Source of the DNA: an archaeon
GTDB taxonomy: Archaea > Asgardarchaeota > Thorarchaeia > Thorarchaeales > Thorarchaeaceae
Direction of reading: 5' to 3'
DNA length: 64,000 nt
NCBI GenBank assembly: GCA_024275415.1
Contig: JAJRZD010000034.1
Coordinates: forward strand, 16,849-80,848
Of this stretch, positions 1 to 64,000 are shown piece after piece. A program made the position numbers and the translations under genes. How positions within the stretch are numbered: the stretch's first letter is position 1; every line of letters begins with the position of its first letter. The notes under the pieces are model-generated. The model ran no database searches and was not told the origin of the DNA. It saw nothing but the letters and a program-made list of their open reading frames with translations.

Positions 1-440
1 TTGATACATCAGCACTCGTTACCAAGTTGGTAGTGCATGTTGAAAGCAAATACCCCTTAAGTCGAGTCTATATTCGCATAGGGATTGGATCCAAACTCCA
101 CTCAACACTCTTGCTCCGAGAATTAGTACGAAGGTTGCCTGCTTCACGTCTAGAAATGGTAGACGAACGAAACACTACCACTCAAGGAGGATATTTTAAA
201 GACCAATTCTCTGCAGAGCTGATAGCACTGCGCCCCGGTCGAGGGCACACAGCAGACGACTTGAAGCTGGAGCCAAAAAGAGGTTTCATCCGTGGACTAC
301 AACATCTTTTCACATGGTTGACCGATAATAAGGAAACCCTATCCATCGAGTCTGTCAGGCAAATCCTGAGGGGCGATATCACATTGGAAGACGCTCTCAG
401 CATTCATGAAACACCTGAAAAGAACTCCTCTACCGCCTGA
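1..440 (+). CDS. Hypothetical protein, 5'-truncated by the window edge
   Basis: Frame is open from the window start (DTSALVTKLVVHVESKYPLSR...) to a stop at 440. Confidence 0.5.
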   Translation, partial: DTSALVTKLVVHVESKYPLSRVYIRIGIGSKLHSTLLLRELVRRLPASRLEMVDERNTTTQGGYFKDQFSAELIALRPGRGHTADDLKLEPKRGFIRGLQHLFTWLTDNKETLSIESVRQILRGDITLEDALSIHETPEKNSSTA

Positions 441-2392
441 CCTACGACCTCTGGATTATCTGGCATCACTTTCGTTATCTCAGCTAGCCATGACGGGAAG
501 AACCGTTTAAGATAGGACGTCGCGAACCTCTGGTCAAGCATGACAATCACCCCACGATCGTCTAGCTTTCTGACTGGCCTACCGGCAGCCTGTATTGAGC
601 GAGTCATCGCGGGAAGCACATATGCATAATCCCTCCCCCTGCCGTTGAACCGTCTGTCATAATATTGTATCAATGCTTCTATTCGAGGAGTGGGCTTTGC
701 ATAAGGCACTCCCACTATGATTACACTCTCCATTGACGAACCAGGAAAATCCCCTCCTTCACTGTTCCTCCCTCCTTGTACTCCAAGCAACACTGCTCCT
801 TTCTCATTGCCCATTCTCTTGAATTCCATAATCATTTCATCATTGGCCTTGCTTTTTCCCCTTTGCATTTCCACAAAGAGCTTTTTGTCAAGTTTTCTTT
901 CAAGCCCTGATTTCAGCAAGTTCTTTGCAATTGCATAACTTGTTGTAAATATACCTGTGTTGCTGGGAGTTGCCCTCGCCACAGCGGTACAGTGTTCTAC
1001 CATCCTATCAAACACTGCCGAACTGCGTGACCGATAGGATGTGTCCAGCCCATCTATGACAATCCCTAACCGGTTCTTGGCAGCAAAAGGACTTTGAAAA
1101 GCCATTCTTGTAGCGTCCTTCCGAAGTCCTATCATCTCAGCATAAGCATTCAGAGGTGAGATGGTTCCTGACACAGCAACCGTGGCCCTCACTGACTTGA
1201 GAATCTGTCTTGTTACGGATGTCGGATCCAACGCGACCAGTTCAAGGGAAACCCTTCTGCTCCTGTTTGCACTGGTCGAAACACTCAGGATGAACGTGTA
1301 ATCGGTCTTGTTGATATGCTCCAGCCACCTAATCATGAATTCTGCCACGCGGAAAATTGCCGAACGTGGAAATTTACCTGCTCTAAGCAGTCCCTTCCGT
1401 ATCTTGACCCCCATTTCTCGCATTTGGATCAAAATGTCGCTATCTCCGTCCAACCCCGCCTCCTTAAGAGATGTGTTGAATACTCCCTGAGGGTCAAGAA
1501 TGACCTCATCGCCATCACTCATTCTTTGCGAGAGATCAATGATACACTTGGCCAGTCCCCTGCAGAATGCAGTGATAGGTCTTTCATTGAAATTCTTAGC
1601 CTCCCGCATGGCTGACCGGACGGTTCCGAGTGTCAAGGAGTCACTTGCAGAACCGAGTGCTGTGTCTGGTACATTGTGTGCTTCATCCTGAACAAGTATC
1701 ACCTCCGATAAAGGAGTTTCTAACTCGGGAATGAATGTCTGAAGGATGAATGGGTCAAAGATGTAAAGATATGAAAGAGCAATCACATCCACGACTTTCG
1801 CCAAGCTTTTCGCCAGCTCATATGGGCACATCTTCTGTGCCTTGCCGTATCTTACGATTTCAGGTGCGCTCATGACTTGGTCTGGGAGGTCGGCTAGGAG
1901 GTCTTCGGGAAGGATATTCCTCAAAGTTTCATAAAAGGGGCAACTACGGCTTGCCTTGAGCTGGCCACATACCTCGCTTATTGACACGGTTCCATCAGAA
2001 TTCTCAAGAACAAACGAATTGAGGCACATATGGTTACGTCCTCGAAAGGAGATTCCACTGATCATACCCTCTTCATCCATCATGGACAGCTCTTCCATCA
2101 CACGATCGAGCTGTTTGTGAGTACGTGCACAATAGAGTACTTTCCCGTCATTCTCCTTGACCCATGGCAATACGCCGGACAACGACACTACTGTTTTACC
2201 AAAGCCATTTGGCGCTTCGATGATGGACTGTCCCGCATCACGCACAACTTTCTCGATTAGTGCCATCATCGCTTCCTGTCCTTCCCTTGGATTTTTGTAG
2301 GGAAAGAAGTCCATGAATGTGAACTGGTCGCTCATCTGAGATTCACTTCCCTGTAAATACCAAGCTTGATAATCATGTTGCTCGCTGTCCAT
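404..2392 (-). CDS. XPD/Rad3-family DNA helicase
   Basis: 662 aa; Walker A-like EAPNGFGKT, DEAH box (VQDEAHN), C-terminal GRPVRKLDDRGVIVMLDQRF; Cys residues consistent with an Fe-S domain. Confidence 0.9.
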   Translation of the reverse strand: MDSEQHDYQAWYLQGSESQMSDQFTFMDFFPYKNPREGQEAMMALIEKVVRDAGQSIIEAPNGFGKTVVSLSGVLPWVKENDGKVLYCARTHKQLDRVMEELSMMDEEGMISGISFRGRNHMCLNSFVLENSDGTVSISEVCGQLKASRSCPFYETLRNILPEDLLADLPDQVMSAPEIVRYGKAQKMCPYELAKSLAKVVDVIALSYLYIFDPFILQTFIPELETPLSEVILVQDEAHNVPDTALGSASDSLTLGTVRSAMREAKNFNERPITAFCRGLAKCIIDLSQRMSDGDEVILDPQGVFNTSLKEAGLDGDSDILIQMREMGVKIRKGLLRAGKFPRSAIFRVAEFMIRWLEHINKTDYTFILSVSTSANRSRRVSLELVALDPTSVTRQILKSVRATVAVSGTISPLNAYAEMIGLRKDATRMAFQSPFAAKNRLGIVIDGLDTSYRSRSSAVFDRMVEHCTAVARATPSNTGIFTTSYAIAKNLLKSGLERKLDKKLFVEMQRGKSKANDEMIMEFKRMGNEKGAVLLGVQGGRNSEGGDFPGSSMESVIIVGVPYAKPTPRIEALIQYYDRRFNGRGRDYAYVLPAMTRSIQAAGRPVRKLDDRGVIVMLDQRFATSYLKRFFPSWLAEITKVMPDNPEVVGQAVEEFFSGVS

Positions 2393-2432
2393 GTACAGCG
2401 TGAATTGTTTTATAGTAAAGTCATATTCCTAG

Positions 2433-2789
2433 ATGTGGTTTCAAAAGATGAATGCTGACATCACCGAATTCGAATCGAGATACTCTGGAGGTTCGCTGCG
2501 AGTAAGGCTCATTGAGCTGGAGAATGGACTACTAGTCCTCCTCTCTGATGCAGAGCGATTCAGAATAGGACAGACCGCTATGGCGATACCTCCCGGACAA
2601 GGTCGTACAGAACCTACCTCTACTGGGGTATTTTCTGGTGCAATGGACTCCGCTTTGATAAGGACGATTGCTGAACGGATTGCTGCAATGACCGGACAGG
2701 CTTGCATGGTGGTGTCTGGCATCCGCGAGATGACTCGAAACATCATGATGGAAATTGTGGTGATACTCAAGAACCATCTTGTTGCATGA
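2433..2789 (+). CDS. Small conserved-type protein, possibly proteasome-assembly-chaperone-like
   Basis: 118 aa alpha/beta pattern; the chaperone resemblance is weak and from memory. Confidence 0.4.
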   Translation: MWFQKMNADITEFESRYSGGSLRVRLIELENGLLVLLSDAERFRIGQTAMAIPPGQGRTEPTSTGVFSGAMDSALIRTIAERIAAMTGQACMVVSGIREMTRNIMMEIVVILKNHLVA

Positions 2790-2985
2790 GATACTCAACG
2801 ACCTCTCTTGCCCACTTGCCGATATTCTCCTCGTCCAGAAGTCGCGTTAGGTAAGTGTTCCAGTCAATCTCAAGTGCCTTTCTCCACTCATCGAAAGCAA
2901 TCTTCACATTCTCTAACGCACTGATGTGATATGCGCAAAGGTCATCTTTCTCTGACCTGCGACCGCAGATTGCACAATCACTCAT
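2767..2985 (-). CDS. Hypothetical small zinc-binding protein
   Basis: MSDCAICGRRSEKDDLCAYH Cys/His motif; overlaps the 3' end of topA. Confidence 0.5.
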   Translation of the reverse strand: MSDCAICGRRSEKDDLCAYHISALENVKIAFDEWRKALEIDWNTYLTRLLDEENIGKWAREVVEYLMQQDGS

Positions 2986-5092
2986 CTTTTCTTTCTCCTT
3001 TCGCCCGTTGTTTCTCAAGTTTTTCTAGTGCTCCTTTTCTCCCTGGGCATTCAGTCCAGTTGATACAGGTTTCAAAGGCCCTTCTTCCTGACCCCACCTT
3101 TATCATATGGTGGCTGCAGTGGGGACACTCCTTGCCCAGTGGAACAATCCGCCCTTTCTGTGGGAGTGGAAACGTCTGGTCACATGTTCCTTGTCTGTAG
3201 TTCGAGCATCCTATGAAGCGTTTTCCAGTCTTCGGTGAACGGATAATCATCATCTTTCCGTCTTTGCATGTCGGACAAGTGCCGACCTCCTCACTCTCGT
3301 TCCAATAGCGTTGCAGTCCATTCACAAGATCTCTGCCTATCATATCCTCTTGTTCTTTGAACGAATTGAGTAGCTCGAGCAGGCTTTCTTTTGCATGGGC
3401 TAGGATGGTCTCTCTATCAGTTTCTCCTTGAAGGATCTTATCCATCTCACCTTGCAGCTCGCGAGTGAAATCAGGCGAGAGAAGCGTAGGGACATATTTT
3501 TGCAGGGTTTCGAACAGTGCATATCCAAGGGTTGACACTTCAAACCTATCATTTAGGGTGTATCCACGAGACCTGACGGAATCAACAATTCCCGCGCGTG
3601 TTGCCTTAGTTCCCAACCCTTTCTTTTCAAGGAGCCTAAGAAGGCTCGATGGATTGTACCTCCTCGGTGGTGCAGTCCGTTTCTCTTCAACGTCCACACG
3701 TACGATATCGACAGCATCGCCGATGTCCATTTCAGGAATAACCCTCTCTTGAACTGTCACATATTTCCCGTAATATCTCATCCAGCCTGCTTCAATCAAC
3801 CGTTGTCCCCGGCATACAAGGATATGGCCATTACATTTGACTTCGACCCGCGCTCTTTCTTTCTTTGCAGGTTTTCCAAAAAGCGCAAGGAATCTTCTGA
3901 CAATCAAATCGTATATCCGTTTCTCGCTTGGGGTCAATCTCCGAGACGCTCGCTCGCCAGTGGGATGGATTGCAGGATGTGCGGGATCTGTGCTTTTTCC
4001 TTGAGCAGGGGATAGTACCTTTTGTCCAATAATCTCTTTAATAATCGATTTGTATGATTTCTGCTCACTCAATTGAACCAGTATTTGCTTGACATCAATT
4101 GTTGGAGGAATCTTCTGGCTATTTGTTCGAGGATAAGATATTAGCCCTTCCAGATAGAGGGTCTGTGCTAGATTCAATGTACGACTTGGTTTGAACCCAA
4201 AGTGTCTGTAGGCTTCAGCCTGCAATCCTCCCAGATTGAAGGGGACTGGTGGAGGCTGGGAAACGATAGACCGCTTGATATCTCCAACAGTTCCTTTTCT
4301 CTCCTGAAGCCCGTTTGCTATTCGCACTGTCTTGACGCGATTGTCGATTCTACCTCTTGAATACTCCAAGTGGATTGCCGAGCCATTGCATATACCCTCA
4401 GCACTTATGTTCCAATAGGGTATCGGCACAAATACATTGATCTTCTTGTCCCTTTCAACAACCATCGCCAGAACAGGTCCTTGAACCCTCCCTGTAGATA
4501 CGATCTTGAACCATCCCGATGCATTCTTGATGGCGAGGGTCAATGCACGAGTAAGGTTTATTCCATATAGCCAATCAATCTCATGTCGAACCTGTCCTGC
4601 TTCTATCATCGGGAAATCAAGTTCTGTGCTGGCTTCATCGTACGCCTTCTGGAGTTCATTCTTAGTAAGGGTGGAGAATATCATCCTGCGTGCATCGTCC
4701 GAATCAATCCCGCAGGCGTATCTAAGAGTGAGGTAACCGATCAAACTCCCTTCTATGTCATAGTCTGTTGCAATGATGAACTCATCAATCTCTTTGGCAA
4801 GCCTCTTGATCAACCGGATTATCGGTTTGACGTTAGTTGCTTTTTTGTCCACTTCGTATTTTGGCACCCATTCCATGTCAAGGCGTGGATATGTCCATCC
4901 CTTCTCTACCTGTTTCAACTCGAATAGATGACCCAATGCATAGACCACATAAATTGCATGTCCCCCTCTTAAGCACTCGAAGTATGAAGCCCCTCTCTTC
5001 TTTATTTCCTGCGGGGCATTGTGCTCGTCAAGTGCGAATGCTAGCTTCCGAGCAGCTGTTGGTTTCTCGGAAATCACCATGATCTTGGACAT
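2978..5092 (-). CDS. topA: DNA topoisomerase I (type IA)
   Basis: 704 aa; TOPRIM start (MVISEKPTAARKLA), ATDYDIEG, GLISYPRTNSQ active-site Tyr region, C-terminal zinc fingers. Confidence 0.95.
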   Translation of the reverse strand: MSKIMVISEKPTAARKLAFALDEHNAPQEIKKRGASYFECLRGGHAIYVVYALGHLFELKQVEKGWTYPRLDMEWVPKYEVDKKATNVKPIIRLIKRLAKEIDEFIIATDYDIEGSLIGYLTLRYACGIDSDDARRMIFSTLTKNELQKAYDEASTELDFPMIEAGQVRHEIDWLYGINLTRALTLAIKNASGWFKIVSTGRVQGPVLAMVVERDKKINVFVPIPYWNISAEGICNGSAIHLEYSRGRIDNRVKTVRIANGLQERKGTVGDIKRSIVSQPPPVPFNLGGLQAEAYRHFGFKPSRTLNLAQTLYLEGLISYPRTNSQKIPPTIDVKQILVQLSEQKSYKSIIKEIIGQKVLSPAQGKSTDPAHPAIHPTGERASRRLTPSEKRIYDLIVRRFLALFGKPAKKERARVEVKCNGHILVCRGQRLIEAGWMRYYGKYVTVQERVIPEMDIGDAVDIVRVDVEEKRTAPPRRYNPSSLLRLLEKKGLGTKATRAGIVDSVRSRGYTLNDRFEVSTLGYALFETLQKYVPTLLSPDFTRELQGEMDKILQGETDRETILAHAKESLLELLNSFKEQEDMIGRDLVNGLQRYWNESEEVGTCPTCKDGKMMIIRSPKTGKRFIGCSNYRQGTCDQTFPLPQKGRIVPLGKECPHCSHHMIKVGSGRRAFETCINWTECPGRKGALEKLEKQRAKGERKDE

Positions 5093-5188
5093 GTTATCTC
5101 ACTCAACATTCTGGTCGCTAGTACGCTCTTTCATCCCACGATAGTCTTAAAAGCAGACCGCCAAAGCAGACCATCTGAGGTATAAAAT

Positions 5189-5605
5189 ATGAAACCTTGG
5201 TGGCCGAGGATAATTGTAAAACCCCGTGTACGACTTGGAAGACCTCGTTTCACGACTCCCACACGCCCTCCAGGCATAATATTATTCGGTCTTCTTTTCG
5301 TTGCTGTCTTATTCATCCTTGGTGGGAACATATACACGCTTGTTAGAACGCCACCTCCAATCGCCAGTGATGGTTCAGGAAATCCCATTCTTATTGCCCC
5401 TGCAGTCGATGTCCAACTAGGGCTCGAGGGGATTGTCGCATCTGTTATTGTGTTGATAGGCACAATTGGCCTTAGCCTCATATATTACGCATCCAGATAC
5501 ATATTCCAGCCTGGGTACGCGACAAGATTGCTCATCCTTGGAGTGATAGTGGCAGGAGTCGCATTTCTCGCCTTTGCCTATCTATTTAATATCAAGACAT
5601 CATGA
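5189..5605 (+). CDS. OST3/OST6-like membrane protein lacking the thioredoxin domain
   Basis: 138 aa, 3 TM segments; GGNIYTLVRTPPPIASDGSGNP...VQLGLEGIVASVIVLIGTIGLSLIYYASRY resembles the IRGPP...QFVAE region of OST3/6. Confidence 0.5.
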   Translation: MKPWWPRIIVKPRVRLGRPRFTTPTRPPGIILFGLLFVAVLFILGGNIYTLVRTPPPIASDGSGNPILIAPAVDVQLGLEGIVASVIVLIGTIGLSLIYYASRYIFQPGYATRLLILGVIVAGVAFLAFAYLFNIKTS

Positions 5606-5632
5606 GGTACACTTGCATCCTGCATGTACCTC
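5604..5632 (+). terminator. Hairpin after the 138-aa ORF
   Basis: GAGGTACA...TGTACCTC 8-bp stem overlapping the stop codon. Confidence 0.35.
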
Positions 5633-5681
5633 ACCATGTTCCTATCTACGAATCCGATTGGGACTGACTTCTGATGCTAAT

Positions 5682-6467
5682 TCACTCTAGGAATGAAAAC
5701 TCGAACTTTCTCTCATCCTGAAGATACTTGAGCATATCCTGAGCTATTCTTAGTTTGAGTTCCTTTCGAGGAGATGCGAGAAAGTGATCTGTGTACCCTG
5801 GTTTCGACCACTTCCCGACAACGTTACCAAAGTCCATTCCTGCAAGAATGATCCTTTTAGGTGAATAATGGGATATGATGAAACAAGCTCTGTCCCCATC
5901 CGTGAACCCTCCCCACAAGAACACATTGTGCAGAGGTTCCACTTGCGTACTCCCTAGAACATGGACCATCTCTGGGGCCAGACGTGACACAACGTCCATG
6001 TTGTCACCATGAGCATGTACAATGGGGATTGCACCAGCATCTACAGCAGATAAGATGTCCCGAGTATTCCCGTCAAGGTCTGTTACGACGAACTGGCAAT
6101 CCATTCCGGCATCGTTCAATGCTGACACCGCCCCATCTGCTGCGATGCGAACTGCCTCTCTGATAGGCTTTCTATCCATCACAATATCTAGATGGCGCCC
6201 TAACGAAGGACCGCTTCCAAAAACGACCACATCTTTCCCTCGGATAGTCGTTGCAAGATGATGCAAGAGTGGTTCTGGATTCGAGTCTGTTAGTATCTCA
6301 CTCAATAACTCGGCAGCCCTATAGTCGCATTGGACATCAATTTGTAACTTTCTGACAATGTCAAAGTAGAGTGGTTCCCACTCACTCCACTTCACGATGA
6401 TATTCCTCCCATCATCCCTTACCTCATATAATCTTCTCAATCCTCTTACCAATATCAGAGAGACCAA
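5682..6467 (-). CDS. mptE: 6-hydroxymethyl-7,8-dihydropterin pyrophosphokinase, MptE-like (DUF115)
   Basis: 261 aa; VVFGSGPSL and VTDLDGN motifs; adjacent to DHPS. Confidence 0.8.
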   Translation of the reverse strand: MVSLILVRGLRRLYEVRDDGRNIIVKWSEWEPLYFDIVRKLQIDVQCDYRAAELLSEILTDSNPEPLLHHLATTIRGKDVVVFGSGPSLGRHLDIVMDRKPIREAVRIAADGAVSALNDAGMDCQFVVTDLDGNTRDILSAVDAGAIPIVHAHGDNMDVVSRLAPEMVHVLGSTQVEPLHNVFLWGGFTDGDRACFIISHYSPKRIILAGMDFGNVVGKWSKPGYTDHFLASPRKELKLRIAQDMLKYLQDERKFEFSFLE

Positions 6468-7611
6468 AATAGGTCATCATTTTTATCTTGCCCACAAGCC
6501 CCCTTATCTGCCGGTCTGTCCCCATTATCAACATGTCAGTCTTTTCAATGGCATGGTCAATGGTATCATAATGATATGCTGCATCTCCTCCGAGTGCAAG
6601 CATCTCCTGCTTTATTATCAATGCAGCTGGAGCCGATAACCCTCGCAGGACTATCTGGTTCATGACTCCCTTTTGAGATAACTCGTGTCGTATCTCACCC
6701 CCTACGCCAATCTTCTCAAGCAAAAGCTCAACCTCATGCCTATCTGACAGCGCAAGAACCTCAATCTGTCCGTCATAAACGGTGTTAACACTAAGAGCCT
6801 CTCCAACCTTTGACGCGATACATGCCTCTGCAACATCATGTGCACGTATCACATCTACTCCCTTCATGACCGCAATGGACGTAACGGCAACCGTGCCAGT
6901 AAGCCGCTTCTCCGGATTAGGTTCCCCCAAAAGGGCTCCGATGAATGCCTTCCGTGAAACTCCTACTAGGATGGGCCTTCCGAAGATATGAAATCGAGTC
7001 AATCTCCGAAGAATGTCAAAATCAACCTCTGGGGGTTTGCCAAAGCCGATTCCTGGATCCAAAATTACCTTCTCTAACTCTATCCTATTGCGCTTCGCAA
7101 TCGCTATGCTTTCCTCTAATGATGCATATGATGCGTTAGCTGAAGAACACCCATCAGGACAGTTGGACATCAGGACAACAGGTATCGCTCTCTCTGCAAT
7201 GAGTTTCGCCATTTCTGAATCCCCTTTGAGCCCTGACACATCATTCACAATGTCTGCTCCCATATCAAGAGCAATCTCAGCAACGGTGGATGAAGTCGTA
7301 TCGATCGAGATTGGGAGGCTTGTTTCTTTACGAATGATTCCCATTGCAAAAGACACCCTCTCCAACTCTTTCTCCTCTTCCACTTTCGTGGTTCCGTAGA
7401 CTCCTGATGGGGCAGTCGACGCCCCTCCGATATCGATTATGGTCGCTCCCTGAGATTCCATTGTCCGGACGCAATTCCGTAAGGATTCTTCATCCCCAAA
7501 TACAGATCTCTGGTAGAACGATTCTGGCGATAGGTTGATGACTCCCATGACTCTTACTGGGTTGTCACCGCCAATTGCCAGCCCCTTGATGGTCATTGCA
7601 TCTCTCCGCAT
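6424..7611 (-). CDS. folP: Dihydropteroate synthase
   Basis: VMGVINLSPESFYQ, IDIGGASTAPSG, ILDPGIGFGKP motifs; start placed at MRRDAMTIKG. Confidence 0.9.
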   Translation of the reverse strand: MRRDAMTIKGLAIGGDNPVRVMGVINLSPESFYQRSVFGDEESLRNCVRTMESQGATIIDIGGASTAPSGVYGTTKVEEEKELERVSFAMGIIRKETSLPISIDTTSSTVAEIALDMGADIVNDVSGLKGDSEMAKLIAERAIPVVLMSNCPDGCSSANASYASLEESIAIAKRNRIELEKVILDPGIGFGKPPEVDFDILRRLTRFHIFGRPILVGVSRKAFIGALLGEPNPEKRLTGTVAVTSIAVMKGVDVIRAHDVAEACIASKVGEALSVNTVYDGQIEVLALSDRHEVELLLEKIGVGGEIRHELSQKGVMNQIVLRGLSAPAALIIKQEMLALGGDAAYHYDTIDHAIEKTDMLIMGTDRQIRGLVGKIKMMTYFGLSDIGKRIEKII

Positions 7612-7702
7612 CTGGGATTCCCCGCTGGCATTGACCCCATGGAAGGAAATAAAACATAGCTCTATTTGGCAAGCTCGCCCAAAACCTAGGAGGCAGTATC
7701 TC

Positions 7703-8845
7703 ATGAACGGAGAACTACAACGCACCCACTTGTATGATTGGCACAAGCAACACGGCGATCTCGTCCCCTTCGGCGGTTGGGAGATGCCTGTCCGCTACTC
7801 TGACATCCGCGAGGAACACATGGCTGTACGCAATTCAGTAGGATTGTTTGACACTTCACATATGACTCGCTACGTCATCTCTGGTTCACAAGCCGTAGAT
7901 TTTCTCCAACGAGTGACGACGAACAACGTGCGCAAGTTGGCGATTAATGGGGGTCATTACTCAACGTGCCTTAACGAGAAAGGCGGGGTACGGGATGACC
8001 TCATGTTGTATAGGATTGGTGAGGCTGAGTTCATCTGGGTGACGAATGCTGCGAACGGGCCGAAGATACATGCGCATCTTCTCAATCATGCTAAAGATTA
8101 TGATGTCACCATAACCGACAGATCCAGAGATATTGTGATGATTGCGGTTCAAGGCCCCAATGCAATGCCTCTTCTTTCAAAGATGGCTGGGAAACAGATA
8201 GATTACGGTCGTTTCACATGTAACCCCGTGAGGCTGGCAGGATATGATACCTATTTGTGCAGAACCGGCTATACTGGTGAGGACGGTGGTGAGATTCTTC
8301 TCTTGGACACTCCCTATGGGGACGAGGGCAATGCAAAGGCAATAGGCTTCTGGGAGGAGATACTACGCGAGGGAGATGAATTCGGGATACACCCCTGTGG
8401 TCTTGGTGCACGTGACTCGACCCGCCTTGAGGCCGGGTTCGTGCTGTACGGGCATGAGCTGAACGAGGAAACATCACCAATTGAGGCAGCGATACCTTAT
8501 GCGGTGAAGCTTAAGGTCGAGCCCCACTACATCGGCTATGATACTGTGTACAGGCATAAGAAAGAAGGAGTTTCAAAGAAACGGATTGGGTTCGTAATGA
8601 TTGACAGAGGAATTCCTAGAGAAGAGTATCCCATTCTCCTCGATGGGACTCAAATAGGGGTCACCACTAGCGGTGGACTCTCTCCAGTCCTGAAGACAGG
8701 GATTGGGATGGGATATGTGCCCCCTGATACGGTAAAAGAAGGGGACATCATCGAGATTGACATAAAGGGAAGGATTCGGAAGGCAAAGGTCAAGAAGTGG
8801 CCCTTTTATGACCCCGACGAGTATGGTGCAACAAGGTCGCAATGA
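7703..8845 (+). CDS. gcvT: Aminomethyltransferase (glycine cleavage T protein)
   Basis: MNGELQRTHLYDWHKQHGDLVPFGGWEMPVRYSDIREEH...GLFDTSHM; GYTGEDGGEIL. Confidence 0.95.
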   Translation: MNGELQRTHLYDWHKQHGDLVPFGGWEMPVRYSDIREEHMAVRNSVGLFDTSHMTRYVISGSQAVDFLQRVTTNNVRKLAINGGHYSTCLNEKGGVRDDLMLYRIGEAEFIWVTNAANGPKIHAHLLNHAKDYDVTITDRSRDIVMIAVQGPNAMPLLSKMAGKQIDYGRFTCNPVRLAGYDTYLCRTGYTGEDGGEILLLDTPYGDEGNAKAIGFWEEILREGDEFGIHPCGLGARDSTRLEAGFVLYGHELNEETSPIEAAIPYAVKLKVEPHYIGYDTVYRHKKEGVSKKRIGFVMIDRGIPREEYPILLDGTQIGVTTSGGLSPVLKTGIGMGYVPPDTVKEGDIIEIDIKGRIRKAKVKKWPFYDPDEYGATRSQ

Positions 8846-8899
8846 CCAAAGAAAGAATTCATTAGGAGCATATGACCTGCACTCAGATGGTTGATAATC

Positions 8900-9289
8900 A
8901 TGACCGAGATACCTAGCGATTTGAAGTATAGCCGAGAGCATGAGTGGGTTAAGGTCGAGAATGACATCGTCATAGTTGGGATTACCGACTACGCTCAGAA
9001 TTCACTTCATGAGATCACATACGTGGAGATAAATGAGGTGGGTACTACCCTTGAAGCAAACCAGGAATGCGGTCTTGTTGAATCCATGAAGGCATCTTCT
9101 GACATTTTCACCCCCTTGGCTGGTGAGATAGTGGAAGTCAACTCGAAGTTGGAGGATTCCCCGGAGCTGGTCAATGAATCCCCCTATGGTGAAGGATGGA
9201 TGTTTAAGATCAAGCCATCGAATCTGGATGCCGATCTCGCTGCTCTCATGGATTCAGACGCATACCGCGAGTATATCGAGTCCCTATAA
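8900..9289 (+). CDS. gcvH: Glycine cleavage system H protein
   Basis: YSREHEWVKV...GLVESMKASSDIFTPLAGEIVEVN lipoylation motif. Confidence 0.95.
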   Translation: MTEIPSDLKYSREHEWVKVENDIVIVGITDYAQNSLHEITYVEINEVGTTLEANQECGLVESMKASSDIFTPLAGEIVEVNSKLEDSPELVNESPYGEGWMFKIKPSNLDADLAALMDSDAYREYIESL

Positions 9290-9452
9290 TGGGCCCTCTC
9301 CCATTGAGAGATACTCATCTCTCAATCTCTCTTTCTTTATCGCCAATGCCCCTCCTGTGTATTAGTTCAATAATCCCACAATGCGTAACCTTTAAAGAGA
9401 ATCAGAAAATTGCTCGGTCTGACGTTGAGTCAGAACGGAGAGAGCACTCTGT

Positions 9453-12215
9453 ATGTCAACATTCAGTAAGTTCAAGAGATCCGCCGGACGATTCCTTCGG
9501 CAGATCTTTCATAGACCAAAGGCGAAGATCTCACGAGGTTCAGTCCTCATAATAATGGCAATGGCTCTGATATTCTTTGCAGCTCTTATCTTGCGCTTGG
9601 AACCGCTTATCAACTCGCAACCAATCGTGCGGGCATTTGACCCGTGGTTTCAGCTGAAAGTAACAGAGTATGTGGCAGAGAATGGGTACATGTCCTTCTT
9701 CAACTGGTATGACTATTCAACATGGGTTCCGTATGGCCGGGACATGACCTCTACCAGTTATATTGGCGTTCCATTCACCAGTGCCTTCTTCTACTGGGTC
9801 GCCAACAATCTTGGGATTGAAGTGTCAGTGCTCACTGTTTCTCTAGTTCTGCCAGCAATAATGGGCGCGCTGACGACAGTCGTTGCGTTCTACCTTGGAC
9901 GTGAGGTTTCAAACAATACAGTGGGCATGCTTACTGCGCTGTTCTTGGCTTTCATGCCTGCATTCATCCAACGCACGGTCGCTGGATTCTATGATAATGA
10001 AGCAATTGGAGTCTTTGCAATAGTACTTACGTTATACCTCTTCACACGAAGCCTGAAGAGAGGTTCTGCTCTCTCAGGGATCGGAGGCGGCCTTGCATTA
10101 GCATATCTTCTGGCATCATGGGGTGCTGGAGATTTCATGCTTGGCTTACTGTCTCTCTATGGGTTCTTCATGCTGATTGGTGGTAGATACAGCCATCGAC
10201 TGCTCACTTCGTATACCATTACAATCTCCTTGGGGATATTTCTCGGAGTACTTGTCCCTAGAAACGGGTTCGGAACCCTTACCTCCATGACTTACCTAGC
10301 AGCGATTGGTGTTGGTGGACTACTCGCCTTATTTGAGATATGGCAGAGAATTGGAAAGTACCGCGCGACAACGGCCTCGGTACTCGCGCCACATATGAGG
10401 TCTATCGTTCTCGGTCTAATTGCTCCAATTATCGGAATTGTGGGTTACTCTGTCTATGTATCCAGCACAGAGCTTGAGATTGTCACAACAACATCCAACC
10501 CAATCACATTTATTGGCGGAAAATTCACGAGTGTCATCAATCCATTCTTTAGACTTGACCAACGGATTTTCGCTTCAGTAGCTGAGCATCTACCAAGTCC
10601 ATGGGCAAGTTTCTATCAGACTCTACTGGTGCTGATTCTTTTCTTCCCATTGGGCTTGTATTTTGCCTATAGACGCGGCAGGGATGAGGACTGGCTCATT
10701 CTCCTTTTCGGTGCCACGGCCGTTTATTTCACTGGCAGCATGATCAGACTGGCTCTGATACTTGCACCTGCTGCGGCAATACTTGCGGCAATCGCCGTGA
10801 ACGGCATCCTCGTGCCTTTCGCAAAAATTGTCAAACAGCAATCAGTGTTTGAACGCAGACGGTTCCGGATGAGTTCGTCCCTGACATCAGAACATGCCAT
10901 TACGGCATTCGCATTTGTCGGACTCCTGTTGTCAGTGAATGTCGTACTAGGTGTCGTATATGTCACCCAAGGAGTGGGTCCGCCGGAGTTTGCACCAGCT
11001 GAGATCACATCACAAGGGCAAGTAACTGATTGGCAAAGTGCAATGACCTATATTCGGAACGTCTTGCCAGACAGTGCCACGATTGCAAGCTGGTGGGACT
11101 ACGGGTACTGGATCAATGGCGCTTCTGGGGCTAAGACAATCGTTGATAACGCGACGTTCAACAGCACGCAGATAGCTTTAATGGGATATGCGTTGATGTC
11201 GCTCAATCTCACCGAGTCACTACGCACCCTCAGTCAGTGGAACACAACCCATGTTCTTGTGTACTGGGGACACAGAAGTGGGTACTTTGGTGGTGATGAT
11301 GGTAAATGGCCATGGATGGTTCGAATCGCAGAGGATAATCTTGGATCCGATATGATTGATGATACAACATATCTGGGTGATAATCCTGCTACACCAGACA
11401 CAGAGGAAACCGAGTACACCCTTGATGCGTTCTTCCAGTCCACCCTCTACAAGCTTATGCTTTATGACGAGCCAGCTGACCAGACCGAAGCCCAATCAAT
11501 GGGTCTCTCTGATACACGACAGCAGCTCGATAATATCTACTGGCAGGACAGCGACTCACGGTGGGTTTCGAATATTCCCTCTGACCTCTATGGTGCGTTC
11601 AACCTCGAGTTCATCAGCTATTCATACGGTACAGTCAAACTGTATAGCATCGATTACACCATGCTAGAACAATACAACAACAAGACTGCAGCAGACTGGG
11701 TTCCTGATTTAGATGTTCTAGATGATGTGAGTCTCGATGGTAACCTTTCCACTTCCGAATTAGCGTTCTCCAGTTATGATCTCGTATTTGGTGGTGGATA
11801 TGATGCCAAGGTCTACACACGATCGAACTCCACTCATATTTACTATGGGATTCAGATGGACAACTACACCATAGGTGAGGACGCCTTCGGTCTACAGATA
11901 TCTCCAATAGACTCGACCGATACTGGTGACCTCAAACTTGTCAACTACGAGGACCAAGACTATTTCGACGGTTACATCGATTACTATGGGGATTGGACTG
12001 AGGATGCCAGTGGATCCGACTCGTCAGAGTATGCAACAGGTGAGCGCGTCATCGAGTTTCTCCTCCCACTGTCATCAGATGACTCACACGATCTGAACAT
12101 GACCGGTGGGATGAACTACCAGATCCGCTTCCTGTTTTGGAACAATGCGAACACAGGTAATCCGACCCTTGATAGTGACTGGACAATCATCTGGGTACCT
12201 GTCGAACTCCATTAG
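9453..12215 (+). CDS. aglB: Oligosaccharyltransferase AglB/STT3
   Basis: 920 aa, multi-TM N-terminus, WWDYGYWI motif. Confidence 0.95.
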   Translation: MSTFSKFKRSAGRFLRQIFHRPKAKISRGSVLIIMAMALIFFAALILRLEPLINSQPIVRAFDPWFQLKVTEYVAENGYMSFFNWYDYSTWVPYGRDMTSTSYIGVPFTSAFFYWVANNLGIEVSVLTVSLVLPAIMGALTTVVAFYLGREVSNNTVGMLTALFLAFMPAFIQRTVAGFYDNEAIGVFAIVLTLYLFTRSLKRGSALSGIGGGLALAYLLASWGAGDFMLGLLSLYGFFMLIGGRYSHRLLTSYTITISLGIFLGVLVPRNGFGTLTSMTYLAAIGVGGLLALFEIWQRIGKYRATTASVLAPHMRSIVLGLIAPIIGIVGYSVYVSSTELEIVTTTSNPITFIGGKFTSVINPFFRLDQRIFASVAEHLPSPWASFYQTLLVLILFFPLGLYFAYRRGRDEDWLILLFGATAVYFTGSMIRLALILAPAAAILAAIAVNGILVPFAKIVKQQSVFERRRFRMSSSLTSEHAITAFAFVGLLLSVNVVLGVVYVTQGVGPPEFAPAEITSQGQVTDWQSAMTYIRNVLPDSATIASWWDYGYWINGASGAKTIVDNATFNSTQIALMGYALMSLNLTESLRTLSQWNTTHVLVYWGHRSGYFGGDDGKWPWMVRIAEDNLGSDMIDDTTYLGDNPATPDTEETEYTLDAFFQSTLYKLMLYDEPADQTEAQSMGLSDTRQQLDNIYWQDSDSRWVSNIPSDLYGAFNLEFISYSYGTVKLYSIDYTMLEQYNNKTAADWVPDLDVLDDVSLDGNLSTSELAFSSYDLVFGGGYDAKVYTRSNSTHIYYGIQMDNYTIGEDAFGLQISPIDSTDTGDLKLVNYEDQDYFDGYIDYYGDWTEDASGSDSSEYATGERVIEFLLPLSSDDSHDLNMTGGMNYQIRFLFWNNANTGNPTLDSDWTIIWVPVELH

Positions 12216-12229
12216 TTCAAATGGGGAAT

Positions 12230-12275
12230 GTGGCTGTCAGTACTGACAGTCACACTTCTGTTCTTTTTTAAAAAA
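12230..12275 (+). terminator. Terminator between aglB and nop10
   Basis: Perfect 16-bp palindrome CTGTCAGTACTGACAG flanked by GTG/CAC, then TTCTTTTTT. Confidence 0.6.
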
Positions 12276-12328
12276 TCAAAATAGATGAAAAATAAGCGTC
12301 TGCAATGAAGGTGAAGGAGTATGTCTAT

Positions 12329-12502
12329 TCACTCGATAGGCCTTCTAGCCAGTTTCTTTGCTTTCCTTCGATATTTCCCGTATTTGTCCTGCGGAGAGAA
12401 TTTCGGGGGCGCAGGGCTTCTAACAGCATTGCCGCACTTCGGGCATGCTGTATCATTGAGAGTATATGATGCGCAGCTTGTGCATTTGTACAGATATGGC
12501 AT
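12329..12502 (-). CDS. nop10: H/ACA snoRNP component Nop10
   Basis: 57 aa, absent from the ORF track: MPYLYKCTSCASYTLNDTACPKCGNAVRSPAPPKFSPQDKYGKYRRKAKKLARRPIE. Confidence 0.93.
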   Translation of the reverse strand: MPYLYKCTSCASYTLNDTACPKCGNAVRSPAPPKFSPQDKYGKYRRKAKKLARRPIE

Positions 12503-12511
12503 CATGAACCC

Positions 12512-13306
12512 CTATTTTCTGTTGAATACGATCGTCCCTGCGTCTTTCTCAATAATCTTTGTGACAGTTCCAAGAACCTTTGATAGAACCTCTTCTGCTT
12601 CTTTATAATCAGGTGAAACGATTCGTAGTTTGTACCGTGGCGAACCCAGAGTGTAGATCTCAACTGTTGACTTCTCCTGAGCTTTTCCAATTTCCAGGCC
12701 TTCGGAGAGCGCTTTCCTTATAGTTCCAACGCCCTTCACTCCCGGAACTGTGATTGTCATCTCTCCATCTATTTCGACAGATGGGATTTCAATCCGCACC
12801 TTCGCCATCTCGGCAAGCTGCTCCTTGAGTTCTTTCGGGATGTCCACTTCATCAAAGACTCTGACATTGCCGTCAGCAGCTTGTTCAAGCCCTTTGTAGA
12901 TCTCACCGAAGTAGTCCTCCAAAGGCCATCCTACTTTCTCATAGATCTCTTCAAGGCTCATGTTGTTCTCCTTTGCGAGAAGTTCGAGCAGCTTCTCTGC
13001 CTTCTGTGCTCGTTTCCATTCGTTGTTCTTTGCCCGTCTTGCCTCGGTGGATACCCGCCTGAGGGAGCAGTCGATGTGTCCTTTCTGTTCATCAACTTGT
13101 AGGACCTTGATAACGACTCGCTGGTTCTCGTGGATGTGGTTTCTGATGTTTCGCACCCAAGTGCTAGAAATCTCAGATATGTGGATGAATCCCTCCTTGT
13201 TCCCATATTCTGGGAGTACTACATATGCTCCATAGGGTGCGACTTTGGTAGCTACGGCTACTGCATACTCGTCTGGAGTAGGCCATTTTGCACGCTTTCT
13301 GACCAT
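12512..13306 (-). CDS. Translation initiation factor aIF2 alpha subunit
   Basis: S1 domain start (YGAYVVLPEYGNKEGFIHISEIS); next to Nop10 and S27e. Confidence 0.93.
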   Translation of the reverse strand: MVRKRAKWPTPDEYAVAVATKVAPYGAYVVLPEYGNKEGFIHISEISSTWVRNIRNHIHENQRVVIKVLQVDEQKGHIDCSLRRVSTEARRAKNNEWKRAQKAEKLLELLAKENNMSLEEIYEKVGWPLEDYFGEIYKGLEQAADGNVRVFDEVDIPKELKEQLAEMAKVRIEIPSVEIDGEMTITVPGVKGVGTIRKALSEGLEIGKAQEKSTVEIYTLGSPRYKLRIVSPDYKEAEEVLSKVLGTVTKIIEKDAGTIVFNRK

Positions 13307-13348
13307 CGATATCACCTTCCTTGAGAACCTTGTCCGAGCATCCTTGTC

Positions 13349-13525
13349 CTATGGAAGAACCTCGATTTCTCGCGCTATTGGCTCAAGCTTTGCTTTACCC
13401 CCGCTTGGTTTTGCAAGGGTCCTTCCACATTTCAGACAGGTTACTTCTGTGGTCGCATGTCCGAATATGATTTGCTCATGCTCACATTCCAGGCATTTCA
13501 CCTTCAGGAATCGTGATTTTGGCAT
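13349..13525 (-). CDS. 30S ribosomal protein S27e
   Basis: MPKSRFLKVKCLECEHEQIIFGHATTEVTCLKCGRTL. Confidence 0.93.
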   Translation of the reverse strand: MPKSRFLKVKCLECEHEQIIFGHATTEVTCLKCGRTLAKPSGGKAKLEPIAREIEVLP

Positions 13526-13535
13526 CTGAACTATG

Positions 13536-13721
13536 TCACGTTTGGGCAATTATGTTCACCGCTGTATCTTGAAGTTTCACTACCACCCTGTGAGGCGGAA
13601 AATCACCCACCAAGGGCTTCTTTCCGTCGGGGTTAAGTATCATTATAACTCTATCGACATACCACTTGTGATTCCCGTTAGAGTTAGTTTGTATCAAATG
13701 CAACCCGTGACTTTCTGTCAT
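13536..13721 (-). CDS. Small uncharacterised ORF between L44e and S27e
   Basis: 61 aa, MTESHGLHLIQTNSNGNHKWYVDRVIMILNPDGKKPLVGDFPPHRVVVKLQDTAVNIIAQT; start overlaps the L44e stop as ATGA; stop lies 10 nt before the S27e start. Confidence 0.6.
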   Translation of the reverse strand: MTESHGLHLIQTNSNGNHKWYVDRVIMILNPDGKKPLVGDFPPHRVVVKLQDTAVNIIAQT

Positions 13722-13993
13722 CCACGCGCAACTTCGACCTTCTTGAGCCTCATGCCTTTGCCCTGAACGATATGTCCGCACTCAGTACACTTGTACTTTA
13801 ACATCGTCTTCTTGGTCGTCTTGGCAAATCGCTTCTGGATCGGCTTCGGGAACGACCCGTACCCTCTCGTCTTTCTCTCCATCCGCCTCTTTCCTTCAGC
13901 CATACTCCTCTCCTTCCCTTTTTTGTAGACCGAAATTTGATGTACCTGATGTGACTTACATCTTGGGCAATACTTCCGAAGCTGATTTACCAT
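13718..13993 (-). CDS. 50S ribosomal protein L44e
   Basis: MVNQLRKYCPRCKSHQVHQISVYKKGKERSMAEGKRRMERKTRGYGSFPKP. Confidence 0.93.
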   Translation of the reverse strand: MVNQLRKYCPRCKSHQVHQISVYKKGKERSMAEGKRRMERKTRGYGSFPKPIQKRFAKTTKKTMLKYKCTECGHIVQGKGMRLKKVEVARG

Positions 13994-14643
13994 TTTCATA
14001 ATCTTCACCGATTCCAAGGAGATATATGTTGATGGTGACGCGCTAGGACACTTCTTAACCTTATCGCTTTGGCAACAGTGCTCGATATCATGTTGTTTCT
14101 GGCCTTGCTCAAGCTCATGGTTACAGTGGGATGATCTGGCATTGCCGGATGATGGATGTTGAACATTGCCGTTTATTGTATGTTGTACAACCTTTGACAC
14201 CCGAGTGTTGCACTCCCAGATAACGGCACTGGGTGGAATCTGCAAGGCCGTTTGTGTGTCATGTCGTCTTCATACTCCTGTGAGAGTGGTAGAGTATATA
14301 CGCCCCAAAAATTACTTCAAGTGTCCAATCTAAAGGATGTCTAAGTTCGCGTAAGTTTGTGCAGCTGTTTGCAATCCTCGATCCCACAGTTGTATCTTGG
14401 AAGCATTCCATCAAGGAACAGCTAATGTGTGGGCAATGTTCTGTTGCTGCGCATATATCCATCTGGAGCAATTGTGACTATTCGGTTGTACACTTCTGTG
14501 AATTCTCAAAACGAATCGTTTGGTTCCCATTTTATTTGCCTTTTAGGCCAGACAAATCGCGTTCGCTGTATCGTACATCTTGGATAACATGTTCCGACTT
14601 GTATGTTCCCTATCCTGTAAGGAGCAGTTCTCATTTCTCAACA

Positions 14644-14838
14644 TTATGCTCCCGTCGCAAAGACATGCGCCAGAATTGTCACAGCCACAAGTATAGATGA
14701 AAAGATGATAACGAGGGTAGGACCCACCTTTATCCCAGGTGTTTCATCTTCGAAGAACCGAATAAGACCTGCCCCGCCGCTTGGCATGCCAGCTCCACCG
14801 TCTCGTTTCCTCTTCCGTTTGCTTCCAGTCTTGGGCAT
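14644..14838 (-). CDS. Preprotein translocase Sec61 beta subunit
   Basis: 64 aa; SGGAGLIRFFEDETPGIKVGPTLVIIFSSILVAVTILAHV. Confidence 0.85.
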   Translation of the reverse strand: MPKTGSKRKRKRDGGAGMPSGGAGLIRFFEDETPGIKVGPTLVIIFSSILVAVTILAHVFATGA

Positions 14839-14902
14839 AGTTATTGCCTCCTTAGGCAGGAGTGTCCAGCAGGGTTTGACATTTAATCCTTTTGACGGGA
14901 CA

Positions 14903-15190
14903 TCAAATCTCACAAGTACAAGGAATCATCCCACACTTTGAACAAGCATTTTGATACTTGCGGGTCAAAGAGTCGCCAATATCAACGTCCATCAGGTTAG
15001 CAATAGAGCACAGCCATGCAAACACATCAGCAACTTCTTCTTCTATCGCTTCAGGTTCCCCTCTGGTTACTGCCTCACTTAGCTCTGCCAGCTCTTCAAA
15101 AGTGCGCAGGATGGCGATTGAAACGCCCCGTTTCTTATCTCTCTCAAGATAAATACGGCGCATCAAGTCTTGAGCATCCTTCGTGTCCAT
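14903..15190 (-). CDS. MazG-like nucleotide pyrophosphohydrolase
   Basis: EELAELSEAV...EEEVADVFAWLCSIAN motif. Confidence 0.8.
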   Translation of the reverse strand: MDTKDAQDLMRRIYLERDKKRGVSIAILRTFEELAELSEAVTRGEPEAIEEEVADVFAWLCSIANLMDVDIGDSLTRKYQNACSKCGMIPCTCEI

Positions 15191-15228
15191 CCTGCACACA
15201 CTCACTTGTAATCCCTATGGTGCGCTGA

Positions 15229-16551
15229 TCACCTGAATCTCAGATGTGCATAGGCGTCAGTTTCATTATCAAAAGCATAATGCACTTTTTGATAATCCCT
15301 CTTGAACTGTGCAACATCTGCAGCAACTTTCTTGACATCTTCCTCCTTCATGACTACGCGATGAATAAACTCGGCGATAGCATCCATCTCTGACTCTTTC
15401 ATGCCAAGTCTTGTGGTTTCGCTGGTTCCCAAACGTATCCCACCAGGTGTCTTGTAATCTCTACCCCGTTTTTTGTCCCAAGGCAAGAGATTTCGGTTGA
15501 TAATAATGTTCGCGTCTTCCAATGTCTGTTCAACAACACTCCCGTCTTTCAAAGGGGTTTCGGTGATATCGACAAGGATTGTGTGTGATTCTGTGAAACC
15601 CTTGTGCTCCGCTATGACATGGAAGCCTCTTTCGTGGAGTGCCTGTGCCAATGCCTTGCTGTTCTTGAGTATCTGTCCTGTGTAGTCTTTTCCGAATTCC
15701 ATCATTTCTGCGAAAGCAACTGCAAGGCCTGCAACATTATGCAAGTGGTGATTGCTCATCATGCCGGGGAATGCTGCCCGTTTGATTTTATCAGCGAATT
15801 CTGAACGTGACAACACCACTCCGTGTTGTGGGCCGAACAATGTCTTATGTGTGCTAAGCGTGACCATATCTGCCCCTTCTCTCAAGGGGTCCTGAAACCG
15901 TCCTGAAGCAATCAGACCAGAAACATGGGCAGAGTCGTATCCTATCGTCATCCCATACTCGTCAGCGATCTCCCTGAACTCCTTTACAGGATGCGGGAAT
16001 GGGAATACGCTCCCTCCGAAAAGCAGGAATTTGACCTCGTCGCCCTTTTCTTGAAGTTTGCGGATCTTCCCAATGCTTGCATCTACATCGATATTGAACT
16101 CCTTCTCATCAAAGACCCAGTTCTGTACCTTGTGTCCCCGTATCTGTCCTGCAGTCCCACCAAGGTTCGCTCTGGCATGGGAGATGTGCCCTCCGTGTGC
16201 GATAGAGAGTGCCATCATCCGCTCTCCAGGGGCCATCGCGGCTGAGTACATCATGAGATTGGCAACAACGCCTGAAATAGGTCTGACATCTGCAAACTCT
16301 GCCTTGTAGAGCTTCTTGGCAAGTTTCATACAGATTATCTCTACCTCATCTATGTACTTGCATCCAGCGTAGACTCTCTCCCCAGGCCAGCCTTCTGCAT
16401 AACGATCCCTGAAGTCGCTGACAATCGCAGACCTCACAGCTGGTGACGATACATTCTCTGATGCAATGAGATTGATGGTCTTACTCATCCAATCATCATG
16501 GCGTTCAAGTAGCGTGAAGATCTCATCGTAAACTTTCTTATGCTCGCTCAA
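15229..16551 (-). CDS. glyA: Serine hydroxymethyltransferase
   Basis: INLIASENVSSPAVR, STHKTLFGPQHG PLP-Lys motif. Confidence 0.95.
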   Translation of the reverse strand: MSEHKKVYDEIFTLLERHDDWMSKTINLIASENVSSPAVRSAIVSDFRDRYAEGWPGERVYAGCKYIDEVEIICMKLAKKLYKAEFADVRPISGVVANLMMYSAAMAPGERMMALSIAHGGHISHARANLGGTAGQIRGHKVQNWVFDEKEFNIDVDASIGKIRKLQEKGDEVKFLLFGGSVFPFPHPVKEFREIADEYGMTIGYDSAHVSGLIASGRFQDPLREGADMVTLSTHKTLFGPQHGVVLSRSEFADKIKRAAFPGMMSNHHLHNVAGLAVAFAEMMEFGKDYTGQILKNSKALAQALHERGFHVIAEHKGFTESHTILVDITETPLKDGSVVEQTLEDANIIINRNLLPWDKKRGRDYKTPGGIRLGTSETTRLGMKESEMDAIAEFIHRVVMKEEDVKKVAADVAQFKRDYQKVHYAFDNETDAYAHLRFR

Positions 16552-16676
16552 ATCATGGGCCTCCTTTTGTACCCAGAGGATGTTCGCGATTGGAACTGCC
16601 TTCGTTATATGACTTGCGACCTAGCCCTGTGAAATCTCGTCTTCTATGGCACACTCACATTGTGGTGCTGTACGAT

Positions 16677-17009
16677 TTAATCAGAGCTGTTCGCTGACTG
16701 AATCTCTACAGAAAGAGCCGCGCCACACTCCATGCATCTCAAGACCATTACCATCGGTGGGAGTTCTATCAATGCCTGCATAGTGCGAAGCATCATCCCA
16801 TGCATACTTTTTGCCATTCCTGCTGCCATTCTCATCATCCCGCCAAACATTCCCCCTTGGGCGTCAGCGCGTTTCTGAGTGCGTTCCAGCTCGTCCGAGT
16901 ATATCTTCACTATATCTGGATCAACGCGTTCCACGAACTGAGCTGTCATTTCGATTCTCAATCTCTCATTGCAGTATGGACATTTTGTATACATAACCTT
17001 CCACTCCAC
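16677..17009 (-). CDS. Hypothetical zinc-binding protein
   Basis: Two CxxC pairs flanking a Met-rich centre. Confidence 0.5.
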   Translation of the reverse strand: MEWKVMYTKCPYCNERLRIEMTAQFVERVDPDIVKIYSDELERTQKRADAQGGMFGGMMRMAAGMAKSMHGMMLRTMQALIELPPMVMVLRCMECGAALSVEIQSANSSD

Positions 17010-17115
17010 TGAGAGGTTGAATTTGAAACGATATATATTCTCACTACTGCCCGCAATGCCATTCTAGCTCCCACCACAATCTCTATAAACTGTTGATGCT
17101 CACTTCGCCGAACGT

Positions 17116-17278
17116 GGGCCAGTGGCTAAGCCAGGTATAGCGACAGGACGTTCGGAACCCCTCCGGCGTGTTGAAGCTCTTAACTTGTAGAGTCTGGGAT
17201 TCCCCCTGGCTCGAGGAATGGTCGAGGGTTCTTCGCTATTGATTTCCAGTAGCAAGCCCAAAAATCCCTCCTGGCCCG
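17116..17278 (+). tRNA. tRNA-Lys(CTT), interrupted by three introns
   Basis: Acceptor GGGCCAG/CTGGCCC; D-arm GCTA-AGCCAGGTA-TAGC; loop CTCTTAA; removing ~17147-17175 (30/31), ~17189-17218 (43/44) and ~17232-17261 (56/57) gives a 74-nt tRNA: stem ACAGG/CTTGT, variable TGGTC, T-arm GAGGG-TTCAAAT-CCCTC. CCA follows at 17279-17281. Confidence 0.85.
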
Positions 17279-17373
17279 CCATCTTATATTTTCCGTTCAT
17301 TCAGTGTCAGGTATTCGTAATTCGCACACTCGCAACAGCATATTGACTGGTTAGCTTGCACACCTGCATTAGC

Positions 17374-17991
17374 TTATACATATCGCTTCTTTCTTTTCAT
17401 CTCGTGATATTCTTTCTCACCAATCACCGAAACAAACATCTCATTGATTGTCAGGAATTCGGCAAGATATGTAGGATTTTGTATTCTCAAGTATATTTCC
17501 TGATTATCAGACCTGAATCCAATTATTTCAAAGGCCCTCTGAAAAGGTCTCGGATAGTGGATGAATGCAGTGAGAGCAGAAACAGTACCTGCGACCAGAA
17601 TCAGTCCGAATAGGTTCAATAGAACATCACCACCATAGTAAATCGCATTTGTTGTACCATAAAGGAGGAACAAAATCGGGGCAATTGATATGACACTCAT
17701 TAGGAACCAGAATGTTTTGAACGCGTCTCGTATCTCCTTGTGTTTGTGCAACTCACAAGTAGGCACTCTAATGATCCGTTTCGTCCCTGAAGATGATGTG
17801 TAGTTATGATGCCTGTATCTCCCTGCAATACTAGGAATCTTGACGAGCATTCCACTAGATGGTGATACATCAAGGAAGGTGTTATCGTTCAGAGTCATTG
17901 TTGTGACATCATCAGCTACCTGTGTGCAGACTGGGCAAATCTCTGGAAATTTGACCTTACCAATCATCACTTTCATTATGCTTTTTGTCAT
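17374..17991 (-). CDS. Hypothetical membrane protein
   Basis: 205 aa, N-terminal CPVC, two predicted TM segments. Confidence 0.55.
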   Translation of the reverse strand: MTKSIMKVMIGKVKFPEICPVCTQVADDVTTMTLNDNTFLDVSPSSGMLVKIPSIAGRYRHHNYTSSSGTKRIIRVPTCELHKHKEIRDAFKTFWFLMSVISIAPILFLLYGTTNAIYYGGDVLLNLFGLILVAGTVSALTAFIHYPRPFQRAFEIIGFRSDNQEIYLRIQNPTYLAEFLTINEMFVSVIGEKEYHEMKRKKRYV

Positions 17992-18190
17992 TCATATCAC
18001 CTCCATTACTCTTCATTAACACAATCGAATTAGTTCGTTCGTAGTCATCAATGGCACGAAATGAGATTAAACATTTGAAACACACCAAGTCATAATCTAT
18101 GATGGCGTCATGTCACTTCATCAATATCTTGCATTACATGTGAGAAAGGAAGCCACTCGAAGTCTGCTCATAGAGGAACACTTATGTGAT

Positions 18191-18233
18191 AAGTTAGTCC
18201 CATCTAACTTAGTAATGTTAGAACCGTCTAACA
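18191..18233. promoter_or_regulatory. Two tandem palindromic operator-like sites upstream of FTR1
   Basis: AAGTTAG-TCCCAT-CTAACTT (18191-18210) and TGTTAGA-ACCG-TCTAACA (18216-18233), centres 24 bp apart. Confidence 0.6.
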
Positions 18234-18252
18234 ATACGGATTGGATTAACTA

Positions 18253-19161
18253 GTGAGGTTTGCACTATTGATAATTGCTCCTACGATAATTTCTCTGAGA
18301 GAAGGGATTGAAGCCGCCCTTATCATCGCGATAATGTTGTCCTATCTGCGCAAGTCGAAGCAGATGCATTTACGACGATACGTTACCGGAGGCGCGGTAC
18401 TTGCAACCCTATCAAGCATCGGAATCGCCATCATCATGGCGTTCGTCTGGAATCTTTTTGAAGGTCCGCCCCTTGCCGTATTCGAAGGCACCGTGGTTCT
18501 GATTGCAGCATTTCTCCTCACCACTATGATTGTCTGGATGTGGGGTGCAGGTTCTAACATCGCAGAGGAAATTGAATCGGCTGTTAAAAAAGAGGTCGAT
18601 ACACGCCGTGGGTTTGGTCTGGGACTAATTAGCTTCGCTCTCATCCTGCGCGAGGGCGTTGAGCTTGTGCTGTTCACCATTGCCCTTGCAGTTCAAGATG
18701 CATCTCAAACATATGCTGGAGTAGCCTTGGGCCTTGTTCTAGCCTTAGTTATGGGCATCGGAATATACAAGGGTTCCTTACGAATACGCCTCCGAACTTT
18801 CTTTAACTGGACCTCCGTCTTCCTTATCCTGTTCGCAGCCGGGATGATTGCCTACGGAATACATGAATTACAAGAAGCGGGGTTATTGTTGATTGGTCCC
18901 CTCGAAGTCTGGAATATTAACCCTCCACTTCTGCAGGATGGAAGCTATCCTCTTTTCCATGAGAATGGACTGATTGGTGGAATGTTGAAGGCATTATTCG
19001 GATTTAACGGGAACCCATCGGCTCTCGAGGTCGTCGCATATGTGTCTTATATCGCATTCATCTCTATCTTCTATCTTTGGAAGAGAAAAGTGCGTGTATT
19101 GGATATGCATGAATCGACCTTTACTGAACCTGAGATCCCTCTTGACACAGCCACTCACTGA
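18253..19161 (+). CDS. FTR1-family iron permease
   Basis: Two REGxE motifs (SLREGIEAALI, LREGVELVLF), multiple TM segments, GTG start. Confidence 0.9.
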   Translation: MRFALLIIAPTIISLREGIEAALIIAIMLSYLRKSKQMHLRRYVTGGAVLATLSSIGIAIIMAFVWNLFEGPPLAVFEGTVVLIAAFLLTTMIVWMWGAGSNIAEEIESAVKKEVDTRRGFGLGLISFALILREGVELVLFTIALAVQDASQTYAGVALGLVLALVMGIGIYKGSLRIRLRTFFNWTSVFLILFAAGMIAYGIHELQEAGLLLIGPLEVWNINPPLLQDGSYPLFHENGLIGGMLKALFGFNGNPSALEVVAYVSYIAFISIFYLWKRKVRVLDMHESTFTEPEIPLDTATH

Positions 19162-19191
19162 GTAACGTCTTGGTTGTTGCACCAGACGATT

Positions 19192-19216
19192 GAGTTCCTC
19201 TGAATATGAGGAACTC
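19192..19216 (+). terminator. Hairpin downstream of FTR1
   Basis: GAGTTCCTC-TGAATAT-GAGGAACTC perfect 9-bp stem. Confidence 0.5.
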
Positions 19217-19346
19217 GTCTCTTAACATGCAGAGAGTCAAACACTTACAGCAACTTGGAAAGTATATATGTCTAGGTGTATATGTTCTTGGACATAGCAT
19301 GGATTTCCTGTTTCAAGGTAATTCTTGACAACGCATCATCAGAGGT

Positions 19347-20993
19347 TTGCGGATGAGTAATGTGGTGACCCGTAACAAGTTCATTGTCGTCGCGTTCGTG
19401 ATGACGATAGTGTTGAGCGGACTGACCTTTGGTAATCTTCCTGGGCAACCGGTGCCTCCTGATATTCAAGTGGTCGATGGGATAGTCTATAATTTCGCTG
19501 ACTATGCAGCAGTAGATCATGAGATGTTAGCGATTTTCAACTATCTTAACACACTAGTAAGCCGCGACTATCAGGGATATGGTGAATGGGACGGATGGTA
19601 TGCCGAAAACTTCCACGGTCTGCAACATTATGTTATCGCTTTCATGGCATACTCGGTATCTTTTCTTTTCGAAACGACTTCAGGGTATCGCACTGCATAC
19701 TATCAGAACTTCCTCTATGACCTTATCAAGAAGATGAATACAACAATGGAAGAATGGGGCGAGAACAGCATAGAGTACAATGAATGGCTGCATCCAGACT
19801 ATAATTATGTTGATTACTATTACCCCAATGACCCCAATGATACCACCGCAGTCTATACTGGTGGCTTCAGGGGTCCTGCAAACATCATGTGGACAGGACA
19901 TTATGCGTTGATGATGTCTTTGTATGAACGATTGTTCAATACTGGAGAGATGAAAGATGAGATTACATGGTTCATGAATGACTGGGAGAACTCGCTCACA
20001 ACAGATGGCAGAGGAAATCCACAGGATGGTGGGATTTGGGAAACCGGTCTGATTCCTTGCGAGCCATACATAGTCTTTGTACAATGTAACTCCGTCCCGA
20101 TTACGACTACACGTCTTTACGATAGCATGTATGGGACGACCTACTTCGACAGTGGAATGTGGGACTATGGACTTGACTTCATCAACAATGTAATGCAGGA
20201 TCCATACGACCTGTTCATGGATGGATACTATGTAGACAGACCCACCTCGCTCTACTATGATCAATCTCGACTGCCCCCTGATCCCCGAGGCCCCGCACAG
20301 TCCCCCTATGCCGATGGACGACCGAAGGTGTCTTCTTACTGTGATGCATGGTCGCTTGCTTTCTTGGATTATACTCAACCCGAAGAAACTCAGCGTGACT
20401 ACCCGATATTCAAGGATCTTTTCCTGAAAGATGTCAGTACGGACATGGCTTACATAATCGACACCTACAACAACCCCCAAGGTTTTGGGACATATGATAT
20501 CCTTGGAACCCTCTTTTCCATGCACCTTGCGAATCAGATGAAGGATTATGCGACACTTGACAGGTTGACTAATTTCTTCTATAGCATTTTCAACAAGGTG
20601 TGGTCATCAGATGGCCGGATGATGTATTTCGATGCGTCTGACTTGGAGCCGTTCCTCACACCTGTGGCATCATTTGGATGGATTTATGGACACTCTTCAT
20701 ATACAATAAAGGACATCACAGAGGCACGCTCAGCCGAGTTCTGGGACTACCCATACATCAGTGCGGCTGATGACTCGTCCATCTGGGTGTATCAGGCGGT
20801 ATGGGACGAGCACAAGAACGCCTTCATCTTGAACATCAAAGTGGATCAGGCTGCAACCCTCTCATTCAGTAATTTTGAGTCAACCCCAACGGCATATATC
20901 AGTGGATTGAGGTTCAGTGAACTTGTTTTGTCTGGTGAAGGACTCTATGATCTCATCCTTTCTCCCGGGACATATCAGATAGTTATAATGTGA
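19347..20993 (+). CDS. Secreted protein, possibly linalool dehydratase/isomerase-like alpha-barrel
   Basis: 548 aa with N-terminal signal/TM; GPANIMWTGHYALMMSLYE and CEPYIVFVQCNSVPITTTRLYDSMYGTTYF resemble that family from memory. Confidence 0.45.
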   Translation: MRMSNVVTRNKFIVVAFVMTIVLSGLTFGNLPGQPVPPDIQVVDGIVYNFADYAAVDHEMLAIFNYLNTLVSRDYQGYGEWDGWYAENFHGLQHYVIAFMAYSVSFLFETTSGYRTAYYQNFLYDLIKKMNTTMEEWGENSIEYNEWLHPDYNYVDYYYPNDPNDTTAVYTGGFRGPANIMWTGHYALMMSLYERLFNTGEMKDEITWFMNDWENSLTTDGRGNPQDGGIWETGLIPCEPYIVFVQCNSVPITTTRLYDSMYGTTYFDSGMWDYGLDFINNVMQDPYDLFMDGYYVDRPTSLYYDQSRLPPDPRGPAQSPYADGRPKVSSYCDAWSLAFLDYTQPEETQRDYPIFKDLFLKDVSTDMAYIIDTYNNPQGFGTYDILGTLFSMHLANQMKDYATLDRLTNFFYSIFNKVWSSDGRMMYFDASDLEPFLTPVASFGWIYGHSSYTIKDITEARSAEFWDYPYISAADDSSIWVYQAVWDEHKNAFILNIKVDQAATLSFSNFESTPTAYISGLRFSELVLSGEGLYDLILSPGTYQIVIM

Positions 20994-21000
20994 GGTGGTC

Positions 21001-21639
21001 ATGACAATGGAAATAAACACAGATACTGTTGCACAGCAAGATGAACAAGTAAAGTCCTCAATCCGTGAGAAACTCCATATACAGTACAGTCATGCTGCAT
21101 CGAGGACGTTACTTTTCGCAGTCGCTGGAGTATTCCTGTATATTGTAGTCTCCATGATTCCTATGCCTTTCAGAATGGTTGGTATACTGAAGTTCGGCCT
21201 ATTACCTGCGGTCACCATCATTGCTCTCGTAGGAGCTACCCGAGGTTCCTTAGCCGGGTTCATTACTGGTTATCTGGGAGAGGTGCTCTACGGTCTGCTA
21301 GTCTACAACGTAGTCGTCACAATGACTCTCACGGCGGTTGCTTATGGAATCCTAGGGCTTGTAGTAGGCTTTGGCACATATGATTTTACAAACGGACGGT
21401 CGCTGGCAAAGCTTTCCATACTTGCGGTTATAGGATTTCTAATCACGATATTGCTAACTGTAGTTATTGGGATTGGCGTTGAGAAATACTCGTTACTGAC
21501 CGCGATAGCATACCTCATGCTTCCCCTTGTGACATTAGGGCTTCCCACCCTCTTCTTCTTGACCCCTGTGCTTGCTAAGCTGTGTTTTGCAGTATCTGAG
21601 AAGGTGGTTTCCCTGTCGTCATATGATCCCACAGAATAG
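21001..21639 (+). CDS. Membrane protein, possibly ECF transporter S component-like
   Basis: About 212 aa with around 6 TM segments; starts a few nt after the preceding stop. Confidence 0.5.
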   Translation: MTMEINTDTVAQQDEQVKSSIREKLHIQYSHAASRTLLFAVAGVFLYIVVSMIPMPFRMVGILKFGLLPAVTIIALVGATRGSLAGFITGYLGEVLYGLLVYNVVVTMTLTAVAYGILGLVVGFGTYDFTNGRSLAKLSILAVIGFLITILLTVVIGIGVEKYSLLTAIAYLMLPLVTLGLPTLFFLTPVLAKLCFAVSEKVVSLSSYDPTE

Positions 21640-21725
21640 TTCGGCGATAGAAGCCCACTTCCACTACCTCTCGCTCTCCGTCCATGTGATAACGCTTTTC
21701 ACGTCAATGATGAATTGATGTAATC

Positions 21726-22145
21726 ATGAAAAGCTATACAAAGTACCTAACCTTCCATGTCAATGCCCGGATGGATTTCATACACATAACGCCACAGGTA
21801 CAGACTGCCGTGACCGAGAGCGGGGTCAAAGAGGGACTGTGCCTTGTGAATTCAATGCATATCACATCAAGCATATTCATCAATGACAATGAACCTGGTC
21901 TCCATTCAGACTATAAGCGTTGGTTGGAAAAGTTGGCGCCTCATGATCCAATCAGCAACTATCGGCACAATCGGACAGGCGAAGACAATGGTGATGCCCA
22001 TCTTAAACGACAGATTATGGGCCGTGAGGTCATCATCGCCATTACGAACGGGAAGCTCGACTTGGGAACTTGGTAACGCGTTTTCTACGGGGAATTTGAT
22101 GGTCATCGGGATAAGCGCGTGTTGATAAAAATCATTGGTGAGTGA
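21726..22145 (+). pseudogene. UPF0047/YjbQ family gene with in-frame TAA
   Basis: Frame reads ...[35 protein letters not shown]; both halves match the family's usual C-terminus. Confidence 0.75.
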
Positions 22146-22162
22146 TGGCATTCTTTAGGCGC

Positions 22163-23371
22163 CTACTTTGTCAATTCACTATAGACCTCAAGCAGCCTTG
22201 GAACATGGGATTTAAGGTCAAATCTCTCTTTCACAGTAGAACGTGAATTCTGGCGAATCCTATCATACAATCTGTTGTCTGTTAGAAGACGTTCAATCGC
22301 ATCCGCGAGAGCCTTTGGGTTCCCGGGTGTGATTGTGTATCCGTCTTGCATATGTGTCACTATCTCACTGGGTCCATACACGTTTGCTGTGATGACAGGG
22401 ACTTCACACGCCATCCCTTCCAACACAGAAAGGCCAAAAGGTTCTCTTCGTGAAGGGTACAGGAATATCCGACTGGCATTGATTATTCTAGGCACTCTTT
22501 CCGCCTCAATGACCCCAAGATAGTCAACACGGTTCTTGACATCTCTCTTCTCTAAATCATCCAGAAGTATCTGCCTTAGAGACCCCTCTCCAGTCATCAC
22601 CATTCGGATATGGGGATATCGCTTCTGTAAAATGTCAAGCATCTCTGGGAAGGTATCGACCCCTTTCATATGCTCAAGTCGCCCTAAGAATGCAATATCC
22701 CATTTCTTTTCAGCCGCTGGGTCTGGAACGAACACATTGAGGTCGATTCCTATGTATAGTCGCTGAACCCGATTGTCTTTTCCTTGGCTTCGAAGTAGAT
22801 TACGAAGGGCAACTGCGACGGTTTCGCTTACACCAATGATTCTGTCAAATGGACAATATGCTGCAAGCTGCTCATAGTCTGTCGTGTGGACATTTCCTGG
22901 AAGGATTATGGATTTTGGTAATCCGTGAATTGTGATCAGACAAGGGATTTGTTGAACCTTATTTGTCAGTGATAATGCGTGGAGTACTCTGTTGAAAACG
23001 ATGTATGTGCTATGTGCATGAATGACATCAGGTTGAAGTTGTCTGATGATTTCTGTGAGCTGCTCGGTCAGGGCAGCAACATTCGTTTCAATGTCGTTAT
23101 TTGTGAATAACCGACTAATATGTGAAGCACGCTCTTCTTCTGGGATTGCAAGGAATTCCCATTTTCTAGCCTCAAGATAGTTGCCGGGGATATTGAATAT
23201 CGTGTACAATCCCTTGTGTTCCTGCGCAGGCGTATTTTTTCGGGAAGCCTGAGTTACTATGAACGACTCATGTCCATACAAACTCATCTCATTGGAAAGA
23301 TAGTGCAGATACGACTCGTAGCCCCCCAAGCCAGCAGGATTAAGGCTATCACATAGATGAACGATGCGCAT
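22163..23371 (-). CDS. Glycosyltransferase family 4-like
   Basis: 402 aa; GYESYLHYLSNEMSLYGHE N-terminus, EPFGLSVLEGMACEVPVI motif. Confidence 0.85.
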   Translation of the reverse strand: MRIVHLCDSLNPAGLGGYESYLHYLSNEMSLYGHESFIVTQASRKNTPAQEHKGLYTIFNIPGNYLEARKWEFLAIPEEERASHISRLFTNNDIETNVAALTEQLTEIIRQLQPDVIHAHSTYIVFNRVLHALSLTNKVQQIPCLITIHGLPKSIILPGNVHTTDYEQLAAYCPFDRIIGVSETVAVALRNLLRSQGKDNRVQRLYIGIDLNVFVPDPAAEKKWDIAFLGRLEHMKGVDTFPEMLDILQKRYPHIRMVMTGEGSLRQILLDDLEKRDVKNRVDYLGVIEAERVPRIINASRIFLYPSRREPFGLSVLEGMACEVPVITANVYGPSEIVTHMQDGYTITPGNPKALADAIERLLTDNRLYDRIRQNSRSTVKERFDLKSHVPRLLEVYSELTK

Positions 23372-23438
23372 AAGAGGGAACTGTATTCCAAAGTCTTGTA
23401 CCTTCCGCTATATATCAATCACAGTTGAGTGTGTAAAA

Positions 23439-24491
23439 ATGAACGATAACCCTCGACAGCAGCGGTTCCGCGATCGAGATGTCCTATTGGATAATGAAGG
23501 ACGGGTCTTTGTTGTGTTGGGGCACATCCAACCCCGAGACCGAGTGATTTCTTTTCTAAAATATATCCCTGACCCACAAGGAAGATGGGCATTAGGTTCT
23601 CAGAAGTACCGCCGGGTTTTTTGGGGTGGGGTCGATTCAGTGGTCAACGGGATTGACACAGTCCCGAAGCATTATGTGATACAAGATTCTCATTTCGGAA
23701 CTGACCTGCTTGAAGTCCCGACCGAGGATATCCAACGCCATTTTCTACCCGAGGAACGACTTGGTGCAATCATGGAGGAAGGCCCTGTCGATAGATTGGA
23801 AGCGTCAGCAATGGGACTTGCCGTAGCCCTCCATGAAACACTTGGAATTGACTACTCGGATATAGGGGTTGCAGGGAGTATCCTTTGGAAAGCACACAAT
23901 CCGAGTTTTTCGGATGTCAATATGAATATCTACGGGTTCGATAATTCATGGCGTCTGAAACAGAACTGTGATTTGGTCTGTTCGGCTGATAAGGTGCGAC
24001 TAAGAGAATCTGGAGAGTGGCTCAAAGCTACTGAGAGAATTCGAGAGCGAATACCTACCCTTGCACAACGTGATATTGATCGATTATTCAAGCGGAGGTT
24101 CGCCTTCTATTATGGGGATCAGTGTATTGGGGTCACACCTGTCCTTCGTCCTGAAGAATGTCCAATCCGATATGGGGAGGAGTCTTACCAAACCCTCTCT
24201 AATGAACCTATCAAAACCTTATTTGATGTGGCGGACTCTAGATACGGTCTTTTCTGTCCGGGTATAATCAAGGGCACGTCGCCTTCTCTAGACCGATTTC
24301 ACGGGATTAAGGTGTCGCGTTTGCTGATTTATGACGGTGTATTCGCCGGCTTGATTGAAGAAGGAGATACCATTGAAGTCGTTGGAACTCTGCAACGAGT
24401 GAATCCCGTCGGAGAAATCGGAGAATCTTTCTATCAGATTATGGTTGGAACAAAGGAAGGTGGAGGGAAGGAGCTTGTTCGGTTCCTGTAA
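23439..24491 (+). CDS. Predicted nucleotidyltransferase-domain protein
   Basis: ASAMGLAVALHETLGIDYSDIGVAGSILWKAHNPSFSDVNMNIYG; archaeal COG-type, function unknown. Confidence 0.55.
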   Translation: MNDNPRQQRFRDRDVLLDNEGRVFVVLGHIQPRDRVISFLKYIPDPQGRWALGSQKYRRVFWGGVDSVVNGIDTVPKHYVIQDSHFGTDLLEVPTEDIQRHFLPEERLGAIMEEGPVDRLEASAMGLAVALHETLGIDYSDIGVAGSILWKAHNPSFSDVNMNIYGFDNSWRLKQNCDLVCSADKVRLRESGEWLKATERIRERIPTLAQRDIDRLFKRRFAFYYGDQCIGVTPVLRPEECPIRYGEESYQTLSNEPIKTLFDVADSRYGLFCPGIIKGTSPSLDRFHGIKVSRLLIYDGVFAGLIEEGDTIEVVGTLQRVNPVGEIGESFYQIMVGTKEGGGKELVRFL

Positions 24492-24540
24492 GGCGGTTTG
24501 TCGAATCACAAGTGTCTTAGGTGTACACTAGACTGATACT

Positions 24541-25605
24541 GTGATGAGCGAAGAAGTTCCTTTCCTGAGTGTGCCATCCAAGTATGGTGAAGAGATACGC
24601 CAAAGGCTTCTGAGTTTGGGCATATTTGACCCCAACTACAGACTTGTTTCCAAAGATGGCAGGCTTTTCTTTCCTCTCAGAAGGCCGCTTATTGTTAATG
24701 AGCTGATTCCAGAACTGAACTCAATTGATTATCATATTGGAGTTATGGACTTCCCCAAAGCGCGAATCGACCCACGCACATTAGCAGAAGCACTGAGAGG
24801 GATCCTTCCTGACGACGAATTGGCTCTTCTCCCTAGAGCTTATGATTTGATTGGCGATATTGCGGTCTTGGAGATTCCTGACGAGATTGCTCAGCATGGT
24901 GCCCTAATAGGTGAGAAGTTCCTCAAGATACATCGTAATTTCGTTACGGTCTTGAGAAAAAAGAGTGCAATAACTGGCATCGTCAGAACCCGAAGATATG
25001 ACCTCCTAGCAGGTGTGGATAAGACAGATACTATTCATACAGAATATGGCTGTCGTATTGTAGTGGATCTTTCAAGAGCATATTTCAGCCCACGTTTGTT
25101 AGAGGAGCATCGTAGGGTTGCGGCTCAAGTAACCGGTTCAGAATATGTAGTAGATATGTTTACAGGTGTCGGACCGTTTCCGCTGCACATAGCAAAGCGT
25201 ACCACTGCCAACGTGATCGCAGTCGATGTGAATCCTAGCGCAATTGATTTGTTGAGGAAAAGCATGACTCTCAACCGTCTGAAGGGGATTATCATGCCTG
25301 TGGTATCTGATATCAAACGATATGTCGCTTCGGTTAAAACAGGCACCGCCGATCGAGTGATAATGAATCATCCATCAGATGCTATCAGTTTCATAGATGA
25401 GGCATGTACCCTACTCCGAGCAGGAGGCATCATGCACTATTACGATTTCATCGGTGGTAACGATGTTGAAGGCACAGTGATTGCAAAGGTTCAGAAAGCC
25501 GTAGAATCGTCAGGCCGAAGGGTTCGAGATGTACTACTGGTTCGCAAGGTGCGGGACAGCGCGCCCTACGAGTATCATGTGGCAGTAGATGCGGTCATAG
25601 AGTGA
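24541..25605 (+). CDS. tRNA (guanine37-N1)-methyltransferase Trm5
   Basis: VDLSRAYFSPRLLEEHRRVAAQV, VVDMFTGVGPFPLHIAKR, MNHPSDA motifs. Confidence 0.85.
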   Translation: MMSEEVPFLSVPSKYGEEIRQRLLSLGIFDPNYRLVSKDGRLFFPLRRPLIVNELIPELNSIDYHIGVMDFPKARIDPRTLAEALRGILPDDELALLPRAYDLIGDIAVLEIPDEIAQHGALIGEKFLKIHRNFVTVLRKKSAITGIVRTRRYDLLAGVDKTDTIHTEYGCRIVVDLSRAYFSPRLLEEHRRVAAQVTGSEYVVDMFTGVGPFPLHIAKRTTANVIAVDVNPSAIDLLRKSMTLNRLKGIIMPVVSDIKRYVASVKTGTADRVIMNHPSDAISFIDEACTLLRAGGIMHYYDFIGGNDVEGTVIAKVQKAVESSGRRVRDVLLVRKVRDSAPYEYHVAVDAVIE

Positions 25606-26029
25606 CAAAATCGAGTTCACACTGTATAATGGCTTCACGGGTCTGAATACTCCTAATGAACTCCCTATCCAAATCGGAAGCCGCCTTGTCAGCCTGTACC
25701 ATCAACGTTCGCCCGCACTCGTAGGAGCTTGTGCGCACAACCATACTTGTATTACTTTCATATGTCAGCCTTGGACTCCCATAGCCTGTTATTTCCTCTT
25801 CGATTGAATCTAAAACTAACCTGAGTCGTATCTGTGTGTCTGCAGATTGTGCGAGTATCTTAAGGCTGCTGTCTAGATTTTTAAGGGTGATTTCAGAATT
25901 GATCCCAATTATGCATGTCCCACGTGGAGTCAGGTATCCCTCACTAGTGAGTTCTAGTGTTGTCTTGTGTTTGCCAACGATATTTTCATGGCCATAGGCT
26001 CGAAATGAAACACGAGGCATACCCATCAA
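25595..26029 (-). CDS. DUF371 family protein
   Basis: VSFRAYGHENIVGKHKTTLELTSEGYLTPRGTCIIGI. Confidence 0.8.
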   Translation of the reverse strand: MMGMPRVSFRAYGHENIVGKHKTTLELTSEGYLTPRGTCIIGINSEITLKNLDSSLKILAQSADTQIRLRLVLDSIEEEITGYGSPRLTYESNTSMVVRTSSYECGRTLMVQADKAASDLDREFIRSIQTREAIIQCELDFVTL

Positions 26030-26054
26030 TTTTTCTCAATGCTTTTATCAATGC

Positions 26055-26768
26055 ATGTATAGTACTCGACTGATTCCAATGTCTGATGAACATCTTCAAA
26101 GGCAGAAAGAGCAGCTCATTTCTAGCTTGAAGGCTAGAGGATATTTGGTGTCTGACAAGGTCGAGAGGGCAATCCGTGCTGTACCCAGGGAAGAATTCGT
26201 ACATCCAGGCAATAGGAAACATGCGTATCGTGACAATCCCCTTTCGATTATGCATGGGCAAACGATATCTGCCCCTCATATGTGTGTCATCATGTGTGAG
26301 GGACTTGATTTAGATGAAGGAATGGTCGTATTGGATGTAGGGGCTGGTTCAGGTTATCACGCAGCATTGTGTGCCGAAATCGTTGCCCCGACAGACGCAA
26401 AACATCTCGGGCATGTCTATTCGGTTGAGATTGTGAAGGAGCTTGTTGAATTTGCCCGGGCAAATCTTGAGAGGTCTGGATACTCTGATAGAGTGACCAT
26501 TATTCATGGTGACGGTGGGCTTGGGCTAGAGCAATACGCTCCCTTTGACAGGATCCTTGTCGCTGCTGCTGCTCCGTCTGTCCCTGTTCCTCTTACTGAC
26601 CAGTTGAAACCCAATGGGATCATGCTGATACCAGTAGGCTCCCCAGGATTCTATCAAGAACTGATGCTCGTGAAGAAATCCGAAAGCGGTGACATCACCC
26701 AGAAAAGATGGGGTGGTGTGGCTTTTGTCCCCCTTACCGGGAAATTCGGTTATGACTCACATCGCTAG
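26055..26768 (+). CDS. pcm: Protein-L-isoaspartate O-methyltransferase
   Basis: GQTISAPHMCVIMCE, VLDVGAGSGYHAALCAEIV. Confidence 0.93.
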   Translation: MYSTRLIPMSDEHLQRQKEQLISSLKARGYLVSDKVERAIRAVPREEFVHPGNRKHAYRDNPLSIMHGQTISAPHMCVIMCEGLDLDEGMVVLDVGAGSGYHAALCAEIVAPTDAKHLGHVYSVEIVKELVEFARANLERSGYSDRVTIIHGDGGLGLEQYAPFDRILVAAAAPSVPVPLTDQLKPNGIMLIPVGSPGFYQELMLVKKSESGDITQKRWGGVAFVPLTGKFGYDSHR

Positions 26769-27437
26769 ATGGAGCGGGATTATGGTAAGTGTGATAGGAT
26801 CCGAGTCTGTCAGCTTGAGCTTCTTTCTAATATTCACAGGCGCAATGATTTCAAGAATATCTTCGCTATGATGTGTCCGTTGGGCAATCACAATGGCTGC
26901 CTCTATCTTATCATTTACTATGGCTCTATAGCAGATGACATCACCAAATGTCCTACCTTCGTGAGTGAACCCGGTCACTACCTGAGGTGGAGTGTGTCGC
27001 ATTCGTCTTATTGCATGTCTTGCATCCTCAGTCGTTACTCTGATATTCAACGTACCGAGGAATGGTTCAAACCCAAGGGCCTTTTTGAAGCGCTCTGCAT
27101 AAACCTCAACATAATATGCCCCTTCTCCCAATCCCCCAACGACATAGCCTTGGATTTTAATCTCATCTTTTGGAGGTGCGAATGCAATCTCAAGCGTGCT
27201 GAACACCCGTTGCAGTTGATCTCTGCCTGTTTCTGTAATTCTGAGTTGCATCCCGTTTACAGTATGAGCACGCATGATATACCCCTCATTCACACAGTCG
27301 TTGATTCGCCGCGAGGCAGTTTGCTGACTGACACCGAGATCTTTCCCCAGATCGCTAGTCTTAAGCAATATGACATCGTGCAACGCACCATATTTTGCCA
27401 ATGACAACAAAGTGAACCATGTTTCAGGCCGAATCAT
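26757..27437 (-). CDS. ribK: CTP-dependent riboflavin kinase with N-terminal HTH
   Basis: GYVVGGLGEGAYYVEVYAERFKKALGFEPFLGTLNIRV; N-terminal winged helix. Confidence 0.88.
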   Translation of the reverse strand: MIRPETWFTLLSLAKYGALHDVILLKTSDLGKDLGVSQQTASRRINDCVNEGYIMRAHTVNGMQLRITETGRDQLQRVFSTLEIAFAPPKDEIKIQGYVVGGLGEGAYYVEVYAERFKKALGFEPFLGTLNIRVTTEDARHAIRRMRHTPPQVVTGFTHEGRTFGDVICYRAIVNDKIEAAIVIAQRTHHSEDILEIIAPVNIRKKLKLTDSDPITLTIIPLHLAM

Positions 27438-27450
27438 CCATAACCTGCTC

Positions 27451-28098
27451 CTACGAAGAATCCTTTTGCTTCATTCGTTCTTCAAACTCGCTGAGTTCTT
27501 GCATCATCTTGTTCTGCCGCACAGCATTGGTGACATCTCCTCTGGTTCTCTCAATTAAGTTTCGTGCTATGTCGCATTTCCTTCTGAGATCTGGGATAAG
27601 TGCATTCGGGAAGTCGAACTCTTTCAGCCCCTCGAAAATGTGCTCCATCAACGCAAGTAATTCAGTGGACTTGTTGATATCATCACGCCTCAGGCTCTCT
27701 AGCACGGCCCTTCTGAGTTCCCCGATGGTGTCACCCATCCCCGATAGGTATGCTCTTGATGGGATGTCATACTCTGATGGTGTGGTGATCTCACCTCTCT
27801 CTAATATTGAAAGGACATTCGCAGCCTCTGCCAGCTCCTGAAATGCCGTATCTAGGATGTGCGATTTGAGCAAGTACTCACTCTCTGCAATCTCGGTCTT
27901 TACCTCCTCAATGATCGAGTTCGCTTCATCGAGGGCAATTTTAGCCAGTTCAAACTCTCCTCTATGGGACATCTTGATGGATTCTGAGCACTTCCTTACA
28001 GCCTTCCGCGCAAGAGGGAGTGCCTTCTCTCGGACAGCATCATCTTTCTCAATTTCCTCTCTAATCTTGCCTAATACGCTCTCAAAATCCATATCCAA
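27451..28098 (-). CDS. Translin-like protein
   Basis: 215 aa all-helical; translin-like EYLLKSHILDTAFQELAEAANVL...YLSGMGDTIGELRR. Confidence 0.7.
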   Translation of the reverse strand: MDMDFESVLGKIREEIEKDDAVREKALPLARKAVRKCSESIKMSHRGEFELAKIALDEANSIIEEVKTEIAESEYLLKSHILDTAFQELAEAANVLSILERGEITTPSEYDIPSRAYLSGMGDTIGELRRAVLESLRRDDINKSTELLALMEHIFEGLKEFDFPNALIPDLRRKCDIARNLIERTRGDVTNAVRQNKMMQELSEFEERMKQKDSS

Positions 28099-29097
28099 TC
28101 ACCGTTGTTCGTTCTCCAGTCGCTTTATGTGTTTTCCACGCGCCAATAATACTACTCTGCTCTCTGTTTGCTCGTCGACAAGATAGTACCCAGTCAATGA
28201 TGCAATTTTTTGTCCAAAGGCCCTGATTTCTGATTGCGGTGTGGCATTGTCTGGCGAGAGCCGTTCCCGTGAAAGGCCAATGTGCATGTAGCCCTTTACC
28301 TCTATGAAATCGGGCTCTCCAAGATTGATTAGTTTTGCATACTGTCGTATTCCATGCATGTTCCGTCCGGTAACCATCGTCAATCGGTTAACGGTTCGAC
28401 AATCTAGGGATTGCAGCATCTCCTGAGATTCTAACAGCTTTTCCCATGCATTCTTCACCCCTGGTTTTAGCAACTGGGAATGCACCTCCTTGTCAGGTGA
28501 TGCCAGTGTGATGTATAATTGGGTCGGGAGAGTGATGTCTGCGAGAACATCAGGACGTGTGCCATTAGTGACAAGAAATGATGTCATCCCACGTCGGTCT
28601 ATCTCTTCTATGAACTCACTTAAGAATGGATACAGGGTGGGCTCACCAGCCAAGGAAATCGCAACATGCTTTGGTTCTCGTGCTTCCAAATATTTGTCCT
28701 TTGGGACATTGGCTCCAGCATCCGGGTTATACCCTCCCAATGAACGAAGATTGGCCTTCAACGTTTCATCGAGAAGCTTTGTAGGTGACAGGACATCCTG
28801 AGATCCCACTACTGTCTGATTCCATCCGATACCAATATCCTTCGGAGTCACTCTCCAACAGAACTCACAGTTTTGCGTGCATTTGTCTACAACAGGGGTC
28901 ATCTGCAGGCATCGGTGCGATTCAATACCATAGAACTTTTGTTTGTAACATACATCTCCATGGAGAAGACTTTTTCTCTGCCACTGGCATGCTTTGAAAG
29001 CGCCTCTCACACCAAGTAAATGGTAACCCTGTTTTTCGAGCCTGTGTTTGAGTTCTTTTGGCAATTCCTCTGGCAATGTGACACTCACTTGGTGCAA
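28099..29097 (-). CDS. taw1: 4-demethylwyosine synthase Taw1 (radical SAM)
   Basis: RCLQMTPVVDKCTQNCEFCWR, ISLAGEPTLYPFLSEFI. Confidence 0.9.
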   Translation of the reverse strand: MHQVSVTLPEELPKELKHRLEKQGYHLLGVRGAFKACQWQRKSLLHGDVCYKQKFYGIESHRCLQMTPVVDKCTQNCEFCWRVTPKDIGIGWNQTVVGSQDVLSPTKLLDETLKANLRSLGGYNPDAGANVPKDKYLEAREPKHVAISLAGEPTLYPFLSEFIEEIDRRGMTSFLVTNGTRPDVLADITLPTQLYITLASPDKEVHSQLLKPGVKNAWEKLLESQEMLQSLDCRTVNRLTMVTGRNMHGIRQYAKLINLGEPDFIEVKGYMHIGLSRERLSPDNATPQSEIRAFGQKIASLTGYYLVDEQTESRVVLLARGKHIKRLENEQR

Positions 29098-29120
29098 GAC
29101 TCCTTCGTGCTTATCAGCAT

Positions 29121-30365
29121 TTAGTCATGCCGTTGGAGCTTTCTCCCTAGTGATTCCTGATATCCCCACGACCCTGTGACCTTTTTCTTTCTTGCCAGCT
29201 CACCAAGCAATTGCCGTGTGCGTGTGTTCAATAATCCGGCAGGCATATTCTCCCACTCGCTTCCTGGAAGCGGCATGAACACATGGGCGTGAATCTTGGC
29301 ACCTAGGTTCACCAACTCTCTACACATCTGAAGGCTTGCGTCAACGTCATCTTGACATTCAAAGGGTAAACCAAAGATCATGTCCACATGCGGGATGAAC
29401 CCAGCATCTCTTGCGACCTCTACCGCATTCACTCCCTCCTGAACAGTGTGGTGTCTATTCGCCTGTAGAAGGATCCTGTCACTACCTGACTGCAACCCGA
29501 TTTGCAGGGTTCTATTGGATACATATCTGCGGACCATCTCCAGTAACTCATGCGTGACAAACTCAGGTCTGACCTCTGAAGGGAATGAGCCAAAGAAAAC
29601 ATCAATCCCAGTTGCTGCGGTCACATTCTTCAGGAGCCTCTCAAGTTTCTCGGGTTCAGCCTTTCGTCCTCTCCCGCCATAACACAACGCATTAGGCGAC
29701 AGGAACCATGTTCTCTCGAAACCCTTTTCCCTTACAGCTCTCTTTAGCCATCGGGTCACCGACTCCACACCTCTGTGTCGCACGACTCCCCCTGTAAGAA
29801 ACGGCGTTGCACAGAACTTGCACCTGAAGGGGCATCCCCTTGTCACCTCGACTGGACCAACAATGTTCAATCCGATCGCGAAAGGGGGATATTTGTCCAG
29901 CACTACTCGTTCGAGTTCTCTTGGGGCTGGGAATACGTGGCTGTCTTGTCCGACGATACCCGGTATTGTTGTGGGATCCCTATCGTTATCCATGTGCCAT
30001 AGAAACTCCCTGAATATGGATTCTCCCTCACCAATTGCAACGTAGTCAAATCCAATGTCTAAAAGTTCCCCTGGTCTTGAACTGGCATGAGGTCCACCTG
30101 CAATCATGACAACATCTTTCCCAAAGCGCCCTCTGGTCGTCTGTAATTCCTCTTTCACCCTGTCCAGCTGGGTACTCATCACCGAATGAGCTACAATCAC
30201 ACTCCCCTGCTTGAGGCCTTGTTCGATCGCGCGCTCAATAGAACCAATGGGTGCAATAACCTTGATATGCGTCAGCCGTGGATCCGTTTCGATAGAACCC
30301 AGCAAGGCTGCTATACTATATCTTGATGTAGAATGTGCACGGAAGATTAGAGAATGCAGTCCCAA
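29121..30365 (-). CDS. B12-binding/radical SAM protein
   Basis: N-terminal B12-binding fold; GCPFRCKFCATPFLTGG. Confidence 0.85.
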   Translation of the reverse strand: MGLHSLIFRAHSTSRYSIAALLGSIETDPRLTHIKVIAPIGSIERAIEQGLKQGSVIVAHSVMSTQLDRVKEELQTTRGRFGKDVVMIAGGPHASSRPGELLDIGFDYVAIGEGESIFREFLWHMDNDRDPTTIPGIVGQDSHVFPAPRELERVVLDKYPPFAIGLNIVGPVEVTRGCPFRCKFCATPFLTGGVVRHRGVESVTRWLKRAVREKGFERTWFLSPNALCYGGRGRKAEPEKLERLLKNVTAATGIDVFFGSFPSEVRPEFVTHELLEMVRRYVSNRTLQIGLQSGSDRILLQANRHHTVQEGVNAVEVARDAGFIPHVDMIFGLPFECQDDVDASLQMCRELVNLGAKIHAHVFMPLPGSEWENMPAGLLNTRTRQLLGELARKKKVTGSWGYQESLGRKLQRHD

Positions 30366-30382
30366 TCGTCACACGCGCACTA

Positions 30383-31030
30383 TTATTCAACTACTTTTTC
30401 AGTCACACCGTCCTTTGTGACTACCAGCACGCGAATTGCTCCACCGGACTGGACATCTCTTTCAATGCCAGCTCGGACTGCATTCACAGCAATCCCTTCT
30501 GCATCTTTGACGGTGAGGTTCGGTCGGTAGTCCTTCTCCAGCACCCCATAGGCAGTTCTTACACCAGTGCCTGTGGCAGTGAACTCATCAGGTATCAGCG
30601 AACCTCCCATATCAAGGGTATAAAGGGCTGGTCCATCCTTGTCCACGCCTACAATGACCGTCTGAACATAAAGCGGCATGAAACGGCGTGCGTAAAGTGT
30701 GTTTGCTACCATCTTGGACAGGGCCTTTACTGTGATTGGTTTCTTGTTGTCTAGCTCATAGAGCCTGATCTGTGCCCTGAGCCGGTTGACCAGCATCTGG
30801 TAATCTGAGGTCAGACCAGCCGATGCCAACACTATCGTGTCTGTAAGTTTGAAGGCTTTCACTCCCTTGTTGGTGAGAACCAACGTTCCCCAACTAACGA
30901 GCGAGTCGGTGGCCACCACTGTTCCGTCCGTACACTTTATTCCTACTACTGTAGCACCTGTGGGTAGACTCATCTTTGGCCCAATCCTCCGTGGAGAATA
31001 TTTCTCTAGTACCACGCCCAAATCTTTCAA
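30383..31030 (-). CDS. psmB: Proteasome beta-type subunit with non-canonical N-terminus
   Basis: TG-ATVVGIKCTDGTVVATDS...KGVKAF...ERDVQSGGAIRVLVV; aligns to beta subunits with Ala at position 1. Confidence 0.85.
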   Translation of the reverse strand: MKDLGVVLEKYSPRRIGPKMSLPTGATVVGIKCTDGTVVATDSLVSWGTLVLTNKGVKAFKLTDTIVLASAGLTSDYQMLVNRLRAQIRLYELDNKKPITVKALSKMVANTLYARRFMPLYVQTVIVGVDKDGPALYTLDMGGSLIPDEFTATGTGVRTAYGVLEKDYRPNLTVKDAEGIAVNAVRAGIERDVQSGGAIRVLVVTKDGVTEKVVE

Positions 31031-31170
31031 TCCTTTTAAAAGATATGACTTGTACGCCTTTTCAGCGAGTTCTTATCTTTGTACTTTTATTGACTTTACA
31101 TGTGCCGATACAATAGTTTCTAAAAGATGTCCGATGAACTGACAGATGCCTCCTCGAGAGTGATGATACT

Positions 31171-32250
31171 GTGAGCGCATTGAATCCCTTCAAAAGAATC
31201 CCGACCATAATGCGGGCAGAAGAGATTGTTGAATACGCTCACAGCAGATCTGTCAAGGTCAGTGTGAAAAGCTCGAGGATGATTGAGAAAGTCGAAAGAG
31301 CAAGGATTCGCGAGGTAGCCAGACTTCAAGAGTTCTCACGCAATGTAAAGACCAAACTCAGGGACGCAGTAGAGGAGTTCCCCAGTATCGACCGGCTCCA
31401 TCCATTCTATCTCGAACTCACTGATATCCTTGTGGGAATTGATAGGCTAAAACAGGCCCTTGGTGCTATTTACAACTGTATCCCCCCTATCGAGGAGATA
31501 ACCCGCACCCATCTTGAGGCACTCAAGCTTGGACAAGATTACAAACAATTGAAGCGTACCCGCAGTGCTGCCAAGGGACGGATATCTTCTATCATACGCG
31601 GTACTGCTGACAACCTAGATTTTATTATTGAAGCCAAGAAAAAGCTTGCAACGCTACCAGGTATCCTTCCAAACTCTCCAACCATCGTCTGTGCTGGGTT
31701 TCCGAATGTTGGCAAATCGACGCTGGTGAGGACCGTTTCTACTGCCGAGCCCGAAATCGCATACTACCCTTTCACCACAAAACGTGTCATCCTAGGTCAC
31801 CTCAAGGTACGTGACTATAGGGTGCAGATTGTTGACACACCAGGGCTACTAGATAGACCCATGAGCAAGCGAAACGATATTGAGCGACAGGCGGTCACGG
31901 CTCTGAAGTACCTCGCTCATGTCATCATATTCATGCTTGATCCTTCTGAGGCATGTGGTTGGTCGATGGATGACCAACTCAATCTGCTCAGGGAAGTCCA
32001 ACGGATGTTCCCAATAATCCCGATTCTTATCACGCTTAACAAGACCGATATCACTCCTCCTGACAAACTGGCTGAGGCACGGAGGGCAGTGCCAAATGCC
32101 TACGAGATCAATGCTATTGATGGTACTGGAGTGGATGTCCTATTACAGGATGCTGTTGAGGAGGTCGACCTCGTTTCTCTTCAGGAAGAGATTGACGAAC
32201 ACATCGGGTCATTGACCGGAAGAGAATCCAATACCTTTGACCGTGATTAA
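31171..32250 (+). CDS. NOG1-family GTPase
   Basis: GFPNVGKSTLVR, YPFTTK, DTPGLLDRPM, NKTD; GTG start. Confidence 0.9.
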   Translation: MSALNPFKRIPTIMRAEEIVEYAHSRSVKVSVKSSRMIEKVERARIREVARLQEFSRNVKTKLRDAVEEFPSIDRLHPFYLELTDILVGIDRLKQALGAIYNCIPPIEEITRTHLEALKLGQDYKQLKRTRSAAKGRISSIIRGTADNLDFIIEAKKKLATLPGILPNSPTIVCAGFPNVGKSTLVRTVSTAEPEIAYYPFTTKRVILGHLKVRDYRVQIVDTPGLLDRPMSKRNDIERQAVTALKYLAHVIIFMLDPSEACGWSMDDQLNLLREVQRMFPIIPILITLNKTDITPPDKLAEARRAVPNAYEINAIDGTGVDVLLQDAVEEVDLVSLQEEIDEHIGSLTGRESNTFDRD

Positions 32251-33294
32251 ACCTGTACTACCAGGTGCCCCTTCAAGAGCAATGTCAACATCAAGGATTC
32301 TCTTTGCAGCCCAGATGTTTGTTTCAAGGTGAGATGTTATCCTAGTCACTCCTATCTTGCTTACTCCCTTTGCAAGCACAACATATGGGACTAGCATGTC
32401 CGCAATATGAGAATCCACTGCCCTCCTTGTTTCCAACTCATCAATCAGTTTCGATGCAGCTTCGACACCAACCTCCTCAGCACGTTTTCCCCTTGATCCC
32501 AGCAAATCCGCTCCAACCCGCAGCCCCTTTTCCGACTCTGCCCAAAGAACAATCCCGCTTCCAGGACCCAAGTGTGGATCACTATTTCGAGGATAGGACT
32601 CTCTAACAATAGTGTCTATGGGCAGACCTTTTTTCACAAGGACTCGCTCAGCCGCTTTTGCTTGGCGATCTGCAATATGCGAAGGAAGCCTGACGCAATG
32701 TGATATCCCTGAGATTCCCTTCAGACGACCGAATTCCACAAGATCAACATTTGAGATACTATCACAAGGTGTGATGCCCACAGAAACTAGCCCTCCTCCC
32801 TTTGGATAATGTCCTCTTCTTCTCATGACGATTTCCACATCAGGCCCCATCCTCCTAATGATTGGCAAGAATACCTCTTGCACATAATCGATAGGGGGGC
32901 TCCACGACACATCAGTGCCTCCTTTCAATTCGAGTCTGATTGTCCCTCCTGACAGAATGGCTGGAGGAAGGACAGCCTGTAGGAGTAATGATATCGACCC
33001 CGCTGTACCAATATCATACCTGAATCTCCCACTGGCTCTCTCAGAAGGGATAAACTCAATCTCGGTGCTACCCTCTTTAAGCCCTCTCACCTTTGCGTTC
33101 ACTAGTTGAGCGGTCAGGTCTATAGATGCCATGTGCTGACGTTTCAGCCCTGGCTTTGGTCTTCCTGCACGAATCTTCGTTATCCGTACGGGTTTGAGTG
33201 TCAGAGCAGATAGGGAAACAGATGTTCGAAGAATCTGTCCGCCACCTTCTCCGTATGAACCGTCAATCTCGATCATTTCATTGAAACCTGCCAT
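32209..33294 (-). CDS. rtcA: RNA 3'-terminal phosphate cyclase
   Basis: IDGSYGEGGGQILRTSVSLS, RGHYPKGGGLV; 3' end overlaps NOG1 by 42 nt. Confidence 0.95.
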   Translation of the reverse strand: MAGFNEMIEIDGSYGEGGGQILRTSVSLSALTLKPVRITKIRAGRPKPGLKRQHMASIDLTAQLVNAKVRGLKEGSTEIEFIPSERASGRFRYDIGTAGSISLLLQAVLPPAILSGGTIRLELKGGTDVSWSPPIDYVQEVFLPIIRRMGPDVEIVMRRRGHYPKGGGLVSVGITPCDSISNVDLVEFGRLKGISGISHCVRLPSHIADRQAKAAERVLVKKGLPIDTIVRESYPRNSDPHLGPGSGIVLWAESEKGLRVGADLLGSRGKRAEEVGVEAASKLIDELETRRAVDSHIADMLVPYVVLAKGVSKIGVTRITSHLETNIWAAKRILDVDIALEGAPGSTGLITVKGIGFSSGQ

Positions 33295-33361
33295 TGTAGG
33301 AGTAACCTTGCTGGTTAAGAATCCTTATTTACTACCTATTCTTCTGACTTGGGCGATAGCG

Positions 33362-33886
33362 ATGCGTTCTATATTCATTGGAAGATTCCAACCATTTCAT
33401 CTAGGACATCTTCACACCATAAAGCAGATTATTGACAAAGGAGAGTCACTCATCATTGCAATTGGCAGCTCCCAGCACTCTCACACACCCAACAACCCGT
33501 TCACGGGGGGAGAACGAGTGATGATGATCAAGCGTGTACTTATGGACGAAAACATACCACTGGAACGAGTTGATATAGTTCCCATCAGTGACATCAACAT
33601 CAATCCCTTATGGATTGCCCATCTCAAGACATACGTTCCCTATTTTGACAAGGCATACTCGCACAACACCCTTGTCCAACGGCTCTTCAGAGATGCTGGC
33701 ATCAAACTTGATGAAACCGCACTCCTGGAACGCACCTCCTACAGCGCAAACCACATTCGCGACCTTATCCGATGGGGCAATGATGAATGGAAAACACTGG
33801 TTCCGCCTGCTGTGGTAGAGATTATGGAGGAATACGAACTTGACCAACGAATTCGGGATGTGGGGAACAATACCACCAAACGATAG
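33362..33886 (+). CDS. Nicotinamide-nucleotide adenylyltransferase
   Basis: MRSIFIGRFQPFHLGHLHTIKQI, TSYSANHIRDLI. Confidence 0.93.
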   Translation: MRSIFIGRFQPFHLGHLHTIKQIIDKGESLIIAIGSSQHSHTPNNPFTGGERVMMIKRVLMDENIPLERVDIVPISDININPLWIAHLKTYVPYFDKAYSHNTLVQRLFRDAGIKLDETALLERTSYSANHIRDLIRWGNDEWKTLVPPAVVEIMEEYELDQRIRDVGNNTTKR

Positions 33887-34036
33887 GTTGCCTACAGCAG
33901 ACTTTAAATAAGAACCACATGGACACATAACTTGGTGAACGTTATGCTAGGTGATTGCGTTCCGAATACCCACTAGTCTGATTTTCTGTCCTAGCCGATT
34001 CCAGATTACTCAGAACAAAGCAAGTGAGAAGATACT

Positions 34037-35521
34037 ATGAGCGGTCGTGACGAGAAACCCGACACAAAACAGGTCATTTTCAACATCAGCAAAGAACATA
34101 ATTTTCCCGAGTGGTACAGTGAGATCTGCAAGGTTGCTGAACTGGCTGACATCCGTTATAATGTCAAGGGGTTCACACCGTTCTTGCCTTGGAGCATGAT
34201 GTCCATGAACCTTATGTTCGACTATCTCGAAGCAAACCTTCAAGAGAAGGGGCATCTGCCCATGTTATTTCCAACTGTGATTCCTGAAAGCAATCTGACC
34301 AAGGAAGCAGAACATGTAGAAGGCTTCACTCCTCAAGTCTTCTGGATTAGAGAGATTGGCGATGGACAGAAATTGGAAGAAGCACTCGCATTGAGACCTA
34401 CTAGTGAAACTGCGATATATCCCATGTACTCACTATGGGTTCGAAGCTGGCGAGATTTGCCAATGAAAAGATATCAGCGTTGCACGGTGTTCCGATCAGA
34501 AGTCAAGAGTACACGACCATTCCTCCGAGGAAGGGAGTTCCTATGGATTGAAAGCCACAATGTCTTTGCTACTCATCAAGATGCATTGAATCAGGTAATG
34601 GAAGACCTCGAAATCACAAAGGAAGTGGTCACAGGCGATTTTGGTATCCCTGTCATGGTGTTCAAACGAACTCAATGGGACAAATTCCCAGGAGGTCTCA
34701 ATACCTATGCAGCTGACACCCTTATGCCTGATGGAAAAGTGATTCAATTGCCATCCACTCATGACTTAGGTGACAATTTTGCAAGAGCTTTTGATGTTAA
34801 GTATCTCAACGAAGAGAACGAGATGGTGTATGCTTGGCAGACATGCTATGGGCCTGCCATATCACGAATCTACGGTGCGATGATTTCAATCCACGGGGAT
34901 GACAAGGGTCTCAGGATTCCCTATAAGATTGCACCCTATCAGGTCGTCATCGTGCCAATCTTCAAGGACAAGACCAAGGATGAAGTTATGAAGTATTGCA
35001 GGAACATCGAGAAGACCCTCCGGAAAGCTGGCATCCGTGTACACCTTGATGACACTGATCAGACACCAGGATGGAAATTCAACTTCTGGGAAATGAAGGG
35101 GGTTCCCATCAGGATTGAAGCTGGTCCTCGAGACCTCAAGGAGAAAAAAGTTGTAGCACTACGCAGGGACACGATGGAACGAGAGAGTTTCGACCTTACA
35201 TCTCTCAAGAAGAGGATTCCCAAGCTTGGCGGGGCGATTGATGCCAACCTTCGTTCGATTGCCGAATCCAAGTTTGAGGGCCTTATTGTTGATGCCGATT
35301 CAATAGGCGCCATCGAGGATGCTCTCAGCAACGGGAAAATCGCGCGGGTGCCATTCTGTACCACCGAGATGGAAGGTCAGGGATGCGGCGACGAAATCAA
35401 AGATCGGACGGGTGGAGAGGTTCGCGGTACTAGGATTGACATTGACGACCCTCTCGTTGGAGTTTGTGTTGTATGTGGCAAGGCAGCAAGTGAAATGGTC
35501 TATGTTGCACGCTCCTACTAG
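34037..35521 (+). CDS. proS: Prolyl-tRNA synthetase
   Basis: LRPTSETAIYPMYSLWVRSWRDLPMKRYQRCTVFRSE class II core. Confidence 0.95.
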   Translation: MSGRDEKPDTKQVIFNISKEHNFPEWYSEICKVAELADIRYNVKGFTPFLPWSMMSMNLMFDYLEANLQEKGHLPMLFPTVIPESNLTKEAEHVEGFTPQVFWIREIGDGQKLEEALALRPTSETAIYPMYSLWVRSWRDLPMKRYQRCTVFRSEVKSTRPFLRGREFLWIESHNVFATHQDALNQVMEDLEITKEVVTGDFGIPVMVFKRTQWDKFPGGLNTYAADTLMPDGKVIQLPSTHDLGDNFARAFDVKYLNEENEMVYAWQTCYGPAISRIYGAMISIHGDDKGLRIPYKIAPYQVVIVPIFKDKTKDEVMKYCRNIEKTLRKAGIRVHLDDTDQTPGWKFNFWEMKGVPIRIEAGPRDLKEKKVVALRRDTMERESFDLTSLKKRIPKLGGAIDANLRSIAESKFEGLIVDADSIGAIEDALSNGKIARVPFCTTEMEGQGCGDEIKDRTGGEVRGTRIDIDDPLVGVCVVCGKAASEMVYVARSY

Positions 35522-35610
35522 GTTGTGGATAAGGTCAGATGGCTGTTTCATGCCTCTGACCAAACCTTTTCTTGATGAAGCCATCTCATTCATAATGGAA
35601 ATCACTCCCT

Positions 35611-36609
35611 ATGGCGATTATCATGAAAATCCTCGTTCCCTATCCTGATGAAACCGCCCAAAAGATCAAAGATATTGTTGGGCATGAAGCTGAGGTTGTC
35701 GTGTCTGAGCGGACTGTAGCGGACATGCTTAAAGTAGGTGGTGATGCCGAAGTCATCGCCTCTGGCAGAGTTCCCGCCGAGTTCATCCGCAAAGCGAGAT
35801 CCCTTCGGATGATACAATCTTTTGGTGCAGGAATTGACAAGATTGACCATGATGCTGTTCTTGAACGGGGGGATGTGATTGTCTGTAACAATCATGCGAA
35901 CGCGGCCGAGGTCGCAGAATACGCGATTATGCTCCTGTTGGCGACTGCGAAGCATATCGTCTTTTCTGACCGTCAATTACGACAAGGGGACTGGGCGATG
36001 GCATGGGGTGGCCCCCTGCCCAACCACGAGCTACGTAACAAGACCTGTCTGATTGTAGGTTTCGGGCATATCGGACGAGAGATTGCAAAGAGGCTTCGAG
36101 CGTTCGATATGTATATGGTTGCAGCAACAAGATCCGGGCGCACTGACCATCAAGAATTAGTAGATGAAGTCATGAGCAGTAAGGACATTATCCCAATTCT
36201 CAAAGATGTCGATTATGTCATCCTCTCTCTCCCCTTGACCACAGAATCGAGGCATTTGGTCGATAGCAAGTTTCTTTCCGAGATGAAGAGTAGTTCGGTT
36301 CTTGTCAATATTTCCCGTGGCCATATCATTGAGGAATCTGCCCTTTATCGAGCTCTCAGTGAACGAACGATTGCTGGGGCTGGTCTTGATGTCTGGTGGG
36401 ACTATCCATCTAAATGGGGTTCTTCAGGGAAATTACCCTCCGAGAACTACCCGTTCCATGATCTTGATAATGTGGTGCTATCTCCTCACCGTGCTGCATA
36501 TTCTGAGAACATTGTACAGGAACAGTTCCAGTTCGCTGGAGAGAATATTCTTCGATTCGTCCGCGGCGAAACGCCACTCAATATTGTAGACTTGACGCTG
36601 GGCTACTGA
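35611..36609 (+). CDS. D-isomer-specific 2-hydroxyacid dehydrogenase
   Basis: GFGHIGREIAKRL, LPLTTESRHLVD, NISRGHIIEESAL. Confidence 0.9.
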   Translation: MAIIMKILVPYPDETAQKIKDIVGHEAEVVVSERTVADMLKVGGDAEVIASGRVPAEFIRKARSLRMIQSFGAGIDKIDHDAVLERGDVIVCNNHANAAEVAEYAIMLLLATAKHIVFSDRQLRQGDWAMAWGGPLPNHELRNKTCLIVGFGHIGREIAKRLRAFDMYMVAATRSGRTDHQELVDEVMSSKDIIPILKDVDYVILSLPLTTESRHLVDSKFLSEMKSSSVLVNISRGHIIEESALYRALSERTIAGAGLDVWWDYPSKWGSSGKLPSENYPFHDLDNVVLSPHRAAYSENIVQEQFQFAGENILRFVRGETPLNIVDLTLGY

Positions 36610-36664
36610 ATCAGCGAAAACAATGAGGAGTTTTTCAATAGTTTTACCTAATCTAATGGCAAGC

Positions 36665-36694
36665 AGGTACTCTTAGAGGTCATTCCGAGTACCT
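36665..36694 (+). terminator. Hairpin downstream of the dehydrogenase
   Basis: AGGTACTC...GAGTACCT 8-bp stem. Confidence 0.3.
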
Positions 36695-36792
36695 AAAGGA
36701 GGCAGACCACAATATCTCATTTCGTCCGAGAGTCAAACCTTTTAGGGCAGTCCCTTGACAAAACATTCGAACGCTACTCAGGGGAAGTCACG

Positions 36793-38982
36793 TTGAACAT
36801 AGAACAAATCTCTGATATTCCTGGTGTTGGTGAGAAAGTCCGAGGAGCTTTGGTGGATCACTTTGGGTCAGAGTCTGTGGCATTGAAGGTCATCTTAGAC
36901 TCACGAGTGGATCTTGTTGCAGCCGTCCCGGGGATTGGTGCACGGCAAGCTGTTAACATCGTGAAAGCCGCATATGAATCACGTTTCGGCGTGAGTTCCA
37001 ATACCATTCTCAGGAGCCCTGACATCAGAAAAATATTCGAGCAAGTGCTTGACATCATCAGGAGCTACGCCAATACAGTCTATGCCAAAGACAAGCTTTT
37101 CCTGTACTTTCCGCTACCCCCTGATAGATTAGAGGAGATTGAGAATCGACAGGCTTACTTTGCTGATGCATCAGCAATGGCCAGATCATTGTCGCCCGAG
37201 CAGCGAGAAATCATCTGCAGAAACCTTTCCCAGATCAGAGGGTTGTTCAGGAGAATAAAACCAAAGCGCATCGAAGGGAGAGTCGTACTCACCAATGATG
37301 ACAAGACTTTCGACAAGCTGATTGCTGAAGGAGTTGAGAAGTGGTGTCCAGCATATCTCCTTTCTGAAGGTGAGAGCGCAGCTGATTATGCCCAAGGGTA
37401 CGATCTTGTCTTCTACATCTCGCCCTTCGGGTTCTACGACAGCTCTGTGGACATGCTTGACAATGTAGAGGCACTTGGGAAGGATTGGAGCATTGCAGAT
37501 GTTCTCCCAGAATACACTGTCGGTTTCTATTCCCGCAACTATAGGGTCATTGATGCTGCTTGCAAACTGGCAGAGGAATTCAAAGAGATTCCTACGAACG
37601 AGTCTGTGCGGAAGTTCATCCAAGACATAGACTTCGAGGATTTGATGAAAGTAGGAGAAATCCTGAGCAACCTGAATGAAGATGGGGACATCGCGACCGG
37701 CGTTGATCCCGAACTCGATAGATACAGGAAAGCGGTCAAGGCATATCCTACCGCCATTGCGGAAATGGAATCATGGCTAAATGAGCAAATTACCACTCGT
37801 ATTTCAAAGAGCCAAATAACTCTCGGCGGTCAACAAATCATCAGCATCCTGCAGTCCGCAGATATGGAAGGCGCAGATGCAGGTGCCATGAGAAATATGC
37901 TTCCTGCTGAGATCATTGAAACATTTGCCAATACGATTCAAGAGGCTGAAGAGAGGCTGGTCAACGAGCTGGGACTCACACCACGAGAAGCAGATTGGGT
38001 GACAGGAATAATCAGTGAGGAAATCGCGTTGCCTGTCAAGCTAGTAATGACACAAGTCAATGACCTTGAGGACAAGCTGAGACGGAAATATGCCGATAAG
38101 CAATTCCGACTTATTAAGAAGTACGCCAGCGATTTGGAAAAACTCCGCGAATCTGTCACCAAGGCTGTCCAAACACTCTTGGAATTTGATTTATTCCTTG
38201 CTGTAGGGCTTTTCTCTGCGGACTATGATTTGAAACGCCCGACCCTAACCCTAGAATATTCTGGAATCGGGGTCAGGGGTGCTAGGAACATATTCTTGGT
38301 TGAGAGTATGCTCAAGGGACGCCATGGCACAGTGCAACCGATTGAGTATGTAATAGGAAACACTCCACTACGCCTTCCCGGGACGAATGGTGAGAACTGT
38401 GCAATACTTTCGGGCGCAAATAGTGGAGGGAAGACAACGACAATCCAGACCCTAGCTCAAATAGCGACGCTCGCCCAGACTGGATTTCCCGTCCCCGCCG
38501 CCGAAACGATACTAAGCCCCTTTGAGGAGATCTTTTTCTTCTACAAAAGCAGAGGAATGGTGAGTGCGGGTGCTTTTGAAACGACACTCAAGCAGTTTGC
38601 TGACATTGTGGTATCAGAAAAGGCCAAATTGGCGCTCTTCGATGAGGTCGAAGCCATTACAGAGCCTGGCAGTGCGGCCAATGTCATTGCCGGACTGATA
38701 GAGATCCTTCAACAGGATCCGAAAAGCTGCACTGTCATATGCAGTCATCTTGCGAAGGAGATCGAAGCAGCTACTAGCGTGCCCATCAGGATAGACGGGA
38801 TTGAGGCGCAAGGGTTGGACGAGAATCTTGAACTGATAGTGGACAGGACTCCCCGTTTCGGTGTTCTGGCAAGGAGTACTCCAGAACTGATTGTCGAAAG
38901 GCTATCGAAGCTCGCAAAGGGGAAGAAAAAGGCAGTCTATGACAAGATTCTTGAGAATCTTAGCAAGGAGCGTATTGAATAG
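36793..38982 (+). CDS. MutS-like ATPase with N-terminal HhH region
   Basis: GANSGGKTTTIQTLAQIATLAQTGFPVPA, ALFDEVEAITEPGSAANVI; N-terminal DIPGVGEKVRGALVDHF. Confidence 0.88.
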   Translation: MNIEQISDIPGVGEKVRGALVDHFGSESVALKVILDSRVDLVAAVPGIGARQAVNIVKAAYESRFGVSSNTILRSPDIRKIFEQVLDIIRSYANTVYAKDKLFLYFPLPPDRLEEIENRQAYFADASAMARSLSPEQREIICRNLSQIRGLFRRIKPKRIEGRVVLTNDDKTFDKLIAEGVEKWCPAYLLSEGESAADYAQGYDLVFYISPFGFYDSSVDMLDNVEALGKDWSIADVLPEYTVGFYSRNYRVIDAACKLAEEFKEIPTNESVRKFIQDIDFEDLMKVGEILSNLNEDGDIATGVDPELDRYRKAVKAYPTAIAEMESWLNEQITTRISKSQITLGGQQIISILQSADMEGADAGAMRNMLPAEIIETFANTIQEAEERLVNELGLTPREADWVTGIISEEIALPVKLVMTQVNDLEDKLRRKYADKQFRLIKKYASDLEKLRESVTKAVQTLLEFDLFLAVGLFSADYDLKRPTLTLEYSGIGVRGARNIFLVESMLKGRHGTVQPIEYVIGNTPLRLPGTNGENCAILSGANSGGKTTTIQTLAQIATLAQTGFPVPAAETILSPFEEIFFFYKSRGMVSAGAFETTLKQFADIVVSEKAKLALFDEVEAITEPGSAANVIAGLIEILQQDPKSCTVICSHLAKEIEAATSVPIRIDGIEAQGLDENLELIVDRTPRFGVLARSTPELIVERLSKLAKGKKKAVYDKILENLSKERIE

Positions 38983-39005
38983 ACTTGATCATGGACGTGT
39001 GATCA

Positions 39006-39584
39006 TTGAGAGTGCTAGTCTTTGGAGACGCTCACATTCCAAGCAGGCGCGATTCAATCCCTGAAGCCTTCTACTCTCGTATATCTGACACCCCATATGA
39101 CCTTGCTCTTGTCACAGGCGATCTCACTCGCGAACATGATATGCGCAAGGCACTGCCGCCATTACCGCGAACCATAATTGTTCGGGGGAATATGGACTAC
39201 TATTCAAGTGAATCTCGACACCACGAACAATTGCGGTTGGGTGCATTTGACGTATTGCTCATACATGGCACCCAGCTCCGTCCACGGGGTAATATCAAAC
39301 AGCTCTGGGAGATTGCAACCACCATTGGTGCGGACATCGGGATACATGGGCATACACATACTGCATCAATTGATTTGTTCAAAGAGAAGCTTTTCTTGAA
39401 TCCTGGAACCATATCCGGTGCTACTGGGGGGTGGGTTGGTCGGCAAGAGGCAAGTTTCATCGAGCTGGACATAGATGATGCCAAGATCAGTGTCACACTC
39501 TTCAAGAGTGACTGGAATGTCCAGAAGACCTCTACACTTGCTTTCACCATAGAGGATGGTTGTGTGAAGCGGTCATCTTCCTAG
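39006..39584 (+). CDS. YfcE/MJ0936-type phosphodiesterase
   Basis: FGDAHIPSR, TGDLTREHD, VRGNMDYYS, IHGHTHTASID. Confidence 0.9.
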   Translation: MRVLVFGDAHIPSRRDSIPEAFYSRISDTPYDLALVTGDLTREHDMRKALPPLPRTIIVRGNMDYYSSESRHHEQLRLGAFDVLLIHGTQLRPRGNIKQLWEIATTIGADIGIHGHTHTASIDLFKEKLFLNPGTISGATGGWVGRQEASFIELDIDDAKISVTLFKSDWNVQKTSTLAFTIEDGCVKRSSS

Positions 39585-40132
39585 CACTCGTTCTCGATGT
39601 CCTGCCACGGGTCAGGACTCAGCAATCGCAGGTATACTGCCTTGACAATCGTACTAGATAGGTTTAATGTCGCATTGAGCACCTTGTCTGGATTTCCAGT
39701 CAGCCCTTCCTCGGCATATGCCTTCTTGATCTCCTCCTCTGGCCAGATATCTCTAGTCCATCTGATAGAACGCAAGAATGCTTCTGTGGTCTTTACTACA
39801 TCCGGATGCTTTCCTTCCTTGACGCGTCCCAAGGACAACAGGCAGCTTGTTCTCAGGCATTCAGATATGATAGACTGTAAGGAATCTGAGAGCTTGTGAT
39901 TTGAGGCACATGCAATTCCGATACCCATCAATAACATCCGTATCCTGTCAAGGAGAACCCCGACATGTACGTTGACAATCCTCTTAGTCCTCATAGATGC
40001 CTTCCAATCATCATATCGCTCATTCACCCTCTCAAGCTCCACAATATGGTGTGAAAGCCTGCCAAGCTTGCGTGAGGGTACCAAAGGACACCAGACTTGC
40101 AACATCTCATCACTGGCATCCTTGGTCTGCAT
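39581..40132 (-). CDS. Hypothetical helical protein
   Basis: 183-aa ORF convergent with the phosphodiesterase. Confidence 0.5.
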   Translation of the reverse strand: MQTKDASDEMLQVWCPLVPSRKLGRLSHHIVELERVNERYDDWKASMRTKRIVNVHVGVLLDRIRMLLMGIGIACASNHKLSDSLQSIISECLRTSCLLSLGRVKEGKHPDVVKTTEAFLRSIRWTRDIWPEEEIKKAYAEEGLTGNPDKVLNATLNLSSTIVKAVYLRLLSPDPWQDIENEC

Positions 40133-40351
40133 TTTCCATATCTGACTCCTTATCGTTTGCCTTCGGTGTTAACGCCGGCTGTTTCCTTTTGAAACTAGCT
40201 CGCCTGTAATTGTGGTGTTTGTTTGTCACACTTGCAGTTGTTTGGTAGTTACTATATTGCAATCTATGTGTGCCATCTTCAATAAGAGGCATGAGGATTT
40301 CTATGACCAACTTGAAATCGAGGGGCTGACCTTTTTGATAAGGTAATTATC

Positions 40352-40721
40352 ATGGAACTCGATGACAAGTATTCAATAAGCACAGAGGTCATGTTCGAGG
40401 CACTGACTCTGATCGATATTCCCAAAGGGATAGAATCATGCTCTAAGAAGGCAGAATCATACGTTGTGCGAAGTGAATGATTCTGTCATCCGTCTAGGAG
40501 TGATCCACGGCGAATTCCATTGGCATAGACACATCAATGAGGACGAGCTCTTCTATGTCGTAGACGGACAACTCCTTGTCGATTTGGAGGGGCGTACCAT
40601 TGAGGTCAATTGTGGCAAAGCGCTTCTTGTTCCCCGCGGAGCCCTTCACCGAACATGAGCACCTGTAAGGACTGTCTTCCTCATGGTTGAAGGATGTGGT
40701 GTGAAGCCAACAGGTGACTGA
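40352..40721 (+). pseudogene. Cupin gene, frameshifted and interrupted
   Basis: MELDDKYSIS... / frame change / VNDSVIRLGVIHGEFHWHRHINEDELFYVVDGQLLVDLEGRTIEV...ALHRT-TGA-APVRTVFLMVEGCGVKPTGD-TGA. Confidence 0.75.
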
Positions 40722-40729
40722 AAAAAGAG

Positions 40730-40760
40730 CATAGGAGGCGGGGTATGCCTCCCATCAAAA
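40730..40760 (-). terminator. Terminator of the secreted-protein gene
   Basis: GGAGGC...GCCTCC stem followed on the minus strand by CTCTTTTTTC. Confidence 0.5.
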
Positions 40761-40761
40761 T

Positions 40762-41706
40762 CTATTTCCTGAGCTTTAACCAGATAGCGACGATTGCCAC
40801 TACTGCCACTCCACCAACAACCATCAGTGTGGTTGTCGAATCCAATGGCAGGGTATCTGCTGATGCGATTCCCAACACAGGGTCGTAGATCAACGTGTCA
40901 TTCCCGAAGTACTCAAATGCTAAATATACTGACTCTCCTCTTTCACCGCCCATGCCTTCACCGTAGCTGGCTCTGACTTGAAGGGAGTTCTGAGACTCCA
41001 GTGCGAGGGCTTCCTCCTCATAATGCATGTATGCATTGTCGAAGTTGAACTTAGTTCCTACCTTGTGGAACCCTCTAGGATTCCTCTCGGGCATCCCTTC
41101 GCCATGACCGCTCTCAGTGATGGTGAATTGTAGGACTAGGATTGAACTATCATATGTCCAGTTCCAGCCATCGATAATGACATCGAACTTCACTTCTCCC
41201 GGGTTGTCCATGTATAGATGGACTCGGATTTGAACCATGACATCAAATGCCACCATGTCAGGTATCTGCCAATTTTCGCCCATGGGCCGTGGGTCGAACT
41301 CTGTGGTCGTGGTGAAGTTGAAGTGGACAGCTGTAATGTTATCGCCTTCACTCTCGGTTTCAAAACCGCTGAACTCCCAGCCCGATGTTGGGAGCATGAA
41401 ACGAGCTCCTATGACCTCGTCCACCCCGCGAGTGAAAACGTTGTCCCCGTCCGTGTCATTGGCCTCGAAAAGACTCACAAAGAGCATGTGATAGTCTATG
41501 GATTCGTTATTCGGATCCCACCAGAAAAAGTGTGGCACCTGATTTGCACCGACCACCTTGACGCTCAATTCGTCAGTGCTTAGAGTGACGACGCCTGCAG
41601 AATGGTTGTACTGCAATCCGTTGCCCTGTGCGGAAGCTGCCGGAATGCTTATGGCCAACATGCCGACCGCCAGCAGCGAGAGTATAATTTTCATGTGATT
41701 ATTCAT
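40762..41706 (-). CDS. Secreted/anchored surface protein, unknown function
   Basis: N-terminal signal peptide (IILSLLAVGMLAISIPAASA), C-terminal TM plus KLRK. Confidence 0.65.
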   Translation of the reverse strand: MNNHMKIILSLLAVGMLAISIPAASAQGNGLQYNHSAGVVTLSTDELSVKVVGANQVPHFFWWDPNNESIDYHMLFVSLFEANDTDGDNVFTRGVDEVIGARFMLPTSGWEFSGFETESEGDNITAVHFNFTTTTEFDPRPMGENWQIPDMVAFDVMVQIRVHLYMDNPGEVKFDVIIDGWNWTYDSSILVLQFTITESGHGEGMPERNPRGFHKVGTKFNFDNAYMHYEEEALALESQNSLQVRASYGEGMGGERGESVYLAFEYFGNDTLIYDPVLGIASADTLPLDSTTTLMVVGGVAVVAIVAIWLKLRK

Positions 41707-41897
41707 TTTATCACCAAGAGCAACTGTCCTTACAGGTAATATAATGACTCTTAGAAACGATGGTTACATGAGGTAGAAAAACAGCACTCATAACATCCTG
41801 CTTCACAAAGCAAGTTTTATCAACGGTTCTAAAGGTCGTACTCATTGTTATATCTTTGAGCCACATATTAATATCCCTCTGAGAATATAGCCGGGGC

Positions 41898-42479
41898 ATG
41901 GTCGCCATTCAGTGGGGCTTTGAGGATGGTCACAGATTGCAAATCGCAGAGATACTGTATGAATCTCTTGGAAAGAAATTCATCCCCGTGTTCGGTAAGC
42001 GGGACTCATGCGTTCCCTGTATCTCTGCTATCCTCCGACCTGAAAGAACCCTCACTGCAACAACCGGTAATCAGGTCGCTGGCATCGCGGGATTGCAATT
42101 CAAAGGCTCTGGTTATCTTGACACAAGACTCAGGACGCTTACACACTATCTTCGTTTTGGCGTGCTGAAAGCCATCTTCAATGGCTGGCTTCTTGAATCA
42201 AAAGTACGGGATGACGAACTCCATTTTGACACGATTGCAGTCACACCACGCTTTCGCGGACTAGGGATTGGCAGTCAATTGATACGACACGTGATCGATT
42301 TTGCCGGTGACGAAGGATTCTCATGCATCAAGCTCTTTGTCATAAATACAAACTCACGTGCCAAGCGGCTCTACGAACGACTCGGGTTCGATTCCCGTGC
42401 GCATACTGCCATCCCCTTCCCTTGGAGTCGCACCTTCGGGTTCTCTGAGGCTGTAGAAATGGTCTTGGCTCTGAATTAG
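41898..42479 (+). CDS. GNAT-family acetyltransferase
   Basis: DTIAVTPRFRGLGIGSQLIRHVIDFA...NSRAKRLYERLGF. Confidence 0.9.
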   Translation: MVAIQWGFEDGHRLQIAEILYESLGKKFIPVFGKRDSCVPCISAILRPERTLTATTGNQVAGIAGLQFKGSGYLDTRLRTLTHYLRFGVLKAIFNGWLLESKVRDDELHFDTIAVTPRFRGLGIGSQLIRHVIDFAGDEGFSCIKLFVINTNSRAKRLYERLGFDSRAHTAIPFPWSRTFGFSEAVEMVLALN

Positions 42480-42497
42480 TCTGCCAATTCCTTTTCC

Positions 42498-42800
42498 ATG
42501 CTCGTGTCCCCTTCGGGATACCTGCAGATGGTTATGTCTGAAGCACAATCTATCTCATTGATTCCGCAGAAAAAAGACCACGTCAAAGGGCGGTATCGTG
42601 AGTTGTTGATTGAACTAATCCCTCACAATACAAAATATCTGAACTTCTTGGATTCCACGGGAGGTGGGGCAATCTCTGGAATCCGTCTATTCTTCTTCGA
42701 CCCCCTCCTTTCCGTTGACTGGGGTTTAATTGAAAGGATTGCGAAGCAGCGGATCACATACCCTATCATTCCGGGACTCCAGTGGTTTGAAATCAATTAA
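42498..42800 (+). CDS. Hypothetical protein
   Basis: 100-aa ORF immediately after the GNAT gene. Confidence 0.4.
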   Translation: MLVSPSGYLQMVMSEAQSISLIPQKKDHVKGRYRELLIELIPHNTKYLNFLDSTGGGAISGIRLFFFDPLLSVDWGLIERIAKQRITYPIIPGLQWFEIN

Positions 42801-43242
42801 CTCCTGGTTTTTTACTTTCGATGTAACGCAATCGAATGCGCGGTCGAGGCCATCCATATTCACCAATCCCCTCTTTTGTTCTTGATATTCGTTTCTTCTT
42901 GCTGCGCCTTGCAGGAATTAGTCCAGTGTCTTTTCTCTTTTGCATGTATGTATTGGTGTTCATCGGATCTCGCACCGTTCATCGTCATCTGGTCTCCAGA
43001 GTCTTGCCCTCCCAGAAAACGGCACTGGGAATGACTCTGTGTGGACCGCATCGCCTGTCATTCGACCTTATGTCTTTGTACTGTCCGGTTCCATTTAACC
43101 ACCTGCCACGAGATGTCCAACTCTCACGCAGCTCGTACCAACCCTCCAGATATCATTTGGGCGAGTAGTAACTCCCTCGCACCTCCCAAATCCGACACCC
43201 CACAGCAATGTTAATATTGCATTCATTATTGACTCCTCCTTA

Positions 43243-43404
43243 GCCGCCGTGGCTCAGTAGGTAGATGATACCTATTTTGGTATCAACCGAAAGCGACAGC
43301 CTGTTACCTTTCGGTCAACCAGACTGGGAGCCAGACAGTTGTTGGTCGGAGGTTCGAGAGACCGTCAAATAAAACATAGCGGTCAGAAAACCCTCCCGGC
43401 GGCG
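43243..43404 (+). tRNA. tRNA-Asn(GTT), interrupted by three introns
   Basis: Acceptor GCCGCCG/CGGCGGC; removing ~43265-43291 (D stem, 22/23), ~43307-43336 (37/38) and ~43359-43390 (T loop, 59/60) gives a 73-nt tRNA: D-arm GCTC-AGTAGGTA-GAGC, ACAGC-CTGTTAA-GTTGT, TGGTC, GGAGG-TTCGAGC-CCTCC. Confidence 0.88.
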
Positions 43405-43521
43405 CTATTCCACTTTGTTTCCATAGTGTGTATCTAGTTTGGGGCCAAACTGGTGGCACTTCTATCTACTGCGCAACCACTCTTGGACAGCCCGTCGCTT
43501 CCTGATATCATTGGGAGGGCA

Positions 43522-46500
43522 TTATATGGCCCAACGAATCGTGTCCTCAAGCGAGTCAGTAGTGGCAATCCAGCAGACTGAAACCCTGTCAGTTCTTGGA
43601 TAGTAAGATACACGTCTAGGAAAGAAGGAAACAGCAAAGCCCAATCCTTCGGCAAGGCGGCACTCGTCTCTGATGAGGTTATTGATTGACATATTCACGA
43701 CGTTAAGGAGGTTTGTGACAGTTTCGGCAATGGCAGGGTCGTTATCTTCCTGCAGTTCCTTAAGCTTATTGATAGACAGGGTGGACTTTGGGATCAAGCC
43801 TCTGATGGTCTTCCCCTCTTTCTTTATGAGTTCAATCTCCTCTTGTCCTATCATCGACTCCATATCATAGTGCTCCTTCTCCATATTGACATGGATGGCA
43901 TGGCTACGAGACCACATGAATCTCCCACGCCCGAAGCTTCCATCTTCGGGAATAAGCTCTTCAAGATAGGCGCGTTTGGACTCGTCTGACCAATCAACAT
44001 ACGTGGGAGGAAGTCCTGGGTTGTTGATGGTTTTGTTACCGGGAGTCATCCCGTCATCCAAAAGAACCAATCCAATCTGGCAATGGATATGAATGTCATA
44101 TTTGCCTTTGCGGTATTTAGGTTCGAGCAAAATAGTCCCAAACTCACTAATGGTATCCTGTACTCTCAGAATCCTTCCCATGTGTGCCTCGTTATACGCA
44201 ATTCGGCCAGTCGGCCATAGATGACAATCACTGATGACCACCGCCGTAAGCCTTGCCTTTAATATTTCAAGTTTTTTTCCTTCAGGAAACCGTGGATTCT
44301 TAATTCCTGCTCGTCCGCTTATTCCTGCTATCTTGACTACTAGTCCTTCGAGATTCGACAATCTTCTTCGGGAGCCATCAAGATACATCCTGATGATTTT
44401 CCCTTCGAGGCGAGTGCTGTAAACGTCGAGAGGTCGTTTCCTTGCGGGTTGTCCCTCGTCGTTATCCATGAACTGTCTGACAATCTCGTTGATGCGTGGC
44501 AAGTCCCTGCGTAGAGTCCCATTGAGTCCTAGTGTCTTCCGCAGTTGGTCGATTATCCTGACGACGTCGCCTCGATGTCTGAAATAGAAGAACTGATCCT
44601 CATAAGGTCGCACGAGTTCATCAGGTCTGTGCATGGGCACCCATGCGTACATCGTGTTCTCGACCAGCGCCAAACGAGCTCGCACATGGACAAGTCCGAG
44701 AGCAGATGAAAGGGAATCCTCTATCCGTTGTTTGTTTGCGCGAAGGTATTGCTCGATCTGCCTGATCCTACCGGTTTCAAGTTCAGGATACAAGATTGCA
44801 CGATAAAACCTCTCATTGACAGTAGGACTGTTTCTTATCATCTCTGCAATCGCAGAAACTAGATTCATCTGAGTGAGTTCTTTCGCGTTTTTGATGGTTT
44901 CAAGGGCATCGTGGACGAGATGTTTCTCTATCGTGTGGGCGGTTAGCGACTCAAAGAGGTCTAGACTTGTGGTGTCATACATTCTTTCGAGGGTGGCTCT
45001 GTCTATCTCTGGGTTGCTCTTCTGCCACCCACTGATGATACATTCTTCCTCATGCTTTCTGAGGTCTTTGATCTGAGCTGGTTCGATGGCATTCCACGAA
45101 TTGGTCACAAATCCCTTGCTGACGCCGTATTTTACCGCAATCTCATCGCGTTTCATGGAATGATCATCTTTGATTTGAAAGTACAGGTTGCTGAACATCT
45201 TCCTTTCCTCAAAGTCCCACCGTTCGCGCTCAGCAGGATGTTTCTTAATCAACCTCTCTACATCTTCCATAGACTCGATTCTGATATCAGGTGGTCCTCC
45301 ATGAACTGTTTCGAACATCCGCCTGAGTTCTCTATCCTGCAACCTCTCTATCAAGTCCGGGGGTTCGACGTTCTTCTTGTCTTTCAGTCTGCAATACTCT
45401 AAAGCATCCTTGTATTGCTCATCAAATCCTTTCTCCGCTTTCAAATCATAGTTCTGCTCAATCGCGCGCTCAAGATTCTTTACACAATGGATTTTCCAAG
45501 GCATAGCTTCGAGTCCTGTTCCCCCCACTGACTTGGAGATAATTCCTTTATCCTTTGACCGGGATACGTACTGACCTATCCCGTTCTGGTCCTGTTTCAT
45601 ATTCCTTATTCGAGAGGGGATGTCCCACCCCCGAAGCCAAAGTACAATCCTGTGGGAGCTGATTTTGTATTTCAGTGCTAGATTATGTATCTGATTCCGG
45701 TCGTAGAGTTCGACACCTTCTCGCACCCGGATTCTAATCTCATCTCTTCTACGCATCCCAATGATATCCAACCATGCCTGTAGATACCCAAGTTCGTCAG
45801 AGAATATCATGTCATCGAAAGCTACTCGGATTTCTTCCAATGACCTAGGATACCGTTGACTCTCGTACTCTCTCGCTGCCTGCATTAACCGATAGCGAAG
45901 CTCCCGCCGTACGATGTCATACACCCCTTCAGGAATCGACTCAAGATTAGCATACTCTTGGACCAGTTCGGGATTCAGCCCAATCTCCTCAGCCAGCTCC
46001 TTGACCTTCGCTTCGCTTTCAACACCTGATGTTTCCTCCGACAGGTGAACCCTGATGGTGATGAACTTGGAAACCAAGTTATCCTCTATCAGATGAGCTA
46101 CCTCATGCTTCTGTAGGATGTCCTCCCAGTCCTCTTGTGACTGTAACTCCGCGATGATCTGACGGATGTGCCGCTCCCTGTCATCTTCTGATAGAGAGTC
46201 CTCTATCTTATCAATCAACTCCCTGACCTTGCGCTCAGCCGCTTCCTCGGACGACTCGGGGATGCAGGAAGCAAGGATATATTCATGGTGCCTTCTTCGT
46301 TCCTGTTTCTTTTTTTCTTCTTGATTATCGAGTTCACTCTCTTCCTGTCGCATCGAATCACTCTGTTCGTACTCGCCCCTTTTCTCAATATTATGCCCCT
46401 TGGTGGTAGTCTGTTTTTTCTGCTCCCTTAGATGAGGGTGTTCGATGTCCACTTCTCCTGTATGATCATGTGGTTCTTCATTTGGATGATGTGTTGTGCC

Positions 46501-47253
46501 TATCCCTTCCACCGCTTCTTTGGAGTGATTATGTCCCTGCTGTTCGGTATCCCCCGTCAGTTTATCCTTTTTTGTAGGCATTTCGTTCTCAAGTACGGAC
46601 TCCGACTTTGTTTTACACGTTCTCGGCTCTCCCTCTTGTACTAAATACAACTGCCCAGTTCCCCCATCATAGGATGAGGTCTTCTCCTCAGTATGGGACT
46701 GTCCCGTGTCCGAGTCCGTGTTGTGTTCGTCCTTTTCCTCTTCAGACTCCTGCTCCTTTTTCTCTGCGTCCTCTGAGAGGGACTCCTCCATCTCGGATAC
46801 ATAGACCCCGCGCCACCGTTCCCTGACCTGCTCAGGGTCGATCCCGAACTCCTCCATCACATCGATGACACGCTGCTCGAACTCATCAAGAAGATCCTTG
46901 TCAGCCGTCCGTTCTCGTTCCTCTCGGGCTTTCTCCCGTCCAATCCCGATCCTTTGTCCCTCTTCCTTCGCCTCTAGCCCCTTCACCGCCTCACGGCCCC
47001 TCTTGCTGTCAGACACAGGTTCCTCGTTCACACGTTGGCCGACCCTCGCTCTTCCCCCATCACCACCATGCTCTTCTGCCTCGTGCCCATCATTGTCCTT
47101 TTGCTCTACTACTTCCTTCTCAGCCACCCTTCGTTCATACTTCTCCCGGAACTCCCTGACACGCCTGCTGATCTCATACTGGTATTCCTCGTATTCGCGG
47201 TCCTCTCGCCACTCGTCGTATTCCCTGCGGCGACTCCGCTCCCCTCCCTCCAT
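43522..47253 (-). CDS. Large accessory protein: disordered N-terminus, HTH-like region, possible LAGLIDADG-like C-terminal region
   Basis: 1243 aa; about 330 aa of E/K/R-rich sequence, HTH-like KYGVSKGFVTNSWNAI and ALKYKISSHRIVLWLRG, then AVVISDCHLWPTGRIAYNEAHMGRILRVQDTISEFG and KRAYLEELIPEDGSFGRGRFMWSRSHAI. Confidence 0.6.
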   Translation of the reverse strand: MEGGERSRRREYDEWREDREYEEYQYEISRRVREFREKYERRVAEKEVVEQKDNDGHEAEEHGGDGGRARVGQRVNEEPVSDSKRGREAVKGLEAKEEGQRIGIGREKAREERERTADKDLLDEFEQRVIDVMEEFGIDPEQVRERWRGVYVSEMEESLSEDAEKKEQESEEEKDEHNTDSDTGQSHTEEKTSSYDGGTGQLYLVQEGEPRTCKTKSESVLENEMPTKKDKLTGDTEQQGHNHSKEAVEGIGTTHHPNEEPHDHTGEVDIEHPHLREQKKQTTTKGHNIEKRGEYEQSDSMRQEESELDNQEEKKKQERRRHHEYILASCIPESSEEAAERKVRELIDKIEDSLSEDDRERHIRQIIAELQSQEDWEDILQKHEVAHLIEDNLVSKFITIRVHLSEETSGVESEAKVKELAEEIGLNPELVQEYANLESIPEGVYDIVRRELRYRLMQAAREYESQRYPRSLEEIRVAFDDMIFSDELGYLQAWLDIIGMRRRDEIRIRVREGVELYDRNQIHNLALKYKISSHRIVLWLRGWDIPSRIRNMKQDQNGIGQYVSRSKDKGIISKSVGGTGLEAMPWKIHCVKNLERAIEQNYDLKAEKGFDEQYKDALEYCRLKDKKNVEPPDLIERLQDRELRRMFETVHGGPPDIRIESMEDVERLIKKHPAERERWDFEERKMFSNLYFQIKDDHSMKRDEIAVKYGVSKGFVTNSWNAIEPAQIKDLRKHEEECIISGWQKSNPEIDRATLERMYDTTSLDLFESLTAHTIEKHLVHDALETIKNAKELTQMNLVSAIAEMIRNSPTVNERFYRAILYPELETGRIRQIEQYLRANKQRIEDSLSSALGLVHVRARLALVENTMYAWVPMHRPDELVRPYEDQFFYFRHRGDVVRIIDQLRKTLGLNGTLRRDLPRINEIVRQFMDNDEGQPARKRPLDVYSTRLEGKIIRMYLDGSRRRLSNLEGLVVKIAGISGRAGIKNPRFPEGKKLEILKARLTAVVISDCHLWPTGRIAYNEAHMGRILRVQDTISEFGTILLEPKYRKGKYDIHIHCQIGLVLLDDGMTPGNKTINNPGLPPTYVDWSDESKRAYLEELIPEDGSFGRGRFMWSRSHAIHVNMEKEHYDMESMIGQEEIELIKKEGKTIRGLIPKSTLSINKLKELQEDNDPAIAETVTNLLNVVNMSINNLIRDECRLAEGLGFAVSFFPRRVSYYPRTDRVSVCWIATTDSLEDTIRWAI
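43671..43866. repeat. 196-bp direct repeat copy A
   Basis: Two mismatches against copy B by eye. Confidence 0.9.
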
Positions 47254-47262
47254 CAGCCATCA

Positions 47263-50200
47263 CTACCTGTGGAACTCCAGGAGCCTTGAGATGACCTCTT
47301 TCGAGATGATCCCGTGCTCATTGGGGATGACCGTCCCGATCACCTGGGTCGCCACTTCGATGGTACGGGGGAGCCCTGATGCGCCCACGGCATCGTAGAC
47401 GAGCCCCGCGAAGGCGGCCAAGGCATCTCCTGAGCCTTCATCCAGGAACCTCTGTGCCGCTTCCATGAACTCAGGGTTTGTCAGGTACGCTCCTGTTGGT
47501 GCAATACTTGCCTTTCCCTGTCCTGGGACGTCCGTCCTATCCCTCGTGGCCAACCGTTTCATGAGCCCCTCGGGAAGGGGTTCATGTCGGGCAAGCTGCG
47601 GGTTCGCATCGTAGAAGGCGGACATGTGCGCTCGTATCGCATCACTCCCCAGATGTTCGGTATCTATCTGGTCATGGAACAAGAACGAGAGGGGGATCAT
47701 CTGCACGTTCTTGGGCTCCCGTGCCTCCTCGAGGTACACTACCGCTTCGCCCCGCTCCATCCCCCGGATGTGCTGGATCTGGGCATCGCTGCACCCGATA
47801 TGGCTCCCCAGCATGGCCATCGTTTCCCTGTCTTCCTTCAGTCGATGGAGGACCGCGTTGACAGGGAGCTTCACCACCTCGCTGGCAAGGGCACTGGGCA
47901 ACTGGTCGATGATGACCAGCCCGAGCCCTGTCCCGCCAAGGACCCTGAGCATCTCGACGAATGCATGGACTGCCTGTTGTCGTGCAGCGGAGTTCGCCTC
48001 ACCGTCAAGACTGTTTCTCCCCAGGACATAGTGCGCCTCCTCGAGGACCAGCAGGTTCTCCACCCGCTTGGACGGGTTGGCAAGCTTGTACTCGCTTATT
48101 GCTGCCGTCAGCATCCCCATGAGCAGGGCCGTGTCACTCTGGGACAATGCGTCCATCTCGATGATGGTGGGATGGGAGAGGAGTCCAGGTATCGAGATGC
48201 CCTCTGAGGTGTTGAACATCCCGACCAAAGAGGGCTTCCGCAGGAGCGACCTTACTCTGGCTACCAGTGCCCCGTAGAAGTTCTTGTTCACCTCCTCGTC
48301 GTAGTTCAGCTCCTTGCCGAAGGTGAGGACTCCCTCAACGATGTCCTCAAAGAGGATGGGGTGTCCCCGTTCGCCGGACTCGATGTCCCAGCCGCAGTTG
48401 GCATAGGTTGAGTACACCCAGTCCTCGACGTGCATGGAGATGACCCTGTCATTGGGCAACCAGAGGGTGAGGACCTGTACTACCCTGTCCACCCACTTCC
48501 GCAGTGGGACCTTTGGCGGGGGCTCCCAGAAGTTCAGCTTGAACCCGGCTACAGTATCATCTCCCGCCGTGAAGACCCGGATGCCGGGGAAGACCCTCAT
48601 GAGGGTTCTCCACTCGTACGCCTTCGAGGGGACCAGCACCACAGGGTTCAGCCCCATGCTGATGGCCTGCCCGATGAGGCTCATTGCGCTCCAGGTCTTC
48701 CCTGAGCGGGTGGTCCCAAGGACGAGGAGGTGCCCGTCGTAGTACTGGGTGCCAGAGGTCAGGAACTTCCCTGATAGCACCGTCCCGTTCTCGTCTATCG
48801 GGTTGCCATAGTAGAGGGACCTTGCCCGCCCCTTCCACCGCACGCCCGTCGGGACGTCACATCTGAAGACCTTCCGTTCCTCCTGTGGGCGAGCCTCTTT
48901 AGCAGTGGTCTGGGTCGAGGTGGAGAACCGTTCGCGAGCGGTCACCCTGATCCCCATGTCTGTCTGCGGGAGGACGAGATAGTTCGCCACCTCCCGCAGG
49001 GTCAGTCGTGTGGGGGAACCTATGGGGAACCCGGACAGCAGCCTGTCAAGGTCCTTCTTACGATGGAACGTCCTGACCTTGAAGGGGTCCTGTTCCTGCC
49101 CGGGAGCGACGGAACCCATGATGGCGCTTGCCAGCCTACGGGCAGCCGTATCCGCGCACTCCAGAGTACTGTCGCAAGATGCCACCATGACCGTGGTGTT
49201 GCACAGGTCCCGTTCGTTGAGGCGTTCCAGCTCCCGCGCCAGTCGTGATGCCTTGGCAAGTTCCTTCGGGTCCACTACCCGCTTTGATTCCTGCCTGTCA
49301 CCGTGAAGAAGGCTCGACCGTTCCCGGGTCACGGTGGTCTCTGAGGACTGGACTGCCTTCTTGTACCTGTCCTGCAGGGACGCGACCTCCCTAGTACTGA
49401 CGGTGGTCGGTTCCACGAACACCTGTACCATGGCATTGTCCAGTCCCTGCAGCACGCCAATGGGGGCGGACATGGGTGCCGTGACCTGCTCCTCGCCAGT
49501 GATAGGAGTAGGGATCCCTGAGACCTCCACAGCCACGCAGGCCATGTCCTCTTGAAGGCACAACCCTTCATACCCTTTGACCTTTGTGAGCCTGAACCCC
49601 TTGAGATTGCTCAGGAGGGTGTCTTGCATCAACACCATCTGCACCCCAAGACGCACAGAGTCCTTCGCCCACGTCAGGAACATGACCCTGGTGACAGAGT
49701 CCTTCCGTAAGAACAACAGGCTGAAGGGGACATCACTGGAGCCCAGGTGACGGACGATGTTGAGGAAGCTTGCTGACACGTCCTGTCGGGTCTCCTTCGC
49801 GTCAGCAGGGAACGCATAGTCCCTTGGGATCTCCGTGACCTCGAAGCCCATGATGGGAGGTGGTGCCCGTGAGGGGCGTTTTGGGACACGGAGCGGTGAG
49901 ATGGTCTTCCTGGACGTCGTGACAAGCCCGGGCAAGAGAACCCTCTTTGAACGGGATGTCCGTGAGTCCCAGAGGCAGGTGACGAGGGCCGCCCCGATGC
50001 CGACCACCGCAATAAGCAGGTTCGCAGCATTACCGACCAGCGGTATCGGGATGAAAGAGAGGACTACTACAAGCCCCACCAAGATGGCCCCTGCGGCGAT
50101 CATGGCCCCTGCGAGCAACGAGTAGAGCCATACCCGGGGCTTTCGCCCGAAGAGCAATGCTGTTGCGCCGATGAAGAAGGTGACCGTTGCAAGGAGGGAG

Positions 50201-50346
50201 CTGGGGCTCCCTATCGAGGAAGGGACGAACCTCACAAGGTATAGTAACCACAGGACACAATAGGACGGTATGAAGGTGAGGAGCACCAGGAGGACGAGCT
50301 TGAAGAGCAAGACCACCAGTGAGTTAGGACGATCCGAATCTGTCAA
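47263..50346 (-). CDS. Membrane-anchored HerA/VirB4-like ATPase
   Basis: 1027 aa; N-terminal TM segments; Walker A LGTTRSGKTWSA, Walker B LLVLEEAHYVLGRN, C-terminal VLHRLKEDRETMAMLG...GMERGEAVVYL. Confidence 0.85.
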   Translation of the reverse strand: MTDSDRPNSLVVLLFKLVLLVLLTFIPSYCVLWLLYLVRFVPSSIGSPSSLLATVTFFIGATALLFGRKPRVWLYSLLAGAMIAAGAILVGLVVVLSFIPIPLVGNAANLLIAVVGIGAALVTCLWDSRTSRSKRVLLPGLVTTSRKTISPLRVPKRPSRAPPPIMGFEVTEIPRDYAFPADAKETRQDVSASFLNIVRHLGSSDVPFSLLFLRKDSVTRVMFLTWAKDSVRLGVQMVLMQDTLLSNLKGFRLTKVKGYEGLCLQEDMACVAVEVSGIPTPITGEEQVTAPMSAPIGVLQGLDNAMVQVFVEPTTVSTREVASLQDRYKKAVQSSETTVTRERSSLLHGDRQESKRVVDPKELAKASRLARELERLNERDLCNTTVMVASCDSTLECADTAARRLASAIMGSVAPGQEQDPFKVRTFHRKKDLDRLLSGFPIGSPTRLTLREVANYLVLPQTDMGIRVTARERFSTSTQTTAKEARPQEERKVFRCDVPTGVRWKGRARSLYYGNPIDENGTVLSGKFLTSGTQYYDGHLLVLGTTRSGKTWSAMSLIGQAISMGLNPVVLVPSKAYEWRTLMRVFPGIRVFTAGDDTVAGFKLNFWEPPPKVPLRKWVDRVVQVLTLWLPNDRVISMHVEDWVYSTYANCGWDIESGERGHPILFEDIVEGVLTFGKELNYDEEVNKNFYGALVARVRSLLRKPSLVGMFNTSEGISIPGLLSHPTIIEMDALSQSDTALLMGMLTAAISEYKLANPSKRVENLLVLEEAHYVLGRNSLDGEANSAARQQAVHAFVEMLRVLGGTGLGLVIIDQLPSALASEVVKLPVNAVLHRLKEDRETMAMLGSHIGCSDAQIQHIRGMERGEAVVYLEEAREPKNVQMIPLSFLFHDQIDTEHLGSDAIRAHMSAFYDANPQLARHEPLPEGLMKRLATRDRTDVPGQGKASIAPTGAYLTNPEFMEAAQRFLDEGSGDALAAFAGLVYDAVGASGLPRTIEVATQVIGTVIPNEHGIISKEVISRLLEFHR

Positions 50347-50633
50347 TGGTCCACCCCCCGGAGTGGCAGTGTCGGATTGGCCTTTTCCTCATAGTCGGGA
50401 CATGACATCAGTATCAGATATGTAGTACATCTAGAGAATATCTATCTTTGTACAGGACGAGATTGGACATGATAATGGCGATATGGTGTATATGAGCACT
50501 CTATGCATATATTATCAAAAATTACGTGTTAATAACTTATTATTACATAATAGAAGACCTATACGATAGTATTCGTCATAAAAACACCTCAAAGTTTAAC
50601 AAACATGGGTCTTTTTGAGAGTGCTATTTGGAA

Positions 50634-51044
50634 CTAAGCGACTACTCTCCAGCCGTACTCATCAGTGATGAGGTTATTGATTGACATATTCACGACGTTA
50701 AGGAGGTTTGTGACAGTTTCAGCAATGGCAGGGTCGTTATCTTCCTGCAGTTCCTTAAGCCTATTGATAGACAGGGTGGACTTTGGGATCAAGCCTCTGA
50801 TGGTCTTCCCCTCTTTCTTTATGAGTTCAATCTCCTCTTGTCCTATCATCGACTCCATATCGGGAAGGTTTTCAGCTGTATCATAGAGATTCCGAGAAGC
50901 TGGTGAGGCGCTACAAGTGCGGGACAAGAGGTCTGGTGACACCAGATGAAAGATAGAATTGATGCTCAAGGCGGTACACAAAACGGAACATGCGACCTTC
51001 CTCTTATGGTTCGATTCACGAGTTTTGCAACAGATTTCGCTCAC
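50634..51044 (-). pseudogene. Fragment duplicating an internal piece of the 1243-aa gene
   Basis: DMESMIGQEEIELIKKEGKTIRGLIPKSTLSINRLKELQEDNDPAIAETVTNLLNVVNMSINNLI matches the 1243-aa protein except for one residue. Confidence 0.75.
50666..50861. repeat. 196-bp direct repeat copy B
   Basis: 194/196 identical to copy A by eye, same orientation, about 7 kb apart. Confidence 0.9.
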
Positions 51045-51091
51045 AAAACTGATTTATATTTCATTGCTGCTCTTTTTGTTTCGTGGTTTGA

Positions 51092-51895
51092 ATGGAATAT
51101 CCCGGTACTGAGCGAGTGATAGCAAGAGCTTCCTGCCGTTCCAACAACCTGCCTGGAGATATTATTGTCACCAACCTTGGCGTGTCTTTTGAGAGATCAA
51201 CCGGTTTTTTAAGGACGGGGCGGATGAGAGCTCATCATTTCACGTTTGACGAGATTCACAATATCCGGCTTGAATCCAAGGGCATTGCTGGATCTCTCAC
51301 AGGCAGTGTGATTCTTGCGATTGACCACAGATCTCGCACGTTCGGCACTCGTACAACACGTTATCATATGCAAAAGAATGATGCGAATCGGATACTTCGT
51401 GCACTCAAGTACGTACATGAGAGAAAAGATGCTCCACGACAACTTGAGATGCTACTATTGCGTCTGATTAAACCCCATGGAAAAGTAGACCTCAGACACA
51501 TCTCTACTATGAGCAATGTCCGAGAGGTTGTTGCCAGAGTTCGAGGGATTAATCAAACTCAATTATGGGATGCAGATTCGTTTGCGACTGTGAGGAACGT
51601 TGTTGCTGGACTTATCGCAGATGGTCGTCTTGATGGCATAATCAATGAGAACCACGAATATGTTCCCAGCACAATGATCACTCGCAAATCTGTCGAATAT
51701 CAAATCGTACTTGATTTTGCCACAATACTTGCCCAACTCAAGACTAAAGGAATAGTTCTTCAATCTTTAGAATGCCCCTCCTGCAAAGGACAGTTGGAAT
51801 ATCCAAAGGACGGAAGCAGCACAACATGCACGTTTTGTGGAGCCACCATTGCAGCCTTTGATATTTTCGAGAAATTCAAAGGACTGCTCTCCTAG
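51092..51895 (+). CDS. Hypothetical protein with PH/GRAM-like N-terminus, possible winged helix and C-terminal zinc ribbon
   Basis: GDIIVTNLGVSFERS...HFTFDEIHNIRLE; C-terminal CPSCKGQLEYPKDGSSTTCTFCGATI. Confidence 0.6.
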   Translation: MEYPGTERVIARASCRSNNLPGDIIVTNLGVSFERSTGFLRTGRMRAHHFTFDEIHNIRLESKGIAGSLTGSVILAIDHRSRTFGTRTTRYHMQKNDANRILRALKYVHERKDAPRQLEMLLLRLIKPHGKVDLRHISTMSNVREVVARVRGINQTQLWDADSFATVRNVVAGLIADGRLDGIINENHEYVPSTMITRKSVEYQIVLDFATILAQLKTKGIVLQSLECPSCKGQLEYPKDGSSTTCTFCGATIAAFDIFEKFKGLLS

Positions 51896-51956
51896 TACAA
51901 TCGTCCAGGCTCCACACCATCTTGGAATATTGACTCCAATAATGTCACACCAAATC

Positions 51957-52661
51957 AACCTCTTGACCATGAAAGGTTGTCAAAATGGCAGGCGATTGCG
52001 GCTTGTGAGGCTGTTCGTGTCCACGCTGAGTCAAACCTGCCATCAGAACCCCAATTTTGTAATTACAAAAGCTCTTATCGTTTCAGTCCAAAGTCATCAT
52101 GAGTGTGGGGTTGTGAGAGTCGAGGTAGATGTTTCAGAGATTCCTGACTGGTGTTACTATATTGACGAGAAGTGCAAGGAACTTGAGGAACAACTGAAGG
52201 AATATCTAGTATACTGCGAGTATGGCGTAAGGCGTATGCATATGGCAGATGACTGGACAGATGATCCCTATGTCCTTTTACAACCGATTGGCGAAGAAGC
52301 ACTCATGCTTGAGTCATGGGAATTCGAGGCTTTGAGTCCCTCAGAGATCCTCCTCCTCATTGAATATGAATCTGAAACATATGTGTTTGATGTCATCGAG
52401 TATGCATTATTGTGCTTGTTCATAGCGGGTATGCTCATGCTTGGCATTCCTGCTGTCTTTCTTGTTCCACAACTGGTCATGGGTTTGGCGGATCCCTTCC
52501 TTTTATCTATCATTCAATTATCTACTCTCATCCTAATCATTTCAGCAACTCTTTATTCTCGGAAACATGGATCTCGAAAAGCAAAGACAGCTCATCAGAG
52601 AGTTCATCACGAGAGATTCACACTACGTAGATGTCTTGCAAAGGCTTGCAGCCTTACCTGA
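51957..52661 (+). CDS. Hypothetical membrane protein, start uncertain
   Basis: Two hydrophobic segments in the C-terminal half; the ORF as called overlaps the upstream gene. Confidence 0.4.
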   Translation, partial: NLLTMKGCQNGRRLRLVRLFVSTLSQTCHQNPNFVITKALIVSVQSHHECGVVRVEVDVSEIPDWCYYIDEKCKELEEQLKEYLVYCEYGVRRMHMADDWTDDPYVLLQPIGEEALMLESWEFEALSPSEILLLIEYESETYVFDVIEYALLCLFIAGMLMLGIPAVFLVPQLVMGLADPFLLSIIQLSTLILIISATLYSRKHGSRKAKTAHQRVHHERFTLRRCLAKACSLT

Positions 52662-52734
52662 GGTTGCCGAGTGGAAGCGACGCGAATATGAACGAATCTT
52701 GCGATCCATAACGAATGCGATGGCAGAAACCTAG
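52567..52734 (+). CDS. Small hypothetical protein
   Basis: 55 aa: MDLEKQRQLIREFITRDSHYVDVLQRLAALPEVAEWKRREYERILRSITNAMAET; overlaps the previous ORF out of frame. Confidence 0.4.
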   Translation: MDLEKQRQLIREFITRDSHYVDVLQRLAALPEVAEWKRREYERILRSITNAMAET

Positions 52735-52858
52735 TTATCTGATTCAGCCTTTGTACGAAGATGGAATTTCTCTCCAGTTCTCATGCAAAGCCCCTCTGAA
52801 ACAGCTTGCCTATCATGTCTTTGTTTCTAACTAAGGAACACTAATCTGATTGCCTATC

Positions 52859-53263
52859 TCATTTCTTCTGAGCCAATGCTATGACATGCCTGTCAAGATC
52901 CGTACCATAAGCAACTCTATCTCCCCAATCCCGCTCTACCACATTACTGACGAGCCGTCCTCCTGCCTGTACCAGTCTTTCTATGGCGCGTTCAAGATTC
53001 TTCACGAACAGGTATAACTCACATCTGGGAATGCCGTTTCCCCGCGAAGGATGCGGCACAGATTCGCCCAGTATCTTTGCTATACCAGTTTCGGGCATCA
53101 GTCCCAAGACGAATGAATTGTCTATCTCAAACATAGTCATTCCCTCGACATCAACTGAAGGCTCTTTCTGCAGAAAAGTGCGATAGAATTCCCTACTTCT
53201 CTCTTGACTTTCCACAAAGAAGATTATCATCGCTTTGACATACCATATCACTATCCCTGTCAT
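52859..53263 (-). CDS. VOC/glyoxalase-family protein
   Basis: IFFVESQERSREFYRTFLQKEPSVDVEGMTMFEI...GDRVAYGTDLDRHVIALAQ. Confidence 0.8.
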   Translation of the reverse strand: MTGIVIWYVKAMIIFFVESQERSREFYRTFLQKEPSVDVEGMTMFEIDNSFVLGLMPETGIAKILGESVPHPSRGNGIPRCELYLFVKNLERAIERLVQAGGRLVSNVVERDWGDRVAYGTDLDRHVIALAQKK

Positions 53264-54042
53264 CCGAATATGAACTCAAAGATATTGTCAAGCATCATCA
53301 TGACCACAAAGCCAATCATGGTTCCCCAAGTCGCTGCTCGTGCATTTCCTGCAGCATGGCTTTCAGGCAACATTTCCTCACCCACTACGAATATCATGGC
53401 ACCGGCTGCAAAGGCAAGTCCATATGGCAACAGGAACGATGCGAAGGAAACTATCGATACCCCGATTAGCCCTCCGATAGGCTCAACTAGCCCTGTGAGA
53501 AGTGCCAATCCCGCAGCATATCTTCTAGAATATCCCTCTCGTATCATTGGCGCTGCGACAGCCATCCCCTCAGGGATGTTCTGGAGACCTATTGCTACCG
53601 CAACTGCAAGCCCTTCTGCGATGTCACCAGACCCAAAGGACACACCTACCGCCAGTCCTTCTGGGATATTGTGAATAGTGATTGCTAGAACCAGCAACCA
53701 GACTTTTGCCATCGCGGATGACGGTCCTTCGCGCCCTTTCCCAAAGTGCTCATGGGGGATGTATTTGTCCGCAAGGTGGATGAACACTCCGCCCAACACA
53801 AAGCCGAACGACACTACTGTTATCACCCCGACCCAATCCACGATTAACTCAAGGGCCGGTACAAGTAGACTGAATGCGGAGGCTGCTAGCATGACTCCCG
53901 CTGCCGTCCCAAGCATGATGTCCAGTGTTCTCCGTGAGAAGTTCCCTCCCAGAAGGACGGGTATTGCTCCGATGCCTGTAGCTGTCCCAGCAAGGAGGCT
54001 GGCGAGGATTCCTAACGATATGGGATCTGTGAGCAGCTGCAT
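53260..54042 (-). CDS. ZIP-family metal transporter
   Basis: AITIHNIPEGLAVGVSFG, IGLQNIPEGMAVAAPM. Confidence 0.93.
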   Translation of the reverse strand: MQLLTDPISLGILASLLAGTATGIGAIPVLLGGNFSRRTLDIMLGTAAGVMLAASAFSLLVPALELIVDWVGVITVVSFGFVLGGVFIHLADKYIPHEHFGKGREGPSSAMAKVWLLVLAITIHNIPEGLAVGVSFGSGDIAEGLAVAVAIGLQNIPEGMAVAAPMIREGYSRRYAAGLALLTGLVEPIGGLIGVSIVSFASFLLPYGLAFAAGAMIFVVGEEMLPESHAAGNARAATWGTMIGFVVMMMLDNIFEFIFG

Positions 54043-54162
54043 GTCATTCTCGCCTCGACCTTTTGGAAACGATGCTAGTGATACCTTATCACCGTTTCTG
54101 TAAAACGTGGAAATCCACTATTTCGTTGCTATCCCGAACGAGTTTCTGACTCCTCAAATATT

Positions 54163-54182
54163 GTTAGAACACGTGTTCTAAC
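54163..54182. promoter_or_regulatory. Perfect palindrome upstream of the ZIP gene
   Basis: GTTAGAACAC-GTGTTCTAAC; shares GTTAG/CTAAC arms with the FTR1 sites. Confidence 0.5.
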
Positions 54183-54404
54183 GAACTCTGACACGATTAA
54201 TATTAGCGAAGCGACAAAGTATCAGATTAGGAGTGTGATAGCCATGAACAGCATGATCACATCTACAATCAACACTATGTTAGCAACACCATTCCGCCAT
54301 GTGATACAATGTTGAGATATTGTGTATGGCGTTCTTTGTCACAGAACCTTGATAGAATGCAAAGATACAAAACCATCACTGCTCACTTTCACTGATGGAT
54401 TCGA

Positions 54405-54902
54405 ATGAGCTCAGATATAGACCGGTTTTCATTGCGCGGTTTTTTGGTTCTCATAATCATTCTACTGATCATCAGTGTGATCGCGTTTGCCCTCTCCAGT
54501 ATAGAGGGCTTTCTCACGGGCATCATCGTCACTTTCATTGGACTTGTCCTCAGTTTCTTCAGAGATGATATCAAGAGAGCAGTGGGGTATGGCAAGAGCA
54601 CTAACGACCCTCAAATAAGGGTCGAGTCAGTCAACATGGCGGAGAAACTGGACAAGAAGATAGCCAAAGAACGGCTCAATCTCGCCAAGCTGGAGTCCAA
54701 GTTCGAAGCAAAGCCCAAGAAGCAAGCAAAACTACGATTTGGCATCGTAGAGGAGGCAACAGCTCTGCTGGTACTCATAGACCAAGCAAAAACTGATGCC
54801 ATTCGAAACGGCAATCCTGCTCTTGCTCAGCATTATGAAGACATGGCATTGGAGATCGAAACAGTTCGCGAACGCTATCAGAACTTATCTCAGGACAGAT
54901 GA
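54405..54902 (+). CDS. Hypothetical membrane plus coiled-coil protein
   Basis: Two N-terminal TM segments and a charged helical tail. Confidence 0.5.
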   Translation: MSSDIDRFSLRGFLVLIIILLIISVIAFALSSIEGFLTGIIVTFIGLVLSFFRDDIKRAVGYGKSTNDPQIRVESVNMAEKLDKKIAKERLNLAKLESKFEAKPKKQAKLRFGIVEEATALLVLIDQAKTDAIRNGNPALAQHYEDMALEIETVRERYQNLSQDR

Positions 54903-55024
54903 TGACAGCTTTCTATGTTGTGCCTTATGAATACAAGCCGCCTTACAGTCAATGGTGTCTACTCAGACATGTCAACCTGATTTCCAACTTTGGGATAACT
55001 ATTCACTATCAGGCGTCTAAATGG

Positions 55025-55128
55025 TGGGCCCGGGGCGATTTGAACGCCCGACCGTTCCCCTGCCCGATGGGATTCACCGAGCATACAGGTTATGAGCCTG
55101 CTGCTCTACCAAGCTGAGCTACGGGCCC
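55025..55128 (-). tRNA. tRNA-Met(CAT) with a 30-nt intron at about 43/44
   Basis: GGGCCCG-TA-GCTC-AGCTTGGTA-GAGC-A-GCAGG-CTCATAA-CCTGT-[ATGCTCGGTGAATCCCATCGGGCAGGGGAA]-CGGTC-GGGCG-TTCAAAT-CGCCC-CGGGCCC-A; CCA encoded at 55022-55024. Confidence 0.92.
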
Positions 55129-55409
55129 TATCATTTATGGACAGACGATTTGCTTTGTATTTGGGTTATTAAAGTTACGTCAATGAAATCTGACCATAGA
55201 AGTCTGTATCTTGATTAGTATCTTTGTTCTTGATTCGCTCTTCTTTGTCTTTTGAATTGATAACATATTTATGTTGAAATTAATACTGGTCGTATCATAG
55301 GTATCCGAGTAGGTTATGAAAAGGGCGATGAACTATCGGGAACATTCGGTTCTCCTTCCTATGTAGGTCTTTACAGGAAACGAAGAAATCAGTTTGGGAG
55401 ATATATCAA

Positions 55410-57485
55410 ATGAAACGGATTCTGACACTAGCTGTGACTTTAGGAATTCTCATCCTGTTGGGGGCTATGTATTCGTCCTTGGTTCTTTCCGAGAACATAG
55501 TAATGAAGGAGTACTCGCGTCAAGAGATAGCATCTGACGATAACACATTGGTCTGGGAAACTATAGGCAACCCTCGCTATATGGATCCGCATAACAACTA
55601 TGAGCCATTCGGATCATGGATACACTATAACGTGTATGAAACGCTCTTCACGTACGAGTGGGATTCCCTCGACACAGAGCCAACAGTTCCATTGTTGGCA
55701 GAAGGCCTTGAGATATCAAGTGATGGTTTGATTTACACTTTCACCCTACGCCAAGGCATCACCTTCCATGATGGGACACCATTCAATGCGTCATGTGTGC
55801 AGTACAACTTTGAGAGAATGCTTGGGACATTTGATTCAAATGGTTCCGTTCGGATGGTCGCAGAATCTATCCTTGGTGGGGCTGCAATCAAAGATGCAGT
55901 TGACGCTGGGAACATCCTACTCCATGAAGAGTTATGGAATCAGTGGGTTGTTGACAACAAGGCCGGTACTGGTGCAGTCACCGTCCTCGATGATTACACT
56001 GTCCGTATCAGACTTGCCTATGCTTATGCATCATTCCTATCTGTTATCACATACGAAGTTGGTGCCATAATCAGCCCAACCTTTGTTGAGTCACACGGCG
56101 GTATCATTGTTGGTCAGCATAATGAGTATATTGACGAACACACCTGTGGTACTGGTCCGTACATGCTCGATGAATGGACTCGTAATGAGCGCATTGTTCT
56201 CAAGCGTAACACCAACTACTGGAGAGAATCGCAAGCCCGTCAGCGGTTCCCTTATGCTGGGGCCGTAGACACTGTCATCATCAAGACCAACGAAGATACC
56301 AACAGCAGGATTTTGAACATTCAGACAGGAGTAGCTGATTCAATCTATTGGCCCGTGTCTAATGCATACCAGATATATAACAACGTTTCACCACCGCCAC
56401 TTGAGCAGAATGATGGCACTGTACAGTCATTGAATCCAAACCTTACGGTGTGGGCTAAGTATCCAACCTTCAACATTGCGTCAGTTCACTTCACCATGAG
56501 TGATACGTTGAACGAGCTGACCATTGGAAAAATTGTCGAGAATCCATTCAAGCTGAAGAACGTCAGAAAAGCATTGAGTTGTGCATTCGACTACCAGACA
56601 GCCATTGACGACATCCTCAATGGGTTTGGTGTCCAGGGCCAGGGTCCAATCCCACATGGGATGTTCGGACACAACGACAGTGCACTCGTCTATCCCTATA
56701 ACTTGGACAAGGCTATATATTACTGGAACAAGGCGATGTATGATGATGATTTAGACTCAACTCTTGAGAACAACTCATACCGTCTGGTGTTATACTATAA
56801 CAGCGGTAATGATGCACGTAGGAAGATCATGAACTTGCTCAGGGATGGCATTGAGAATATGCTTGCATTGCCCGAAACAGTTCAGCCAAGTCAACCACTT
56901 AGCATAGATGTCCAAGGCATTGAGTGGTCTACATATATCCATGAGATCATCAACGGCCGGGTTGGTGTTTGGGTGTTCGGTTTGGCTCCAGAATATGCAG
57001 ACCCACACAACTACGTTTGGAACTACGTCAAGAGTACCGGTACCTATGCCTACTGGGCTCGCTTAGGTGTTTCTCCCGGCTGGGATGCAGTGACTGTCGA
57101 CGGTTGGATTGATGCGGCTACAAAGAGTCAGGGTGTGCAAGAACGTGTCGATCTCTATGGGAAGATACAAGATGCCATCATTGAACACGCTGCGTACATT
57201 TGGGTCTGGCAACGTTCCACTCTACACGTATCCCGATCTGGTATTCAGAATATCCAATACGGTGTCAATCCACTGCATGGCACCTATTTCTATCATTGCT
57301 GGGATGTGAGTGCTATAACTCCTACTGAAACTACCGACACATCTTTCACGCCACAGATTCCTGACCTTCTTACAATCTCAAACATCATAACTATTGGCTC
57401 ATCTGTGTTCATTCTAGTTGTCATAGTTCTTATTATTCGTGGAAGGCAAGAACACGGGATGTATAATGCAGCAACCACATACTGA
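55410..57485 (+). CDS. ABC transporter substrate-binding protein, family 5 (peptide-type)
   Basis: YMDPHNNYEPFGSWIHYNVYETLFTYEW..., YTFTLRQGITFHDGTPFNASCV; N-terminal signal and C-terminal TM. Confidence 0.9.
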   Translation: MKRILTLAVTLGILILLGAMYSSLVLSENIVMKEYSRQEIASDDNTLVWETIGNPRYMDPHNNYEPFGSWIHYNVYETLFTYEWDSLDTEPTVPLLAEGLEISSDGLIYTFTLRQGITFHDGTPFNASCVQYNFERMLGTFDSNGSVRMVAESILGGAAIKDAVDAGNILLHEELWNQWVVDNKAGTGAVTVLDDYTVRIRLAYAYASFLSVITYEVGAIISPTFVESHGGIIVGQHNEYIDEHTCGTGPYMLDEWTRNERIVLKRNTNYWRESQARQRFPYAGAVDTVIIKTNEDTNSRILNIQTGVADSIYWPVSNAYQIYNNVSPPPLEQNDGTVQSLNPNLTVWAKYPTFNIASVHFTMSDTLNELTIGKIVENPFKLKNVRKALSCAFDYQTAIDDILNGFGVQGQGPIPHGMFGHNDSALVYPYNLDKAIYYWNKAMYDDDLDSTLENNSYRLVLYYNSGNDARRKIMNLLRDGIENMLALPETVQPSQPLSIDVQGIEWSTYIHEIINGRVGVWVFGLAPEYADPHNYVWNYVKSTGTYAYWARLGVSPGWDAVTVDGWIDAATKSQGVQERVDLYGKIQDAIIEHAAYIWVWQRSTLHVSRSGIQNIQYGVNPLHGTYFYHCWDVSAITPTETTDTSFTPQIPDLLTISNIITIGSSVFILVVIVLIIRGRQEHGMYNAATTY

Positions 57486-57581
57486 GAGGATTCTTTCCTG
57501 CATCAACTACATACTAGGGACACTTGATTAGTTTAGGACTGAGAAGATGTGAAATGAATCGGGACGCTGATAGACTCCGGA

Positions 57582-57667
57582 ACGACTTGAAAACCAGACT
57601 GTTCTCCTGCTCAAAGGAATGCATCAAGCATACAGGTCATAAGCCTGCTGCTCCACCAAGCTAGGTA
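57582..57667 (-). pseudogene. Degenerate tRNA-Met copy retaining the intron
   Basis: About 63/80 ungapped matches (by eye) to the tRNA-Met locus from 55035; acceptor stem lost. Confidence 0.7.
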
Positions 57668-57833
57668 ACAAATCGTGCCAGAAACTCAGTGAACTGCTGA
57701 GAACATATTTTTTCAAAATCCGATATGGAATATGTCCATGGACTGCGAATATGCCCCCGTCTTACTCGTTCTTTTGTTCTGACTTTAAATTATCATGATA
57801 TGATGACCCCTAGACGATGGAGCTCTGTGTAAA

Positions 57834-58193
57834 GTGATATTCCTCTTCACCTCTAGGAAATGTACGTGGTGCGAAGCAGTCAAGAGGATGTTAGAAGAGG
57901 AGTCCGAGCATTTCATCACATCTCCAATTTATGAGGTCGATATCGAACACCATAAGCACATTGCAGATGCATACGGAATCGCTGTGGTTCCTACTCTGAT
58001 ATCTGGAAATCACTCGATCTCGGGCTTGCCCTCTTCTTCCGACCTCAGAGCTTTTCTCATGCAATCATTTTCCACGCTCTCTCCAGCCACTCATGAGAAT
58101 AATCGAGGAGGTGTCCTTGGAAATCTGCAACAACTCTTGAAAGAGCAACGGACAATCCCGAATGAAGAACTTGTTTCCCCTCTAAAGAATTGA
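57834..58193 (+). CDS. Thioredoxin/glutaredoxin-like protein
   Basis: FLFTSRKCTWCEAVKRML...DAYGIAVVPTLI; N-terminal start approximate. Confidence 0.75.
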   Translation: MIFLFTSRKCTWCEAVKRMLEEESEHFITSPIYEVDIEHHKHIADAYGIAVVPTLISGNHSISGLPSSSDLRAFLMQSFSTLSPATHENNRGGVLGNLQQLLKEQRTIPNEELVSPLKN

Positions 58194-58342
58194 ATTTTGA
58201 ATCGGTACTCCTACACAATCTATAAAAACAGAACAGGAATTGCACCACCCGTAAGGGATTGAACGAGAAGAATCCGGCTATGAACGATATTTCTGCAAGC
58301 ACTAATTCTTCTCGTACCTGTTTGACAGCACGGATAAACGAA

Positions 58343-58417
58343 GCCCCGATAGTGTAGTCCGGCCCAGCATAAGGGACTTTCGATTCCTTGACCCGGGTTC
58401 GAATCCCGGTCGGGGCA
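58343..58417 (+). tRNA. tRNA-Glu(TTC), no intron
   Basis: GCCCCGA...AGGGA-CTTTCGA-TTCCT...CCCGG-GTTCGAATCCCGG-TCGGGGC-A followed by CCA. Confidence 0.93.
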
Positions 58418-58546
58418 CCATTCTTTCTCCATTTGTCCATTCTAGGATGCAAACGTTATCACTAGTGATGATTAAGCATGAGGGACTTTTGCATCATTGC
58501 TAGAAATCAAGCTTCGTACGAAGAACATAGCACTTGGATCTTTCAC

Positions 58547-59413
58547 CTAGTCCAGTATCACGCGCATATTGAAGTCTGCGGCTTTATAGGAGTGAGTCAA
58601 CGCGCCGGACGAGATGATGTCCACACCACTTGAGGCATATTCTACGATGTTATCTTCATCCATCCCTCCAGACGCTTCCAATAGCACCTTCTCCCGAAGG
58701 TTTTTCTTCTTGAGGTCTTGAACGAATCGCTTGATATCGTCTGGGGTAAAATTATCGAGCAGGATAATGTCTGCTCCTGCAATGATTGCTTCGAGTCCTT
58801 CTTCCATGCTCCTTGCCTCACAAGATATCTTCTTCGAAAACGATACCGCTCTCTTTGCCATCTGCACGGCTTTTGTGACTCCTCCCACTGCGTCCACATG
58901 ATTGTTCTTTATCAGGATCATATCGTCTAGGGCATATCTATGTGGATCGCCTCCCCCAATTTTGACAGCGCGTTTCTCAAAGTATCGAAAACCAGGAGTG
59001 GTCTTGCGAGTTGCAGCAATAATGATGTCTGGGTTTACGGCTCGGCATTTCGTGACCATGTTGTATGTCTTAGTAGCAATCCCGCTCATCCTTTGGATAA
59101 TGTTAAGGCTCAACCTTTCAATTACAAGGAGTGTTTTCACGGGGCCATGGATGCGGATGACCGCTTGTCTTGGCTCTACCCAGTTCCCTTCGAATGCGAG
59201 CACTTCACAACTGAGGTCATGCATCTCTGCAATTGCCACTACTTCCTCGATTCCTGCCAGTATCGATTTTCCCTTCGAGAAGATGGTCGCTGTCGCCTCC
59301 CCTCTAAGCGGTTCCATAGCGTCCGTTGTGATGTCCCCTGAGCGGACATCCTCTTTCAGGAAGTCTTCAAGTCGTTCAATGATTTCTGGGGGGACTCTGT
59401 TCAGTTTTCGCAT
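58547..59413 (-). CDS. nadC: Nicotinate-nucleotide pyrophosphorylase
   Basis: EDVRSGDITTDA, NIIQRMSGIATKT, ATRKTTPGFRYFEKRAV. Confidence 0.93.
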   Translation of the reverse strand: MRKLNRVPPEIIERLEDFLKEDVRSGDITTDAMEPLRGEATATIFSKGKSILAGIEEVVAIAEMHDLSCEVLAFEGNWVEPRQAVIRIHGPVKTLLVIERLSLNIIQRMSGIATKTYNMVTKCRAVNPDIIIAATRKTTPGFRYFEKRAVKIGGGDPHRYALDDMILIKNNHVDAVGGVTKAVQMAKRAVSFSKKISCEARSMEEGLEAIIAGADIILLDNFTPDDIKRFVQDLKKKNLREKVLLEASGGMDEDNIVEYASSGVDIISSGALTHSYKAADFNMRVILD

Positions 59414-59417
59414 TATT

Positions 59418-60059
59418 CTAACACCTAGGATGGCTTGGATTTCGCACAATGTTGCCTCGTGGTTCTACCTCGCCGAATATCTCTGCTTGGAATGCCATAA
59501 ACTCTGTGCTCTTGTCTTTCCATGCATTGATTGGAAGTCCTGCCTTATTGCAGGTGTGTTCTAAGAACTCTCTGACATCCCATTGCCATTCTACAGGAAC
59601 CTGTGGTAGCAACAGCCCTCTGAACATACCTCTCGATACGATCAGCCCGTCCCTACCTATTTTGACCAGTTGAAGAAGTTCTTTTGGGTCAGAGTATTCT
59701 AGTTTTCGTGGTGGTGTGAGAACACTGCATTCGACAACAATGCTGTCAAGTTCCTTCTCAATTACATGTGGGAACCGAGGGTCGTTGACTGCTGCATCAA
59801 TGGCAGAGTCGATTGTTGCCTCGACAAGAGGTTGGGTGGGATAGGGACGCCCGATACACCCCCTCAGCCTAACATGCTCTCCTATGACCGAATTAAGTGT
59901 CACAAAAATCCCTGATTTCTCTTTCAGGTGTGCTGGTGTATCCGAGGGGACATCTATCTTAGTCCCCTTTCCAACATATGTGTCCATGGCGTTCCTTGCA
60001 AGCCGAACAAGGAAGACACCATCTTCATCTGAATATGTGCTTATCACCGGAATCAACAT
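59418..60059 (-). CDS. AMMECR1-domain protein
   Basis: GIFVTLNSVIGEHVRLRGCIGRPYPTQPL, FQAEIFGEVEPRG. Confidence 0.9.
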   Translation of the reverse strand: MLIPVISTYSDEDGVFLVRLARNAMDTYVGKGTKIDVPSDTPAHLKEKSGIFVTLNSVIGEHVRLRGCIGRPYPTQPLVEATIDSAIDAAVNDPRFPHVIEKELDSIVVECSVLTPPRKLEYSDPKELLQLVKIGRDGLIVSRGMFRGLLLPQVPVEWQWDVREFLEHTCNKAGLPINAWKDKSTEFMAFQAEIFGEVEPRGNIVRNPSHPRC

Positions 60060-60082
60060 CCATTACATCCATGCAGCAGCGA

Positions 60083-61417
60083 TTATGTGTTTCGGGGGCG
60101 AATTAAGGGGCGGACAGGCACAGTCCCGACACTTCCAGGTCCTACAAGGAATTTTCCATCCTCATACACAGGATTCCCTCCGATAATAGTTACGACGGGC
60201 CGTGCATTGACAGTCTTCCCCTCGAAGGGTGTGACTTTTGCCTTAGACTGAAACTTCTTGCCTTCAATTGGATAGGATTCTCTTGCGACTACAATGACAT
60301 CTGCATCATACCCTTTGCTAAGAACCCCTTTGCCTAGTAAGCCGAGCAGGTTCGCGGGCCCTGAACTACACATTCGCAAGTACTCGACCCATGAAAATCG
60401 TCCCTCGAATACTTCTGTGAGCATCAATGGGACAATTGTTTCCAATCCGGGAATGCCTGATTTGGCATTGATGAATGAGGTCATCTTCTCTCCGAGGGTA
60501 TGCGGTGCATGATCTGACGCGACAACATCAATCCCGCACTTGCAAAGGGCATCCCTCAAAGCCTGATTGTCTTGGGGGGTACGGAGAGGAGGGAGCATCT
60601 TCGCGGTTCCGTCTTCATGGCTGAAATCCGCATCTGAGAGGAAGAGATGATGTGGTGTGGTCTCTGCGGTGAGCCTATCCTCCGCCCTGTTGTCAATAAT
60701 CATCTTTGCAGAAGCAGCGCAGCTGACATGACATACATGCAGTCTACCACCTACCTCCTTGTGTATCCTGATGAACTGGGATATCGACTCGACCTCACTA
60801 TCACATGAATGGGTTTCGAGATAATGCTCGACACTCCGTACCTTCACCATAGGTTGTGCGGAATCTGGATGGAATAGCAGTGGCAACCTCATCTCATTTG
60901 CCAGCTTCAAGCTTTCTTCGATCCGCTTCAGATTGAAGGTACTCCCATCCAATGGCGCATGCGGATACACCTTCAACCCTAATACATCAATTTTGGTGCT
61001 TGCATGGAATCTCTCGGACTCTGCAGGTATTCCAGCGTAAAAACCGACATTGACATGTCTTCCTTGCCGTGCCCGTTCTATCTTCATGTCAAGCACTTCT
61101 CTGGTCAGGACTGGCGGCTGTGAATTTGGCATGTCAACCACTGTGGTGACTCCTCCAGCGGCAGCAGAGCGTGTACCACTGATATAATCCTCCTTATCAG
61201 GTTGTTCGAGGTCTCTAAGGTGGACATGGATATCAATGACGCCTGGCAGTATGTATCTGCCATCACAGTCAATGGTCTTTTCAGCCCTCGGTTCCATACC
61301 TCTCTCATATATTCCTTCTATCTTACCAGTCCGTATTGCCACTGACCTTCGCTTCTCTCTTCCCTCGACTATGACGATGCCATTTCTAAGTAAGAGATCG
61401 ACTGACACTTTTACCAT
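60083..61417 (-). CDS. pyrC: Dihydroorotase
   Basis: LPGVIDIHVHLRDLEQPDKEDY, HVCHVSC, VASDHAPHT. Confidence 0.92.
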   Translation of the reverse strand: MVKVSVDLLLRNGIVIVEGREKRRSVAIRTGKIEGIYERGMEPRAEKTIDCDGRYILPGVIDIHVHLRDLEQPDKEDYISGTRSAAAGGVTTVVDMPNSQPPVLTREVLDMKIERARQGRHVNVGFYAGIPAESERFHASTKIDVLGLKVYPHAPLDGSTFNLKRIEESLKLANEMRLPLLFHPDSAQPMVKVRSVEHYLETHSCDSEVESISQFIRIHKEVGGRLHVCHVSCAASAKMIIDNRAEDRLTAETTPHHLFLSDADFSHEDGTAKMLPPLRTPQDNQALRDALCKCGIDVVASDHAPHTLGEKMTSFINAKSGIPGLETIVPLMLTEVFEGRFSWVEYLRMCSSGPANLLGLLGKGVLSKGYDADVIVVARESYPIEGKKFQSKAKVTPFEGKTVNARPVVTIIGGNPVYEDGKFLVGPGSVGTVPVRPLIRPRNT

Positions 61418-61446
61418 CGCCTATGAGGCGAACTCTTTCTGAAGAG

Positions 61447-62265
61447 TCACTCTTCTTTCTTAGGAACCTTAAATTTGTTAGCTGCAAACCCAGTGAAGTC
61501 TGTTGTGCTTATGATTCCTATGAGACTATTGCCCTCGCCGACTACAGGCAAAGCATTGAGATCCGCATCCAGCATCATCTTTGCTGCTTCTGCAATGGAC
61601 GCTCCTTGTTGGACAAGTGGTGGCTGCTGAATCATCGCATCTACTACACGCAATTGCCTGATTTGGTTCGCCCTATATTTGTCCGGCACCTCTGAGCTGA
61701 AGCGAGCCATTGCTTTTGCAACGGTCTTTTCGGTAAGCAGTCCAAGGACACGTCGTCCATCAAGCACAGGCATGCCTGAGAAACCGGCATTTAACATCTC
61801 CAATCTTGCTTTGATGAGCCGTTCGGCAGGATTGGCAGTCAGGAGGCCTTTCGTAGTCATTATCTCATCCACTTTGACATCGGTGAATCTATCCATGAGG
61901 GCTGTGATGTTTCGTTTTGTGATTATCCCAACCAACTTACCTTCCTTGTCAATGACGGGACATCCACTCATCCCCCGTTCCAACATCAGGCTAGCGACAT
62001 CAGTTAGCTCATCTGTGTCATTTACTGTAATCACAATGTCACTCATAGCGCTTGATACGTGAAGTCGTCCAATCGAAACTGCAACCACCTTACTTACACT
62101 AAGCCTATCTGCAATATCCGCGTAGGTAAGAATTCCAGTTACTTCTCCGTCCTGAACAACGACCAACCGTTCGCAGTTTTTTTTCTCCATCAATTCCATC
62201 GCATAAGACAGCCTTTGATCCTTATCGATGGTTATTGGTTCAACCATGATCTGACTTACTTCCAT
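61447..62265 (-). CDS. Multi-CBS-domain protein
   Basis: Four CBS-like repeats. Confidence 0.85.
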   Translation of the reverse strand: MEVSQIMVEPITIDKDQRLSYAMELMEKKNCERLVVVQDGEVTGILTYADIADRLSVSKVVAVSIGRLHVSSAMSDIVITVNDTDELTDVASLMLERGMSGCPVIDKEGKLVGIITKRNITALMDRFTDVKVDEIMTTKGLLTANPAERLIKARLEMLNAGFSGMPVLDGRRVLGLLTEKTVAKAMARFSSEVPDKYRANQIRQLRVVDAMIQQPPLVQQGASIAEAAKMMLDADLNALPVVGEGNSLIGIISTTDFTGFAANKFKVPKKEE

Positions 62266-62331
62266 TATAACAACCTCCTTGTGGTATTACTGTTGCACCT
62301 TCTGCTATAATACGGTTTGGAAAGAGTCCTT

Positions 62332-62895
62332 TTATTCACGGCACGGCTCGCAGACGTATCGACCATCCTCGAATATCAGATCCGTTGAATATTCTCCACA
62401 AACATCGCAGATTCCGCCATGTTCGATTAGCTCGTCGTCCTCTAGTCCCTCTGCGTCTATCTCCCCATTCCGTAGTTTTAAGGACTCCACTAGGACATCG
62501 ATGAGTTCGGGGGACCATTTGAGTATGTCCCGCGATGTAATGATTCCTGCCAAATTTCCGTTCTTAAGGACGATCACTCTTCTAATATTGCTTCGTGCCA
62601 TCATCCGCATTGCATCAGTGAGAGCCGTGTTTGGATTCACATAAACCAATGGTGCGGTCATTATGTCCTTGGCTGAGGTTGTCTGCACATTCTTGCCTAC
62701 TGCCACAACCCGTCTTACTATGTCTGTTTCAGTGATTATGCCTATCGGGCTGTGCCTCTCGACAATGACGATAGAACCGATATCCACTTCGGCCATGGAT
62801 TTTGCGACTTCTAGGATTGATGCATCTGGTGGCATCGTAATCACGTTTGTTGACATAATCTCCTTCACGGCCATTGAATGGGTTGGTTCGGACAT
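62332..62895 (-). CDS. CBS-domain protein with C-terminal zinc ribbon
   Basis: Two CBS repeats; CDVCGEYSTDLIFEDGRYVCEPC. Confidence 0.85.
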   Translation of the reverse strand: MSEPTHSMAVKEIMSTNVITMPPDASILEVAKSMAEVDIGSIVIVERHSPIGIITETDIVRRVVAVGKNVQTTSAKDIMTAPLVYVNPNTALTDAMRMMARSNIRRVIVLKNGNLAGIITSRDILKWSPELIDVLVESLKLRNGEIDAEGLEDDELIEHGGICDVCGEYSTDLIFEDGRYVCEPCRE

Positions 62896-62983
62896 GTTAG
62901 TGCCTCCGTGCTATGCGAGGATTTCTCACGCCGTGAGAGATTCTATGTTCATTCTTAAGTGTGTCTGTACTATCAGATGCACA

Positions 62984-64000
62984 CTACTTGGCAATCTGGC
63001 CTCCTCCAGGTGGGAGCAGTCGCATGATGTCTTCTTGAGGTATCTGGTCAATCAGGTATTTCTGTTCATCCGGAAGTGCTTTTCTTAGTGTATGCATTAT
63101 CTCCCTGACAAGATGTCCCTTCTTATCCTCTGACGGAACGACCTTGACCCACACGTTACAATGGGCTTCCACAGCTGGAACTGGACCCGACATCGGGATA
63201 ACATTGTCCTCCTCAATGATGATTCCAACTGCAAGAGTGATTGGGACATTATTGATGTAGTTCTTCTTTCCATAGAGCATGACCGCTCCCGATGGCAGGT
63301 ATTCCCCTGATGGGGGTGAGAAGCTCACCTGTTCTGGTGGGAGCCAATATGCGTCGCCACTTGACAAGCCGTCCTGCCACGCCCTCGAGAACGTTATTGC
63401 AAATTGAGCCGCTTCCTGTAAGGTGCTATCACTAGGAGGCTCGTCAGGCACCTTGATGATGACATAAGGTGCTCCGTGGACAGAAGCGTGCAAGAACACA
63501 TCATTGGCTGCCATATGACGCTTTGCGAGTCGTTCATTGCTTTTTGCATCTCTCCCACCAAGTATCAGATATCCATCAGATGATATGAACCACCTGAATT
63601 TCTCGTACCATCTCTTTTTTCTCACTTTGACAGGTTTCTTTTTTGGCGCAATCCCGATGTCCTCATCGCCTAACTTGTCCAGCTTGAGCCTTGTCTTCTC
63701 AATCTGCCTCTGGGCCCCTTCAATCTTCGAGCGTGCCTTCTTCGCCAGATCATAGGCGCGTGATGCATTATCTTGGGCGTTCAGCCTGATGTCTAAAGGT
63801 ATCTCCACCTGATTTAGCACCACAAGTATCGTTCCTTGATTGGGAATTATCTTCTTAATGAGCTGGGCGGTGGCATTCCCTTGAGCCTTTCCTTTCTCCA
63901 CTGTACGTATGATGTCCGACCATGACCGACCCGAAGCCCGTGCATCGCTTATAGTGTCAAGGACATCCTGGACGATTTGAAAATGAGCATAGATGAGTTC
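62984..64000 (-). CDS. RqcH/NEMF (NFACT) family protein, truncated by the window edge
   Basis: YEKFRWFISSDGYLILGGRDAKSNERLAKRHM...FLHASVHGAPYVIIK; frame stays open to 64000. Confidence 0.9.
   Translation of the reverse strand, partial: ELIYAHFQIVQDVLDTISDARASGRSWSDIIRTVEKGKAQGNATAQLIKKIIPNQGTILVVLNQVEIPLDIRLNAQDNASRAYDLAKKARSKIEGAQRQIEKTRLKLDKLGDEDIGIAPKKKPVKVRKKRWYEKFRWFISSDGYLILGGRDAKSNERLAKRHMAANDVFLHASVHGAPYVIIKVPDEPPSDSTLQEAAQFAITFSRAWQDGLSSGDAYWLPPEQVSFSPPSGEYLPSGAVMLYGKKNYINNVPITLAVGIIIEEDNVIPMSGPVPAVEAHCNVWVKVVPSEDKKGHLVREIMHTLRKALPDEQKYLIDQIPQEDIMRLLPPGGGQIAK

What the first reader, a model, noticed from the sequence alone, without database searches (positions are those of the whole stretch)
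43522..50346. Candidate undescribed two-gene system: TM-anchored HerA/VirB4-like ATPase plus 1243-aa HTH/LAGLIDADG-like protein
The two minus-strand genes are 9 nt apart and likely co-expressed. The ATPase has N-terminal TM segments, a long central region and a HerA-type core. The partner has a ~330-aa charged disordered N-terminus, HTH-like segments, and two blocks resembling LAGLIDADG repeats. No relaxase, integrase or Rep was seen nearby. A DNA translocation, mobility or defence role is a hypothesis only.
Basis: partly seen in the sequence, partly recalled or inferred. Interest (0 to 1): 0.7.

Follow-up and report, generated by a model that had tools for sequence, protein, structure and literature searches.

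The report
Mobile endonuclease–DNA-pump pair in Asgard archaea
Two neighbouring genes in a Thorarchaeota genome encode a membrane-anchored DNA-pump-like ATPase and a giant DNA-binding protein ending in a homing-endonuclease fold; the pair recurs across Asgard archaea in swapped combinations at the same chromosomal hotspots, so it looks like an undescribed mobile DNA element, although no activity has been tested.

Summary
A (1027 aa) has TM segments, a long middle and a HerA/VirB4-type ATPase core. P (1243 aa) lies 9 nt downstream: a charged ~335-aa N-terminus, HTH-like segments and a C-terminal LAGLIDADG domain. The AF2 model of P 586-1243 (pLDDT 87) matches homing endonucleases and WhiA. Both catalytic acids are kept in 61/61 homologues (D1009; D or E at 1104).

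A and P are adjacent on one strand in 16 loci (6 genera, 2 families). P relatives were found in 38 of 231 Asgard genomes: 31 in the window's own family, 7 in two others. They sit in recurrent hotspots, sometimes empty, sometimes with P relics. Synonymous-site identity of P between genera (39-59%) exceeds that of host genes (23-38%), so P moved horizontally. A, the P N-terminus and the P C-terminus recombine independently. P often occurs without A.

Best reading: a selfish homing-type endonuclease module that has recruited a HerA/VirB4-like DNA pump. A defence system, effector secretion or a host DNA-exchange role are not excluded. The window copy may be decaying: P stops 20 codons early, and a 210-bp copy of P's 3' end lies upstream of A.

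The parts
47263..50346 (-). Gene A: TM-anchored HerA/VirB4-superfamily ATPase, 1027 aa (TTG start); 60% GC, GC3 0.76
   Evidence: DUF87 0.006; NCBIfam CedD 3.8e-6 and HerA_antiphage 2.6e-7; profile vs PDB HerA 6e-12; GC
49954..50325 (-). A residues 8-131: N-terminal transmembrane segments
   Evidence: hydropathy; helices in low-confidence AF2 model
48694..48717 (-). A Walker A, GTTRSGKT (residues 544-551)
   Evidence: alignment A3, invariant G544, G549, K550
48031..48054 (-). A Walker B-like LLVLEEAH (residues 765-772)
   Evidence: alignment A3, invariant E770, A771
43522..47253 (-). Gene P: 1243-aa protein, disordered N-terminus + HTH-like segments + LAGLIDADG endonuclease-like C-terminus
   Evidence: homologues; AF2 + Foldseek of 586-1243
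46249..47253 (-). P residues 1-335: charged, probably disordered N-terminus; first ~185 aa share A's high GC
   Evidence: composition
45574..46248 (-). P residues 336-560: module with homologues in a 2.1-kb ORF of G045 (L028) and in a G040 P (L075)
44929..45498 (-). P residues 586-775: helical HTH-like repeats
   Evidence: AF2 helices; HTH reading from the alignment by eye and from homologues
43870..44286 (-). P residues 990-1128: LAGLIDADG domain
44224..44253 (-). LAGLIDADG motif 1 (RLTAVVISDC, residues 1001-1010), catalytic-type D1009
   Evidence: D in 61/61 homologues
43939..43968 (-). LAGLIDADG motif 2 (YLEELIPEDG, residues 1096-1105), catalytic-type D1104
   Evidence: D or E in 61/61 homologues
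43462..43521 (-). In-frame continuation past P's stop (CPPNDIRKRRAVQEWLRSR), kept in homologues, so P ends early here
   Evidence: sequence; 58 of 61 homologues run on
43657..43866 (-). 210-bp direct repeat, copy inside the P 3' end
50652..50861 (-). 210-bp direct repeat, relic copy of the P 3' end upstream of A (97%, start-to-start spacing 6995); inside ORF 50634-51044
39581..40132 (-). Left border gene of the hotspot
   Evidence: conserved synteny; next to zip in genomes without the element
53260..54042 (-). Right border gene of the hotspot: ZIP-like transporter (name given by eye)
   Evidence: present in 39 of 47 family genomes; synteny

Best explanation
A-P is a mobile selfish module of Thorarchaeota and Hermodarchaeota. 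P is a site-specific DNA endonuclease of the LAGLIDADG fold whose HTH segments lengthen target recognition. It cuts an element-free intergenic site beside conserved genes, and repair from an occupied copy inserts the element (intron-less homing). A, a membrane-anchored HerA/VirB4-like pump, moves DNA across the membrane (with T, S and M in some loci) and gives the nuclease access to new genomes. Shown by computation: fold and conserved acids, pair conservation, horizontal transfer of P, recurrent sites with empty and relic states, module swapping. Inferred: cleavage, homing, pumping, the A-P interaction.
For: LAGLIDADG fold; both catalytic-type acids kept in 61/61. 16 adjacent pairs, gaps -38 to +338 nt. 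P 4-fold-site identity 39-59% between G000/G002/G015/G007 against 23-38% for host genes X and zip. Recurrent sites shared across genera; the zip hotspot is occupied in some genomes, empty in others (L120, L122, L125, L127, L147, L148) and holds P relics in others (L128, L132, L134, L138; also L054 and the window). Same site and A 95% identical but P C-terminus 46% (L061/L062); same A and N-terminus with another C-terminal LAGLIDADG type at another locus (L056/L081), same site and C-terminus with another A (L056/L089). P-only loci with dN/dS about 0.15-0.22. A is distantly related to CedD, a TM-HerA/VirB4-like protein needed for DNA import (PMC11868833). T-S-M genes lie upstream of A-type genes in some loci.
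Against: No cleavage target, target-site duplication or precise junction was found, because the genomes are too diverged for intergenic alignment. One site hosts several P clades, and the P C-terminus is swapped in situ, so the nuclease does not strictly define the site. No free circular or viral form: nothing in viral contigs (one pattern) or plasmids. Most A-P loci lack T-S-M.
Confidence: 0.45

Rival explanations
1. Defence system: A and P form a HerA-nuclease immune pair; P recognises and cuts invading DNA, A pumps or anchors it, and swapping of the P C-terminus changes specificity.
For: HerA-nuclease pairs are a known defence theme (own knowledge); A-type proteins match PADLOC HerA models and mad8, up to 4.5e-14 in L060. 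Plasmid relatives of A lie in defence-like loci: WYL-dynamin-dynamin-ATPase-HNH near an Abi gene on a Lactococcus plasmid, WYL-ATPase in Acinetobacter. L068 P lies beside a putative Mrr/STAND NTPase. Horizontal transfer, hotspots and module swapping also fit.
Against: Of 130 nonredundant flanking proteins scanned at 1e-8, no PADLOC model matched more than 3, and many top models look generic (no control set was run). P often lacks A but stays under selection. LAGLIDADG as an immune effector is unknown to me.
Confidence: 0.22
2. Effector export: T-S-M-A is a type IV secretion-like channel and P a modular effector with a conserved N-terminus and exchangeable C-terminal nuclease; the ~200-aa gene after P could be its cognate partner.
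For: C-terminal swapping behind a conserved N-terminus; third gene after P in about 15 loci; T-S-M-A operon; WHH/colicin-type DNase next to the Lactococcus relative.
Against: The third gene is one conserved family, not variable like immunity genes; many P genes lack any A; a LAGLIDADG nuclease with HTH segments suits specific, not general, DNA cleavage.
Confidence: 0.12
3. Host-serving DNA exchange: A (with T, S, M) is a Ced/Ted-like DNA importer or exporter and P prepares or targets the DNA; patchiness reflects frequent loss.
For: CedD similarity up to 6e-15 in L060; CedD has TM + NTD + HerA/VirB4-like ATPase and is needed for DNA import (PMC11868833).
Against: Patchy distribution, relics and horizontal transfer; A is often missing beside P.
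Confidence: 0.13
4. Vertically inherited fast-evolving locus of the Thorarchaeota, with A-P adjacency and hotspot clustering reflecting conserved synteny rather than mobility.
For: Same locus in G000 and G002 of one genus, with P (62%) and neighbour g40762 (64%) similarly diverged.
Against: P synonymous sites are less diverged than host genes between genera; opposite orientation relative to a shared flank in L053 and L060; empty sites in several genera.
Confidence: 0.06

Closest known systems
LAGLIDADG homing endonucleases (PI-SceI, I-DmoI, I-Tsp061I)
   Same: C-terminal fold; paired acidic motif residues kept; patchy distribution, horizontal transfer, relics
   Different: not inside a recognised intron or intein; fused to a charged N-terminus and HTH segments; partnered with a membrane ATPase; below detection by Pfam
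WhiA (LAGLIDADG + HTH regulator)
   Same: LAGLIDADG-fold protein with HTH; among the structural hits
   Different: WhiA is a bacterial transcription factor (Streptomyces WhiA-RNAP structures) whose LAGLIDADG domain I recall as non-catalytic; P keeps both acids and is larger
CedD/CedB and VirB4 (HerA/VirB4-type DNA transfer ATPases)
   Same: N-terminal TM, middle domain, HerA/VirB4-like ATPase core
   Different: Thermoproteota host system without a nuclease partner that I know of; A scores far below the NCBIfam cut-off (25.9 vs 600 bits)
HerA-nuclease defence or repair pairs (HerA-NurA, HerA-Sir2, HerA-DUF4297)
   Same: HerA ATPase with an adjacent nuclease-like protein
   Different: A has TM segments and a long middle region; partner is LAGLIDADG with HTH; no PADLOC match for P
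Aloposons of Heimdallarchaeum (PMC8813620)
   Same: Asgard mobile elements with giant proteins
   Different: aloposons have tandem 3000-6000-aa genes, a ParA-like ATPase and tRNA integration; HerA and LAGLIDADG are not mentioned in that paper

Membership tests
LAGLIDADG homing endonuclease | LAGLIDADG fold | tested here: met
   Foldseek PDB hits shown are LAGLIDADG proteins, best E 3.1e-5
LAGLIDADG homing endonuclease | two acidic residues at the motif ends | tested here: met
   D1009 61/61; D/E1104 61/61
LAGLIDADG homing endonuclease | resides in an intron, intein or free-standing at its target site | tested here: inconclusive
   intergenic in conserved hotspots; no intein or intron context seen; target unknown
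LAGLIDADG homing endonuclease | site-specific cleavage and homing | not testable with these tools
   needs assays
HerA/VirB4 superfamily | FtsK-HerA-type P-loop ATPase core | tested here: met
   PDB profile 6e-12 to HerA; DUF87 above cut-off in L055, L060
CedD | NCBIfam equivalog cut-off (600 bits) | tested here: not met
   25.9 bits for the window protein, 54.9 for L060
Type IV secretion / conjugative element | relaxase plus T4SS genes nearby | tested here: inconclusive
   no relaxase recognised in the flanks read, but flanks were not scanned for one systematically; T-S-M only in some relatives, and those tested have no Pfam match
HerA defence systems (PADLOC) | ATPase model match plus known partner | tested here: not met
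   ATPase matches are partial and generic, P has none

The most novel reading that the evidence does not exclude
A previously undescribed class of Asgard mobile element in which an HTH-array LAGLIDADG endonuclease drives intergenic homing and a coupled HerA/VirB4-like membrane pump, with extra membrane proteins in some loci, moves DNA between cells; its modules are freely exchanged.
Probability: 0.3. Interest if true: 0.9.

Novelty: new variant of a known kind. Interest (0 to 1): 0.7.

Why it matters
Asgard archaea are the closest known relatives of eukaryotes, and how genes move between them is poorly known. An element joining a homing-type endonuclease to a membrane DNA pump would link two processes usually studied apart (gene drive-like homing and DNA transfer) and would give a testable candidate for gene flow between Asgard lineages.

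Tried and rejected
The AF2 model of A was too poor to use (pLDDT 42, four sequences) and was not searched. The P profile against PDB sequences found nothing relevant. A narrow peptide pattern in viral contigs gave no relatives, nor did the plasmid search for P. The idea that the P C-terminal clade fixes the insertion site was tested and only partly held: one site carries several clades and C-termini are swapped in situ. The third gene seen after P elsewhere has no credible remnant next to the window's P (that script then stopped on an error and its dN/dS part was redone). L065's partner (1898 aa) shows no LAGLIDADG by Pfam, and its C-terminal part has no relative among the loci.

Full report
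Check of the observation. A has hydrophobic segments at its N-terminus and a HerA-type core that is weak by single-sequence Pfam but clear as a family profile against solved structures (HerA 4d2i, 6e-12). P is charged and poor in hydrophobics over its first ~335 residues. Pfam, NCBIfam and PADLOC give P nothing, and PHROGs one insignificant regulator match. AlphaFold2 on P 586-1243 with 11 sequences gave pLDDT 87 and pTM 0.78; its PDB matches are LAGLIDADG homing endonucleases and WhiA, and the viral library is in line with this. The two acidic motif positions are acidic in all 61 C-terminal sequences compared.

Host and range. Named relatives are Candidatus Thorarchaeota and one Hermodarchaeota, so the window is very probably from a Thorarchaeota genome. 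In a profile search of 231 genomes of the phylum, 38 had P relatives at 1e-10: 31 in the window's own family, 6 in family f10, 1 in f6.

Pair conservation. A and P are adjacent and co-oriented in 16 loci from six genera in two families, with gaps of -38 to +338 nt (one A there is a 61-aa remnant). Other A genes are followed by large proteins with a different LAGLIDADG type (L081, L086; PF14528) or an unrelated-looking C-terminus (L065). Many P genes have no A nearby (L053, L069, L070, L072-L075).

Location. In the window the pair lies between gene 39581-40132 and the zip gene 53260-54042. Across the family these border genes are neighbours: in several genomes they are 46-682 bp apart with nothing between them (L120, L122, L125, L127, L147, L148), while others hold A-P, P alone, P relics or unrelated genes. 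Flanking-gene comparison shows further recurrent sites, several shared between genera. By eye, some P genes lie between genes that look like ribosomal proteins L23 and L2, or next to LSm and FtsZ genes; these names were not scanned.

Horizontal movement. At four-fold degenerate sites P is 39-59% identical among G000, G002, G015 and G007, while host genes X and zip are at 23-38%, near saturation (earlier version). P of G002 and G015, in different genera, is 81% identical in protein and 59% at four-fold sites, against 26-34% at four-fold sites for host genes. The more distant P of G024 shows no such excess. A in the window has GC3 0.76 against 0.51 in host genes, which suggests recent acquisition.

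Modularity. DNA comparison shows L056 and L081 sharing A and the first ~680 residues of P at 91% and then diverging into different C-termini at different loci; L056 and L089 share locus and P C-terminus but not A. L061 and L062 share locus and A (95% protein identity) but only 46% in the P C-terminus. Selection is purifying in all comparisons made (dN/dS 0.11-0.34; the L061/L062 C-terminal comparison is saturated in dS).

Wider operon. L060-type A genes are preceded by T (~105 aa), S (~195-225 aa) and M (~270-290 aa, hydrophobic); the same order is seen in G051, M-A in G055, and T-S-M on a short contig in G025. Likeness to a VirB2/VirB6 or Ced channel is my inference; no family matched. A third ~200-aa gene follows P in about 15 loci.

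The window copy. P stops 20 codons before the homologous end: 58 of 61 homologues run on, and the frame continues in the window as CPPNDIRKRRAVQEWLRSR. A 210-bp copy of the P 3' end, 97% identical and sharply bounded, lies upstream of A. It may be a relic of an earlier occupant or of recombination between P copies; G004 has a P fragment upstream of its A as well. The first 185 residues of P share A's high GC, so the window pair may itself be a recent recombinant.

Explanation and rivals. The combination of an intact-looking endonuclease active site, horizontal spread, occupied, empty and relic states of one site, and P persisting without A is what a homing-type selfish element should show; A then supplies DNA movement. 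I hold this at 0.45. Defence is the main rival: HerA-nuclease pairs are a defence theme, and plasmid relatives of A sit in defence-like loci, but flanking genes showed no shared defence family (without a control set). Effector export and a host DNA-exchange role remain open.

Limits. Genomes are draft assemblies; genus and family codes are unnamed. No junction was resolved. A's structure was not modelled usefully. The paper library is open-access only, and the searches found no description of this pair.

Noticed in passing
L237 (G096:C20), A-type gene 8007-11108 (-): An A-like ATPase followed by a charged 170-aa ORF and a 1834-aa HTH protein whose C-terminus looks LAGLIDADG-like by eye; upstream genes look like CRISPR-Cas (by eye).
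   Followed up: partly
L060, L077, L088, L227, L228, L229: Operon of three membrane-type proteins (T, S, M) upstream of HerA/VirB4-like ATPases in Asgard archaea; those scanned had no significant Pfam match.
   Followed up: partly
L169 (Lactococcus plasmid pB26B), 124-10629: WYL regulator, two dynamin-like genes, HerA-type ATPase and WHH/colicin-type nuclease in a row, near an Abi gene: looks like a defence locus.
   Followed up: partly
L088 11224-12648: 474-aa protein with at least four sigma-70 region-4/HTH matches near an A gene, where P usually lies.
   Followed up: no
L065 1473-7169: 1898-aa partner of an A gene with a ~1100-aa C-terminus of no recognisable family.
   Followed up: partly
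window 40762-41706: 314-aa secreted-type protein family, multi-copy in the window's family (42 of 47 genomes, up to 5 matches each), tandem in G002.
   Followed up: no
L068 1536-4682: 1048-aa protein with weak restriction-endonuclease (Mrr) and AAA/STAND matches beside a P gene whose upstream side is cut by the contig end.
   Followed up: no
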